DNA from: Cellulomonas sp.
Lineage (GTDB): Bacteria > Actinomycetota > Actinomycetes > Actinomycetales > Cellulomonadaceae
Length of the DNA stretch: 37,862 bases
Reading direction: 5' to 3'
Assembly (NCBI GenBank): GCA_022013895.1
Contig: JAKLPK010000026.1
Span: 1-37,862, forward strand
Shown here: in pieces, positions 1 through 37,862 of the stretch
How positions within the stretch are numbered: position 1 is the first letter of the stretch
How the letters are laid out: each line of letters opens with the position of its first letter
Program-made: the position numbers and the translations under genes
The notes under the pieces: generated by a model
Database searches by the model: none
What the model saw: only the letters and a program-made list of their open reading frames with translations
Told to the model about the DNA's origin: nothing

Positions 1-1
1 C

Positions 2-817
2 ATGCACGACGCGCCGATCGGGATCTTCGACTCCGGCGTCGGTGGGCTCACGGTGGCCCGTGCGGTGATCGACCAGCTCCCGCACGAGCAGGTGCTCTAC
101 ATCGGCGACACGCTCAACACCCCGTACGGGACCAAACCGCTGGCCGCGGTGCGGGCGCATGCGCTCGCGGTCATGGACGACCTGGTGGACGCCGGGGTGA
201 AGATGCTGGTCATCGCCTGCAACACGGCGTCCTCGGCCACCCTGCGCGACGCCCGTGAGCGGTACACGCAGCGGCACGGGCTGCCGGTGGTCGAGGTGAT
301 CCTGCCGGCTGCCCGGCGGGCCGTGGCCGCCACCCGTTCGGGGCACATCGGGGTGATCGGCACGGCGTCCACCATCTCCTCACGGGCGTATGACGACGCG
401 TTGGCCGCGGCGCCCGGTGTGCACCTGACGTCGCGCCCCTGTCCGCGGTTCGTCGAGCTGGTCGAGGCCGGGGTCACCACCGGGCCCGAGGCGCTGGCCG
501 TCGCCCACGAGTACCTCGACCCGGTCCGCGAGGCCGGCGTCGACACCCTCGTGCTGGGCTGCACGCACTACCCGTTGCTCACCGGCGTCATCTCCTACGT
601 GATGGGCGACGGGGTGACCCTGGTGTCCAGCGCCGAGCAGACCGCGCAGGACGTGGTCCGCACCCTGGTGGCGCACGATCTGCAGCGCGACCCGACCGCC
701 GGGCCCCCGGCGCACCGGTTCGTCGCGACCGGCGACCCGGTGGCGTTCGCCGGGCTGGCCCGGCGGTTCCTGGGCCCGGAGGTCACCGCCGTCGAGGGTG
801 CGGCGGCGCTGCGATGA
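2..817 (+). CDS. murI: Glutamate racemase
   Basis: Interconverts L- and D-glutamate in the cytoplasm, supplying D-Glu for peptidoglycan. At 271 aa it has the family's usual length. The N-terminal [11 protein letters not shown] (Asp10) and the two catalytic cysteines, Cys73 in ACNTASS and Cys187 in GCTHYPLL, are all present, so the enzyme should be active. The ATG sits at base 2 and the protein begins like other actinobacterial MurI proteins, so the gene is probably complete although its ribosome-binding site lies outside the window. Its stop overlaps the start of the next gene (ATGA), so the two are translationally coupled. The order murI / MBL hydrolase / rph / rdgB is known from mycobacteria (Rv1338-Rv1341). 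Confidence 0.97.
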
Positions 818-1602
818 GGCTCGTCGTGCTGGGTTGTGCGGGGTCGTTCCCGAGCGCGACCTCGGCCGCCTCGGCCTACCTGGTGCAGGCCCGCGATGGC
901 GACGGGCGCACCTGGACCGTGCTCCTCGACCTCGGCAATGGTGCGCTCGGACCGTTGCAGCAGCTCGGCGACCCGACCGCGCTGGACGCCATCGCGATCA
1001 GTCACCTGCACGCCGACCACTGCGCCGATCTGGTGGTGCTCAACGTGCTGCGCCGCTACCGGCCGGCCGGCCCGTGCCCGCCGGTGGCGCTGTGGGGCCC
1101 GCCCGGGACGGCCGCCCGGATCGCGGAGCTCGGCGGCAAGGACCCCGCGACGGACTCCTCGGGCCAGTTCGACGTGCAGCTGTGGGACCCGGCCGCCCCG
1201 GTCCAGGTCGGTCCGCTGCGGTTGGAACCCGTGGCGATGAACCACTCCGTCCCGGCCTTCGGCGTGCGGGTGACCGGCCCGTCCGACCGGGAGCCGGGCC
1301 GCACCGTCCGACTGGGCTACACGGGTGACACCGACGCAGGTCCGGGCCTGGACGCCCTGGCCGCCGGGGCCGATCTGCTGCTCGCCGAGGCCGCCTACCA
1401 CGAGGGCCGCGACGACCTGTCACGAGGTGTGCACCTGACGGGACGGCGGGCCGGTGAGGCCGCGGCCCGCGGGGGGACGGCCCGCCTGGTGCTCACCCAC
1501 CTGCCCGCCTGGAACGATCCGCAGCGCGCGCTCGCCGAGGCCCGTGAGGTCTACGCCGGTCCGGTGGACCTGGCGGCGCCCGGGCAGGTCCACGTCCTGT
1601 AG
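814..1602 (+). CDS. MBL-fold metallo-hydrolase (Rv1339-like)
   Basis: A 262-aa metallo-beta-lactamase-fold hydrolase without signal peptide, hence cytoplasmic. The metal site is visible as HLHADH (His64, His66, Asp68, His69), followed later by an MNHSVPAFG segment and a TGDT motif near residue 170 that carry further ligands. By position between murI and rph, and by overall layout, it corresponds to mycobacterial Rv1339, which has been reported as an atypical cyclic-nucleotide phosphodiesterase. RNase Z-like enzymes share the fold, so substrate assignment rests on synteny and is tentative. It starts by a 4-nt ATGA overlap with murI. A weak hairpin (about 1610-1627) follows the stop, and rph has its own promoter downstream. 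Confidence 0.85.
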
Positions 1603-1651
1603 GAGCGTGGTGCGCCCCGAAAGGGCACAGGAGGGCCGCAGGAGGGGCCGT

Positions 1652-1657
1652 TAGGCT
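1652..1657 (+). promoter_or_regulatory. -10 box of a probable leaderless rph transcript
   Basis: TAGGCT lies 6 nt before the rph ATG at 1664. That spacing places the transcription start at or next to the A of ATG, the arrangement typical of leaderless actinobacterial mRNAs. No convincing -35 hexamer is seen. A purine-rich GGAGGGG stretch lies upstream of the box, too far from ATG to act as Shine-Dalgarno. Confidence 0.55.
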
Positions 1658-1663
1658 CGACGT

Positions 1664-2419
1664 ATGGTCACCTCCACCTCCACCGGGTCCGTACGTGCCG
1701 ACGGCCGCGCCGCCGACCAGCTGCGTCCGGTCACCCTCACCCGTCACTTCCTGGACGTCGGGGAGGGCAGCGTGCTCGTCACCTTCGGCGGCACGACCGT
1801 GCTGTGCGTCGCCTCGTTCACCGAGGGGGTGCCGCGCTGGCGCAAGGGGTCGGGTGAGGGGTGGGTCACGGCCGAGTACTCGATGCTGCCGCGGGCGACG
1901 TCGACCCGGTCGGACCGGGAGTCGGTGCGCGGCAAGATCGGCGGTCGCACCCATGAGATCTCCCGGCTGGTCGGACGTTCGCTGCGTGCGGTGGTCGACA
2001 CCAAGGCGCTGGGCGAGAACACGATCGTGCTGGACTGCGATGTGCTGCGTGCCGACGGCGGCACCCGGACGGCGGCGATCACCGGGGCGTACGTCGCGCT
2101 GGCCGATGCGCTGGCCTGGGCCAAGGGCCGGGGGATCGTCCGACGTGAGGTGCTCACCGACTCGGTCTCGGCGATCAGCGTCGGGATCATCGACGGTGTC
2201 CCGATGCTGGACCTGCCCTACGTCGAGGACGTCCGGGCCGACACCGACATGAACGTGGTGGTGACCGGTTCCGGGCGGTTCGTCGAGGTGCAGGGCACCG
2301 CCGAGCACGCACCGTTCGACCGCGCCGAGCTGGACGCGCTGCTCGACCTGGCCCTGGTCGGCACGACGGAGCTGTCCCGGATGCAGCAGGTCGCGCTCGC
2401 GGACCCGGCGGAGGGCTGA
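1664..2419 (+). CDS. rph: Ribonuclease PH
   Basis: Phosphorolytic 3'-5' exoribonuclease that trims tRNA 3' ends using inorganic phosphate; acts as a hexameric ring in the cytoplasm. The 251-aa product is standard length. It shows the family opening [13 protein letters not shown], the SMLPRAT and [18 protein letters not shown] stretches (Arg-rich RNA and phosphate binding), and the [19 protein letters not shown] block. The ATG at 1664 is chosen because it gives the usual N-terminus and sits 6 nt after a -10 box. The next gene, rdgB, starts 2 nt after the stop, so the two are co-transcribed. Confidence 0.97.
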
Positions 2420-2421
2420 GC

Positions 2422-3039
2422 ATGGGCGGCGCCCGCCTGGTCCTGGCGACGCACAACCGGCACAAGCTCGGTGAGCTGCGGGCGATCCTGCACCCCGCGC
2501 TGCCGGGGCTGGACCCGGCCGCGGTGGTCTCCGCCGCCGATCTCGACCTGCCCGAACCGGTCGAGGACGGTCTGACGTTCGAGGCGAATGCGCTGCTCAA
2601 GGCGCGGGCCATCGTCGCAGCCACGGGTCTGCCCGCGGTCGCCGACGACTCGGGGCTCGCGGTGGACGTGCTGGGCGGTGCGCCCGGCATCTTCTCGGCG
2701 CGGTGGTGCGGCCGGCACGGCGACGATGCCGCCAACCTGGACCTGCTGCTGGCCCAGCTCGCCGACATCGCGGCGCCGCACCGTGGCGCCCGGTTCGTCT
2801 GCGCGGCTGCCCTGGTCACCCCGGACGGGCGGGAGGTGGTCGAGCACGGCGCCCTCGTCGGCACCCTGGCCGACGGCCCTCGCGGGTCGAACGGGTTCGG
2901 CTACGACCCGATCCTGGTGCCGACCGGGCTGACGCGGACCTGCGCCGAGCTGACGCCTGCCGAGAAGAACGCGCGCAGCCACCGCGGCCAGGCGTTCCGC
3001 GCGCTGGTCCCGGCACTGGTGCGCGCCCTGGGGTCGTGA
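2422..3039 (+). CDS. rdgB: RdgB/HAM1 non-canonical purine NTP pyrophosphatase
   Basis: Hydrolyses XTP, dITP and ITP to monophosphates, keeping deaminated purines out of nucleic acids. The 205-aa protein has the family signature regions: the N-terminal LVLATHNRHKLGELRAIL (substrate loop), FEANALLKARA, the DDSGLAVDVLGGAPGIFSARW block with the metal-binding Asp residues, and the C-terminal FGYDPILVP and SHRGQAFRAL segments. It starts 2 nt after rph and ends by overlapping the GTG start of the ABC-F gene, so rph, rdgB and the ABC-F gene appear to form one transcript. Confidence 0.96.
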   Translation: MGGARLVLATHNRHKLGELRAILHPALPGLDPAAVVSAADLDLPEPVEDGLTFEANALLKARAIVAATGLPAVADDSGLAVDVLGGAPGIFSARWCGRHGDDAANLDLLLAQLADIAAPHRGARFVCAAALVTPDGREVVEHGALVGTLADGPRGSNGFGYDPILVPTGLTRTCAELTPAEKNARSHRGQAFRALVPALVRALGS

Positions 3040-4664
3040 ACGGCACCGTCCAGCTGGTCGCCGACGAGGTCAGCTTCGGCTACCCGGGCCGGCCGGTGCT
3101 CGACCGGTTCGACCTCACGGTGGCCGAGGGGGACCGCATCGGGCTGGTCGGCGAGAACGGTGCCGGCAAGACCACCTTGTTGCGGGTGCTCGCCGGTGAG
3201 CTGGTTCCGCGCGCCGGCCGGGTGCACCGGCAGGGTTCGTGGGCGATGGTCGCCCAGGAGCTCGAGGTCGATGAGGTCGCCACCATCGGCTCGTTGCTCG
3301 ACGCCTCGCTCGCCGGGGTGCGTGAGGCGGCCGCCGCCTGGGTGCGGGCGGCCGGTGACCCGGACGTCGACCCGGATGTGCTGGCCCGGGCGACCGACCA
3401 GCTGGAACGGCTGGCCGCCTGGGACGTGGACCGCCGGCTGGACGAGGCGCTCACCAGGTTCGGGGCCCCGCGCACACGTGAGCGGCGTCTGGTCGAGCTG
3501 TCGGTGGGGGAGCGCTATCGCGTGCGGCTGGCCTGCCGGTTGGCGGAACGGGCCGATCTGCTGCTGCTCGACGAGCCGACCAACCATCTGGACGCCGCCG
3601 GTGTCGAGCACCTCACCCGCGAGCTGCAGGCCCGGCCGGGTGCCCTGGTCATCGTCACCCACGACCGGTGGCTGCTCGATGCGGTGATGACGGCGATCTG
3701 CGACCTCGACCCGGCGATGGACGGTCGGCCGGCGCTGTACGGCGCGACCCGCTACGCCGACTACCGGTTCGCGAAGGACCAGATGCTGCGCCGGTGGCGG
3801 GCCCGGTACCGCGCCGAACGGGTGGAGGCGGTCCGGCTGGCAGGTCGACTGGACGACTCCTACGAGAACCTCTCGGATGCGTGGCGCCCGCCCAAGGGGT
3901 CGGCGCCCAACCGCCGCGAGACCCATGCGCGTTCGACGGTCAAGCGGGTCGACCGGCTGATCGAGCGGCACGTCGAGCGGTCGGTCGCGGTGCCGGAGCC
4001 GCCGCCGAGCCTGGTGTTCCCGGATCTGCCGTCGGTGCCGCCGGACTGGTCGGGCGGGCCGCTGCTGGACCTGCGGGCTCCGAAGGTGGCCGGGCGGCTC
4101 GACCTGCCCGGTGTCCGGATCGAGGTGCAGCCGTGCGCGCGGATGCTGGTCACCGGGGTCAACGGAGCCGGGAAGTCGACGCTGCTCGCGGCGCTGGCCG
4201 GGTCGGTGGGCCTGGACCGGGGGGTGCGGTTGCTCGGACCGGGTGTCCGGGTGGGCGTCCTGACCCAGGACGACGACCCGGCCCGCGAGGATCAGACCCT
4301 CACCGGGTTCGAGGCCTACGGGCTGCTGGCCCGTCGGCTGCTCGCGGCCGGCCGGCTCGACCCGGACCACCTGGTGCCGGCCGCTGCGCTCGGGCTGCTC
4401 TCGGAGGCCGACCTGGACCGCCCGCTGGCAGAGCTCTCCGTGGGGCAGCGGCGGCGGTTCGCACTGGCCTGCGTGCTGCTGCCGGCCCCGCACGTGCTGC
4501 TGCTCGACGAACCGACGAACCACCTGTCGGTGGGGCTGGTCGACGACCTCACGCAGGCCCTGGTGGGGACGTCGGCGGCTGTCGTGGTCGCCACGCACGA
4601 CCGCCGGATGCGGGCGGACCTGGCGGGCTGGCCGGTGCTGGAGCTGGGCGGCGCGGGGAGCTGA
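3036..4664 (+). CDS. ABC-F family ATPase (ribosome-associated type)
   Basis: A 542-aa soluble protein with two nucleotide-binding domains and no membrane segments, the ABC-F architecture; such proteins act on the ribosome, either as translation factors or by protecting it from antibiotics. First domain: Walker A GENGAGKT at residues 39-46, signature LSVGE near 155-159, Walker B with DEPTNH near 179. Second domain: Walker A from residue 374 (VNGAGKST), signature LSVGQ near 466, Walker B DEPTNH near 491. An Arg-rich linker of roughly residues 240-320 joins them. The GTG at 3036 is chosen because it overlaps the rdgB stop (GTGA) and starts just before the beta-strand preceding Walker A; an upstream in-frame extension would run through rdgB. 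It is not EttA, which begins at the window end. Whether it confers resistance cannot be told from sequence. Confidence 0.9.
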   Translation: MNGTVQLVADEVSFGYPGRPVLDRFDLTVAEGDRIGLVGENGAGKTTLLRVLAGELVPRAGRVHRQGSWAMVAQELEVDEVATIGSLLDASLAGVREAAAAWVRAAGDPDVDPDVLARATDQLERLAAWDVDRRLDEALTRFGAPRTRERRLVELSVGERYRVRLACRLAERADLLLLDEPTNHLDAAGVEHLTRELQARPGALVIVTHDRWLLDAVMTAICDLDPAMDGRPALYGATRYADYRFAKDQMLRRWRARYRAERVEAVRLAGRLDDSYENLSDAWRPPKGSAPNRRETHARSTVKRVDRLIERHVERSVAVPEPPPSLVFPDLPSVPPDWSGGPLLDLRAPKVAGRLDLPGVRIEVQPCARMLVTGVNGAGKSTLLAALAGSVGLDRGVRLLGPGVRVGVLTQDDDPAREDQTLTGFEAYGLLARRLLAAGRLDPDHLVPAAALGLLSEADLDRPLAELSVGQRRRFALACVLLPAPHVLLLDEPTNHLSVGLVDDLTQALVGTSAAVVVATHDRRMRADLAGWPVLELGGAGS

Positions 4665-4678
4665 GGCCCGCGGTCCCG

Positions 4679-5242
4679 TCAGGGCAGTCGACCCACGAAC
4701 GCCATCGCCTGGCGCAGCAGCACGCCCTGTCCGCCCTGCATCTCCAGCTGGACCGAGTCCTCGCACGCCTGCTCAGGTGTGAGCCAGGCAAGGTCGAGGG
4801 CGTCCTGCTGCGGTCGGCAGTCGCCCGCGACGGGGACGATGTAGGCCAGGGACACCGCGTGCTGGCGCGCGTCGTGGTACGCGGTGATGCCGGGCGTCGG
4901 GAAGTACTCGGCGACCGTGAACGGCTGCGGTGCCGAGGGGATCTGCGGCAACGCCATCGGGCCGAGGTCCTTCTCGATGTGCCGGACCAGCGCGTCGCGC
5001 ACCCGCTCGTGGTAGTTCACCCGGCCGGAGACCAGGGCACGGGTCATCATGCCGGTCGCGGTGATCCGCAGCAGCAGCCCGACGGCGACCACGTCTCCGC
5101 TGTCGTCGACCCGCACGGGGACGGCGTCGACGTACAGGATCGGCAGCTGGCGGCGGACCACGGACAGCTCGCCCTCGGACAGCCACCCGGCCGGCCGGTC
5201 GGGTTCGTCCGGGTCGCGTGGGAACTCGGCGGTGTCGGTCAC
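4679..5242 (-). CDS. DUF4916 / Nudix-hydrolase-like protein
   Basis: About 187 aa, matching the actinobacterial DUF4916 family, distantly related to Nudix hydrolases. Recognisable family stretches are WLSEGELSVVRRQLPILYVD at the N-terminus, GLLLRITATGMMTRALVSGRV, and a C-terminal DALDLAWLTPEQA block resembling the end of a Nudix domain. I do not see a classical Nudix box (GX5EX7REUXEEXGU), so catalytic function is uncertain. Two starts are possible: TTG at 5248 or GTG at 5242; I prefer GTG because TACAAC (5254-5249) lies 6 nt upstream, the leaderless spacing. The gene is convergent with the ABC-F gene (14 nt apart, no terminator hairpin seen) and divergent from thioredoxin. Confidence 0.75.
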   Translation of the reverse strand: MTDTAEFPRDPDEPDRPAGWLSEGELSVVRRQLPILYVDAVPVRVDDSGDVVAVGLLLRITATGMMTRALVSGRVNYHERVRDALVRHIEKDLGPMALPQIPSAPQPFTVAEYFPTPGITAYHDARQHAVSLAYIVPVAGDCRPQQDALDLAWLTPEQACEDSVQLEMQGGQGVLLRQAMAFVGRLP

Positions 5243-5248
5243 CGGCAA

Positions 5249-5254
5249 GTTGTA
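5249..5254 (-). promoter_or_regulatory. -10 box for the DUF4916 gene
   Basis: On the minus strand the hexamer reads TACAAC and ends 6 nt before the GTG at 5242, again suggesting a leaderless transcript. The CsoR-like palindrome at 5296-5313 lies more than 40 bp upstream of this box and is better placed to control the divergent thioredoxin gene. Confidence 0.45.
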
Positions 5255-5295
5255 CCCCGGCCAGGCCTGCCGAGGCGAAACGGCGTCACGGGTGA

Positions 5296-5313
5296 GATAC
5301 CCCTGGGGGTATC
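5296..5313 (+). promoter_or_regulatory. CsoR-family-like operator upstream of thioredoxin
   Basis: GATACCCCTGGGGGTATC is an 18-bp inverted repeat, perfect except for its two central bases. The TACCC-centre-GGGTA form is the type of site bound by CsoR/CstR/FrmR-family repressors that sense copper, sulfane sulfur or aldehydes. It sits just upstream of a possible -10 (TACGAC, 5325-5330), so it overlaps the -35 region of a thioredoxin promoter. No CsoR-family gene is present in this window, so any regulator would act in trans. Confidence 0.55.
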
Positions 5314-5385
5314 GTGGGAGGGAATACGACGGACCTCATGCGCGCTGAGGTGCGTGACCACGACCGTGAATCGAGAGTAGGACCC

Positions 5386-5757
5386 ATGGCCACCATCACC
5401 CTCACCGGGGACACGATCGAGAAGACGATCACCGACAACGGCATCGTGTTCGTCGACTTCTGGGCAACCTGGTGCGGCCCGTGCCGTCAGTTCGGCCCCG
5501 TCTTCGAGAAGTCCTCGGAGGCGCACACCGACATCGTGCACGCCAAGGTCGACACCGACGCCGAGCAGCAGCTCGCCGCCGAGCTGCAGATCACCTCGAT
5601 CCCGACGCTCATGGCGTTCCGCGACGGCATCCTCGTCTTCCGCCAGGCCGGCGCCCTGCCCGGTCCGGCGCTGGAGCAGGTGATGACCGCCGTCAAGGAG
5701 CTCGACATGGACGACGTGCGCGCGAAGATCGCCGAGCACGAGGCCGCCAAGGCCTGA
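5386..5757 (+). CDS. trxA: Thioredoxin
   Basis: A 123-aa cytoplasmic thiol-disulfide oxidoreductase. The active site is FWATWCGPC with Cys30 and Cys33, and the cis-proline is in the ITSIPTLMAF segment, where Thr-Leu follow the Pro. It is about 15 residues longer at the C-terminus than E. coli thioredoxin, ending in a charged helix (DMDDVRAKIAEHEAAKA). The ATG at 5386 is preferred over an in-frame GTG at 5314 because it begins at the normal domain edge; the upstream codons would run through the promoter region. It is a single-gene unit: the CsoR-like palindrome lies 72 nt upstream of the start and a strong hairpin follows the stop. The operator suggests induction by metal or sulfur stress, in keeping with a role in thiol repair. 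Confidence 0.95.
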   Translation: MATITLTGDTIEKTITDNGIVFVDFWATWCGPCRQFGPVFEKSSEAHTDIVHAKVDTDAEQQLAAELQITSIPTLMAFRDGILVFRQAGALPGPALEQVMTAVKELDMDDVRAKIAEHEAAKA

Positions 5758-5764
5758 CCGCTCA

Positions 5765-5811
5765 CGCACGACGGGGCCCCGCAGACCAGGTCTGCGGGGC
5801 CCCGTCGTGCG
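5765..5811. terminator. Strong bidirectional terminator
   Basis: A near-perfect inverted repeat of about 22 bp per arm (GCACGACGGGGCC... and its complement) centred on base 5788. It begins 8 nt after the thioredoxin stop and 31 nt before the end of the opposing lipoprotein gene, so it can serve both convergent transcripts. There is no long U tract, as is usual in high-GC actinobacteria. Confidence 0.85.
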
Positions 5812-5841
5812 TCGGGCGCGGCCGTGCTCCGCGCGGCGGCG

Positions 5842-7077
5842 TCAGCCGGCGTACGACGATGTGGAGTCCGGCGTCACGCTCACCGAACCGCTGATCGACC
5901 CGGTGAGCGTCGAGGAGTCGGTGAGCGTCACCGTGATGGTCGAGCTGGAGCCTGCGATCAGGGCGCCGGTGGCCGCGGACCCGGCCAACGTCACATCGAC
6001 CGTGCCGCCGTTGGAGCCCGAGGTGCCCCAGCGGTCTTCGGCGCCCTCGATGAACGTCGTGGCGTTGTCCCCGGTGATCGAGCTGTTGGTCAGGGTCAGG
6101 GTCGACGTGGTGTTGGTCACGTACACCAGGGACTCCGCGGAGGTCGAGGTGATCGTCGAGTCGGTGAGGGTGAGCGAGGAGCGCTCCTCCGTCGCGTTGG
6201 CGTCGGCGGCGTCACCGGAGAACGACTGGTAGAGCATCGCGGCGTGGGTCGCGGTGGTCGCCAGATCGCTCGCGGTGAGCTCGACGGAGTTCTTGCCCTC
6301 GACGACCACCGCCTCCGACCCGGTGGCGGTGCCGGTGGCGCCCGTCACGCTGATGTCGCCGGTGGAGTAGATGAGCGGGCTGCCGTCGCCGGAGGTGTTG
6401 AGCGTGTTGGTCCCGGTCACGGTGATGGTGCCGTTGCCCCGGTCGGTCGCGATGGCCGCCGAGTGGGTGCCCGCCGTCGTGATCGTCACATCGGAGGCCG
6501 TGATGGTGCCCTCGTAGGTCGCGTCCAGGCCGCGTGAGGAGCTGCCCGAGGTCTCGATCGTGACGCCGTTCACGGTCGCCGAGCCGCCGTTGGTCGCGAA
6601 CACGGCGTTCGAGCCCGACGACGTGGTCGTGATGCTCGAGTCCTCGATGGTGACGGTCGAGCCCTCACCGACCACGACGACCGCCGAGTTCAGCCCGTAG
6701 AAGTTGTAGTCGTCCGACACGTCGGTGGTCCGCGTGGCATCCGAGGACGACGCATCACCGGACTTGGTGATCGTGCTGCCGGCGATCGTCAGGCTGCCCC
6801 CGTTGACTACGAGGAAGACCGCCTGGTCGGCCACCGCACTGGCGTAGGTGCCCGCATCGATGGTCACGTCCTCACCGTCGACCAGGTAGGCGGCGGTGAG
6901 CGTGACCTCGGTGCCGTCGAACGTCGCCGTGTAGCTGCCTGAGCTCAGTCCGGTGGTGGTCGACGTGGTCGATGAGGTCGATGTCGACGTCGTCGACGAG
7001 GCGGTCGTGGTGGCGCAGCCGCCCAGCAGCACAAGGGTGAGCAGACCGGTGGCGACGGGACGGAGCGGGGTTCGCAT
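5842..7077 (-). CDS. Ser/Thr-rich beta-helix surface lipoprotein
   Basis: A 411-aa predicted lipoprotein: the signal peptide has hydrophobic core GLLTLVLL and lipobox LLGGC with lipidated Cys21. Residues 22-48 are an almost pure Ser/Thr tract, probably a flexible cell-wall-spanning tether. The rest consists of repeating short strands (TVTIEDSSITT, TVNGVTIETSG, TASDVTITTAG, TLTLTNSSITG) rich in Ser, Thr, Gly, Asn, Asp, the pattern of a right-handed parallel beta-helix; no catalytic motif is seen. Such proteins in Gram-positives are usually annotated as adhesin- or carbohydrate-binding-like, but the ligand is unknown. The ATG at 7077 is chosen because AGGAGA lies 6 nt upstream and the signal peptide starts there. 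It is divergent from another exported beta-helix protein, with a 252-bp shared upstream region. Confidence 0.8.
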   Translation of the reverse strand: MRTPLRPVATGLLTLVLLGGCATTTASSTTSTSTSSTTSTTTGLSSGSYTATFDGTEVTLTAAYLVDGEDVTIDAGTYASAVADQAVFLVVNGGSLTIAGSTITKSGDASSSDATRTTDVSDDYNFYGLNSAVVVVGEGSTVTIEDSSITTTSSGSNAVFATNGGSATVNGVTIETSGSSSRGLDATYEGTITASDVTITTAGTHSAAIATDRGNGTITVTGTNTLNTSGDGSPLIYSTGDISVTGATGTATGSEAVVVEGKNSVELTASDLATTATHAAMLYQSFSGDAADANATEERSSLTLTDSTITSTSAESLVYVTNTTSTLTLTNSSITGDNATTFIEGAEDRWGTSGSNGGTVDVTLAGSAATGALIAGSSSTITVTLTDSSTLTGSISGSVSVTPDSTSSYAG

Positions 7078-7329
7078 GAGGTTCTCCTGGTTCGACGTTG
7101 ACCAGGACGTTAGGAGCCGGATCGGGCCGCGCGCTGTGGGGTTGCTGTGCGTGGGTTGTGCGCGCGGTCGCCGCATCCGGGCGTGCGAGGTCGCACGCCG
7201 TTGCGGGTCCCAGGTCCCCGTCCTGCCTCGGCGGCGGCACATCGCCGTCACCCGTTCGGCCCAGCGTCACCGGACCGGCCTTCAGCCGGGACCCCGATCG
7301 CGCCGACCTTCCAGGAGGAGGTGGTCCAC

Positions 7330-8931
7330 GTGGGCGGGATACGCAGCACGATGAGAGCTGGACGGGTGGCGGGCGCGGCCCTGGCCGTGGCCGTGGTGCT
7401 GACCGCGACCGGGACCCTCGGGGCGGCGCCGGCCGAGGGCCTCGCGCGGACCGGGACGACGGCCATCGCCGTCCCGACCACGGCCGTGCAGTCCGCGGAC
7501 GAGCTCTACGTGACCTCGGTCTATCGTGATCTGCTCGGCCGTGCACCCGATGCAGAAGGGCTGACCCACTGGGTCGCCGCACTCCGGGCGGGGACCCCGC
7601 GACCGGCCGTCGCCCTGTCGATCACCAGCTCCGACGAGTACCGGACGTCGCTCATCGTCGACGCCTACGACACCTTCCTCACCCGCTCACCCGAGCCCGC
7701 CGGCCAAGCCGCCTGGCTGGAGCTCATGCGGGCCGGGATGACGATCGACGCCCTGGAGACCGGCTTCGCCTCCTCCGACGAGGCGTACCTGCGAGCCTCG
7801 AGCAGTGCCGGTCAGTGGGTGGCCTGGCTCTACTCGTCGATGCTCGGCCGCAGCGCATCGAGCAGCGAGATCGGCTGGTGGGTCCAGATGATGGGAGCGG
7901 GGATGTCGCGCAGCGACGTGTCCCGTGGGTTCCTGCTCTCCGACGAGCACCTCGGGTCGATCGTGCGCGGTCAGTACCTGAGTCTGCTCGGCCGCGCGAC
8001 GGACGCCGGTGGGCTGGCGACCTGGGTGCAGGCGCTGCGTGCCGGGACTCGTCTGGAGTCGGTGGCCGCGCAGCTCCTGTCGAGCGATGAGTACTACGCC
8101 CGGGCGACCGTGAGTGCCACGCAGACCACCGGAGCGGCGCCCACCCCCGCTACCCCGACGGCCTCCGCCAGCCCCACGGCGACGGCCACCCCGTCGGCGA
8201 CCGCGGCACCAGTCAGCGGCAAACCGGGCGCATCCAACACGGGTGTCCCGGCGGGCCGCAGTCTGGTCCCCTCAGGCTCGATCACGGTCACCAAGGACAA
8301 CACCGTCCTGGACGGTCTGGACATCGCGGGCACGGTGACCATCTACGCCTCGAACGTCCAGGTGAAGAACAGCCGCGTCACGGGCACCGGGACCGACGTG
8401 GGGATCTGGGTGCGTTCGGGCAGCGCCACGATCACGGACACGGAGATCACCGGCTTCGAGAACGGCATCGCCGGCAACGGCTGGACGGCCACCCGCGTCA
8501 ACATCCACGGCAGCACCGGGGACGGTGTCAAGCTGGGGAGCTCGGTGACGTTGGAGGCCAGCTGGATCCATGACCTCACACCGGCCCCCGGCGCCCACTC
8601 CGACGGTGCCCAGATGCAGAGCGGCCTGGTCGACGTCGTGGTCCGCGGCAACAACTTCGCACTCGACACCGGCGTCAACGCCGCACTCTTCCTCGCCCCC
8701 GACCTCGGGCCCAGCTCCGCCGGACCGGTCACGATCACGGGCAACTGGCTCGACGGCGGCAACTTCACGGTGTTCTGCGTCGACGGCAACAACGGCCAGT
8801 ACTTCACCGCCAACATCTCGATCACGAACAACCGGTTCGGGACCAACAACCGGTACGGCCCGCTCAACGTGAACGTCCCGGTCACCCTCACCGGCAACGT
8901 GTACGACGTCAGCGGCCAGGCGCTCGGCTAG
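7330..8931 (+). CDS. Secreted DUF4214-repeat and beta-helix protein
   Basis: A 533-aa exported protein. An N-terminal signal peptide (hydrophobic VAGAALAVAVVLTATGTLGAA, cleavage likely near residues 35-40) is followed by four DUF4214-type repeats of about 50 aa (roughly residues 56-260), each with a Y.xLLGR..D..G..xW...L..G pattern and a SSDEY ending. DUF4214 is known from surface and exported proteins; its role is poorly defined. A Pro/Thr/Ala linker (about 260-297) leads to a right-handed parallel beta-helix domain (about 300-533) of the pectate-lyase/pectinesterase superfold, with runs such as NTVLDGLDIAGTVTI and TITDTEITGFENGI. I see no decisive catalytic motif, so glycan binding or cleavage is open. 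The GTG at 7330 is chosen because AGGAGGAG lies 9 nt upstream; ATG 7351 is an alternative. Confidence 0.82.
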   Translation: MGGIRSTMRAGRVAGAALAVAVVLTATGTLGAAPAEGLARTGTTAIAVPTTAVQSADELYVTSVYRDLLGRAPDAEGLTHWVAALRAGTPRPAVALSITSSDEYRTSLIVDAYDTFLTRSPEPAGQAAWLELMRAGMTIDALETGFASSDEAYLRASSSAGQWVAWLYSSMLGRSASSSEIGWWVQMMGAGMSRSDVSRGFLLSDEHLGSIVRGQYLSLLGRATDAGGLATWVQALRAGTRLESVAAQLLSSDEYYARATVSATQTTGAAPTPATPTASASPTATATPSATAAPVSGKPGASNTGVPAGRSLVPSGSITVTKDNTVLDGLDIAGTVTIYASNVQVKNSRVTGTGTDVGIWVRSGSATITDTEITGFENGIAGNGWTATRVNIHGSTGDGVKLGSSVTLEASWIHDLTPAPGAHSDGAQMQSGLVDVVVRGNNFALDTGVNAALFLAPDLGPSSAGPVTITGNWLDGGNFTVFCVDGNNGQYFTANISITNNRFGTNNRYGPLNVNVPVTLTGNVYDVSGQALG

Positions 8932-8960
8932 GGCTGAAGGAGCAGGCGCCCGTGGCGGAG

Positions 8961-9043
8961 TGCGTGAGGCGGGACTCGAACCCGCACGCCCTTGCGGGCA
9001 CCAGGACCTAAACCTGGCGTGGCTGCCGTTTCACCACTCACGC
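8961..9043 (-). tRNA. tRNA-Leu (UAG anticodon)
   Basis: On the minus strand the acceptor arm GCGTGAG (9043-9037) pairs with CTCACGC (8968-8962), with discriminator A at 8961. The anticodon stem CCAGG/CCTGG encloses TAG at 9010-9008, reading CUA-family leucine codons. A long variable arm (GCCCGCAAGGGC) and the TTCGAGTC T-loop are present, giving an 83-nt class II tRNA as expected for leucine. The 3' CCA is not encoded. It lies 35 nt downstream of the bcp gene on the same strand. Confidence 0.96.
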
Positions 9044-9078
9044 GCCCGCCGAGTCTGGCACGGCGGACGTCACTGCCG

Positions 9079-9546
9079 TCAGTCGATGCCCAGGTCTTTG
9101 CGGAGCTTGGCGACGTGCCCGGTGGCCTTGACGTTGTACTGCGCGAGGACGACGGCACCGGCCGGGTCGAGCACCACGGTCGAGCGGATGACGCCGGTCA
9201 CTGTCTTGCCGTACAGCGACTTCTCACCCCAGGCGCCCCACTGCTCCAGGACGGTGCGCTCCGGGTCGGAGACCAGGGGGAACGTGAGGTGCTCGGCCTC
9301 CGCGAACGCGGCCAGCTTGTCCGGCGCGTCCGGTGAGACCCCGACGACCGTGTACCCGTGCGCCGTGAGCGAGGCCAGCGAGTCGCGGAAGTCGCAGGCC
9401 TGCGTCGTGCAGCCCGGCGTCCCGGCGGCTGGGTAGAAGTAGACGACGACGGATGTCCCGCGCAGCTCGCTCAGCGTGAGGGTGCCGCCGTCGGCGGTCG
9501 GCAGCGTGAAGTCGGGGGCGATCTCACCTGTGGTCAGACGCGGCAT
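9079..9546 (-). CDS. bcp: BCP/PrxQ-type thioredoxin-dependent peroxiredoxin
   Basis: Reduces hydrogen peroxide and organic hydroperoxides using thioredoxin. The 155-aa protein has the AhpC/TSA active site PAAGTPGCTTQAC with peroxidatic Cys46 and resolving Cys51, five residues apart, the atypical two-cysteine arrangement of this subfamily; Thr43 and Pro39 of the PxxxTxxC motif are present. It is cytoplasmic, with no signal peptide. AGGAGG lies 7 nt before the ATG at 9546. It is divergent from the GroES-like gene. Its electron donor could be the nearby thioredoxin at 5386, which is a functional inference only. Confidence 0.95.
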   Translation of the reverse strand: MPRLTTGEIAPDFTLPTADGGTLTLSELRGTSVVVYFYPAAGTPGCTTQACDFRDSLASLTAHGYTVVGVSPDAPDKLAAFAEAEHLTFPLVSDPERTVLEQWGAWGEKSLYGKTVTGVIRSTVVLDPAGAVVLAQYNVKATGHVAKLRKDLGID

Positions 9547-9616
9547 CGGGATCCTCCTGAAGGGGTGGTGGGACCCACCCTAGGAGCCGTGGCGTTCCGA
9601 TGCCCTGGCCGGCCGG

Positions 9617-9622
9617 TACCGT
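9617..9622 (+). promoter_or_regulatory. -10 box of the GroES-like gene
   Basis: TACCGT lies 6 nt before the GTG at 9629, and no Shine-Dalgarno is present between them, so a leaderless transcript is likely. The 82-bp gap with bcp must hold promoters for both divergent genes. Confidence 0.45.
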
Positions 9623-9628
9623 CGTGGG

Positions 9629-9952
9629 GTGCCCGAACCCGCCGTGCCGATCCGGATGCTCAACGACCGCCTGCTCGTGCAGCTCGACGAGGAGGGGGCG
9701 GAGCGTCGGTCAGCCACCGGCATCCTCATCCCGGCGACCGCGGTGATGGGCAAGCGCCTCACCTGGGGCCATGTGGTCGCAGCCGGGCAGCACGTGCGCC
9801 AGGTGTCGGTGGGGGACAAGGTGCTGTTCGACCCGGAGGACCGGGCCGAGGTCGAGCTCACCGGCACGGTGTACCTGCTGCTGCGGGAGAAGGACGTGCA
9901 CGGTGTCGCCCAGCCCGAGGGCGGTGCGCAGGAGCCTGGGCTGTACCTGTAG
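9629..9952 (+). CDS. GroES-family co-chaperonin-like protein
   Basis: A 107-aa protein with the GroES beta-barrel pattern: the opening IRMLNDRLLVQLDEE, a mobile-loop-like segment centred on TGILIPAT (the hydrophobic tripeptide that docks to GroEL), GHVVAAGQHVRQVSVGDKVLFDPED, and the closing VYLLLREKDVHGV. It differs from the normal actinobacterial GroES (about 98 aa) by a longer N-terminus and C-terminal tail, and no groEL is adjacent, so it is probably a second, accessory GroES-like protein. GTG is the only sensible start. Transcription probably continues toward, but not into, tRNA-Lys, which begins 48 nt after the stop. Confidence 0.8.
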   Translation: MPEPAVPIRMLNDRLLVQLDEEGAERRSATGILIPATAVMGKRLTWGHVVAAGQHVRQVSVGDKVLFDPEDRAEVELTGTVYLLLREKDVHGVAQPEGGAQEPGLYL

Positions 9953-10000
9953 ACCTCGGTTTCGCTCCACGGTGCTCGGGCTGCTAACCTCGTGCACCGC

Positions 10001-10073
<73 letters not shown>

Positions 10074-10076
10074 CAG

Positions 10077-10116
10077 AGAGGGCCTCCGACCAGCAATGAT
10101 GCTGGCGGGGGCTCTT
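10077..10116. terminator. Hairpin terminator between tRNA-Lys and map
   Basis: The upper stem CCAGCA/TGCTGG (10090-10095 and 10100-10105) has an ATGA loop, and a lower stem is formed by AGAGGGCC against GGGGCTCT. A short T-containing tail (CTCTTGT) follows on the plus strand. It lies between the 3' ends of tRNA-Lys and the opposing map gene, so it could stop both. Confidence 0.75.
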
Positions 10117-10120
10117 GTCG

Positions 10121-10891
10121 TCAGTGGGGCAGCGTCAGGATCTCGGCCCCGTCCGGGGTGATGGCGATCGTGTGCTCGCTGTGTGCCGTCCGGCAGCCGG
10201 TTGCGCTGCGGAGCGTCCAGCCGTCCGGGTCGGTGACGAGCTCCGCGGTGTCGAGCATCACCCACGGCTCCAGCGCGAGCAGCAGCCCGGGGCGCAGGGT
10301 GTACCCACGGCCGGCCCGTCCGGCGTTCGGGACGTGCGGATCCTGGTGCATGGTCGAGCCGATGCCATGACCGCCGAAGTCGGTGTTGATGGGGTACCCC
10401 GCTGCGCCGAGGACCGCGCCGATGGCATGGGAGATGTCACCGAGCCGAGCTCCGGGCCCGGCGGCCGCGATCGCCGCGGCCAGCGCGCGTTCGGTCGCGT
10501 CGATCAACGCCAGGTCCGACGGGGCCCGGGAGTCGCCCACGATGAAGCTGATGGCGGAGTCGGCGGCGATCTGGTCGAGGGTGACAGCGAGGTCGAGCGA
10601 GAGCAGGTCGCCGTCGGCCAGTGCGTAGTCGTGGGGCAGCCCGTGCAGCACGGCGTCGTTGACCGATGTGCAGATGGAGTGGCCGAACGGCCCGCGTCCG
10701 AAGGGTGGTGCGTAGTCGACGTAGCAGGACACCGCTCCGGCCTCGGTGATCATGTCCTTGGTCCATCGGTCGATGTCGAGCAGGTTCGTGCCGACCGTGG
10801 TCCGGCTCCGCACGGTCTGCAGGATGTCGCCGACCAGGGCGCCGGTGTCGCGTGCCCGTACCAGCTCGTCGGTGGTGAGGATCTCGATCAT
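10121..10891 (-). CDS. map: Type I methionine aminopeptidase
   Basis: Removes the initiator methionine from new proteins. With ATG at 10891 the product is 256 aa. All five metal ligands are seen: Asp100, Asp111, His175 (in GGHGIG), Glu208 (LALEPW) and Glu239 (SEHT); His83 in VLHGLP matches the substrate-binding His79 of the E. coli enzyme. There is no N-terminal zinc-finger extension. The start at 10891 is preferred to an in-frame upstream codon at 10915 because AAGGG lies before it and the conserved region starts there. It is divergent from an XRE regulator, with tandem CCGGGATAGT repeats between. Actinobacteria often have two MetAPs; being separated from the ribosomal operon and paired with a regulator, this is probably the accessory paralogue. 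Confidence 0.93.
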   Translation of the reverse strand: MIEILTTDELVRARDTGALVGDILQTVRSRTTVGTNLLDIDRWTKDMITEAGAVSCYVDYAPPFGRGPFGHSICTSVNDAVLHGLPHDYALADGDLLSLDLAVTLDQIAADSAISFIVGDSRAPSDLALIDATERALAAAIAAAGPGARLGDISHAIGAVLGAAGYPINTDFGGHGIGSTMHQDPHVPNAGRAGRGYTLRPGLLLALEPWVMLDTAELVTDPDGWTLRSATGCRTAHSEHTIAITPDGAEILTLPH

Positions 10892-10917
10892 GAGGTGCCC
10901 TTCCCGGAGAACCAATA

Positions 10918-10941
10918 ACTATCCCGGCCATACTATCCCGG
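10918..10941. promoter_or_regulatory. Tandem operator-like repeats between map and the XRE gene
   Basis: Two identical 10-mers, ACTATCCCGG, occur at 10918-10927 and 10932-10941 (starts 14 bp apart). On the minus strand each ends in TAGT, and TAGTAT (10935-10930) and TAGTTA (10921-10916) are possible -10 boxes for map, while the plus-strand -10 of the regulator (10945-10950) begins 4 bp after the second copy. A protein bound here would cover both promoters, so these are good candidates for the XRE protein's binding sites. Confidence 0.6.
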
Positions 10942-10944
10942 TAC

Positions 10945-10950
10945 TAGAAT
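10945..10950 (+). promoter_or_regulatory. -10 box of the XRE regulator gene
   Basis: TAGAAT lies 7 nt before the ATG at 10958, consistent with a leaderless mRNA. It is the best -10 match to consensus in the window. Confidence 0.6.
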
Positions 10951-10957
10951 CGGTCTC

Positions 10958-11260
10958 ATGGTCAGACTGCCGCTCACCCCCGCCGAGGTCGAGCGCGGAC
11001 GGCGGCTCGGTGCCCTCCTGCGTCGCGCCAGGGGAGATCGCCCGATGCTCGAGACCGCGCTCGAGGCGCACGTCTCGCCGGAGACCCTCCGCAAGATCGA
11101 GACGGGCCGCGTCGCGACCCCGTCCTTCCCGACCATCGCCGCGATCGCCGAGGTCCTCGGCCTCTCCCTCGATGCCGTATGGGCCGAGATGAACCCGCCC
11201 GAGAGCGGTGCCGAACCGACCCGCGCCGGTCGGTTCGCGGGGGAGCGGCTGGCTTCCTAG
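10958..11260 (+). CDS. XRE-family helix-turn-helix regulator
   Basis: A 100-aa protein made almost entirely of one Cro/C1-type HTH domain: helices through ERGRRLGALLRRARGD, the turn and recognition helix at HVSPETLRKIETGRVATP (the IE.G.. motif is typical), then FPTIAAIAEVLGLSLDAVW. There is no ligand-binding or toxin-partner domain. It is divergent from map, with repeated elements over both promoters, so autoregulation and control of map are likely (inference). Start ATG is supported by the -10 box 7 nt upstream. A small GC hairpin follows the stop. Confidence 0.88.
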   Translation: MVRLPLTPAEVERGRRLGALLRRARGDRPMLETALEAHVSPETLRKIETGRVATPSFPTIAAIAEVLGLSLDAVWAEMNPPESGAEPTRAGRFAGERLAS

Positions 11261-11266
11261 GCCTCG

Positions 11267-11284
11267 CACCCGCCTCGGCGGGTG
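11267..11284 (+). terminator. Short hairpin after the XRE gene
   Basis: CACCCGCC and GGCGGGTG form an inverted repeat of 8 bp with a minimal loop (7 bp with a 4-nt loop), starting 6 nt after the XRE stop. It would separate this gene from the chemotaxis receptor. Confidence 0.5.
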
Positions 11285-11392
11285 TGCTCGGACCTTGCGT
11301 CCCGGCGCGGACTCCTCACGGCTGGACGGAACTGGCCGATGTGGACGATGCCCCGAAGTCCGCCCTCATCCGAGTCCCCGCGAGGCAACCCC

Positions 11393-13027
11393 ATGTCGCA
11401 GACCTCCCACGCCCCTGCCCGGTCGGCCGTACACCGGCCCGGCGCCTGGTCCCGCCTGTCCATCCGGACCAAGGTGCTCGCTCCGGCACTGGTGGGCGCA
11501 CTCGTCGCGCTGATCATCGGCGTCGTCGGGCTGGTCAACCTCAGCGCCAGCGCCGAGCGCAGCCGCGTCATCTACGAGCAGAACCTCCAGGGGGTCCGTG
11601 CGCTGACCGACGTCCTGGTGACCCGCAAGAGCGTCTCGCTGAGCATCCGGGACACGTTCCTCGCCGGTGACGGGCCCGACGCCGAGGCGGTGGCCCAGGA
11701 GTACGCCGACCTGCAGGCGACGTTCGTCGAGCAGCTCGACGTGTACGCCGCCACCGGAGTGACGGCGCAGGACGCCCAGCGCGTCGACGATCTCAAGGCC
11801 GCGTTCCAGGAGTACGTCGATGCGGTGCCGACGGTGCTCGGCCAGTACGTCGCGGACGGTGACGGGCAGGGCTGGTTGGCCGCCAACAACGAGCAGCTCG
11901 CCCCGCTGGCCGAGGACATCAGCGCGGGGCTGGGCGACCTCATCGCGAGCGAGGACAGCCAGGCGGCCCAGAGCGCGGCGGACGCCGCCTCCGCGTACAG
12001 CCAGGCGCGGACGGTGAGCATCGTGCTGCTCGTCCTCGGGATCGGCGCGGGGCTCGCGGTGGCGCTGCTCGTCGCCGGAAGCGTGACGCGTTCGGTGCGA
12101 CCGCTTCAGGAGGGCCTTGCGCGCCTGGCCGACGGCGATCTGGCGACCGAGACCGTCGTCGCATCGGGCGACGAGGTCGGTCGGATGGCCGAGTCGCTCG
12201 AGCGGGCGCGGGTCGCGTTGCGTGACTCCATCTCGGCGATCGGCGGCAACGTCGTCAGACTGGCCGGCGCGGCCGTCGAGCTGCGGCAGACGTCGTCCGG
12301 GCTCGCGACCGCCGCCCAGGAGTCCTCCGGTCTGGCGCAGTCGGTCTCGGTGGCCGCGGAGCGGGTCTCGGGCAACGTCCAGACCGTCGCGGCGGGCGCC
12401 GAGGAGATGGGTGTCTCGATCCGGGAGATCGCGACCAATGCCGCCGAGGCCGCCCGTGTGGCGGGGCAGGCGGTGAGCGAGGCCGCCAGCACGACGCAGA
12501 CCGTGTCGCGCCTGGGTGAGTCGTCGGCGCAGATCGGTACCGTGGTCGGGCTGATCACGTCGATCGCCGAGCAGACCAACCTGCTCGCCCTCAACGCGAC
12601 CATCGAGGCCGCCCGTGCCGGTGAGGCCGGCAAGGGGTTCGCCGTCGTCGCCTCGGAGGTCAAGGACCTCGCCCAGGAGACGGCGCGCGCGACGGAAGAG
12701 GTCGCCAAGAAGATCACCACGATCCAGGGCGACACCGACGAGGCCGTCGCAGCGATGGGGCGGATCTCGCAGATCGTCGCTCGGATCGACGACTACCAGT
12801 CGACCATCGCGGCCGCGGTCGAGGAGCAGACGGCCACGACCAACGAGATCTCGCGCAACGTCACCGAAGCGGCGACGGGGACCCAGGGGATCGCGGGCAA
12901 CGTCACCGCGGTCGCAGCGGCCGCGACCGGCGCGACCGACGGTGCACACGCGGCCGATCAGGCGGCGGCCGAGCTCTCGGGGATGGCTGCCGACATGGAG
13001 TCGCTCGTCGCGCGCTTCCGGTGGTGA
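11393..13027 (+). CDS. Methyl-accepting chemotaxis protein
   Basis: A 544-aa membrane chemoreceptor. Order: short cytoplasmic N-terminus, transmembrane helix 1 (about 27-50), an extracellular helical domain of about 155 residues (four-helix-bundle-like), helix 2 (about 208-231), HAMP (about 229-282), and the methyl-accepting signalling domain to the C-terminus. The CheA/CheW-contacting hairpin tip is intact: [20 protein letters not shown] followed by [17 protein letters not shown]. The ligand is not predictable. The ATG at 11393 (GAGG about 10 nt before) is chosen because the charged N-terminus before helix 1 starts there; an upstream in-frame start would cross the XRE terminator. No che or flagellar genes are nearby, so signalling partners lie elsewhere. 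Its presence argues that the organism is motile. Confidence 0.93.
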
Positions 13028-13050
13028 CGGGCTGACGGCATCTCGAACCG

Positions 13051-13080
13051 GCCGCAGCCGGAGGGCACGCCTCCTGCGGC
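13051..13080 (+). terminator. Hairpin terminator after the chemoreceptor gene
   Basis: GCCGCAG (13051-13057) pairs with CTGCGGC (13074-13080), with an inner GAGG/CCTC pairing around GCACG. It starts 24 nt after the stop at 13027. Confidence 0.6.
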
Positions 13081-13160
13081 GCCAGCGACGGGGGCGGTCC
13101 ACCATTCCGAATAGCGAGACAATTCGTCCCGCAATATGACCACACGACCGTCCGCGGGTC

Positions 13161-13166
13161 TACTTT
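13161..13166 (+). promoter_or_regulatory. -10 box of the SAM methyltransferase gene
   Basis: TACTTT lies 6 nt before the GTG at 13173, suggesting a leaderless mRNA. The preceding 13100-13140 stretch is clearly lower in GC than its surroundings, as expected for a promoter. Confidence 0.5.
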
Positions 13167-13172
13167 GGCCTG

Positions 13173-14000
13173 GTGACGACCAGTTCGCACGACCCGGCCC
13201 CTCAGGACGTCTACACCCACGGTCACCACGAGGCGGTGCTGCGCTCGCACCGCTGGCGCACGGCCCGCAACTCGGCCGCCTACCTGCTGCCCGAGCTGCG
13301 ACCGGGCTTCCGGCTGCTGGACGTGGGCGCCGGGCCCGGCACCATCTCGATCGACCTGGGCGGGTACGTCGCCCAGGTGGTCGGGATCGATGCCTCCGCG
13401 CAGATCGTCGAGGTCGCCCGGGCCGCGGCGCAGCAGGCGGGCGCGACCAACGTGACGTTCGAGGTCGGTGACGCCTACCGGCTGCCGTTCGATGACGACT
13501 CGTTCGACGTCGTGCACGCCCACCAGGTCCTGCAGCACCTGAGCGACCCCGTGGCCGCACTGCGCGAGATGCGCCGCGTCGCCCGGCCCGGCGGGATCGT
13601 GGCGGTCCGGGACTCGGACTACTCAGCGATGACCTGGTACCCGGCCTCGGTCGGGCTCGACCGCTGGCGTGACCTCTACCTGCAGGTCACGCGGTCGAAC
13701 AGGGCGGACGCCGATGCCGGGCGCAAGCTCGCCGCGTGGGTGCGCGCTGCAGGGTTCGACCCGGCGGGCATCGTGGCGGATGCGGGGGTGTGGTGCTTCG
13801 CGACCCCCGCCGACCGCACCTGGTGGTCCCAGCTGTGGGCCGAACGGACGGTCGCCTCGGACTTCGCGCACCAGGCCGTCGAGCGGAGGCTGGTCGACCA
13901 GGAGTCGCTGGAGGAGATCGCCGCCGCCTGGCGGGCATGGGGCCAGGATCCCGACGGGTGGTTCGCGGTGCTGCACGGCCAGGTGCTGGCCCGGGCCTGA
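13173..14000 (+). CDS. Class I SAM-dependent methyltransferase
   Basis: A 275-aa Rossmann-fold methyltransferase. Motif I LLDVGAGPGTIS (about residues 48-59) binds SAM, VVGIDAS (about 70-76) holds the acidic residue for the ribose, and DAYRLPFDDDSFDVVHAHQV is the usual motif II/III region; PGGIVAVRDSD continues the core. The second half (residues about 160-275) is Trp-rich and variable and would set the acceptor substrate. It resembles the UbiE/COQ5-like group (Methyltransf_11/25), but the acceptor is not inferable. A monocistronic unit, facing the lsr2-like gene, which ends 28 nt downstream on the other strand. Confidence 0.88.
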   Translation: MTTSSHDPAPQDVYTHGHHEAVLRSHRWRTARNSAAYLLPELRPGFRLLDVGAGPGTISIDLGGYVAQVVGIDASAQIVEVARAAAQQAGATNVTFEVGDAYRLPFDDDSFDVVHAHQVLQHLSDPVAALREMRRVARPGGIVAVRDSDYSAMTWYPASVGLDRWRDLYLQVTRSNRADADAGRKLAAWVRAAGFDPAGIVADAGVWCFATPADRTWWSQLWAERTVASDFAHQAVERRLVDQESLEEIAAAWRAWGQDPDGWFAVLHGQVLARA

Positions 14001-14027
14001 CGGCCTGGACAGGCGACGGTTGACGGG

Positions 14028-14231
14028 TCAGAGCACCCGGCGGGCGCCGGTGCTGCCGGAGACCCTGCGACCGGCGGTGATGTACGGCTCGAGCGCGCGC
14101 AGGAACTTCTCCCGGTTCTCGTCGTTGAGGTCGACCTCGTAGGTCGTGTCCTGCCAGGCGAACCGGATCGTGCGGGCACCTTCGGTGCCGTCGAGGTCGT
14201 CGATGAGGGTCACGATCGTCTGCTGGGCCAT
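14028..14231 (-). CDS. Lsr2-like protein lacking the DNA-binding domain
   Basis: A 67-aa protein matching the N-terminal dimerisation/oligomerisation domain of Lsr2, the actinobacterial xenogeneic silencer: MAQQTIVTLIDDLDG, TIRFAWQDTTYEVDLN and the helix REKFLRALEPYI are characteristic. Normal Lsr2 is about 110 aa and ends in a small domain with an RGR AT-hook-like motif that reads AT-rich minor grooves; here the chain stops after GRRVSGSTGARRVL, so that domain is absent. The 27 bp to the convergent methyltransferase stop leave no room for it, and the methyltransferase region on this strand does not encode it in another frame, so this is not a recent frameshift. The ATG at 14231 is preferred over GTG 14237. 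It may modulate a full-length Lsr2 by heterodimerising (inference). Confidence 0.85.
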   Translation of the reverse strand: MAQQTIVTLIDDLDGTEGARTIRFAWQDTTYEVDLNDENREKFLRALEPYITAGRRVSGSTGARRVL

Positions 14232-14309
14232 GGACACATGGTTTCGTCCGAGCGGGTGGCTGTCGATCCGACGCCCCGTGGCCGGCGGATCGCGGATCGC
14301 GGACCGCGG

Positions 14310-15038
14310 TCAGGTGCCGCTCTTCGGGCGGTACAGGTCCGCCTCGAACCGGTAGGCGTCGCCGCGGTAGTGGTTGACCCCGATGAGGATGGGTGTCGAG
14401 TCCGCGGTGTAGGCGACCTCCGACCCCACGAGCACGGGGGAGCCGACGGGGACGGCGAGCAGTCGGGCCAGGCGTTCGTCGGCGGCGGCGGCCTGGACCG
14501 AGTAGGCGGAGCGATGGATGGCGACACCGCAGCGGTGCTCGAGCTCGTCGTACAGCGACCGGTCCGTCAGATCCGCCTCGGCGAGTCCGGGCGCCCGGTC
14601 GAGCACGATGGCGATGGTGTCGACGCAGACAGGAGTGCCGTCCATCCCGCGCAACCGGTCGAGCTGGATCACGGGTGCCGACGGTGCGATGCGCAGCTTG
14701 TCCGCCTCGTCGAGGGTCGAGGGGCGCACCTGCTGGACGAGCACGGCAGCGGTCGGGGTCAGGCCGCGGGCCCGCGCCATCTCGGTGAACGACTGCAGGG
14801 TGCTGGGCGGTTCGCCGATCACCTGTCGTGGGACGAACCAGCCACGCTGCGCCGAACGTTCGAGACGGCCCTCCTGCTCCAGCGTGGCGAGGGCGGCCCG
14901 CAGCGTCACGCGCGAGACGCCCAGGTGCTCGGACAGGTCGCGTTCACCCGGCAGCCGGGCACCGGGGGTGTGGACGCCGTGCTCGAGCTCCTGCACGAGA
15001 GCCTGGTAGGCGCTGTCGGTGACGGGTGATCTGCCCAT
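14310..15038 (-). CDS. GntR/HutC-family regulator with UTRA domain
   Basis: A 242-aa transcription factor: winged HTH at about residues 5-72 (PGERDLSEHLGVSRVTLRAAL, then a wing ending in GWFV), and a UTRA effector domain of about 90-238 (SAPVIQLDRLRGMDGTPVCVDTIAIVLDR, then LLAVPVGSPVLVGSEVAYTADSTPI). UTRA regulators usually bind a sugar phosphate or related small molecule. It is divergent from the sugar ABC operon, and ACTGG repeats lie between, so it very likely represses that operon and itself. TATACA (15053-15048) lies 9 nt before the ATG at 15038, suggesting a leaderless or near-leaderless transcript. DasR/NagR of the same family respond to amino-sugar phosphates, which fits the NagB-like gene downstream. 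Confidence 0.92.
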   Translation of the reverse strand: MGRSPVTDSAYQALVQELEHGVHTPGARLPGERDLSEHLGVSRVTLRAALATLEQEGRLERSAQRGWFVPRQVIGEPPSTLQSFTEMARARGLTPTAAVLVQQVRPSTLDEADKLRIAPSAPVIQLDRLRGMDGTPVCVDTIAIVLDRAPGLAEADLTDRSLYDELEHRCGVAIHRSAYSVQAAAADERLARLLAVPVGSPVLVGSEVAYTADSTPILIGVNHYRGDAYRFEADLYRPKSGT

Positions 15039-15045
15039 GGCCCGG

Positions 15046-15114
15046 ACTGTATACCAGTGAGCGACCTGTGGCGAGACTGGTCTGTTATCGGACCGTGACT
15101 GGACTAACTGGTCT
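15046..15114. promoter_or_regulatory. Operator region of the gntR / sugar-transport divergent promoters
   Basis: Three direct copies of ACTGGWCT lie at 15076-15083, 15098-15105 and 15107-15114, and an imperfect palindrome ACTGTATACCAGT lies at 15046-15058 over the gntR -10 box. ACTGGTCT is the half-site of the DasR/NagR-type operator (ACTGGTCTAGACCAGT). On the plus strand TAGGGT (15124-15129) could be the -10 of the transport operon, with TGGACT (15100-15105) at -35 spacing of 18, so the repeats overlap it. The arrangement differs from the usual single inverted repeat. Confidence 0.6.
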
Positions 15115-15210
15115 TGCGATCGCTAGGGTCATCGACATCGGAAGTCGGCCCCCCGCGTACCCCGAGGCGATGGCGCCTCGCGCACCGACCCGAAGACATG
15201 GAGCCCCACC

Positions 15211-16575
15211 ATGCACATCACCGACATGCGACGCACCGCGGTCGCGGGTGCGTTCGCGGTCCTCGCCCTCGCAGCCTCCGCGGCCTGCACCCCGGGCGGC
15301 AGCTCGGCCACCTCCACCACGGCGGCCTCGGACGTCTCGACCGACGTCGCCGCGGCCGGCGACGTGACCATCAAGATCTCCGACTTCTGGGGCTCGGCCG
15401 AGGGCGAGTGGATGGCCTCCCTCATCGCCGGCTTCGAGGAGAAGTACCCGAACGTCACGATCGATCGCACCCAGGAGGACTGGTCGCAGCTCCTGACCAC
15501 CCTCAACCTGCAGCTCACCGACGCCGACGGCCCCTGCATCGCCAGCGCAAACAACGGCTGGGGGTCCCTGGGCACCCTCGCCAAGGGCGGGCTCGTGCTC
15601 AACCTCGACGCCTACTCCGAGGCCTACGGCTGGGACAGCCTGATCCCCGAGACCATCGCCCGGCAGAACGAGTTCACCACGGACTTCACGACCATCGGTT
15701 CGGGCTCGCTGTTCGCCACCCCCGTCGCCCGCGTCTCGATGATCGGCATCTACTACAACGTGGACAAGCTCGAGGCCCTCGGCATCGACCCGCCCACCAC
15801 CCTCGACGAGCTCGAAGCGGCCGCCACCACGGCCGCGGCGGCCGGTGAGGTGCCGTTCGCCTACGGCAGCCAGGACGGCGGCACCGCCATCCTGCTCGGT
15901 CTGCAGGCGCTGTACGGCACCGCCGACTCGATCAACGACTACGTCTACGGCGACACGTCGGTGACCGCCACCGACACCGGGCTGCTCGACGCGGCGAACG
16001 AGCTCAAGACCTGGGCCGCCAACGGGTGGCTGACACCCGGCTTCGAAGGCATCGACTACAACACGGCGGTCGCCAACTTCGTCGGCGGCGAGGGCGTGTT
16101 CCGCTTCGAGTACACCGGGTCGCTCGGGCTGAGCTCCGACCAGCAGTCGCAGTTCGGCTACATCCAGCTGCCGCAGGCCGACGACGCCGCGACCACCGTC
16201 GGCGTCGGTGCAGCGCCCGGGGCGATGGTGATCTCGGCCGCGTGCCAGGAACCTGATGTCGCCGCCGCGTTCCTCGACTACCTCATGTCGGAGCAGGCCG
16301 CCCAGACCGCCGTCGACAACGGGATGATCCCGCTGCTGCACTCCGACGTCACCGTGCCGTCCACCATGGGCACCCTCAGCAGCGAGGCCGCCGGCGCAGC
16401 CGCCGTCGGCGAGAGTGACGGGTTCGTGCCGTACTTCGACTGGGCCTCCACCACCATGCTCGACACCCTGACCGCCCAGATGCAGCAGATGTACGCCGGG
16501 AAGACGACCCCGGAGCAGCTGGTCGAGGCAGTCGACGCCGACCGCACGGCCGGCCTCGCCGAGCTCGCGGGCTGA
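15211..16575 (+). CDS. Sugar ABC transporter substrate-binding lipoprotein
   Basis: A 454-aa family-1 extracellular solute-binding protein. The signal peptide ends in lipobox ASAAC, lipidating Cys26, followed by a Ser/Thr/Ala linker; the mature part begins near VTIKISDFWGSAEGEWM, the usual first strand of this class, then FEEKYPNVTI and, later, GIYYNVDKLEALGIDPPTTLDEL. These proteins capture oligosaccharides outside the membrane and deliver them to the two permeases that follow. Aromatic residues that would line the site (Trp59-like positions in DFWGS, NNGWGS, FRFEYTGS) fit a glycan ligand but do not identify it. First gene of the operon; a GGAGC-type site precedes the ATG. Confidence 0.93.
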   Translation: MHITDMRRTAVAGAFAVLALAASAACTPGGSSATSTTAASDVSTDVAAAGDVTIKISDFWGSAEGEWMASLIAGFEEKYPNVTIDRTQEDWSQLLTTLNLQLTDADGPCIASANNGWGSLGTLAKGGLVLNLDAYSEAYGWDSLIPETIARQNEFTTDFTTIGSGSLFATPVARVSMIGIYYNVDKLEALGIDPPTTLDELEAAATTAAAAGEVPFAYGSQDGGTAILLGLQALYGTADSINDYVYGDTSVTATDTGLLDAANELKTWAANGWLTPGFEGIDYNTAVANFVGGEGVFRFEYTGSLGLSSDQQSQFGYIQLPQADDAATTVGVGAAPGAMVISAACQEPDVAAAFLDYLMSEQAAQTAVDNGMIPLLHSDVTVPSTMGTLSSEAAGAAAVGESDGFVPYFDWASTTMLDTLTAQMQQMYAGKTTPEQLVEAVDADRTAGLAELAG

Positions 16576-16576
16576 C

Positions 16577-17524
16577 ATGCCCGGACCCGGCAACGACGTC
16601 GTGCGAGGCGCCCCCCTCGTCGATCGCACGACGCCCGCCCGCCGGGTGCGCGCCCGCTCCTTGCGAGCGCGCACCCGGTGGACCGGGCTGGCCTTCGCGG
16701 CACTCCCGCTGGCCCTCTACGGATTCGTGGTCATCTGGCCGCTGCTCCAGTCGGTGCAGTACTCGTTCTTCGACTGGGACGGTGTCTCGCAGGCCACCTG
16801 GGTGGGGCTGGACAACTACACCGGCTTCCTCACCGATCCTGTGCTTCGCGCCAGCCTCGGGCACGTGCTCGTGCTCATCCTGTTCTTCTCGTTGCTGCCG
16901 ATCGCGCTCGGGCTGGTCTCCGCCGCGATGCTCACCCGGGCACGTCAGCCGGGGATGGGCCTGTTCCGCTGGATCTTCTTCCTGCCGCAGGTGCTCACCT
17001 CGGTCGTCGTCGCGCTCATGTTCAAGCGGATCTACTCCGCCGAGGGCTCGCTCAACACCCTGCTCGAGGCCATCGGGCTGGGCGGGCTGGCCCGCGCCTG
17101 GCTCGCCGACTTCACCTGGGCGCTCCCGGCGCTCGGTCTGATCGGCACCTGGGTCACCTTCGGGTTCTGCATGGTGCTGTTCATCTCCGGCACCTCCTCG
17201 ATCCCCGACGAGCTCTACGAGGCGGCCCGGGTCGACGGCGCCGGGGCCGTCCGCGAGTTCTTCGCGGTCACGCTGCCCGGGCTGCGCGGGCAGATCGGCG
17301 TCGCACTCACCCTCACGATCACCGCCGCGCTGCGCACCTTCGACCTGGTCTGGGTGACCACCAGGGGCGGGCCGGGGACCTCGACCATGACCCCGGCCGT
17401 GCTGCTGTACCGCGCCGCGTTCCAGAACCCCGACGTCGGCAAGGCGGCCGCCATCGGCGTCGTCATGGCCGTCGTCTGCCTGCTCATCGCGCTGGCGATC
17501 ACCCGGATCACGGAGAAGGACTGA
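16577..17524 (+). CDS. Sugar ABC transporter permease (MalF type)
   Basis: A 315-aa inner-membrane permease with six predicted helices (first at about residues 37-60, LAFAALPLALYGFVVIWPLL). The cytoplasmic EAA loop that contacts the ATPase is EAARVDGAGAVREFFAVTLPGL. The long basic N-terminal segment (RRVRARSLRARTR) is typical of this type. It starts 1 nt after the binding-protein stop. No ATPase gene is in the operon; as in many actinobacteria, a shared MsiK-type ATPase encoded elsewhere probably powers it. Confidence 0.94.
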   Translation: MPGPGNDVVRGAPLVDRTTPARRVRARSLRARTRWTGLAFAALPLALYGFVVIWPLLQSVQYSFFDWDGVSQATWVGLDNYTGFLTDPVLRASLGHVLVLILFFSLLPIALGLVSAAMLTRARQPGMGLFRWIFFLPQVLTSVVVALMFKRIYSAEGSLNTLLEAIGLGGLARAWLADFTWALPALGLIGTWVTFGFCMVLFISGTSSIPDELYEAARVDGAGAVREFFAVTLPGLRGQIGVALTLTITAALRTFDLVWVTTRGGPGTSTMTPAVLLYRAAFQNPDVGKAAAIGVVMAVVCLLIALAITRITEKD

Positions 17525-18330
17525 TGCGCGCCTCCCGCACCGAGCAGGCTGCCAACTACGTCGTGCTCGTCGTCATCTCGCTCGTCGTCCTGTGGCCGGC
17601 CGTCACCTTCGTGCTCGCCGCGCTCAGCTCGGACCGGGCCGGCCGGCCCGGCGGCGTGCACTGGGACAACTTCGTCACAGCCTGGGAGCAGGCCGACTTC
17701 TCGCGGGCCATGACCGTCTCGATCACCATCGCGGTCGCGGCGTCGATCGGTCAGGTGCTGCTCGCGGTCCTGGGCGGCTACGGGTTCGGCGTGCTCGGCG
17801 TGGCCGGGCAGAAGGTGCTGTTCCCGGTCGTCCTGCTCGGGCTGATGATCTCGCTCGAGGCGATCATCGTGCCGCTGTACTACCAGTTCCGGTCGGCCGG
17901 CCTCACCAACTCCATCCCCGGGATCATCCTCATCCACCTCGGGACGGCGGTGCCGTTCGGCATCTTCTGGATGCGTGCCGCCTTCCGTGCGCTGCCCCGG
18001 TCACTGTTCGAGGCCGCCGAGATCGACGGTGCCGGCCCGATGCGGATCCTGCTGCGGCTGGGCCTGCCACTGGTCAGCCCCGCCGTGTGGACGCTGCTGC
18101 TGCTCAGCTTCATGTGGACCTGGAACGACTACTTCCTGTCCCTGGTCTTCCTGCACGGTGACAACGTCACCGCCACCGTCGCCCTCGGCGTCTTCCAGGG
18201 CCGGTACGTGACCCAGATCAACCTCATGGCCGCCGGCGGCCTCATCGTCGCGGCACCCGTCCTGATCCTCTACGTGGCGTTCCAGCGTCACTTCATCTCC
18301 GGGATGCTCGCCGGCGCCCTGCGCGAGTGA
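17524..18330 (+). CDS. Sugar ABC transporter permease (MalG type)
   Basis: A 268-aa permease with six predicted helices, beginning with NYVVLVVISLVVLWPAVTFV. The EAA motif reads EAAEIDGAGPMRILLRLGLPL, close to that of its partner. ATG 17524 overlaps the preceding TGA by one base (TGATG), which indicates translational coupling. The typical C-terminal RHFISGMLAGALRE is present. It forms the membrane pore together with the preceding permease; a 42-nt gap separates it from the NagB-like gene, so the whole set remains one operon. Confidence 0.94.
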   Translation: MRASRTEQAANYVVLVVISLVVLWPAVTFVLAALSSDRAGRPGGVHWDNFVTAWEQADFSRAMTVSITIAVAASIGQVLLAVLGGYGFGVLGVAGQKVLFPVVLLGLMISLEAIIVPLYYQFRSAGLTNSIPGIILIHLGTAVPFGIFWMRAAFRALPRSLFEAAEIDGAGPMRILLRLGLPLVSPAVWTLLLLSFMWTWNDYFLSLVFLHGDNVTATVALGVFQGRYVTQINLMAAGGLIVAAPVLILYVAFQRHFISGMLAGALRE

Positions 18331-18372
18331 CGGCGTCCGCCCCGCAACCCCCCCTTCGACCAGGAGCCCGCC

Positions 18373-19170
18373 GTGCCTGCCACCCCTACCGTCCTGCCCG
18401 ATGCCGCCGCTGTGGGTGTCGCGGTCGCCGAGATCGTCGCGGATGCGATCGCCGCGGCCCCCGGACGTCCGTTCCTGCTCGGCTGCCCCTCCGGCCGCAG
18501 TCTCGAGACCACGTACCGTGCGCTCGCCGCACAGGTGGCCGCCCGTCGGCTCGACCTCGCGGACCTGCTCGTCGTCCTCATGGACGAGTACCTCGTCGAG
18601 GGCTCCCACGGCCTCGAGCAGGTCGACCCCACGCTGTCCCACTCCTGCATCGGCTACGGCCGTCGCGAGATCATCGCCCCCCTGGCCGCCGCCGCCGCCC
18701 GTGCCGGGGTGCGTGGACCGGCCGGGCTGTGGGCCCCGGACCCGAGTGCTCCGGAGGCCTACGACGACCAGATCGAGGCGGCCGGCGGACTCGACCTGTT
18801 CCTGCTCGCCTCCGGGGCGAGCGACGGGCACATCGCGCTCAACCAGCCCGGGACGTCCCGGACCAGCCGCACCCACGTCGTGCGGCTCGGCGAGGCCACC
18901 CGGCGGGACAACATGGCCACCTTCCCCGATCTGACGACGCTGGACGCCGTCCCCACGCACGGGGTGACGGTCGGCATCTCGACCATCGTCGACCAGTCAC
19001 GTGCGGTGGTCATGGTGCTCACCGGAGCCGACAAGGCGACGGCCTGCTCCCGCATCGTCGCGGCGACCGGCTACGACCCGCAGTGGCCCTCGACGGCGTT
19101 CGTCGAGTGCACGAACGCCCAGCTCTTCGCAGACCGGGCCGCCGCCGGCGACCCCGACAAGGGAAGGTAG
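18373..19170 (+). CDS. NagB-like sugar-phosphate isomerase/deaminase, altered active site
   Basis: A 265-aa protein of the glucosamine-6-phosphate isomerase / 6-phosphogluconolactonase fold. It aligns with NagB at VLMDEYL (Asp71-Glu72, cf. Asp72), ASGASDGHIALNQPG (Asp151, His153) and the Arg-rich TSRTSRTHVVRLGEATRRDN phosphate region, plus GADKATA. Two core differences: the catalytic Glu148 of NagB is Gln158 here (NQPG instead of NEPG), and the phosphate loop GGT is GRS (PSGRS, residues 39-43). It therefore probably does not carry out normal GlcN6P deamination; it may act on another amino- or keto-sugar phosphate. The GTG start has CAGGAG about 6 nt upstream. Placed between the permeases and GH4 glycosidase, it should process the product of the imported sugar. 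Confidence 0.82.
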   Translation: MPATPTVLPDAAAVGVAVAEIVADAIAAAPGRPFLLGCPSGRSLETTYRALAAQVAARRLDLADLLVVLMDEYLVEGSHGLEQVDPTLSHSCIGYGRREIIAPLAAAAARAGVRGPAGLWAPDPSAPEAYDDQIEAAGGLDLFLLASGASDGHIALNQPGTSRTSRTHVVRLGEATRRDNMATFPDLTTLDAVPTHGVTVGISTIVDQSRAVVMVLTGADKATACSRIVAATGYDPQWPSTAFVECTNAQLFADRAAAGDPDKGR

Positions 19171-19173
19171 GAC

Positions 19174-20475
19174 ATGGCAGCGATCAAGCTCGTCTACATC
19201 GGGGGCGGATCGTCCCGGGCTGCGGGAACGATGGCCTCGTTCCTGTGGCACGGCGCGGAGTTCGCCGGCTCCCAGGTGGTGCTCGTCGACCAGGACGCGC
19301 AGCGGCTGGAGATCGTGCGCGAGATCGCGGTCCGGATCGCACGCGCGACCGGGGTCGACATCGACATCCAGGCCACGACCGATCGTCGGGCCGCGCTGAC
19401 CGATGCCGACGCCGTGCTCACCAGCTTCCGCCCCGGTGACTTCGCCGCCCGGGTGCTCGACGAGCGCATCCCGATCAAGCACGGCGTGATCGGCCAGGAG
19501 ACCCAGGGTCCGGGCGGGTTCATGATGGCGCTGCGCTCGATCCACGTGATGGCCGACATCGTGTCGGACCTGGAGGCGGTGGCGCCCGGGGCCGTCATCT
19601 TCAACTACACGAACCCGGTGAACATCGTCTCCCAGGCGCTGACCCGGTTCACCGACGTACCGATCTACTCCATGTGCGAGGGGCCGATCTTCTTCCCGCA
19701 CTCCACGTTGCGGGCCGCCGGTCTGGACCCCGAACGGGCCACCGTGACGATGGCCGGCGTCAACCACAACTGCTGGTCCTTCGAGCACACCTACGACGGC
19801 GCCGATCTCATGCCGCTGCTCGACGCCGCGTGGGAGGCACGCAAGGACGACCCGACGCTCGGCGTCTTCGAACGCCGGATGCTGCAGCTGGCGGTCACCA
19901 TGCGCTCGGTCCCGGCCGACTACTTCCAGTACTACTACTACGGACCCGAGATCCTGCGTGAGCAGCAGGCCGCACCGCGCACCCGTGCCGAGGACATCCT
20001 GGCGGCGTTGCCCGGGTACTGGGAGCACTACGTCGAGCAGTCGAAGGTCGACTCCCCGGACCTGGACCCGGCCCGCTCCCGCGGTGGCATCCACGAGCTC
20101 GAGCTGGCGATCGACGTGATGAGCGCCTACTACAACAACACCGGTGCGAGGCTGCCGGTCAACCTGCCGAACCTCGGCGGTGCGCTGCCCGGGTTCGATG
20201 AGGACGTGGTGGTCGAGATGTGGTGCACGGTCGACGCCCGGGGAGTGCACCCCGAGCCCCAGCGTGCCCTGCCGCACGCCGTGCGTGGCATCACCCAGGC
20301 GCTCGCGGAGTACCAGTACGTGGCCGCCGAGGCCGCCTGGTCCGGGACCCGCCGCGACGCCGTCCGGGCCCTGGCCGCGAACCCGCTGGTCCCGAGCCTG
20401 ACGGTCGCCGAGGAGCTCTACACCGAGCTGGCCGCCGCACACGCCCGCTACCTGCCCGAGCGGCTGCTGCGGTGA
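19174..20475 (+). CDS. GH4 family NAD-dependent glycosidase
   Basis: A 433-aa glycoside hydrolase family 4 enzyme; GH4 uses NAD+ and Mn2+ and cleaves by transient oxidation at C3 and elimination. The N-terminal Rossmann motif is IGGGSSRAAG (residues 9-18), with Asp40 in LVDQD to bind NAD. NYTNPV (144-149) is the family motif, and the metal ligands are probably Cys168 (MCEGP) and His198 (GVNHNCW). A QYYYYGPE stretch (near 250) holds the tyrosine expected as catalytic base. Relative to 6-phospho-beta-glucosidases the CEGP and NHNCW contexts are divergent, so substrate (phosphorylated or not) is open. It starts 3 nt after the NagB-like stop and ends overlapping the kinase start. No signal peptide: it acts in the cytoplasm. 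Confidence 0.87.
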   Translation: MAAIKLVYIGGGSSRAAGTMASFLWHGAEFAGSQVVLVDQDAQRLEIVREIAVRIARATGVDIDIQATTDRRAALTDADAVLTSFRPGDFAARVLDERIPIKHGVIGQETQGPGGFMMALRSIHVMADIVSDLEAVAPGAVIFNYTNPVNIVSQALTRFTDVPIYSMCEGPIFFPHSTLRAAGLDPERATVTMAGVNHNCWSFEHTYDGADLMPLLDAAWEARKDDPTLGVFERRMLQLAVTMRSVPADYFQYYYYGPEILREQQAAPRTRAEDILAALPGYWEHYVEQSKVDSPDLDPARSRGGIHELELAIDVMSAYYNNTGARLPVNLPNLGGALPGFDEDVVVEMWCTVDARGVHPEPQRALPHAVRGITQALAEYQYVAAEAAWSGTRRDAVRALAANPLVPSLTVAEELYTELAAAHARYLPERLLR

Positions 20476-21476
20476 GCACCGCCCATCTGGCCGTCGACGG
20501 CGGCAACTCCAAGACCGTGGCCGTCGTCGTCGACCAGGACGGGCTCGTGCTCGGGCGCGGCCGTGGCGGCTGCGGTGACATCTACGGCGCGGCCAGTCCG
20601 CAGGCAGCCGTCGAGGCTGTCACCGCCGCCGTCACGCAGGCGCTCACCGGTGCCGGCCTCGAGCCCCCTGAGGTCCACAACGCCGTGCTCCGGCTGGCCG
20701 GTGCCGACTGGCCGGAGGACGCGCGCTACTGGACGGACCAACTCGCCGTCCTCGTCCCCGGTCTGCGCGGCGTCGAGGTCGGCAACGATGCGCTCGCGTC
20801 ATTGCGGCTCGTCGATCGCGCCGGGGTGGGGCTGTGCGTCACGGTCGGCACCGGACCGGCGATCGGAGCGCGGTCCGCCGACGGCCGCGAGGCCTGGACC
20901 GGCCTGTGGGTGTTCGACGACCTCGGTGGCGGTGGGTTGGGTCGGGCGTCGTTCGAGGCGGTGATGCGCGCCTGGATGGGGACGGGTCCGCGCACCCTGC
21001 TGACGCCCGCGCTGCTGACCATGTACGACGCACCGGATGAACCCACCCTGCATCACGCGTTCACGCGACGGTTCGACGCGCGTCCCGACACCGACCGCTG
21101 GCGCGCCGCGCGGCTGGTGCTCCAGATCGCCGAGCAGGGGGACCCGGTCGCCCGGGCGATCGTCGAACGGCAGGCTGCGGCGCTGGTCGGCTACGCGGGC
21201 TGGGTCGCCCGGGAGGTGGGTGCGGATCTGGCTGACGGCACCCTGCCGGTGCTGCTCAACGGCTCCGTCGTGACGTCCGAGCATCCGGCGATGCGGCAGG
21301 CCCTGCTCGCGGTCTTCGCCGAGCGGTACCCGGCGGCGGTCGTCTCGGTCTCCCGGGGGACCCCGCTCGCGGGTGCAGTGCTCGACGCGCTCGCGGCCGG
21401 TGGCGTCGTGCTGGACGACCAGCTTGTCGAACGGGTCGTCGGAACCGCCCACCCCGCCGACTTCCTCATCACCTGA
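20472..21476 (+). CDS. BadF/NAGK-family sugar kinase
   Basis: A 334-aa ASKHA-fold ATPase of the BadF/BadG/BcrA/BcrD group, which includes N-acetylglucosamine kinase-like enzymes. The phosphate-1 loop LAVDGGNSKTVAVVVDQDG is at residues 5-23, the second nucleotide loop is TVGTGPAIGARSADG (about 118-132), and VFDDLGGGGLGR (about 151-162) resembles the adenosine/sugar site. No cysteine cluster of the Fe-S activator type is present, so it is a kinase and not a dehydratase activator. The GTG start overlaps the GH4 stop (GTGA). It probably phosphorylates the monosaccharide released in this pathway, possibly an amino sugar given the NagB-like neighbour. Confidence 0.85.
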   Translation: MSTAHLAVDGGNSKTVAVVVDQDGLVLGRGRGGCGDIYGAASPQAAVEAVTAAVTQALTGAGLEPPEVHNAVLRLAGADWPEDARYWTDQLAVLVPGLRGVEVGNDALASLRLVDRAGVGLCVTVGTGPAIGARSADGREAWTGLWVFDDLGGGGLGRASFEAVMRAWMGTGPRTLLTPALLTMYDAPDEPTLHHAFTRRFDARPDTDRWRAARLVLQIAEQGDPVARAIVERQAAALVGYAGWVAREVGADLADGTLPVLLNGSVVTSEHPAMRQALLAVFAERYPAAVVSVSRGTPLAGAVLDALAAGGVVLDDQLVERVVGTAHPADFLIT

Positions 21477-21504
21477 TCTACCCGCCGTGGGACCAAGGAG
21501 TGCT

Positions 21505-23685
21505 GTGAGCCTCGTCGATCTGCTGCCCGCTCTGACCCTCGCCGAGAAGGCGTCGTTGCTGTCCGGCGACGGCGACTGGTGGACCCAGGCCGTCCCGCGG
21601 CTCGGCCTGCCCGCGGTCGAGCTGGGCGACGGTCCGCACGGCCTGCGCACCGAGACCGGGGTGGACATGGTGTGGGTGCCGTCCACCTGCTTCCCGACGC
21701 TGTCGGCGCTCGCCGCGACCTGGGACCGTGACCTGGTCCGCGAGGTCGGCGCCGCGCTCGGGGCCGAGGCCGCCGCGATGGGCGTGCACCTGGTGCTCGG
21801 TCCGGGCGTGAACATCAAGCGGACGCCCCTGTGCGGCCGCAACTTCGAGTACCCGTCGGAGGACCCGTGGCTGACGGGCGACGTCGCGGTGGCCTACGTC
21901 ACCGGGGTGCAGAGCGCGGGGGTGGGTGCCTGCGTCAAGCACTTCGCTGCGAACAACCAGGAGACCGAGCGCACCCGCATCTCGGTGGAGGTCGATGAGC
22001 GGACGTTGCGCGAGCTCTACCTGGTCGCGTTCGAGCGGGTCGTGCACGACGCGGAACCGTGGGCGCTCATGTGCTCCTACAACCGCATCGGCGGCACGTA
22101 CGCCTCCGCGCACCGCTGGCTGCTCACCACCGTGCTCCGCGAGGAGTGGGGGTACGAGGGGGTCGTGGTCTCCGACTGGGACGCGGTGCATGACAAGGTG
22201 GCCACGGTCCGCGCCGGGCTCGACCTGGAGATGCCAGGGACGCAGGGACGCACCGATGCGCAGGTGGTGGCGGCCGTGCAGGCCGGCACGCTCGACGAGG
22301 CCGACGTCGACCGCGCCGCCCGTCGCGTGCTGCACCTGGTCGACCGTGCTCGGCCCGGGGCCGGCGTGGTGCGCGCCTCGGGGCACCGGCCCGGGGACGA
22401 GCTCACCGCCGACCAGCTCACGATGCTCGACGCGGACGCCCACCACGAGCTGGCACGACGGGCCGCGACCGCCTCGCTCACGCTGGTGCGCAACAGCGGT
22501 GTGCTGCCGCTCGACCCAGACGGTTCGGACCGGGTGGCGCTGATCGGCGGGTACGCCCGGCTGCCGCGGATCCAGGGCGGTGGTTCGGCCGGGGTGCGTC
22601 CCACTCGGGTCGACACGCCGCTGGAGGCGATGCGCGCCGCACTGGGCGACCGGCTCGACTTCGCCGAGGGGTACCCGGTCGGTGAGACCGACTACTACCA
22701 GGAGCAGGCGCCCGCCGCCTTGCCGTCGGCGGGCCAGCTGGCCGACGAGGCCGTCGCACTGGCCGCCCGCGCGGACGTCACCGTCGCCGTGGTCGGGCTG
22801 CCGTTGGCCGCCGACAGCGAGGCCGCCGACCGCAGCGACCTCGCACTGCCGGCCGACCAGGTGGCGCTGCTGACGCGACTGGCCGCGCTGGACGTGCCGC
22901 TGGTGGTGGTGGTGCAGGCCGGATCGGCCGTCACGATGGACCCGTGGCATGACGGAGCCGCTGCGGTGCTGCTCACCGGTCTGGCGGGCCAGGGGGTCGG
23001 CGGCGCGCTCGCCGACGTCCTGCTCGGTGCGGCCGATCCTGGTGGTCGACTCACCGAGACGTACCCGCTGGCGCTGGATGACACCCCGGGCGTGGTCGGC
23101 TTCCCGGGGGAGCGCGGCCACGTGGTCTACGGCGAGGGCGTCTTCGTGGGCTACCGCTGGTACGACGTGCTCGACCGAGCAGTCCGGTACCCGTTCGGGT
23201 ACGGCCTGTCCTACACGAGCTTCGCCTACGACGATCTGCAGCTCGACGTGCTCGATGCGGCGGCCGGGCGTGTGCGATGCGCGGTCACGGTGACCAACAT
23301 CGGGACGCGGCGAGGTTCGGACGTCGTCCAGGTGTACGTCGGTGACCCGTCGTCGGCCGTGCACCGGCCGGTCCGCGAGCTCAAGGGATACGCCAAGGTG
23401 GCGCTCGAGCCCGGCGGGAGCACGCGGGTGGCCGTCGACCTCACCGGCCGTGACTTCAGCTATGTCGACGCGGTCTGCGGCCGGTGGCGGCGCGAGGGCG
23501 GGCAGTTCGTGGTGTCGGTCGGCTCCTCGTCACGGGACCTGCGGGCGTCGGCCGTCATCGAGCTCCCGGACGACCCCGACCCCACGCTGCCGAGGCTGGT
23601 CCGCGACGATGCGGTGCCCACCGAGGCGGTGCCGTGGGCGGTCGGGACGGACGGTCCCGTGCGGGCCGGGGCTCCTGCGACGTGA
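21505..23685 (+). CDS. GH3 beta-glycosidase, cytoplasmic
   Basis: A 726-aa family 3 glycoside hydrolase with the three-domain beta-glucosidase layout: TIM barrel (about 1-310), alpha/beta sandwich (about 340-560) and a C-terminal fibronectin type III-like domain (about 585-665, RCAVTVTNIGTRRGSDVVQVYV). The nucleophile is Asp224 in VVVSDWDAVHD; VKHFAANNQE and GPGVNIKRTPLCGRNFEY are the usual substrate-pocket segments. Signal peptide is absent. The GTG at 21505 is chosen for AAGGAG 5 nt upstream and the domain boundary; the longer frame from 21373 would overlap the kinase. As last gene of the operon it probably hydrolyses the imported beta-linked oligosaccharide or aryl glycoside. Confidence 0.93.
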   Translation: MSLVDLLPALTLAEKASLLSGDGDWWTQAVPRLGLPAVELGDGPHGLRTETGVDMVWVPSTCFPTLSALAATWDRDLVREVGAALGAEAAAMGVHLVLGPGVNIKRTPLCGRNFEYPSEDPWLTGDVAVAYVTGVQSAGVGACVKHFAANNQETERTRISVEVDERTLRELYLVAFERVVHDAEPWALMCSYNRIGGTYASAHRWLLTTVLREEWGYEGVVVSDWDAVHDKVATVRAGLDLEMPGTQGRTDAQVVAAVQAGTLDEADVDRAARRVLHLVDRARPGAGVVRASGHRPGDELTADQLTMLDADAHHELARRAATASLTLVRNSGVLPLDPDGSDRVALIGGYARLPRIQGGGSAGVRPTRVDTPLEAMRAALGDRLDFAEGYPVGETDYYQEQAPAALPSAGQLADEAVALAARADVTVAVVGLPLAADSEAADRSDLALPADQVALLTRLAALDVPLVVVVQAGSAVTMDPWHDGAAAVLLTGLAGQGVGGALADVLLGAADPGGRLTETYPLALDDTPGVVGFPGERGHVVYGEGVFVGYRWYDVLDRAVRYPFGYGLSYTSFAYDDLQLDVLDAAAGRVRCAVTVTNIGTRRGSDVVQVYVGDPSSAVHRPVRELKGYAKVALEPGGSTRVAVDLTGRDFSYVDAVCGRWRREGGQFVVSVGSSSRDLRASAVIELPDDPDPTLPRLVRDDAVPTEAVPWAVGTDGPVRAGAPAT

Positions 23686-23718
23686 GCGGATCGGTGCCGG
23701 TCGTCAGCTGCGGCGGCC

Positions 23719-23724
23719 TACGCT
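23719..23724 (+). promoter_or_regulatory. -10 box of the aminotransferase gene
   Basis: TACGCT lies 6 nt before the GTG at 23731, the leaderless spacing seen repeatedly in this window. It shows that the aminotransferase is a separate unit and not the end of the sugar operon. Confidence 0.5.
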
Positions 23725-23730
23725 CCCACC

Positions 23731-24885
23731 GTGGTCCTTGCCCGTCGTGCCGGCGCCGATGAACGCCCGCACCGCATCGCCCGGCTGCGGGCGGACCGGC
23801 TGGCCGCCGGGCTGCCGCTGCTCGACCTGTCCGACTCCAACCCGACCCGGTACGGGCTCGGCGCTCCCGAGGCCCTGTCCGCGGTCGCCGCCGCGACTGT
23901 TCGCGCGAGCACCTACGACCCCGACCCGCGCGGTCCACTGCCCTCCCGGGAGGCCCTCGCGGCCCTCCGCGGTGGCCGGCCCGACGACTACTGGCTGACC
24001 GCCTCGACCTCCGAGGCGTACTCCTGGCTGCTCACCCTGCTTGCCGACCCCGGTGACCTCATCGCGGTGCCCGCGCCCGGCTACCCGCTGGTGGAACCGT
24101 TGGCCAGGTTCGCCGGGGTCGGGACAGTCAGCTATCCCGTGCACTACCTGCACCCGCACGGCTGGTGGATCGACCTCGAGCGGCTGGACGCCCTGGTGCA
24201 GGACCCCCGGGTGCGCGCCGTCGTGGTGGTGAGTCCGGGCAACCCGACGGGTGCCTACCTGCAGGCCGCCGAGCAGGACAGGGTCGTGGAGGCCTGCGCC
24301 CGGACCGGCACTGCGCTCATCGTGGACGAGGTGTTCGGGCCCTACGCCCTGGACGGGCGGCCGAGCTCGGCGGCCGCGACGTCCGGCTGCCTCACCTTCA
24401 CCCTCGACGGGCTGTCGAAGCTGCTGTGCGCACCGCAGCTCAAGCTCGGTTGGCTGCGGGTGTCAGGGCCCGCGGCCCAGCTCGCGGAGGTGGGCCGTGC
24501 GCTGGACCAGGTGGCCGATGCGTTCCTGTCGGTCGGGGCACCCGTCGCCCTCGCGCTGCCTGAGCTGCTCGCGCTGGCACCGGGGTCGGTGGCGCGCACC
24601 CGGGAGCGGTTGAGGGTCAACCTCGCCACGGCCCGTCGGGTGCTCGACGAGCAGTACCGGGTGCGCAGGTGCGATGGGGGCTGGACCTTCCTGGTCGACG
24701 TGCCGCGCTACCTGGCCGATGACGACCTGGCCGCCGCCCTGCTCGACGCCGGGCTCTGGGCGCACCCCGGCTGGCTCTACGACCTGGACTCCCCGGGCGC
24801 TCTGGCACTGTCCCTGCTCCCGGAACCGGCGACGTTCGAGACCGGCTGCATGCGGCTGCGGGCGGCGGTCGACGCCCTCGCCTGA
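23731..24885 (+). CDS. PLP-dependent class I/II aminotransferase
   Basis: A 384-aa fold-type I aminotransferase. The PLP lysine is Lys230 in LDGLSKLLCAPQLKLGWL, with Arg/Lys phosphate contacts expected just after. Other class I features are DSNPTRYGLG, YDPDPRGPLPSREALA (cf. Y.p..G....R..), SPGNPTGAYL and VDEVFGPYAL (Asp contacting the PLP nitrogen). The family includes aspartate, aromatic and MalY-like beta-lyase members; the substrate is not inferable. It stands alone between the sugar operon and a flavoprotein, with a likely leaderless start; the flavoprotein has its own box, so they may be separately transcribed. Confidence 0.9.
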   Translation: MVLARRAGADERPHRIARLRADRLAAGLPLLDLSDSNPTRYGLGAPEALSAVAAATVRASTYDPDPRGPLPSREALAALRGGRPDDYWLTASTSEAYSWLLTLLADPGDLIAVPAPGYPLVEPLARFAGVGTVSYPVHYLHPHGWWIDLERLDALVQDPRVRAVVVVSPGNPTGAYLQAAEQDRVVEACARTGTALIVDEVFGPYALDGRPSSAAATSGCLTFTLDGLSKLLCAPQLKLGWLRVSGPAAQLAEVGRALDQVADAFLSVGAPVALALPELLALAPGSVARTRERLRVNLATARRVLDEQYRVRRCDGGWTFLVDVPRYLADDDLAAALLDAGLWAHPGWLYDLDSPGALALSLLPEPATFETGCMRLRAAVDALA

Positions 24886-24951
24886 CGGCACCCGACGCGC
24901 TGGGCGGGCGTCCGACCTGCGCCGCGGCGGAGCACCCCGCACGATGGGCGG

Positions 24952-26385
24952 GTGGAGATCTTCGACGTCATCGTCATCGGAGCCGGCGCGGTCGGCGAGA
25001 ACGCGGCCGATCGTGCGGCTCGCACCGGGCTGACCGTCGCGCTCATCGAGGCCGAGCTGGTCGGCGGTGAGTGCTCGTACTGGGCGTGCATGCCGTCCAA
25101 GGCGCTGCTGCGTCCGGGTGCGGTCCTGGCGGACGCCCGGGACGCCGCGGGGGTGAGCGGCGCCACGATCGATCCCGCCGCGGTCTTCGCCCGTCGTGAC
25201 GAGGTGACCGCGCACTGGCACGACGCCGGTCAGGCCGCGTGGGTGGCCGGTGCCGGACTGACCCTGGTGCGTGGCCGTGCCCGGTTCACCGCCCCGCGCA
25301 CCCTCGTCGTGACGGCCGAGGGCAGCTCGCGTGAGCTGGTCGCCCGGCATGCGGTCGTGCTGGCGACAGGGTCGGTCCCGGTGCTGCCGGAGGTCCCGGG
25401 ACTGACGGCGGCGCGGCCGTGGACCTCGCGCGAGGCGACCTCTGCCGACCATGTGCCCCGCCGGTTGGCCATCATCGGCGGCGGTGTGGTCGCCGTGGAG
25501 ATGGCCGGTGCCTACGCCGCGCTCGGTGCGCAGGTGACCGTGCTGGTCAGGGGATCGAGGTTGTTGCCGAGGGCCGAGCCCTTCGCCGGGGAGGCCGTCG
25601 CGAGAGCCCTCGCCGAGGCGGGGGTCGAGCTGCTGCTGGACGCCCAGGCGGTGGCGGTGCAGCGGGATGGCGATGGTGTGCACCTGGTGCTGGACAGCGC
25701 CGGCGAGAACAACCGGCTGGACGTCGATGAGCTACTGGTGGCCGTGGGGCGTCGGCCCGCCGTTGACGGGCTGGGTCTGGAGGCAGCCGGGCTGGCCCCC
25801 GGGTCGCCGCTCCGGGTGGACGATGCGGGTCTCGTGCTGGCGGTGGACGGTGGCTGGCTGTTCGCCGTCGGTGACGTCTCAGGTCGCACGGCGACCACCC
25901 ATCAGGGCAAGTACGACGCACGCGTGGTCGGTGATGTGGTGGCCGCGCGGTTCGGCACCGATGCCACGCGGGTTGCGGCCGAGGCCGCCGCGGGGGACTG
26001 GTCCCGCTACCGTGCGAGCGCCGACCACGGCGCCGTCCCGCAGGTGGTCTTCACCAGGCCCGAGGTCGCCTGGGTCGGTCGCACGTTGGCCCAGGCCCAG
26101 GACGAGGGGCTGGTCGCCCGCGCCGTCGACTACGACCTGGCGAACCTGGCGGGTGCCAGCGTCCTGTCACCGGTGTACGAGGGCCGCGCCCGGTTCGTCG
26201 TGGACGAGGAAGCGAAGGTGCTGCTCGGCGCGACGTTCGTCGGCCCCGGGGTCGCCGAGCTGCTGCACGCGGCCACGGTGGCGGTCGTCGGCCAGGTTCC
26301 GCTGGACCGGCTGTGGCACGCGGTGCCCGCCTACCCGACTCTCTCGGAGGTCTGGCTGCGATTCCTCGAGAACTACGGTCTGTAG
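24952..26385 (+). CDS. FAD-dependent pyridine nucleotide-disulfide oxidoreductase
   Basis: A 477-aa flavoprotein of the dihydrolipoamide dehydrogenase/mercuric reductase family. FAD site VIGAGAVGENAA (residues 8-19); redox-active disulfide CSYWAC (Cys41 and Cys46) followed by MPSK; NAD(P) site IIGGGVVAVEMAGAYA (about 175-190); second FAD motif LFAVGDVSG. The C-terminal dimer interface normally carries the HPT catalytic histidine of lipoamide dehydrogenase; here it reads VPAYPTLSEVW with Tyr461, so it is unlikely to reduce lipoamide and its substrate is unknown. CACGAT lies 6 nt before the GTG at 24952. Single gene; convergent with the betaine transporter, with a strong terminator between. Confidence 0.9.
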   Translation: MEIFDVIVIGAGAVGENAADRAARTGLTVALIEAELVGGECSYWACMPSKALLRPGAVLADARDAAGVSGATIDPAAVFARRDEVTAHWHDAGQAAWVAGAGLTLVRGRARFTAPRTLVVTAEGSSRELVARHAVVLATGSVPVLPEVPGLTAARPWTSREATSADHVPRRLAIIGGGVVAVEMAGAYAALGAQVTVLVRGSRLLPRAEPFAGEAVARALAEAGVELLLDAQAVAVQRDGDGVHLVLDSAGENNRLDVDELLVAVGRRPAVDGLGLEAAGLAPGSPLRVDDAGLVLAVDGGWLFAVGDVSGRTATTHQGKYDARVVGDVVAARFGTDATRVAAEAAAGDWSRYRASADHGAVPQVVFTRPEVAWVGRTLAQAQDEGLVARAVDYDLANLAGASVLSPVYEGRARFVVDEEAKVLLGATFVGPGVAELLHAATVAVVGQVPLDRLWHAVPAYPTLSEVWLRFLENYGL

Positions 26386-26390
26386 ACCGG

Positions 26391-26424
26391 GCCTGCCGAC
26401 CCGGGTGGACCCGGGTCGGCAGGC
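26391..26424. terminator. Perfect 15-bp stem terminator
   Basis: GCCTGCCGACCCGGG (26391-26405) and its exact complement (26410-26424) enclose a TGGA loop. It lies 6 nt after the oxidoreductase stop and 17 nt before the 3' end of the opposing binding-protein gene, so it can terminate both. Confidence 0.9.
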
Positions 26425-26441
26425 ATGACGGATGCGTCGGA

Positions 26442-27443
26442 TCAGCTCGACAGCGTCGGGTCCGAGGACAGGACGAGACCGATCGCCGCATCGCCCTGCC
26501 GCACGGCCTGGGCGATGAGGGCGAAGTCGAAGGACTTGAACTCGGAGAACGTGAGCCCGTAGGTGCCTTCGAGCCCGACCTGGCAGAAGGGGCGCTCCGG
26601 GCACTCCGGCGGGCCGGCGAGCACGAGGGAGCCGCAGACGGCTGCGAGCTCGCTCAACGTGGACACGTCGTGCTCCTGGGCGAACTCGGTCGTGACCGCG
26701 AAGGCGTTCTGGTCCTGGGCCGCCGAGGGTTCGCCGAGGGCGATGCCCTGCTGCTGCGCGAGCGGAGCCAGCGCGGCAACCGTCGTGTCGACGTCGGGGT
26801 TCGCGATCGAGGCTGCGTCGGCACCGTTGACCTTGGCGTTCACGAAGTCGGCGAGGGTCGCGGCGTACTCGGGGACGACGGCGACCTGGCCGGAGACCAG
26901 GGCCGGATAGTAGGTCTCCCTGCTCCCGATCGTCTGCGTCGTGGCGTCGTAGCCCGCCGAGCGCAGCACGGCTGCGTAGATCTCGGCGAGGGTGGCGCTC
27001 TCGGAGAAGTTGGCGGCGCCGACCACGACGCTCACCCCGGCACCCGAGGAGGTGTCGGTGGCGGCCAGCCCGTTGTCCGTGACGAACGCCTCGGCAGCCT
27101 GCGTCGATGTCGAACGGTCGACGTCGACGGCCTTGTTCAGGGCGATCAGGCCGGTGGTGTCCAGCGTCTGGGACACGGTGTCGAGCAGGGTGACCGCACC
27201 CGGGTTCGCCTCGGCGAACGCGAGGTTGAGCGCGGGGATCACGTTGTCGGAGTTCTGCAGGTGCTTGTCATCGGTGAGCACGGTGAGCGAGTCGCCGGCC
27301 ACGGGTGCGCAGACGGCCTGCCCGCCCGTCGCGGTGGCGGTCGACGCGGCCTGCCCGCCGCCGGAGCCCGGCGAGCCGCATGCAGCCAGCGCGAGCACTC
27401 CGGCCGCCATCGTGGCCGTCAGTGCCAGTCGTGAGGTGTGCAT
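26442..27443 (-). CDS. Betaine/choline-type ABC binding lipoprotein, circularly permuted
   Basis: A 333-aa exported lipoprotein: the signal peptide ends with lipobox LAAC, lipidated Cys22, then a Gly/Ser linker. Content matches the ProX/OsmF/OpuAC group, but the order is changed: residues 52-126 (LTVLTDDKHLQ ... LNKAVDVDRSTSTQAAEAFV) correspond to the normal C-terminal segment, and residues 138-333 (VVVGAANFSESATLAEIYAAVL, VVPEYAATLADFV, up to EFKSFDFALIAQAVRQGD) to the normal N-terminal start onward. So the family's N- and C-terminal parts are swapped. ATG 27443 is chosen because AAGGA lies about 8 nt upstream and a complete signal peptide follows; an upstream in-frame codon at 27479 is less likely. 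Quaternary-amine uptake is the likely role. Confidence 0.88.
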   Translation of the reverse strand: MHTSRLALTATMAAGVLALAACGSPGSGGGQAASTATATGGQAVCAPVAGDSLTVLTDDKHLQNSDNVIPALNLAFAEANPGAVTLLDTVSQTLDTTGLIALNKAVDVDRSTSTQAAEAFVTDNGLAATDTSSGAGVSVVVGAANFSESATLAEIYAAVLRSAGYDATTQTIGSRETYYPALVSGQVAVVPEYAATLADFVNAKVNGADAASIANPDVDTTVAALAPLAQQQGIALGEPSAAQDQNAFAVTTEFAQEHDVSTLSELAAVCGSLVLAGPPECPERPFCQVGLEGTYGLTFSEFKSFDFALIAQAVRQGDAAIGLVLSSDPTLSS

Positions 27444-27488
27444 CGTGGAGTCCTTCGTTGTCGGTGGGGTGTTTCTCATCAGAACTGG

Positions 27489-28271
27489 TCAGCCATGGGT
27501 CGGCAACCGCTCGAGGGACGGGGCGGGGCCTTCCGGGCCTGGTGGTGGACGTCGTCGGCGGACGCGATCGCGCTGGTCGGGGTCCTGCGTACCGCGGCCC
27601 GAGCGGGCCAGCGACAGCAGCCCCGCGGGGGTCAGCGCGCGCTGCCCCAGCGCCAGCAGACCCTCGGCCACGAGGCACAGCGTCGCCACGAGGAACCCGC
27701 CCGCCACGACCTGGCCGTAGTGCAGCGTGCCGAAGCCGGTGACGATGATCGTGCCGAGGCTCCGGCCCCCGACCAGTGCTGCGAGCGGCACCGTGGCGAC
27801 CACCTGCACCGCGGCGGTCCGCACACCGGCACCGATGACGGGCACGGCGAGCGGCAGCTCGACCGTCCACAGCCGGTGCCAGCGCGACATCCCCATACCG
27901 GTGGCTGCGTCGACGGCTTGGTGGTCCACGCCGGCCAGACCGTCGACCGCGCCGGTCAGCAGTGGCGGGAGCGCAAACACCGCACAGGCCAGGATGGTGG
28001 CGGTCGAGCCGAACAGGCCGCTGGCCGCGAGCAGCGTGAGCAGGGCCAGGGTCGGTAGTGCGCGCGTGGTGTTGGCGACGACCACGCCGAGCCGCGCCCC
28101 GCGCCCTCGCCGTCCGAGCCACAGTCCGAGCGGCAGTGCGACCAGGCAGGCCAGCGCGACCGCGATGACCGAGATCCAGAGGTGCGCCCAGGTCAGGGCG
28201 AGCACGCCGCTGGGCCCTGTCCAGTTCAGCGGGTCGTTGAGCCAGCGCACGGCCTCGGTGACGATGTCCAC
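27489..28271 (-). CDS. Betaine/choline-type ABC permease
   Basis: A 260-aa membrane protein of the ProW/OpuCB family with five or six predicted helices. The EAA-like loop reads DAATGMGMSRWHRLWTVELPLAVPVI, typical for this permease type, followed by GAGVRTAAVQVVATVPLAALVGG. The C-terminal 45 residues are Arg/Pro-rich and cytoplasmic and longer than usual. It starts 1 nt after the other permease's stop and is followed by the binding protein, in the same minus-strand operon. Confidence 0.92.
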   Translation of the reverse strand: MDIVTEAVRWLNDPLNWTGPSGVLALTWAHLWISVIAVALACLVALPLGLWLGRRGRGARLGVVVANTTRALPTLALLTLLAASGLFGSTATILACAVFALPPLLTGAVDGLAGVDHQAVDAATGMGMSRWHRLWTVELPLAVPVIGAGVRTAAVQVVATVPLAALVGGRSLGTIIVTGFGTLHYGQVVAGGFLVATLCLVAEGLLALGQRALTPAGLLSLARSGRGTQDPDQRDRVRRRRPPPGPEGPAPSLERLPTHG

Positions 28272-28272
28272 G

Positions 28273-28929
28273 TCAGCGCACCTGCCACGGCGTCGCGAGC
28301 CGTCCGGCCACAGCCAGCACCAGGTCGGCGACCAGCGCGAGGACCAGGCACAGCAGGGTCGCCGTCATGATCTCGGCGTGATAGTTCGACCGGAACCCGC
28401 GGAACAGCAGCTGGCCGAGCCCGCCGGCGCCGACCACAACACCGACCGTGGTGAGTGCGACGGTGCTCACCGTGGCCAGCCGGAGCGCGGAGACCATGGT
28501 GGGCAGCGCGAGCGGTAGCTCGACCTTCCACAGCATCGCGGTCGACGAGAAACCCATCCCGCGGGCCGCGTCCTTGACCGCCGGGTCGACCCCACCGAGC
28601 CCGACGAGCACACCGCGCACGAGCAGCAGCAGCGCGTAGAGCACGAGCCCGATGAGCACCGTCACCCGGCCGATCCCGGTGTACGGCGCGAGCACGGCGA
28701 ACAGGGCCAGCGAGGGGATCGTGTAGAGCACACCGGCCGTCGAGAGCAGCGGACCGGCCAGCCGAGGACGCCGGTGAGCGAGCATCCCCAGCGGAAGCGC
28801 GACGGCCGCGGCGATCACGACCGCCTCGACCGTCAGACCCACGTGCTGACCGAGCGCGGCCAGCACATCACCGGCGTTGTCGCGCAGGTACTGCGCTGAC
28901 AGCCAGGGGTTCGGCGGGACGTCGGCCAT
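28273..28929 (-). CDS. Betaine/choline-type ABC permease
   Basis: A 218-aa permease of the same family: helices through VGLTVEAVVIAAAVALPLGMLAH, STAGVLYTIPSLALFAVLAPY and VLIGLVLYALLLLVRGVLVGL; the EAA loop is DAARGMGFSSTAMLWKVELPLALPTM. The two permeases form a heterodimer pore. TAGCCT (28943-28938) lies 8 nt before the ATG, so it is the leaderless first gene of the minus-strand transporter operon (permease, permease, binding protein), while the ATPase is on the plus strand in a divergent transcript. Confidence 0.92.
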   Translation of the reverse strand: MADVPPNPWLSAQYLRDNAGDVLAALGQHVGLTVEAVVIAAAVALPLGMLAHRRPRLAGPLLSTAGVLYTIPSLALFAVLAPYTGIGRVTVLIGLVLYALLLLVRGVLVGLGGVDPAVKDAARGMGFSSTAMLWKVELPLALPTMVSALRLATVSTVALTTVGVVVGAGGLGQLLFRGFRSNYHAEIMTATLLCLVLALVADLVLAVAGRLATPWQVR

Positions 28930-28937
28930 GGTCGCGG

Positions 28938-28987
28938 AGGCTAGACCCGGCCACTGACACGCGCCTGTCGGAGGTGGCGGATAGTGT
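28938..28987. promoter_or_regulatory. Divergent promoters of the betaine-type transporter
   Basis: Minus strand: TAGCCT at 28943-28938, 8 nt before the permease ATG. Plus strand: TAGTGT at 28982-28987, 7 nt before the ATPase GTG at 28995. The two -10 boxes are 38 bp apart, so one regulator could control both halves of the transporter. No obvious palindrome was recognised between them. Confidence 0.5.
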
Positions 28988-28994
28988 CGGGCAG

Positions 28995-29981
28995 GTGACA
29001 GCGGCGATCGTCTATGAGCATGTGCGCAAGGAGTACGCCGGGCGTGCGGCGGTGGCAGACCTGTCCCTGGAGGTCCACGAGCACGAGCTCCTCGTCCTGG
29101 TCGGTGCCTCGGGCTGCGGCAAGTCGACGACGCTGCGGATGGCCAACCGCCTCGTCGAACCGACCTCGGGCCGCATCTGGCTGCAGGGCGAGGACGTGAC
29201 GCACGTCGACCCCGTCGCGCTGCGCCGTCGGATCGGGTACGTGATCCAAGGCGTCGGTCTGTTCGCCCACCGCACGGTCGCGCAGAACGTCGCGACCATC
29301 CCCGGTCTGCTGGGCTGGGACCGGCGGCGTACGGCGGCCCGGGTCGACGAGCTGCTCGACCTGGTCGGGCTGGACCCCGAGGTCTACGCCCGGCGCTACC
29401 CGCACGAGCTGTCGGGGGGCGAGCGGCAGCGCATCGGGGTGGCGCGCGCGCTGGCGGCCGATCCGCCGGTGCTGCTCATGGACGAGCCGTTCGGCGCGGT
29501 CGACCCGGTCGGCCGCCAGCGTCTGCAGGACGAGTTCCTCGCGCTGCAGAAACGGCTCGGTACCACGGTGATGCTGGTCACGCACGATGTCGACGAGGCG
29601 GTGCGGATGGCGGACCGGGTCGCGGTGCTGTCGGCCGGCGCGTACGTCGAACAGCTCGCCGACCCGCTCACGATCGTCGCGCGCAGCGCGAGCGCGGTCG
29701 TCACCGATCTGGTGGCCCGCGGCAAGGTGGCCCGGTTGCTGGCACTCGGAAGCCTGGCGTCCGAGGATCTGCTCGACGTCGGCGAGGGCGGTGCGCAGTC
29801 GCCGACCGTGGTCCTGGGAGCCGAGCTGGGCGACGTCCTGGCGACCCTGCTCGAGGACGGCGGCGGGTCGGTCGTGGTCGTGGACCGCACTGGCGCACCG
29901 GTCGGGCGGGCCGATGCGGGGACCGTGCTGAGGGCGTTGCAGCGGCTCGCGCCGGCGAGCGTCGGTACGCTGCCGAGGTGA
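28995..29981 (+). CDS. Betaine/choline-type ABC transporter ATPase
   Basis: A 328-aa cytoplasmic ATPase of the ProV/OpuCA group. Walker A GASGCGKST (residues 37-45), Q-loop YVIQGVGLFAH, signature LSGGERQRIGVARAL, Walker B VLLMDEPFGAVDP and the His switch THDVDEA. The C-terminal 80 residues (ending GSVVVVDRTGAPVGRADAGTVLRAL) look like one CBS-like module, short relative to the two CBS domains that sense ionic strength in osmoregulated transporters. GTG 28995 is preferred to an in-frame GTG at 28974 because TAGTGT lies 7 nt upstream. It is divergent from the permease/binding-protein operon and overlaps the ATP-grasp gene (GTGA). Confidence 0.92.
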   Translation: MTAAIVYEHVRKEYAGRAAVADLSLEVHEHELLVLVGASGCGKSTTLRMANRLVEPTSGRIWLQGEDVTHVDPVALRRRIGYVIQGVGLFAHRTVAQNVATIPGLLGWDRRRTAARVDELLDLVGLDPEVYARRYPHELSGGERQRIGVARALAADPPVLLMDEPFGAVDPVGRQRLQDEFLALQKRLGTTVMLVTHDVDEAVRMADRVAVLSAGAYVEQLADPLTIVARSASAVVTDLVARGKVARLLALGSLASEDLLDVGEGGAQSPTVVLGAELGDVLATLLEDGGGSVVVVDRTGAPVGRADAGTVLRALQRLAPASVGTLPR

Positions 29982-30913
29982 CCGAACCCAGCACGCCCAC
30001 CGCCCGTCTCGCCCTGGCGACCTGCGCCGAGCTCCCGCAGCTCGACACCCCGGACCAGGAGCTGCGTGCGGCGTTGGCCGATCGCGGTGTCCCGACGGAC
30101 GTCGTGGTGTGGGACGACCCGACCATCGACTGGGCCACCTACGGCGATGTGCTCATCCGTTCGACCTGGGACTACACGTCGCGCCCGCAGCAGTTCGCCG
30201 ACTGGACGCGGCGGGTCGAGCAGACCGGTGCGCTCCTCAACCCGGCCGATGTGGTGGCCTGGAACCTCGACAAGACCTACCTGCGCGATCTGGAGACGCG
30301 GGGGCTGCCGATCGTCCCGACGATCTGGCTCGACCCCGAGCGGAACCTCGACGCGCGCGGCATCCACACGCGCTTCCCCGCCTTCGGCGACTTCGTCATC
30401 AAACCGACGGTCTCGGCGGGCTCGCGGGACACCGGTCGGTACGACGCCTCCGTCACCCAGTCGCGGGCCCTGGCGATCACCCACACCAAGAACCTGCTCG
30501 CGGTCGGGCGCCACGTGATGGTGCAGCGCTACCTGAGCCAGGTCGACACGGTCGGCGAGACCGCACTGGTCTACGTCGACGGCCAGTTCAGCCATGCGGT
30601 CCGCAAGGGCGCGCTGCTGGACGGGCCGTACCGGGCCGACGAGACCCCGGGGGTGCTCTACCGCGAGGAGAAGATGGCTGCCCGTGAGCCGAGCCCCGCG
30701 GAGCGCGAGCTGGCCGACCGGGTCGTCGCCGAGCTCCCGCTGGTGTTCCCGAGCCTCGACAAGCCGCTGCTCTACACGCGCGTCGACCTGATCCCGGACG
30801 ACCACGGCGCACCTGTGATCCTCGAGGTCGAGCTCATCGAGCCGTCGCTCTTCTTCGAGCACGCCCCCGGTTCGGTGGGGCGGTTCGCGGACGCCGTCGT
30901 CGCGCGCCTGTAG
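29978..30913 (+). CDS. ATP-grasp fold ligase-like protein
   Basis: A 311-aa ATP-grasp-domain protein related to glutathione-synthetase/RimK-type ligases. The ATP-binding strand region FGDFVIKPTVSAGSRDTGRY (near residues 128-148) and the metal-binding end LIPDDHGAPVILEVELIEPSLFFEHAPGS (acidic residues followed by Glu/Asn-like position) are visible. The N-terminal domain with VLIRSTWDYTSRP matches an actinobacterial ATP-grasp family of unknown substrate. The GTG start overlaps the ABC ATPase stop by 4 nt, so the two are translationally coupled; whether they share a pathway is unknown. A hairpin follows the stop. Confidence 0.82.
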   Translation: MTEPSTPTARLALATCAELPQLDTPDQELRAALADRGVPTDVVVWDDPTIDWATYGDVLIRSTWDYTSRPQQFADWTRRVEQTGALLNPADVVAWNLDKTYLRDLETRGLPIVPTIWLDPERNLDARGIHTRFPAFGDFVIKPTVSAGSRDTGRYDASVTQSRALAITHTKNLLAVGRHVMVQRYLSQVDTVGETALVYVDGQFSHAVRKGALLDGPYRADETPGVLYREEKMAAREPSPAERELADRVVAELPLVFPSLDKPLLYTRVDLIPDDHGAPVILEVELIEPSLFFEHAPGSVGRFADAVVARL

Positions 30914-30915
30914 CG

Positions 30916-30951
30916 CGCCCGTCGCCGGGTCCACGGGCGGGTCGACGGGCG
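30916..30951 (+). terminator. Hairpin terminator after the ATP-grasp gene
   Basis: CGCCCGTCG (30916-30924) pairs exactly with CGACGGGCG (30943-30951); the 18-nt interior can pair further (CCG/CGG). It starts 2 nt after the stop codon and precedes the tRNA-His promoter. Confidence 0.7.
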
Positions 30952-30974
30952 TCAGAGGCGCCCTGCGGAGCCGC

Positions 30975-31006
30975 TACACTTGTTCGTCGGCCCGCGTTCG
31001 CGCGGG
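30975..31006 (+). promoter_or_regulatory. tRNA-His promoter and 5' leader hairpin
   Basis: TACACT (30975-30980) is a good -10 box about 30 nt upstream of the tRNA. Within the leader, CCCGCG-TTCG-CGCGGG (30991-31006) forms a perfect 6-bp stem with a TTCG tetraloop, ending 4 nt before the tRNA. It may help shape the precursor for RNase P processing (inference). Confidence 0.5.
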
Positions 31007-31010
31007 TCAT

Positions 31011-31087
31011 GGTGGCTATAGCTCAGTTGGTAGAGCACCTGGTTGTGGTCCAGGGGGTCGCGGGTTCAAGTCCCGTTAGCCACCCCA
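31011..31087 (+). tRNA. tRNA-His (GUG anticodon) with encoded G-1 and CCA
   Basis: Acceptor GTGGCTA (31012-31018) pairs with TAGCCAC (31077-31083); G at 31011 opposes C at 31084, the G-1:C73 pair specific to histidine tRNA. Anticodon GTG at 31045-31047 within CCTGGTTGTGGTCCAGG; T-loop GTTCAAGTC; CCA is encoded at 31085-31087. Confidence 0.97.
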
Positions 31088-31155
31088 TGCATGTCGGTCG
31101 ATGACCGGCCGGAGCCCTTGCGCCGAGTGCGCCCGGTCTCCTGCGGCGCGGCTCC

Positions 31156-31782
31156 TCACGACGTGGCGAAGGAGAGCCCGGCGTCCTGGCCGTTCACGAC
31201 CCGCCACTGACCGCCCGCGACCTGGTCGGAGGGCACCGCGACGCACACGTCCCCGGTGGCGGTGTCACCGTCGGCCCACAACGGTTCGGCCATGACCAGG
31301 GGTGTGGCCGTCGCGCAGGGTGTCCCGGACGAGCCGCTGTACTCGGTGCCATCGGCGGCCACGTACGAGTACGTCAACGACTGCCAGGCGGAGGTGCCCT
31401 CCGAAGCGAGGTCGCCGCCCTGAGCCGTGACGGCCGCCGCCGAGATGGTGAGCGAGAACGTCGCGACGACGAAGGTCTCGTCCTCGGCCGGTCGACGGTC
31501 CGCCGGGACGGCGGTCTCGGTGGGGACCGCGGAGTCGAGGTTGGTCGCGAGCAGCGCCACCGTCCAGGCCGACCCCTCGACGAGGATGTGCGACTGCCCC
31601 GGGTGCAGCGGATCGCTCGTCGTGCCGGCGACGGTGGGGGCCGGCGTCGCCACGACGGCGGTGCCGGCCAGGGCGTTGACCACGGCGTCGTCGGTCGAAC
31701 CCCCGCTGCATCCCGCCAGGCCCAGGGCCAGGGCCATCAGCCCAAGGAGCGACAGGGCGATCGTTCGTCTCGTCTGCATCAC
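31156..31782 (-). CDS. Predicted lipoprotein of unknown function
   Basis: A 208-aa exported lipoprotein: signal peptide TIALSLLGLMALALGLAGC with lipobox LAGC, lipidated Cys25. The mature part has a DUF4352-like beta-sandwich character (residues about 60-190: WTVALLATNLDSAV..., ETFVVATFSLTISAAAV, DGTEYSG) with two cysteines (SGTPCATA and GDVCVAV) that could form a disulfide. The GTG at 31782 is chosen because AGGAGG lies 7 nt upstream; ATG 31779 gives nearly the same protein. No enzymatic motif. It lies between tRNA-His and orn, on the orn strand. Confidence 0.8.
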   Translation of the reverse strand: MMQTRRTIALSLLGLMALALGLAGCSGGSTDDAVVNALAGTAVVATPAPTVAGTTSDPLHPGQSHILVEGSAWTVALLATNLDSAVPTETAVPADRRPAEDETFVVATFSLTISAAAVTAQGGDLASEGTSAWQSLTYSYVAADGTEYSGSSGTPCATATPLVMAEPLWADGDTATGDVCVAVPSDQVAGGQWRVVNGQDAGLSFATS

Positions 31783-31884
31783 GGTGCGGCCTCCTCTGCG
31801 TCCCGAGCACCGTATCGTCGCCGGCGCGGGCACCGTCCGTGCGGGCGAAGGCGGTTGCAGCCCCCGGTCGGAGCGCAGCCCCGG

Positions 31885-32547
31885 TCAGTGCGCGGCGTCG
31901 GTCCGTCCGGCGACCGAGGTGGCGACCACCTGGGCGGCGATCTTGCGCGCCGACGCCGAGTCGGGCCCCGGCGCGGCCGGCATCAGTGCGGCGCGGTAGT
32001 ACCGCAGCTCGTCGATGGACTCGAGGATGTCGGCCAGCGCACGGTGGCCGCCGTGCTTCTCCGGCGAGGCGAAGTAGACGCGCGGGTACCAGCGCCGGGC
32101 GAGCTCCTTGATGCTCGAGACGTCGATGACGCGGTAGTGCAGGTGCCCGATGAGCTCGGGCATGTCGCGGTCGAGGAACGTCTTGTCGGTGCCGACCGAG
32201 TTCCCGGCCAGCGGCGCCTTGCGGGGCTCCGGCACCCACTGCCGGATGTAGGCCAGCGCCTGCGCCTGCGCGTCCGCGAGGGTCGTGCCGTCGGCGAGGG
32301 CGTCGAGCAGCCCTGAGCTGGTGTGCATCGTGCGGACGAAGTCGCCCATCTGGGTCAGCGCCTGCAGCGGCGGTGCGATGACGACGTCGACGCCGTCGCC
32401 CAGCACCCGCAGCTCGGAGTCGGTGACGACGACGGCAACCTCCACCAGGGCATCGGCGCCCAGGTCGAGGCCGGTCATCTCGCAGTCGATCCAGACGATG
32501 CGGTCGTTGCTGGACGGGTCGGCAGTGGTGGAGGACGTGGTGCTCAT
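31885..32547 (-). CDS. orn: Oligoribonuclease
   Basis: DEDDh 3'-5' exoribonuclease that degrades 2-5-nt RNAs, including pGpG from cyclic di-GMP turnover. The 220-aa protein has the Exo I motif IVWIDCEMTGLD (Asp21, Glu23), Exo II near NSVGTDKTFLDRDMPEL and Exo III HRALADILES (His and Asp). It is longer than the E. coli protein (181 aa) at both ends, as in other actinobacteria. ATG 32547 is supported by TAGGCT 6 nt upstream; the first three bases of that box are the stop codon of the upstream gene. Confidence 0.97.
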   Translation of the reverse strand: MSTTSSTTADPSSNDRIVWIDCEMTGLDLGADALVEVAVVVTDSELRVLGDGVDVVIAPPLQALTQMGDFVRTMHTSSGLLDALADGTTLADAQAQALAYIRQWVPEPRKAPLAGNSVGTDKTFLDRDMPELIGHLHYRVIDVSSIKELARRWYPRVYFASPEKHGGHRALADILESIDELRYYRAALMPAAPGPDSASARKIAAQVVATSVAGRTDAAH

Positions 32548-32553
32548 CGCGCC

Positions 32554-32559
32554 AGCCTA
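32554..32559 (-). promoter_or_regulatory. -10 box of orn overlapping a stop codon
   Basis: On the minus strand TAGGCT (32559-32554) sits 6 nt before the orn ATG. Its TAG is the stop codon of the Pro-rich protein gene, so orn can be transcribed as a leaderless mRNA in addition to any read-through. Confidence 0.55.
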
Positions 32560-33072
32560 GTTCTCGGGATCGTCCGGGCCGGGCACCGAAGCGGCTGCCC
32601 AGGCGGCCGCCGGGACCACCACGAGCAGGATCCCGGCGATCGCGGCGGCTGTGGTCCAGCTCGTCCCGGCCCACCGCGCGACCAGCAGCCCTGCACCGGC
32701 CGAGGCGAGGGCGAGCGCGGCGCGCTCGACCCAGACCCGCAGCGGACCTGCGGGTTCGTCCACCGCTGCCGGCTCGTCGCGCGGCGGCTCCGCGGTCTCG
32801 GGCTGGGGGGAGGGGGCGGCTGCGGCGCGCATCGGCCCCGGCAGTGCGGGCAGGACGGGCGACGCCCCGGGCGGCCTGGGCGGGGCCAGCGGAGCGGGCA
32901 GCGGTGGCGGAGCCGGCGGGACCCGTGCAGCGGCCGTCCCTCGGGCCGGTGTCGGTCCGGCGACGGTACGCGGGGCCACGGTCCGGTCGTCGGCCACGGT
33001 GGGACCGGGCGCCGGCGGTCGCTCGTCGTCGGGCGGTGGCGTGACCGGGCCGGACGCCGAATGGCGTCCCAC
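32557..33072 (-). CDS. Pro-rich protein with C-terminal membrane helices
   Basis: A 171-aa protein, not recognised. Residues 1-105 are Pro/Ala/Arg-rich and without fold signals (PPAPPPLPAPLAPPRPPGA); the C-terminal part has two hydrophobic stretches, ALALASAGAGLLVARWAG and TTAAAIAGILLVVVPAAAWAA, about residues 115-165, then an acidic tail PGPDDPEN. An integral membrane protein with a long cytoplasmic Pro-rich N-terminus is the simplest reading. GTG at 33072 has only a weak AGG upstream. It ends 9 nt before the orn start. The Pro-rich stretch is encoded by very GC-rich DNA, so the reading frame is less certain than for its neighbours. Confidence 0.6.
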   Translation of the reverse strand: MGRHSASGPVTPPPDDERPPAPGPTVADDRTVAPRTVAGPTPARGTAAARVPPAPPPLPAPLAPPRPPGASPVLPALPGPMRAAAAPSPQPETAEPPRDEPAAVDEPAGPLRVWVERAALALASAGAGLLVARWAGTSWTTAAAIAGILLVVVPAAAWAAASVPGPDDPEN

Positions 33073-33131
33073 TAGCGCCTGCCGCCCACGAGCCGTGTCA
33101 CGACGAGCATCGTGCCACCGCGCGTGGATGC

Positions 33132-33172
33132 GCGAAGCGCGGGCCGCCCACCGGGGGCGACCCGCGCTTCGC
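33132..33172 (-). terminator. Perfect 12-bp hairpin downstream of the 46-aa gene
   Basis: GCGAAGCGCGGG (33132-33143) is exactly complementary to CCCGCGCTTCGC (33161-33172); the 17-nt loop contains a further CGCCC/GGGGGC pairing. It starts 18 nt beyond the end of the minus-strand small gene (33190) and lies upstream of the Pro-rich gene, so it separates the two. Confidence 0.75.
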
Positions 33173-33189
33173 AGGGTTCGTCGGGGCCG

Positions 33190-33330
33190 TCACAGGGGCC
33201 GACGGTCCGGCGGGCGGCTCGGGGCGCGGCGTTCGCGCTCCGAGGTTCGGCGTACTCGGTCGAGGGAGGTGCGGTCGACCCGCTCCGTGTGTTCGAGCCG
33301 GGCGAGGTCGATCGTCATCATGGGGTTCAT
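33190..33330 (-). CDS. Small basic protein of unknown function (46 aa)
   Basis: The protein begins MNPMMTIDLARLEHTERVDR and ends in an Arg-rich tail (RTSERERRAPSRPP). It contains no hydrophobic segment. It is supported by a strong GGAGGG Shine-Dalgarno 6 nt before the ATG at 33330 and by a perfect hairpin terminator 18 nt beyond its stop, in a region with no other gene. Short actinobacterial proteins starting MNPM..., with a helix of alternating acidic and basic residues, are annotated as hypothetical; function is unknown. The charge pattern would suit RNA, DNA or acidic-partner binding (inference). An in-frame upstream extension to 33522 would run through tRNA-Arg and is rejected. Confidence 0.65.
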   Translation of the reverse strand: MNPMMTIDLARLEHTERVDRTSLDRVRRTSERERRAPSRPPDRRPL

Positions 33331-33495
33331 CTCGGCCCTCCAGGGCATGGCGGACGGGGCCCCGACGAGGGCCGAGTCGTTGGTGTGGTGTGCACCAGCA
33401 CAGCAGAGGGCAGTGGCGTACGTCACGTCATTTTCGGGTGCTGAGGGCAGGGCACGACGGCCGGATGAGCGCCGGCGTGGCCGGAGCCAGAAGGG

Positions 33496-33568
33496 TGCCC
33501 CCGGGCGGACTCGAACCGCCAACCTGCGGATTAGAAGGCCGTTGCTCTATCCGTTGAGCTACGGGGGC
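33496..33568 (-). tRNA. tRNA-Arg (UCU anticodon)
   Basis: On the minus strand, acceptor GCCCCCG (33568-33562) pairs with CGGGGGC (33103-type complement at 33503-33497); discriminator A at 33496; anticodon TCT at 33535-33533 in GGCCTTCTAATCC; T-loop GTTCGAGTC. It reads AGA/AGG codons, rare in such a GC-rich genome. CCA is not encoded. A possible -10 box TACGCT (33608-33603) lies 34 nt upstream. Confidence 0.95.
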
Positions 33569-33712
33569 CGGTGATCGAACGGGCGCCGCTGGGCGCTGTG
33601 CCAGCGTAGTGTCCCGCGTGGCGGGTCGCCGTGAACCGGCGAGACCGGGACAATGTGCCCAGGTGCGGGACCGGGGTGCTGGACGTCGGGTGCACGAAGG
33701 AGCGGAGCGCGC

Positions 33713-35386
33713 GTGGCTGACGGTGCCGACGACCCACGTCGGATGCTCGCCAGACCCCTGGCCGCTGCATCCCTGCTCGAGGCTGTGCGCGATCTTCGTC
33801 GCGACGCCGAGCGGACCAGGTTCCCGTTGCACCTGCCGGGCTCCGCATCGGCCGCAGCCTCACGTGCGCGGCTGGTCGACCAGCTCGGCGAGCACCTCAT
33901 CCCGCGTCTGACGGAGCTGTCGGCACCGGCGGTCGTGGTGGTGGCCGGGTCGACGGGCGCCGGTAAGTCGACGTTGGTGAACTCGCTGGTGGGGGCCGAG
34001 GTGTCGGCGGCCGGGGTGCTGCGGCCCACCACACGTCAGGCCGTCCTCGTGCACCACCCGGACGATGCCGAGCTGCTCGGCCACCACCCCGTGATGGAGG
34101 CCGTCGTCGTGGTCGCGCACGAGGCGGTGCCGCGTGGCATCGCGCTCCTGGACGCCCCTGACCTGGACTCGGTCGTCGAGGAGAACCGGGAGTGGGCGCA
34201 CCGGCTGCTGGAGTCCGCCGATCTGTGGCTGTTCGTCACCACGGCGACCAGGTACGGCGACGCGCTGCCGTGGCAGGTGCTCGGTGCGGCGGCGGAACGT
34301 GGCACGACGGTGGCGATGGTGCTCAACCGGGTGCCCGCGGCCTCGCTCCCGAAGGTGCGGCGTGACCTTCTCGAACGGATGCGTGAGCGCGGTCTCGTCG
34401 ATGCGCCGCTGTTCGCGGTCCCCGATGCGGGACCGCACTCCGGGCTGCTCGCCCCCGGTGCCGTGGCGCCGATCACCCGGTGGATGTCGACGCTGGCCGG
34501 GCCGGACCGCGCCCGTACGGTCGTCGCCCGCACGCTGCACGGTGCCCTCGAGGCGCTGCGGGGCTGGGTCGACGAGCTGGCCGAGGCCGTCCAGGACCAG
34601 GCGGACGCTGCGCAGGAGATCGATGTCGCGATCACCGCGGCCCTGACCCCGGTGCGGGTGGCGGCTGTTGACCAGGTGCGGGCGGGACGGGTGGCCGATG
34701 GCGGTGTCCGGGCGCGTTGGCTCGAGCTCACGGCACGCGGAGGTGCACTGGCCCGGCCGGTCTCGGGACGTGGGGCCGTGCGCGGTTCGGCCCGGGACGG
34801 CCGCAGTCGCGCGGCCGCTGTGCGTCCGTTGCTCGAGGACCTCGAGGCGGGGGTGACGCTCACGTTGCTGGTCGCCGGTGAGCGGGCGCGTGAAGCCGTG
34901 CTCCGGGCGTTGAGCAGTGCCGATGCGCCGCGTGGTGCCGGTGCGCTGCTCGCGGTGGCTCCGACCCAGGTCGGCGAGAGCCTGCGTGCGGGGGCGGCAG
35001 CGCAGTCCGCCGCGGACTGGACATCGGGCGGTCTGCGGTTGGCCCGTGCCCTGCTGGAGGGCGTGGGCGACGATCGCCTGCCGGCCCTGCTGGACGACCG
35101 TCGCCGCGCCGCGCTGGCCAGGTCGGTGGGCGTCGAGACCGTCGCGGCCGTGGCGCTTGCGGGGGCATCCGGGGTCGTCGCGGCCGAGCGTCTGGCCGGT
35201 GCCCTGCTGGGTGCCGCGGGTGCCGGCCTGGTGGTCCGGCTGCGCGACGACCTGGCCGACCGGGTGGGTGCCCAGATCGACGCCGAGTCCGGTGTCGCCG
35301 ATCCGGTGCTCGCCGACCCTGACCTCGCGGCGGATGCGGCATCGCGCCTGCGTCTGCGCCTGGCCGTGCTCAAGGAGCTGACATGA
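33713..35386 (+). CDS. Dynamin-like GTPase (first of a pair)
   Basis: A 557-aa large GTPase. The P-loop is GSTGAGKST (residues 79-87); G2 is probably the Thr in RPTTRQAV; G3 reads LLDAPDLDSV (DAPD in place of the usual DxPG); G4 is LNRVP, a weak match to NKxD. A long helical stalk-like region follows (residues about 270-557), with Ala-rich hydrophobic segment VAAVALAGASGVVAAERLAGALLGAAGAGLVV (about 477-515) that could dip into the membrane. The GTG at 33713 is chosen for AAGGAG/GGAG in the preceding 15 nt and because the upstream part of the frame has no domain. It overlaps the second GTPase by 4 nt, as in actinobacterial dynamin pairs such as Streptomyces DynA/DynB, suggesting a complex at the membrane. 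Confidence 0.82.
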   Translation: MADGADDPRRMLARPLAAASLLEAVRDLRRDAERTRFPLHLPGSASAAASRARLVDQLGEHLIPRLTELSAPAVVVVAGSTGAGKSTLVNSLVGAEVSAAGVLRPTTRQAVLVHHPDDAELLGHHPVMEAVVVVAHEAVPRGIALLDAPDLDSVVEENREWAHRLLESADLWLFVTTATRYGDALPWQVLGAAAERGTTVAMVLNRVPAASLPKVRRDLLERMRERGLVDAPLFAVPDAGPHSGLLAPGAVAPITRWMSTLAGPDRARTVVARTLHGALEALRGWVDELAEAVQDQADAAQEIDVAITAALTPVRVAAVDQVRAGRVADGGVRARWLELTARGGALARPVSGRGAVRGSARDGRSRAAAVRPLLEDLEAGVTLTLLVAGERAREAVLRALSSADAPRGAGALLAVAPTQVGESLRAGAAAQSAADWTSGGLRLARALLEGVGDDRLPALLDDRRRAALARSVGVETVAAVALAGASGVVAAERLAGALLGAAGAGLVVRLRDDLADRVGAQIDAESGVADPVLADPDLAADAASRLRLRLAVLKELT

Positions 35387-36954
35387 CCTCACAGGTCGGG
35401 CGCGCCGACGACACATCCGATCCGGCCACCGGTGCGGCCCTTCCTGGGCAGGTGCGGCCGGAGCCCGTCGGCGGGACCGTGGGGGTTCTGCACGGCGCGG
35501 TGACCGCGGAGATCTCGCGGCGGGTGCGTGACCTGCAGGTGGCGCTGGAGCAGGCGCGGGATGTGATCGACCCGGTGGTCACGGCGAAGGCGGACGCGGC
35601 GCTCGCCCGGATCACCGACCGGCTCGCCCTGGGGGTCGACCGCACGGTCGTGGCGATCGTCGGTGGGACCGGCTCCGGGAAGTCGAGTCTCTTCAACGCC
35701 GTCACGCGGCTCCAGTTCGCCGATGTCGGGGACACCCGGCCCACCACCGCACTTCCCTCGGCCTGCGTGTGGGGCCCCGACGGCGATGCCCTGCTCGACT
35801 GGTTGGGCGTGGACCGGCACCGACGCATCCAGCGCGAGAGCCTGCTGGACGGCGACGAGGAGGCCTCGTTGGCCGGGCTGGTCCTGCTGGACCTTCCGGA
35901 CCATGACTCGGTGGAGGCGACCCACCGTGAGGTGGTCGACCGGGTGCTTCCCTACGCGGACCTCGTGCTGTGGGTCGTCGACCCGCAGAAGTACGCCGAC
36001 GATGCGTTGCACACCGGGTACCTGCGGGATCTCGTCGGCCATGAGGAGTCCACCGTGGTGGTCCTCAACCAGGTGGACACGGTTCCGGTCGACCAGCGTG
36101 ACGCGCTGGTCGAGGACCTGGCCCGGCTGCTGGCGGAGGACGGGCTGGTCGAGGTGCCGCTCCTGGGTGCCTCGGCGGTCACCGGTGAGGGTGTGGTCGA
36201 GCTCCGTGAACGGCTCGAACAGGTGGTGGCGAGGCGTTCCTCCGCGGCCACGCATGCGGCCGCTGAGGTTCGTGACGTCGCAGCCACGGTGGTCGCCTCG
36301 CTCGGCCCGTCGGTCCGGCCTCCGGATGATGACGACGTGTCCGCGGTGGTGGACACGCTGGCCGGGGCCGCCGGGCTGCGGGCCGTGAGTGATGCGGTGG
36401 TGGCCGCCCTGCGCAGCGGGACGGCGCTGCCCGACGGGTTCGGGAGCGTGCACGACGACGGCGCCGAGCTGGCCCGTTCGCAGTGGCTGACCCGGACGAC
36501 GGGTGACCTGCTGCCCGCGTGGGCCGATGAGGTGACGGGGCGGGTCGCGACCCCGGCCGAGCTGCGGATGGCGGTGGCCGAGGCGCTGTCGGCCGTGACG
36601 CTCGGGGTGCGCCGGAACCGTGCGGCGCGGGCCGCGTGGTGGGCGGGGTTCGGGCTCATGGTGCTGGCGGTCGCCGGCGCGGGTGTGGCCTACGCCGCGG
36701 TGGGGTTCGAACGGTTGCCGGTCTGGGCCCTGCCCGCCGCGGCGGGTGCGGTGGTGCTCGGCGCGCTGGTGATGGTGGCCGGGACGGTGGGCCGACGGGT
36801 CGACGCCCGGCGTCAGGCGGAGCGGGTTGGACGTGAGGGCCGCGCGGTGATCGACGCCGTCGCGAGGGCGCGGCTGGCCGATCCGACGACGGATGTGTTG
36901 GCCCGGCACGCCCGGCTGCGCGGTCTGGTCGAGGCGACGCGGGTCGGCGACTGA
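35383..36954 (+). CDS. YfjP-type dynamin-like GTPase with two membrane helices
   Basis: A 523-aa GTPase. P-loop GGTGSGKSS (residues 94-102), G2 Thr in TRPTTALPS, G3 DLPDHDSV, G4 NQVD. Two transmembrane helices lie at about residues 418-442 (AWWAGFGLMVLAVAGAGVAY) and 447-468 (VWALPAAAGAVVLGALVMVAG), placing the GTPase domain in the cytoplasm. The ATG overlaps the first GTPase's stop (ATGA), so the two are made together; they probably form a hetero-oligomer that remodels or organises the membrane, for example at the septum (inference). The ssb gene is separated by 138 bp with its own leader. Confidence 0.87.
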   Translation: MTSQVGRADDTSDPATGAALPGQVRPEPVGGTVGVLHGAVTAEISRRVRDLQVALEQARDVIDPVVTAKADAALARITDRLALGVDRTVVAIVGGTGSGKSSLFNAVTRLQFADVGDTRPTTALPSACVWGPDGDALLDWLGVDRHRRIQRESLLDGDEEASLAGLVLLDLPDHDSVEATHREVVDRVLPYADLVLWVVDPQKYADDALHTGYLRDLVGHEESTVVVLNQVDTVPVDQRDALVEDLARLLAEDGLVEVPLLGASAVTGEGVVELRERLEQVVARRSSAATHAAAEVRDVAATVVASLGPSVRPPDDDDVSAVVDTLAGAAGLRAVSDAVVAALRSGTALPDGFGSVHDDGAELARSQWLTRTTGDLLPAWADEVTGRVATPAELRMAVAEALSAVTLGVRRNRAARAAWWAGFGLMVLAVAGAGVAYAAVGFERLPVWALPAAAGAVVLGALVMVAGTVGRRVDARRQAERVGREGRAVIDAVARARLADPTTDVLARHARLRGLVEATRVGD

Positions 36955-37051
36955 CACCAGCGGTCCCCAGCCGCCCGCCGAGCCCGTCGGTCCACGCGAA
37001 CGGCGGGACCCCGGCCGGGCGGGGCGTCGGGCGCATGACCCTGTCCGTGAG

Positions 37052-37071
37052 CGCCCCGGTCCCACGGGGCG
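37052..37071 (+). promoter_or_regulatory. Hairpin in the ssb 5' leader
   Basis: CGCCCCG (37052-37058) pairs with CGGGGCG (37065-37071) with a 6-nt loop, ending 11 nt before the AGGAG ribosome-binding site (37083-37087). It may be a leader structure, or a terminator for the upstream GTPase transcript; I cannot decide which. Confidence 0.4.
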
Positions 37072-37092
37072 ACTGTGCGAACAGGAGTCACG

Positions 37093-37605
37093 ATGAACAC
37101 CAACGAACCGAACCTCGTCCTGCGTGGGCGGGTGGCAACCGGGCTCAGCTACCGGGGTGAGCGGGACGGGCGGGCCTCGTTCGTCAGCTTCCGGCTCGCC
37201 GTGACCCCGAGCCGACGCGGTGCCGACAACGCCTGGAGCGACGGCGTGACCCAGTGGTACACGGTCAAGGCGTGGCGGGCGACGGCTGACAACGCGGCGC
37301 GCTCGCTGCGCAAGGGGGACCCGGTGGTGGTGTCCGGCCGGTTGTCGGCGCAGGAGTGGACCGCGGCCGACGGGACCGCGATGACCGATCTGGCGATCGC
37401 GGCCGAGACGCTCCGGCACGATCTGCGCTACGGCCAGACCCACTTCACCCGACCGGTCGCGGATGCATCGCCCACCGATGTCACGGTGCTGGTCGAGGCA
37501 CCGGAGGCCGGGCCGGTGGGTCGTGAGGATTCCCCCGAACCCGAACCGATGGGCCCCGATCAGGCGTCCGAGATCGAGGAGTACCCGGTGGCGCTCGCCG
37601 GGTGA
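37093..37605 (+). CDS. ssb: Single-stranded DNA-binding protein
   Basis: A 170-aa OB-fold protein: LVLRGRVATGLSYR, ASFVSFRLAVTPSRR, WYTVKAWRATADNAARSLRKGDPVVVSGRL and the trailing acidic tail. The OB region (about residues 5-115) fits the SSB family, but the C-terminus ends EEYPVALAG and lacks the canonical acidic tip (DDDIPF) of replicative SSB, so it is probably an accessory paralogue (SsbB type) rather than the main one. The ATG has AGGAG 5 nt upstream; an earlier in-frame codon at 37075 is inside the leader. Confidence 0.85.
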   Translation: MNTNEPNLVLRGRVATGLSYRGERDGRASFVSFRLAVTPSRRGADNAWSDGVTQWYTVKAWRATADNAARSLRKGDPVVVSGRLSAQEWTAADGTAMTDLAIAAETLRHDLRYGQTHFTRPVADASPTDVTVLVEAPEAGPVGREDSPEPEPMGPDQASEIEEYPVALAG

Positions 37606-37619
37606 GGCGGGGCCCCGCA

Positions 37620-37648
37620 CTGACTGCCGACAGGTCATCGCCTAGGCT
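37620..37648 (+). promoter_or_regulatory. Promoter upstream of ettA
   Basis: CTGACT (37620-37625) and TAGGCT (37643-37648) are separated by 17 bp, matching -35 and -10 hexamers of the housekeeping sigma factor. The 5' leader would be about 115 nt and can form a small stem (GGTCCCGG at 37677-37684 with CCGGGCC at 37697-37703). Confidence 0.6.
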
Positions 37649-37770
37649 GGGCGGCGCAAACACCGGCGGTGGCGCTGGTCCCGGAACCTCGACGAACCGG
37701 GCCCGGCGCCGCCCGCGCGCGGTCACCGTCCTGGTGGTCGGCACGAAGAGGCGAAGCGGACAGGCAGGCT

Positions 37771-37862
37771 GTGGCTGAGTTCATCTACACCATGTACAAG
37801 GCGCGCAAGGCGCACGGGGACAAGGTCATCCTCGACGACGTCTCGCTCAACTTCCTGCCCGG
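37771..37862 (+). CDS. ettA: Energy-dependent translational throttle protein EttA (5' end only)
   Basis: The first 30 codons of an ABC-F protein that is cut by the window end: FIYTMYKARKAHGDKVILDD then VSLNFLPG. This start is highly characteristic of EttA, which gates entry of ribosomes into elongation according to ATP level. The GTG start is preceded by only a weak purine tract (AGGCAGGCT). A promoter with a long leader lies upstream. The rest of the gene cannot be described. Confidence 0.9.
   Translation, partial: MAEFIYTMYKARKAHGDKVILDDVSLNFLP

Follow-up and report, generated by a model that had tools for sequence, protein, structure and literature searches.

Gene organization of the locus

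Which glycoside is consumed by an operon that sets a NagB-like protein beside a GH4 glycosidase, a BadF-type kinase and a GH3 glycosidase? This gene set lies at positions 14310-23685 of a 37,862-nucleotide stretch of Cellulomonas sp. DNA, the whole of which is called the window here. The sequence-only reading had described eight genes in this region, and all eight are present. A GntR/HutC (UTRA) repressor (14310..15038, minus strand; Pfam GntR and UTRA) is divergent from the rest of the operon. The plus-strand genes start with an SBP_bac_1 sugar ABC binding protein (15211..16575), CUT1-like and a probable lipoprotein by eye, followed by two permeases with Pfam BPD_transp_1 domains, A (16577..17524) and B (17524..18330). 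Next come the NagB-like protein, or NagBL (18373..19170; Pfam Glucosamine_iso, NagB fold, GCPSGRS motif), a GH4 of the CEGP clade and predicted 6-phosphoglycosidase (19174..20475), a BadF/NagK-type sugar kinase (20472..21476), and a GH3 beta-glycosidase (21505..23685; Pfam Glyco_hydro_3, 3_C and Fn3-like). The GTG start of the GH3 at 21505 was picked from the sequence.

From the binding protein to the GH3, the junctions measure +1, -1, +42, +3, -4 and +28 nt. The overlaps of 1-4 nt described earlier thus hold for two of the six junctions, and the other four are gaps. We found neither a sigma-70-like promoter nor a terminator in 14150-23950. The order from the binding protein through both permeases, the NagB-like gene and the GH4 to the BadF kinase recurs in six relatives (G084, G079, G040, G777, G684, and G670), so it is not due to chance, and the earlier view of a single pathway holds. 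Cellulomonas citrea has the operon too, at least up to the GH4, where its contig ends (L039/L090). For the NagB-like protein, the GH4 and the kinase, even the best NCBIfam model scores far under its curated cut-off.

The GH4 glycosidase

The GH4 belongs to the GH4 superfamily, with Pfam scores of 156.1 bits for Glyco_hydro_4 and 122.9 bits for 4C, and its metal-binding C168 and H198 align with C172 and H203 of ChbF. Beside the metal-binding Cys it has Glu169 (CEGP), where ChbF-type enzymes have Asn (CN). In motif lore for the family, CN stands for beta and CD for alpha, and an acidic residue after the Cys offers a lead for specificity; a literature search for CN/CD motifs as GH4 specificity markers found nothing, and we claim neither an alpha nor a beta specificity from this residue. 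The tree splits the CEGP clade, drawn from Actinomycetota and Deinococcus, from three CN-type sequences at 100/100, with few characterised references (E. coli ChbF and MelA). Lacking Asn after the metal Cys and not placed with ChbF, the enzyme falls outside the 6-phospho-beta-glucosidase/ChbF subgroup. Its best PDB sequence matches are the 6-phospho-beta-glucosidases 1s6y and 5c3m (236 and 235 bits), which differ from it in the residue beside the metal Cys and were not among the three CN-type sequences of the tree. The GH4s of G461, G573 and G596 in the class sample have CD after the Cys and lie in another clade, and were left out of the 18 CEGP loci considered below.

We compared the nine minus-1-subsite residues of ChbF listed in PMC13197890. 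Eight of them, including R96 and R282, are identical in the GH4. E. coli MelA also has Arg at R282 and has Thr at R96, so that of these two residues only R96 separates ChbF from MelA. Since eight of the nine residues are kept, the CEGP GH4 should act on 6-phosphoglycosides.

The NagB-like protein

The catalytic set of NagB consists of Asp72, His143 and Glu148. NagBL resembles NagB (PDB 2bkv, 1dea) in its fold, and the aligned NagBL rows keep Asp72, Asp141-Gly-His143 and Lys208. In contrast to NagB, these rows have Arg at 43 and have lost Arg172, and residue 148 is no longer Glu in any of the 27 NagBLs scanned: it is Gln in 8, Ala in 1 and Pro in 18, and Gln in the window. That scan left out plasmid matches H2, H3, H5, H6, H8 and H10 and the weak locus L048. 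The catalytic set of a GlcN6P deaminase is therefore incomplete in NagBL, with Asp72 and His143 kept and Glu148 lost. The Deinococcus NagBs also lack Arg in the Arg172 column.

Against TIGR00502 (nagB), NagBL scores 110.7 bits for an equivalog cut-off of 236.9, and against TIGR01198 (6-phosphogluconolactonase, 6PGL) 30.6 bits for a cut-off of 124.45. NagBs with Glu148 also score under the TIGR00502 cut-off (131.1 bits in Deinococcus QL22, 200.4 in G1025). In the tree, NagBL forms a separate clade at 100/100 on the NagB side and is split from four 6PGLs at 100/100; the characterised references are few: NagB of E. coli and AgaI, whose own function is putative. The predicted model of NagBL is nearest to GlcN6P deaminases (2bkv, TM 0.80/0.88); 6-phosphogluconolactonases are more distant, at 0.62-0.69 for TM by query. 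The tree, the cut-offs and residue 148 led us to reject NagBL as an ordinary NagB or 6PGL. With Glu148 and Arg172 missing, NagBL may not deaminate GlcN6P. Two further NagB genes occur in the same genome, and a second GH4 accompanies one of them.

The earlier suggestion of an unusual enzyme set was to fall if the GH4 and NagB-like proteins lay inside characterised clades and ordinary cellobiose or chitobiose induced the operon. Neither protein lies inside such a clade: both stand in separate clades at 100/100 among the few characterised references.

Conservation of the gene set

CEGP GH4s were found in 18 loci, of which 11 are from Actinomycetes, 3 from other Actinomycetota and 4 from Deinococcus plasmids. 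The BadF kinase adjoins the GH4 in all 17 testable loci, and the remaining locus, G028, ends inside the GH4. The third slot is filled by an adjacent NagBL in 10 loci and by one split over two contig ends in an eleventh (G078). In five loci (the four of Deinococcus and G1025) it holds a NagB with Glu148, and in two (G1126 and G1037) a divergently transcribed SIS-domain gene, which may instead be part of a neighbouring divergent operon. The best models of the SIS genes, GlmS for both and also NagB-II for G1126, are far under their cut-offs. The third slot thus spans two unrelated families, for both of which amino-sugar-6-phosphate enzymes are the best models. The core is a CEGP GH4, a BadF kinase and a sugar-phosphate deaminase/isomerase-type gene.

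The kinase has a BcrAD_BadFG domain (37.5 bits, Pfam cut-off 31.5) and aligns with NAGK and hexokinase (PDB 2e2n, 2ch5), as a BadF/NagK-like ASKHA kinase does. Its best NCBIfam model is N-acetylglucosamine kinase NF046058, at 57.3 of 370 bits and under the equivalog cut-off. The PDB matches of the binding protein are weak; the fifth and sixth are chitin-oligosaccharide binding proteins.

The GH3, for which no signal peptide was seen by eye, had been counted among the defining genes. This does not hold across the relatives: a GH3 occupies the window position in 5 of the 17 testable CEGP-GH4 loci and is missing from it in 12, among them G777 and Deinococcus QL22, which have a different GH3 nearby. 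We therefore rejected the GH3 as the key to the substrate; it is an accessory gene that varies among relatives. Other accessory genes differ as well. In G670, the sole NCBIfam match of a GH35-like gene is exo-beta-D-glucosaminidase (91.4 of 1500 bits), and the accessory genes of G777 resemble beta-1,6-glucan enzymes (GH30, GH3), which would suit a neutral glucoside.

NagBL also occurs in 16 loci without a CEGP GH4. In five of these (G014, G772, and three rhizobial plasmids) it is accompanied by a Gfo/Idh/MocA oxidoreductase and a xylose-isomerase-like TIM barrel, plausibly a two-enzyme stand-in for GH4. Shinella-type loci have a ROK kinase beside this pair, and the Shinella plasmid record labels NagBL as 6-phosphogluconolactonase. 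In seven others, NagBL has no recognised partner gene: four Inquilinus-type loci and G615, G673 and G695 of one genus, in which it adjoins L-lysine 6-transaminase.

The GntR regulator and its operator region

In the PDB search, the closest solved relatives of the GntR are NagR/YvoA and DasR. We placed their pocket residues, taken from PMC4333415, on the alignment from this search and tabulated them for 10 GntRs. As in NagR and DasR, the phosphate pocket is kept (R133, R135, S165, and Y167 in 10/10; T90 is Thr or Ser). Unlike in NagR and DasR, the sugar face is altered in all ten (I209G, R211E, E222L/V, A224G), which speaks against plain GlcN6P as the effector. PhnF also has R and E at 211 and 222 in the PDB-search alignment; R211 and E222 alone hence do not mark GlcN6P.

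Four ACTGGTCT-like half-sites (at most one mismatch) lie within 64 nt of the intergenic promoter region (15051..15114) and are putative operators. The window total of 28 such matches is unexceptional, being reached by 14 of 100 shuffles. By eye, several relatives also show TGGT/ACCA half-sites in the corresponding intergenic region. The full palindrome consensus of DasR-type sites is TGGTCTAGACCA. At three mismatches or fewer the window contains 17 matches to it, a total reached by 2 of 100 shuffles (mean 9.25), and none of these matches lies between the GntR and binding-protein genes. The exact palindrome was thus rejected as operator, and the half-site cluster alone stands.

Proposed pathway and alternatives

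We consider it about an even chance that the operon serves to import and break down a glycoside whose sugar can be phosphorylated at O6 and is most likely an amino sugar without an acetyl group. Judged from sequence, it would be an ABC/kinase version of the chb-type route from GH4 to NagB and not simply a chitobiose or cellobiose operon. By their families, the binding protein and two permeases would import an oligosaccharide or glycoside, which a cytoplasmic exo-glycosidase, the GH3 here, may trim where present. The BadF-type kinase would phosphorylate O6 ahead of cleavage, an order suggested by the conserved phosphoglycoside subsite of the GH4. By the NAD+/metal oxidation-elimination known for its family, the CEGP GH4 would then split the presumed 6-phosphoglycoside into sugar 6-phosphate and aglycone. 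From its fold and the replacements in its slot, NagBL would turn the released sugar phosphate into a ketose 6-phosphate; an amino sugar would be deaminated and isomerised in this step. The GntR would repress via the ACTGGTCT-type half-sites and be released by the pathway phosphosugar. Mycothiol- or bacillithiol-type alpha-glucosaminides and aminoglycosides were considered as substrates and are not claimed. In favour of this explanation are the conserved core, the amino-sugar-6-phosphate enzymes among the models for the third slot, the ChbF-like subsite and the ChbF precedent, the fold of NagBL, the NagR/DasR-like phosphate pocket and the glucosaminidase match in G670. Several features count against it: NagBL lacks Glu148 and Arg172, the sugar face of the GntR is altered, the SIS genes are weak matches, no ChbG- or NagA-like gene was found by Pfam among the eight genes, G777 has glucan-type genes, and NagBL is partnerless in 7 of 16 loci.

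A neutral sugar is a rather unlikely alternative, in which NagBL no longer deaminates and instead interconverts the aldose and ketose forms of a hexose 6-phosphate not handled by phosphoglucose isomerase. The absence of Glu148 from every NagBL scanned, the changed sugar face in all ten GntRs and the GH30/GH3 genes beside the core in G777 all suit it; the Glu148-keeping NagBs in the same slot of Deinococcus and G1025 do not, nor do the weak GlmS and NagB-II models of the SIS genes. The order of kinase and glycosidase might also be reversed, with the GH4 cutting an unphosphorylated glycoside and the BadF kinase phosphorylating the free sugar for NagBL. We regard this as unlikely, because R96 and R282 of ChbF are kept in the GH4 and MelA has Thr at R96, even though the best kinase model is a free-sugar enzyme and the ROK kinase of the Shinella-type loci sits beside a presumably non-phospho oxidoreductase/TIM-barrel pair.

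It seems improbable that only the sequences have diverged and that the operon handles cellobiose or chitobiose in the ordinary ChbF/NagB way. The nearest PDB relatives of the GH4, the ChbF precedent and the beta-glucosidase-like GH3 would fit, but CEGP replaces CN at the metal-binding Cys, both enzymes stand apart in their trees, and the genome already has two other NagBs, one with a second GH4. We think equally little of a lactonase role, in which oxidation of the released sugar phosphate, or of a 3-keto derivative, yields a lactone and NagBL opens this lactone like 6-phosphogluconolactonase. The name in the Shinella record, the uncharged residue 148, as in the two 6PGL motifs compared, and the Gfo/Idh/MocA neighbours in alternative loci speak for it. 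However, the tree and nearest folds put NagBL with NagB, its nagB score far exceeds its 6PGL score, and the eight genes include no lactone-forming dehydrogenase.

Relation to known systems

GlcN6P is the substrate of NagB. E. coli ChbF, itself a GH4, cleaves GlcN6P-GlcNAc and not its acetylated form (PMC13197890), so the logic of passing from GH4 to NagB is already known. The earlier statement that the operon does not match the chitobiose route was thus too strong; what remains of it is the ABC import and kinase instead of a PTS, and the divergent enzymes. The E. coli route (ChbF, ChbG, with NagB downstream) likewise has a GH4 acting on a 6-phosphoglycoside and passes the released sugar 6-phosphate on to an enzyme of the NagB family, and it shares the eight minus-1-subsite residues. 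The operon differs from it in its ABC importer and BadF kinase, CEGP for CN, a NagBL without Glu148 and the lack of a ChbG-type gene.

Oxidation-elimination deglycosylation in Agrobacterium, by an oxidoreductase, AtOGE and a hydratase, is called mechanistically analogous to GH4 in the accessible text of PMC10628242. It splits the same chemistry over several enzymes, as the oxidoreductase and TIM barrel beside NagBL may do. Unlike here, no NagB-like step appears in that text, and its BglK kinase is an expressed Klebsiella enzyme. The NagBL loci with this pair carry no CEGP GH4. Our literature search, with subscription journals mostly outside it, recognised no paper on a GH4/NagB-like/BadF operon or the NagBL branch.

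Because the GH4 and NagBL lie in uncharacterised branches, the substrate may be new. We hold it possible, somewhat short of even, that the pathway is an undescribed one for a 6-phosphosugar other than GlcN6P. The CEGP GH4 would then have a new specificity, and NagBL, by its loss of Glu148 and gain of a phosphate-loop arginine, a new reaction or substrate; elsewhere, an oxidoreductase, a TIM barrel and a ROK kinase would replace GH4 and BadF, both sets feeding one phosphosugar. Such an interchange around one downstream enzyme predicts that the phosphosugar is shared. If true, a portable sugar-catabolic cassette common to Actinomycetota and Deinococcus would be defined, along with a separate GH4 subfamily, and names given to the NagBL branch in databases, like the one in the Shinella record, would probably be wrong.

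Conservation of the operon and its genomic distribution

The sequence-only reading had proposed that the genes at 14310-23685 form an unusual one-pathway sugar operon of a GntR regulator, importer, NagB-like protein (NagBL, 18373-19170), GH4, kinase, and GH3. The operon is real and conserved, with eight genes in the window and a core that recurs across 18 loci whose GH4 carries CEGP at the metal-binding Cys. Seven genes form one run (binding protein, two permeases, NagBL, GH4, BadF-type kinase, and GH3; junctions of +1, −1, +42, +3, −4, and +28 nt), from which the GntR/UTRA gene is divergent. NagBL (110.7 of 236.9 bits, NCBIfam nagB), the kinase (57.3 of 370 bits, NCBIfam NagK), and the GH4 (195.7 of 486 bits, PRK15076) all score well under the curated cut-offs. 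Compared with the closest relative (L038) over window 18373-20475, the GH4 protein is 98.6% identical and NagBL just 89%; the DNA identity is 95.2% in GH4, 94.2% at the end of permease B, and 87.6-89.1% in NagBL, kinase, and GH3.

In the family (221 genomes), NagBL (E ≤ 1e-60) was found in eight and GH4 (E ≤ 1e-80) in seven, all seven also being NagBL carriers; the Fisher p of 1.7e-12 is overstated because the seven GH4 carriers are all of one genus. In the order (396 genomes), the ten NagBL carriers (E ≤ 1e-45) include all five GH4 carriers (E ≤ 1e-100). The class (394 genomes) and phylum (346 genomes) samples were searched with GH4 as the sole query, adding at E 1e-100 or better G431 from the former and G1025, G1037, and G1126 from the latter. 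Among the relatives with a species name are Cellulomonas citrea and Quadrisphaera granulorum. The window's own genome is ~90% complete.

Core and accessory genes

The 18 loci are those of the window, G083, G028, G084, G079, G078, G040, G777, G684 (Quadrisphaera), G670, G431, G1126, G1037, G1025, and four Deinococcus plasmids. The CEGP of G1126 was read in the locus itself, where the regular-expression scan matched an earlier Cys. The BadF kinase adjoins GH4 in 17 loci, the sequence of G028 stopping within GH4, and it was present in all three CEGP loci fetched afterwards. The third slot, for a sugar-phosphate deaminase/isomerase-type gene, is filled by an adjacent NagBL in ten loci and by a NagBL on a separate contig end in an eleventh (G078), by a NagB with Glu148 in five (Deinococcus and G1025), and by a divergently transcribed SIS-domain gene in two (G1126 and G1037). 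These SIS genes, at 28.1 and 26.7 bits, barely exceed the Pfam threshold of 25 bits, with weak matches to GlmS in both and to NagB-II/GlmD in G1126. Both loci (L116 and L117) also have a Gfo/Idh/MocA-like gene beside the GH4 module, and L116 has a cupin and a ROK-like kinase there.

The importer varies, being CUT1-like at most actinobacterial loci and Dpp-like in Deinococcus KNUC1210 and QL22. No CUT1-like or Dpp-like importer adjoins the core in G431, where ~0.9 kb past the kinase there is a family-5 binding protein with 30% identity to its Deinococcus counterpart. A MOSC-domain gene adjoins the kinase in G431 (L069 7115-7861) and in all four Deinococcus loci (L049-L052). The GH3 is an accessory enzyme, since only 5 of the 17 testable loci have it in the window position. 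In G777, a GH30 lies downstream of the core and a different GH3 on the opposite strand; G670 has a GH35-like gene, and Deinococcus QL22 a shorter GH3 ~8 kb upstream.

Active sites of GH4 and NagBL

In the tree, the GH4 clade (eight actinobacterial and four Deinococcus rows; support 100/100, branch 0.93) lies outside three tested CN-type 6-phospho-beta-glucosidases, including E. coli ChbF. The minus-1 subsite of the Salmonella ChbF model, as given in PMC13197890, consists of C172, N150, H203, Y258, T113, E112, R96, R282, and N173; we transferred these positions via E. coli ChbF, whose residues at those numbers are identical. In the alignment, the window GH4 matches ChbF at eight of the nine, and Glu169 replaces N173. 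Glu169 is invariant in the six actinobacterial CEGP rows and four Deinococcus rows. The window GH4 keeps both R96 and R282; MelA, whose substrate is not phosphorylated, shares the Arg at 282 and has Thr in place of R96. With eight subsite residues kept and Glu169 in place of the ninth, the GH4 is predicted to be a 6-phosphoglycosidase with altered specificity.

In the tree, all 19 rows of NagBL group together (100/100, branch 1.24) on the side of NagB, separate from four 6-phosphogluconolactonases, and the predicted structure (pLDDT 90.3, pTM 0.88) has GlcN6P deaminases as its closest folds. The aligned rows retain Asp72, Asp141, His143, and Lys208 of E. coli NagB and have Arg at residue 43. 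Arg172 is missing, as it is in the same column of Deinococcus NagBs. Glu148, which we take to be part of the catalytic set, is replaced by Gln, Pro, or Ala in the aligned rows, and over 27 NagBL loci residue 148 is Gln in 8, Ala in 1, Pro in 18, and Glu in none. All eight Gln, the single Ala, and two Pro (G040 and G670) are at CEGP GH4 loci.

Alternative neighbourhoods of NagBL

The CEGP GH4 is absent from 16 of the 27 NagBL loci. In five of these (Shinella, Ensifer, and Sinorhizobium plasmids, G014, and G772), NagBL is accompanied by a Gfo/Idh/MocA oxidoreductase and a xylose-isomerase-like TIM-barrel gene, with a ROK kinase in four; G772 breaks off at a short contig end. G388 carries a GH4 of the CN type together with a weak match to BadF and a GntR of 50% identity. 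ROK adjoins NagBL in Alsobacter and a Gemmatimonadales bin, and Gemmatirosa has a Gfo/Idh/MocA gene nearby. None of these partner genes was found at the other seven (four Inquilinus-type, G615, G673, and G695). One record, L045 (NZ_VCCH02000030.1), is titled Mycobacterium sp. KBS0706, a label that looks wrong; it has ~84-93% DNA identity to three Inquilinus limosus records over thousands of bases.

G014, from the window's own family, combines NagBL and a window-type importer and GntR with the oxidoreductase, TIM-barrel gene, and ROK in place of the CEGP GH4 and BadF. Immediately past these genes, the opposite strand carries a distinct pair of a CDTP-type GH4 and a NagB. The window's own genome also has a second, CDTP-type GH4 followed by a NagB with Glu148 (contig C98, L068 7588-9743), with ABC importer genes nearby and, by eye, a DeoR-like gene upstream; on a Curtobacterium plasmid (L093), this GH4 and NagB pair recurs together with a gene annotated as DeoR. 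According to PMC10628242, an oxidoreductase, a sugar-phosphate-isomerase-like eliminase, and a hydratase jointly perform the reaction that GH4 performs in one active site. We infer that the two neighbourhoods may be alternative routes to one phosphosugar.

The partner-gene prediction was checked on five NagBL loci without CEGP GH4 that were fetched afterwards (G772, G388, G615, G673, and G695). It held in two, G772, with the oxidoreductase and TIM-barrel genes, and G388. In the other three, all of one genus (L119, L120, and L121), no partner sugar genes occur within ~9 kb, and NagBL adjoins an L-lysine 6-transaminase gene (above the NCBIfam cut-off in G695 and G615; the G673 copy is 93% identical). 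This NagBL branch possibly has a different role.

Regulator and effector pocket

NagR and DasR are the closest solved relatives of the GntR. We placed the pocket contacts described in PMC4333415 on the alignment with the solved relatives and compared ten GntRs. The phosphate contacts R133, R135, S165, and Y167 are retained in all ten; T90 is Thr or Ser, E145 is Asp, and Y228 is retained. All ten have I209 changed to Gly, R211 to Glu, E222 to Leu or Val, and A224 to Gly. PhnF has NagR-like Arg and Glu at 211 and 222 in the alignment, so these two are not GlcN6P-specific. G014 combines the alternative enzymes with the same pocket changes, which supports one shared effector for both neighbourhoods, probably a phosphosugar not read as GlcN6P. 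Four ACTGGTCT-like half-sites at 15051-15114 are putative operators, and similar ones occur in intergenic regions of several relatives.

Pathway reading

The GH4 and NagBL fall outside the ChbF and NagB subfamilies by the trees, the cut-offs, Glu169 of the GH4, and the loss of Glu148. An amino-sugar substrate is favoured by the third-slot fillers (NagB and SIS) and the NagR/DasR-like regulator; the missing Glu148 and the changes in the effector pocket speak against it. ChbF requires a deacetylated non-reducing GlcNAc (PMC13197890) and therefore offers a precedent for a GH4 acting on a 2-amino sugar. By analogy, the operon would work like the GH4-to-NagB route of chb, from which it differs by its kinase and ABC import.
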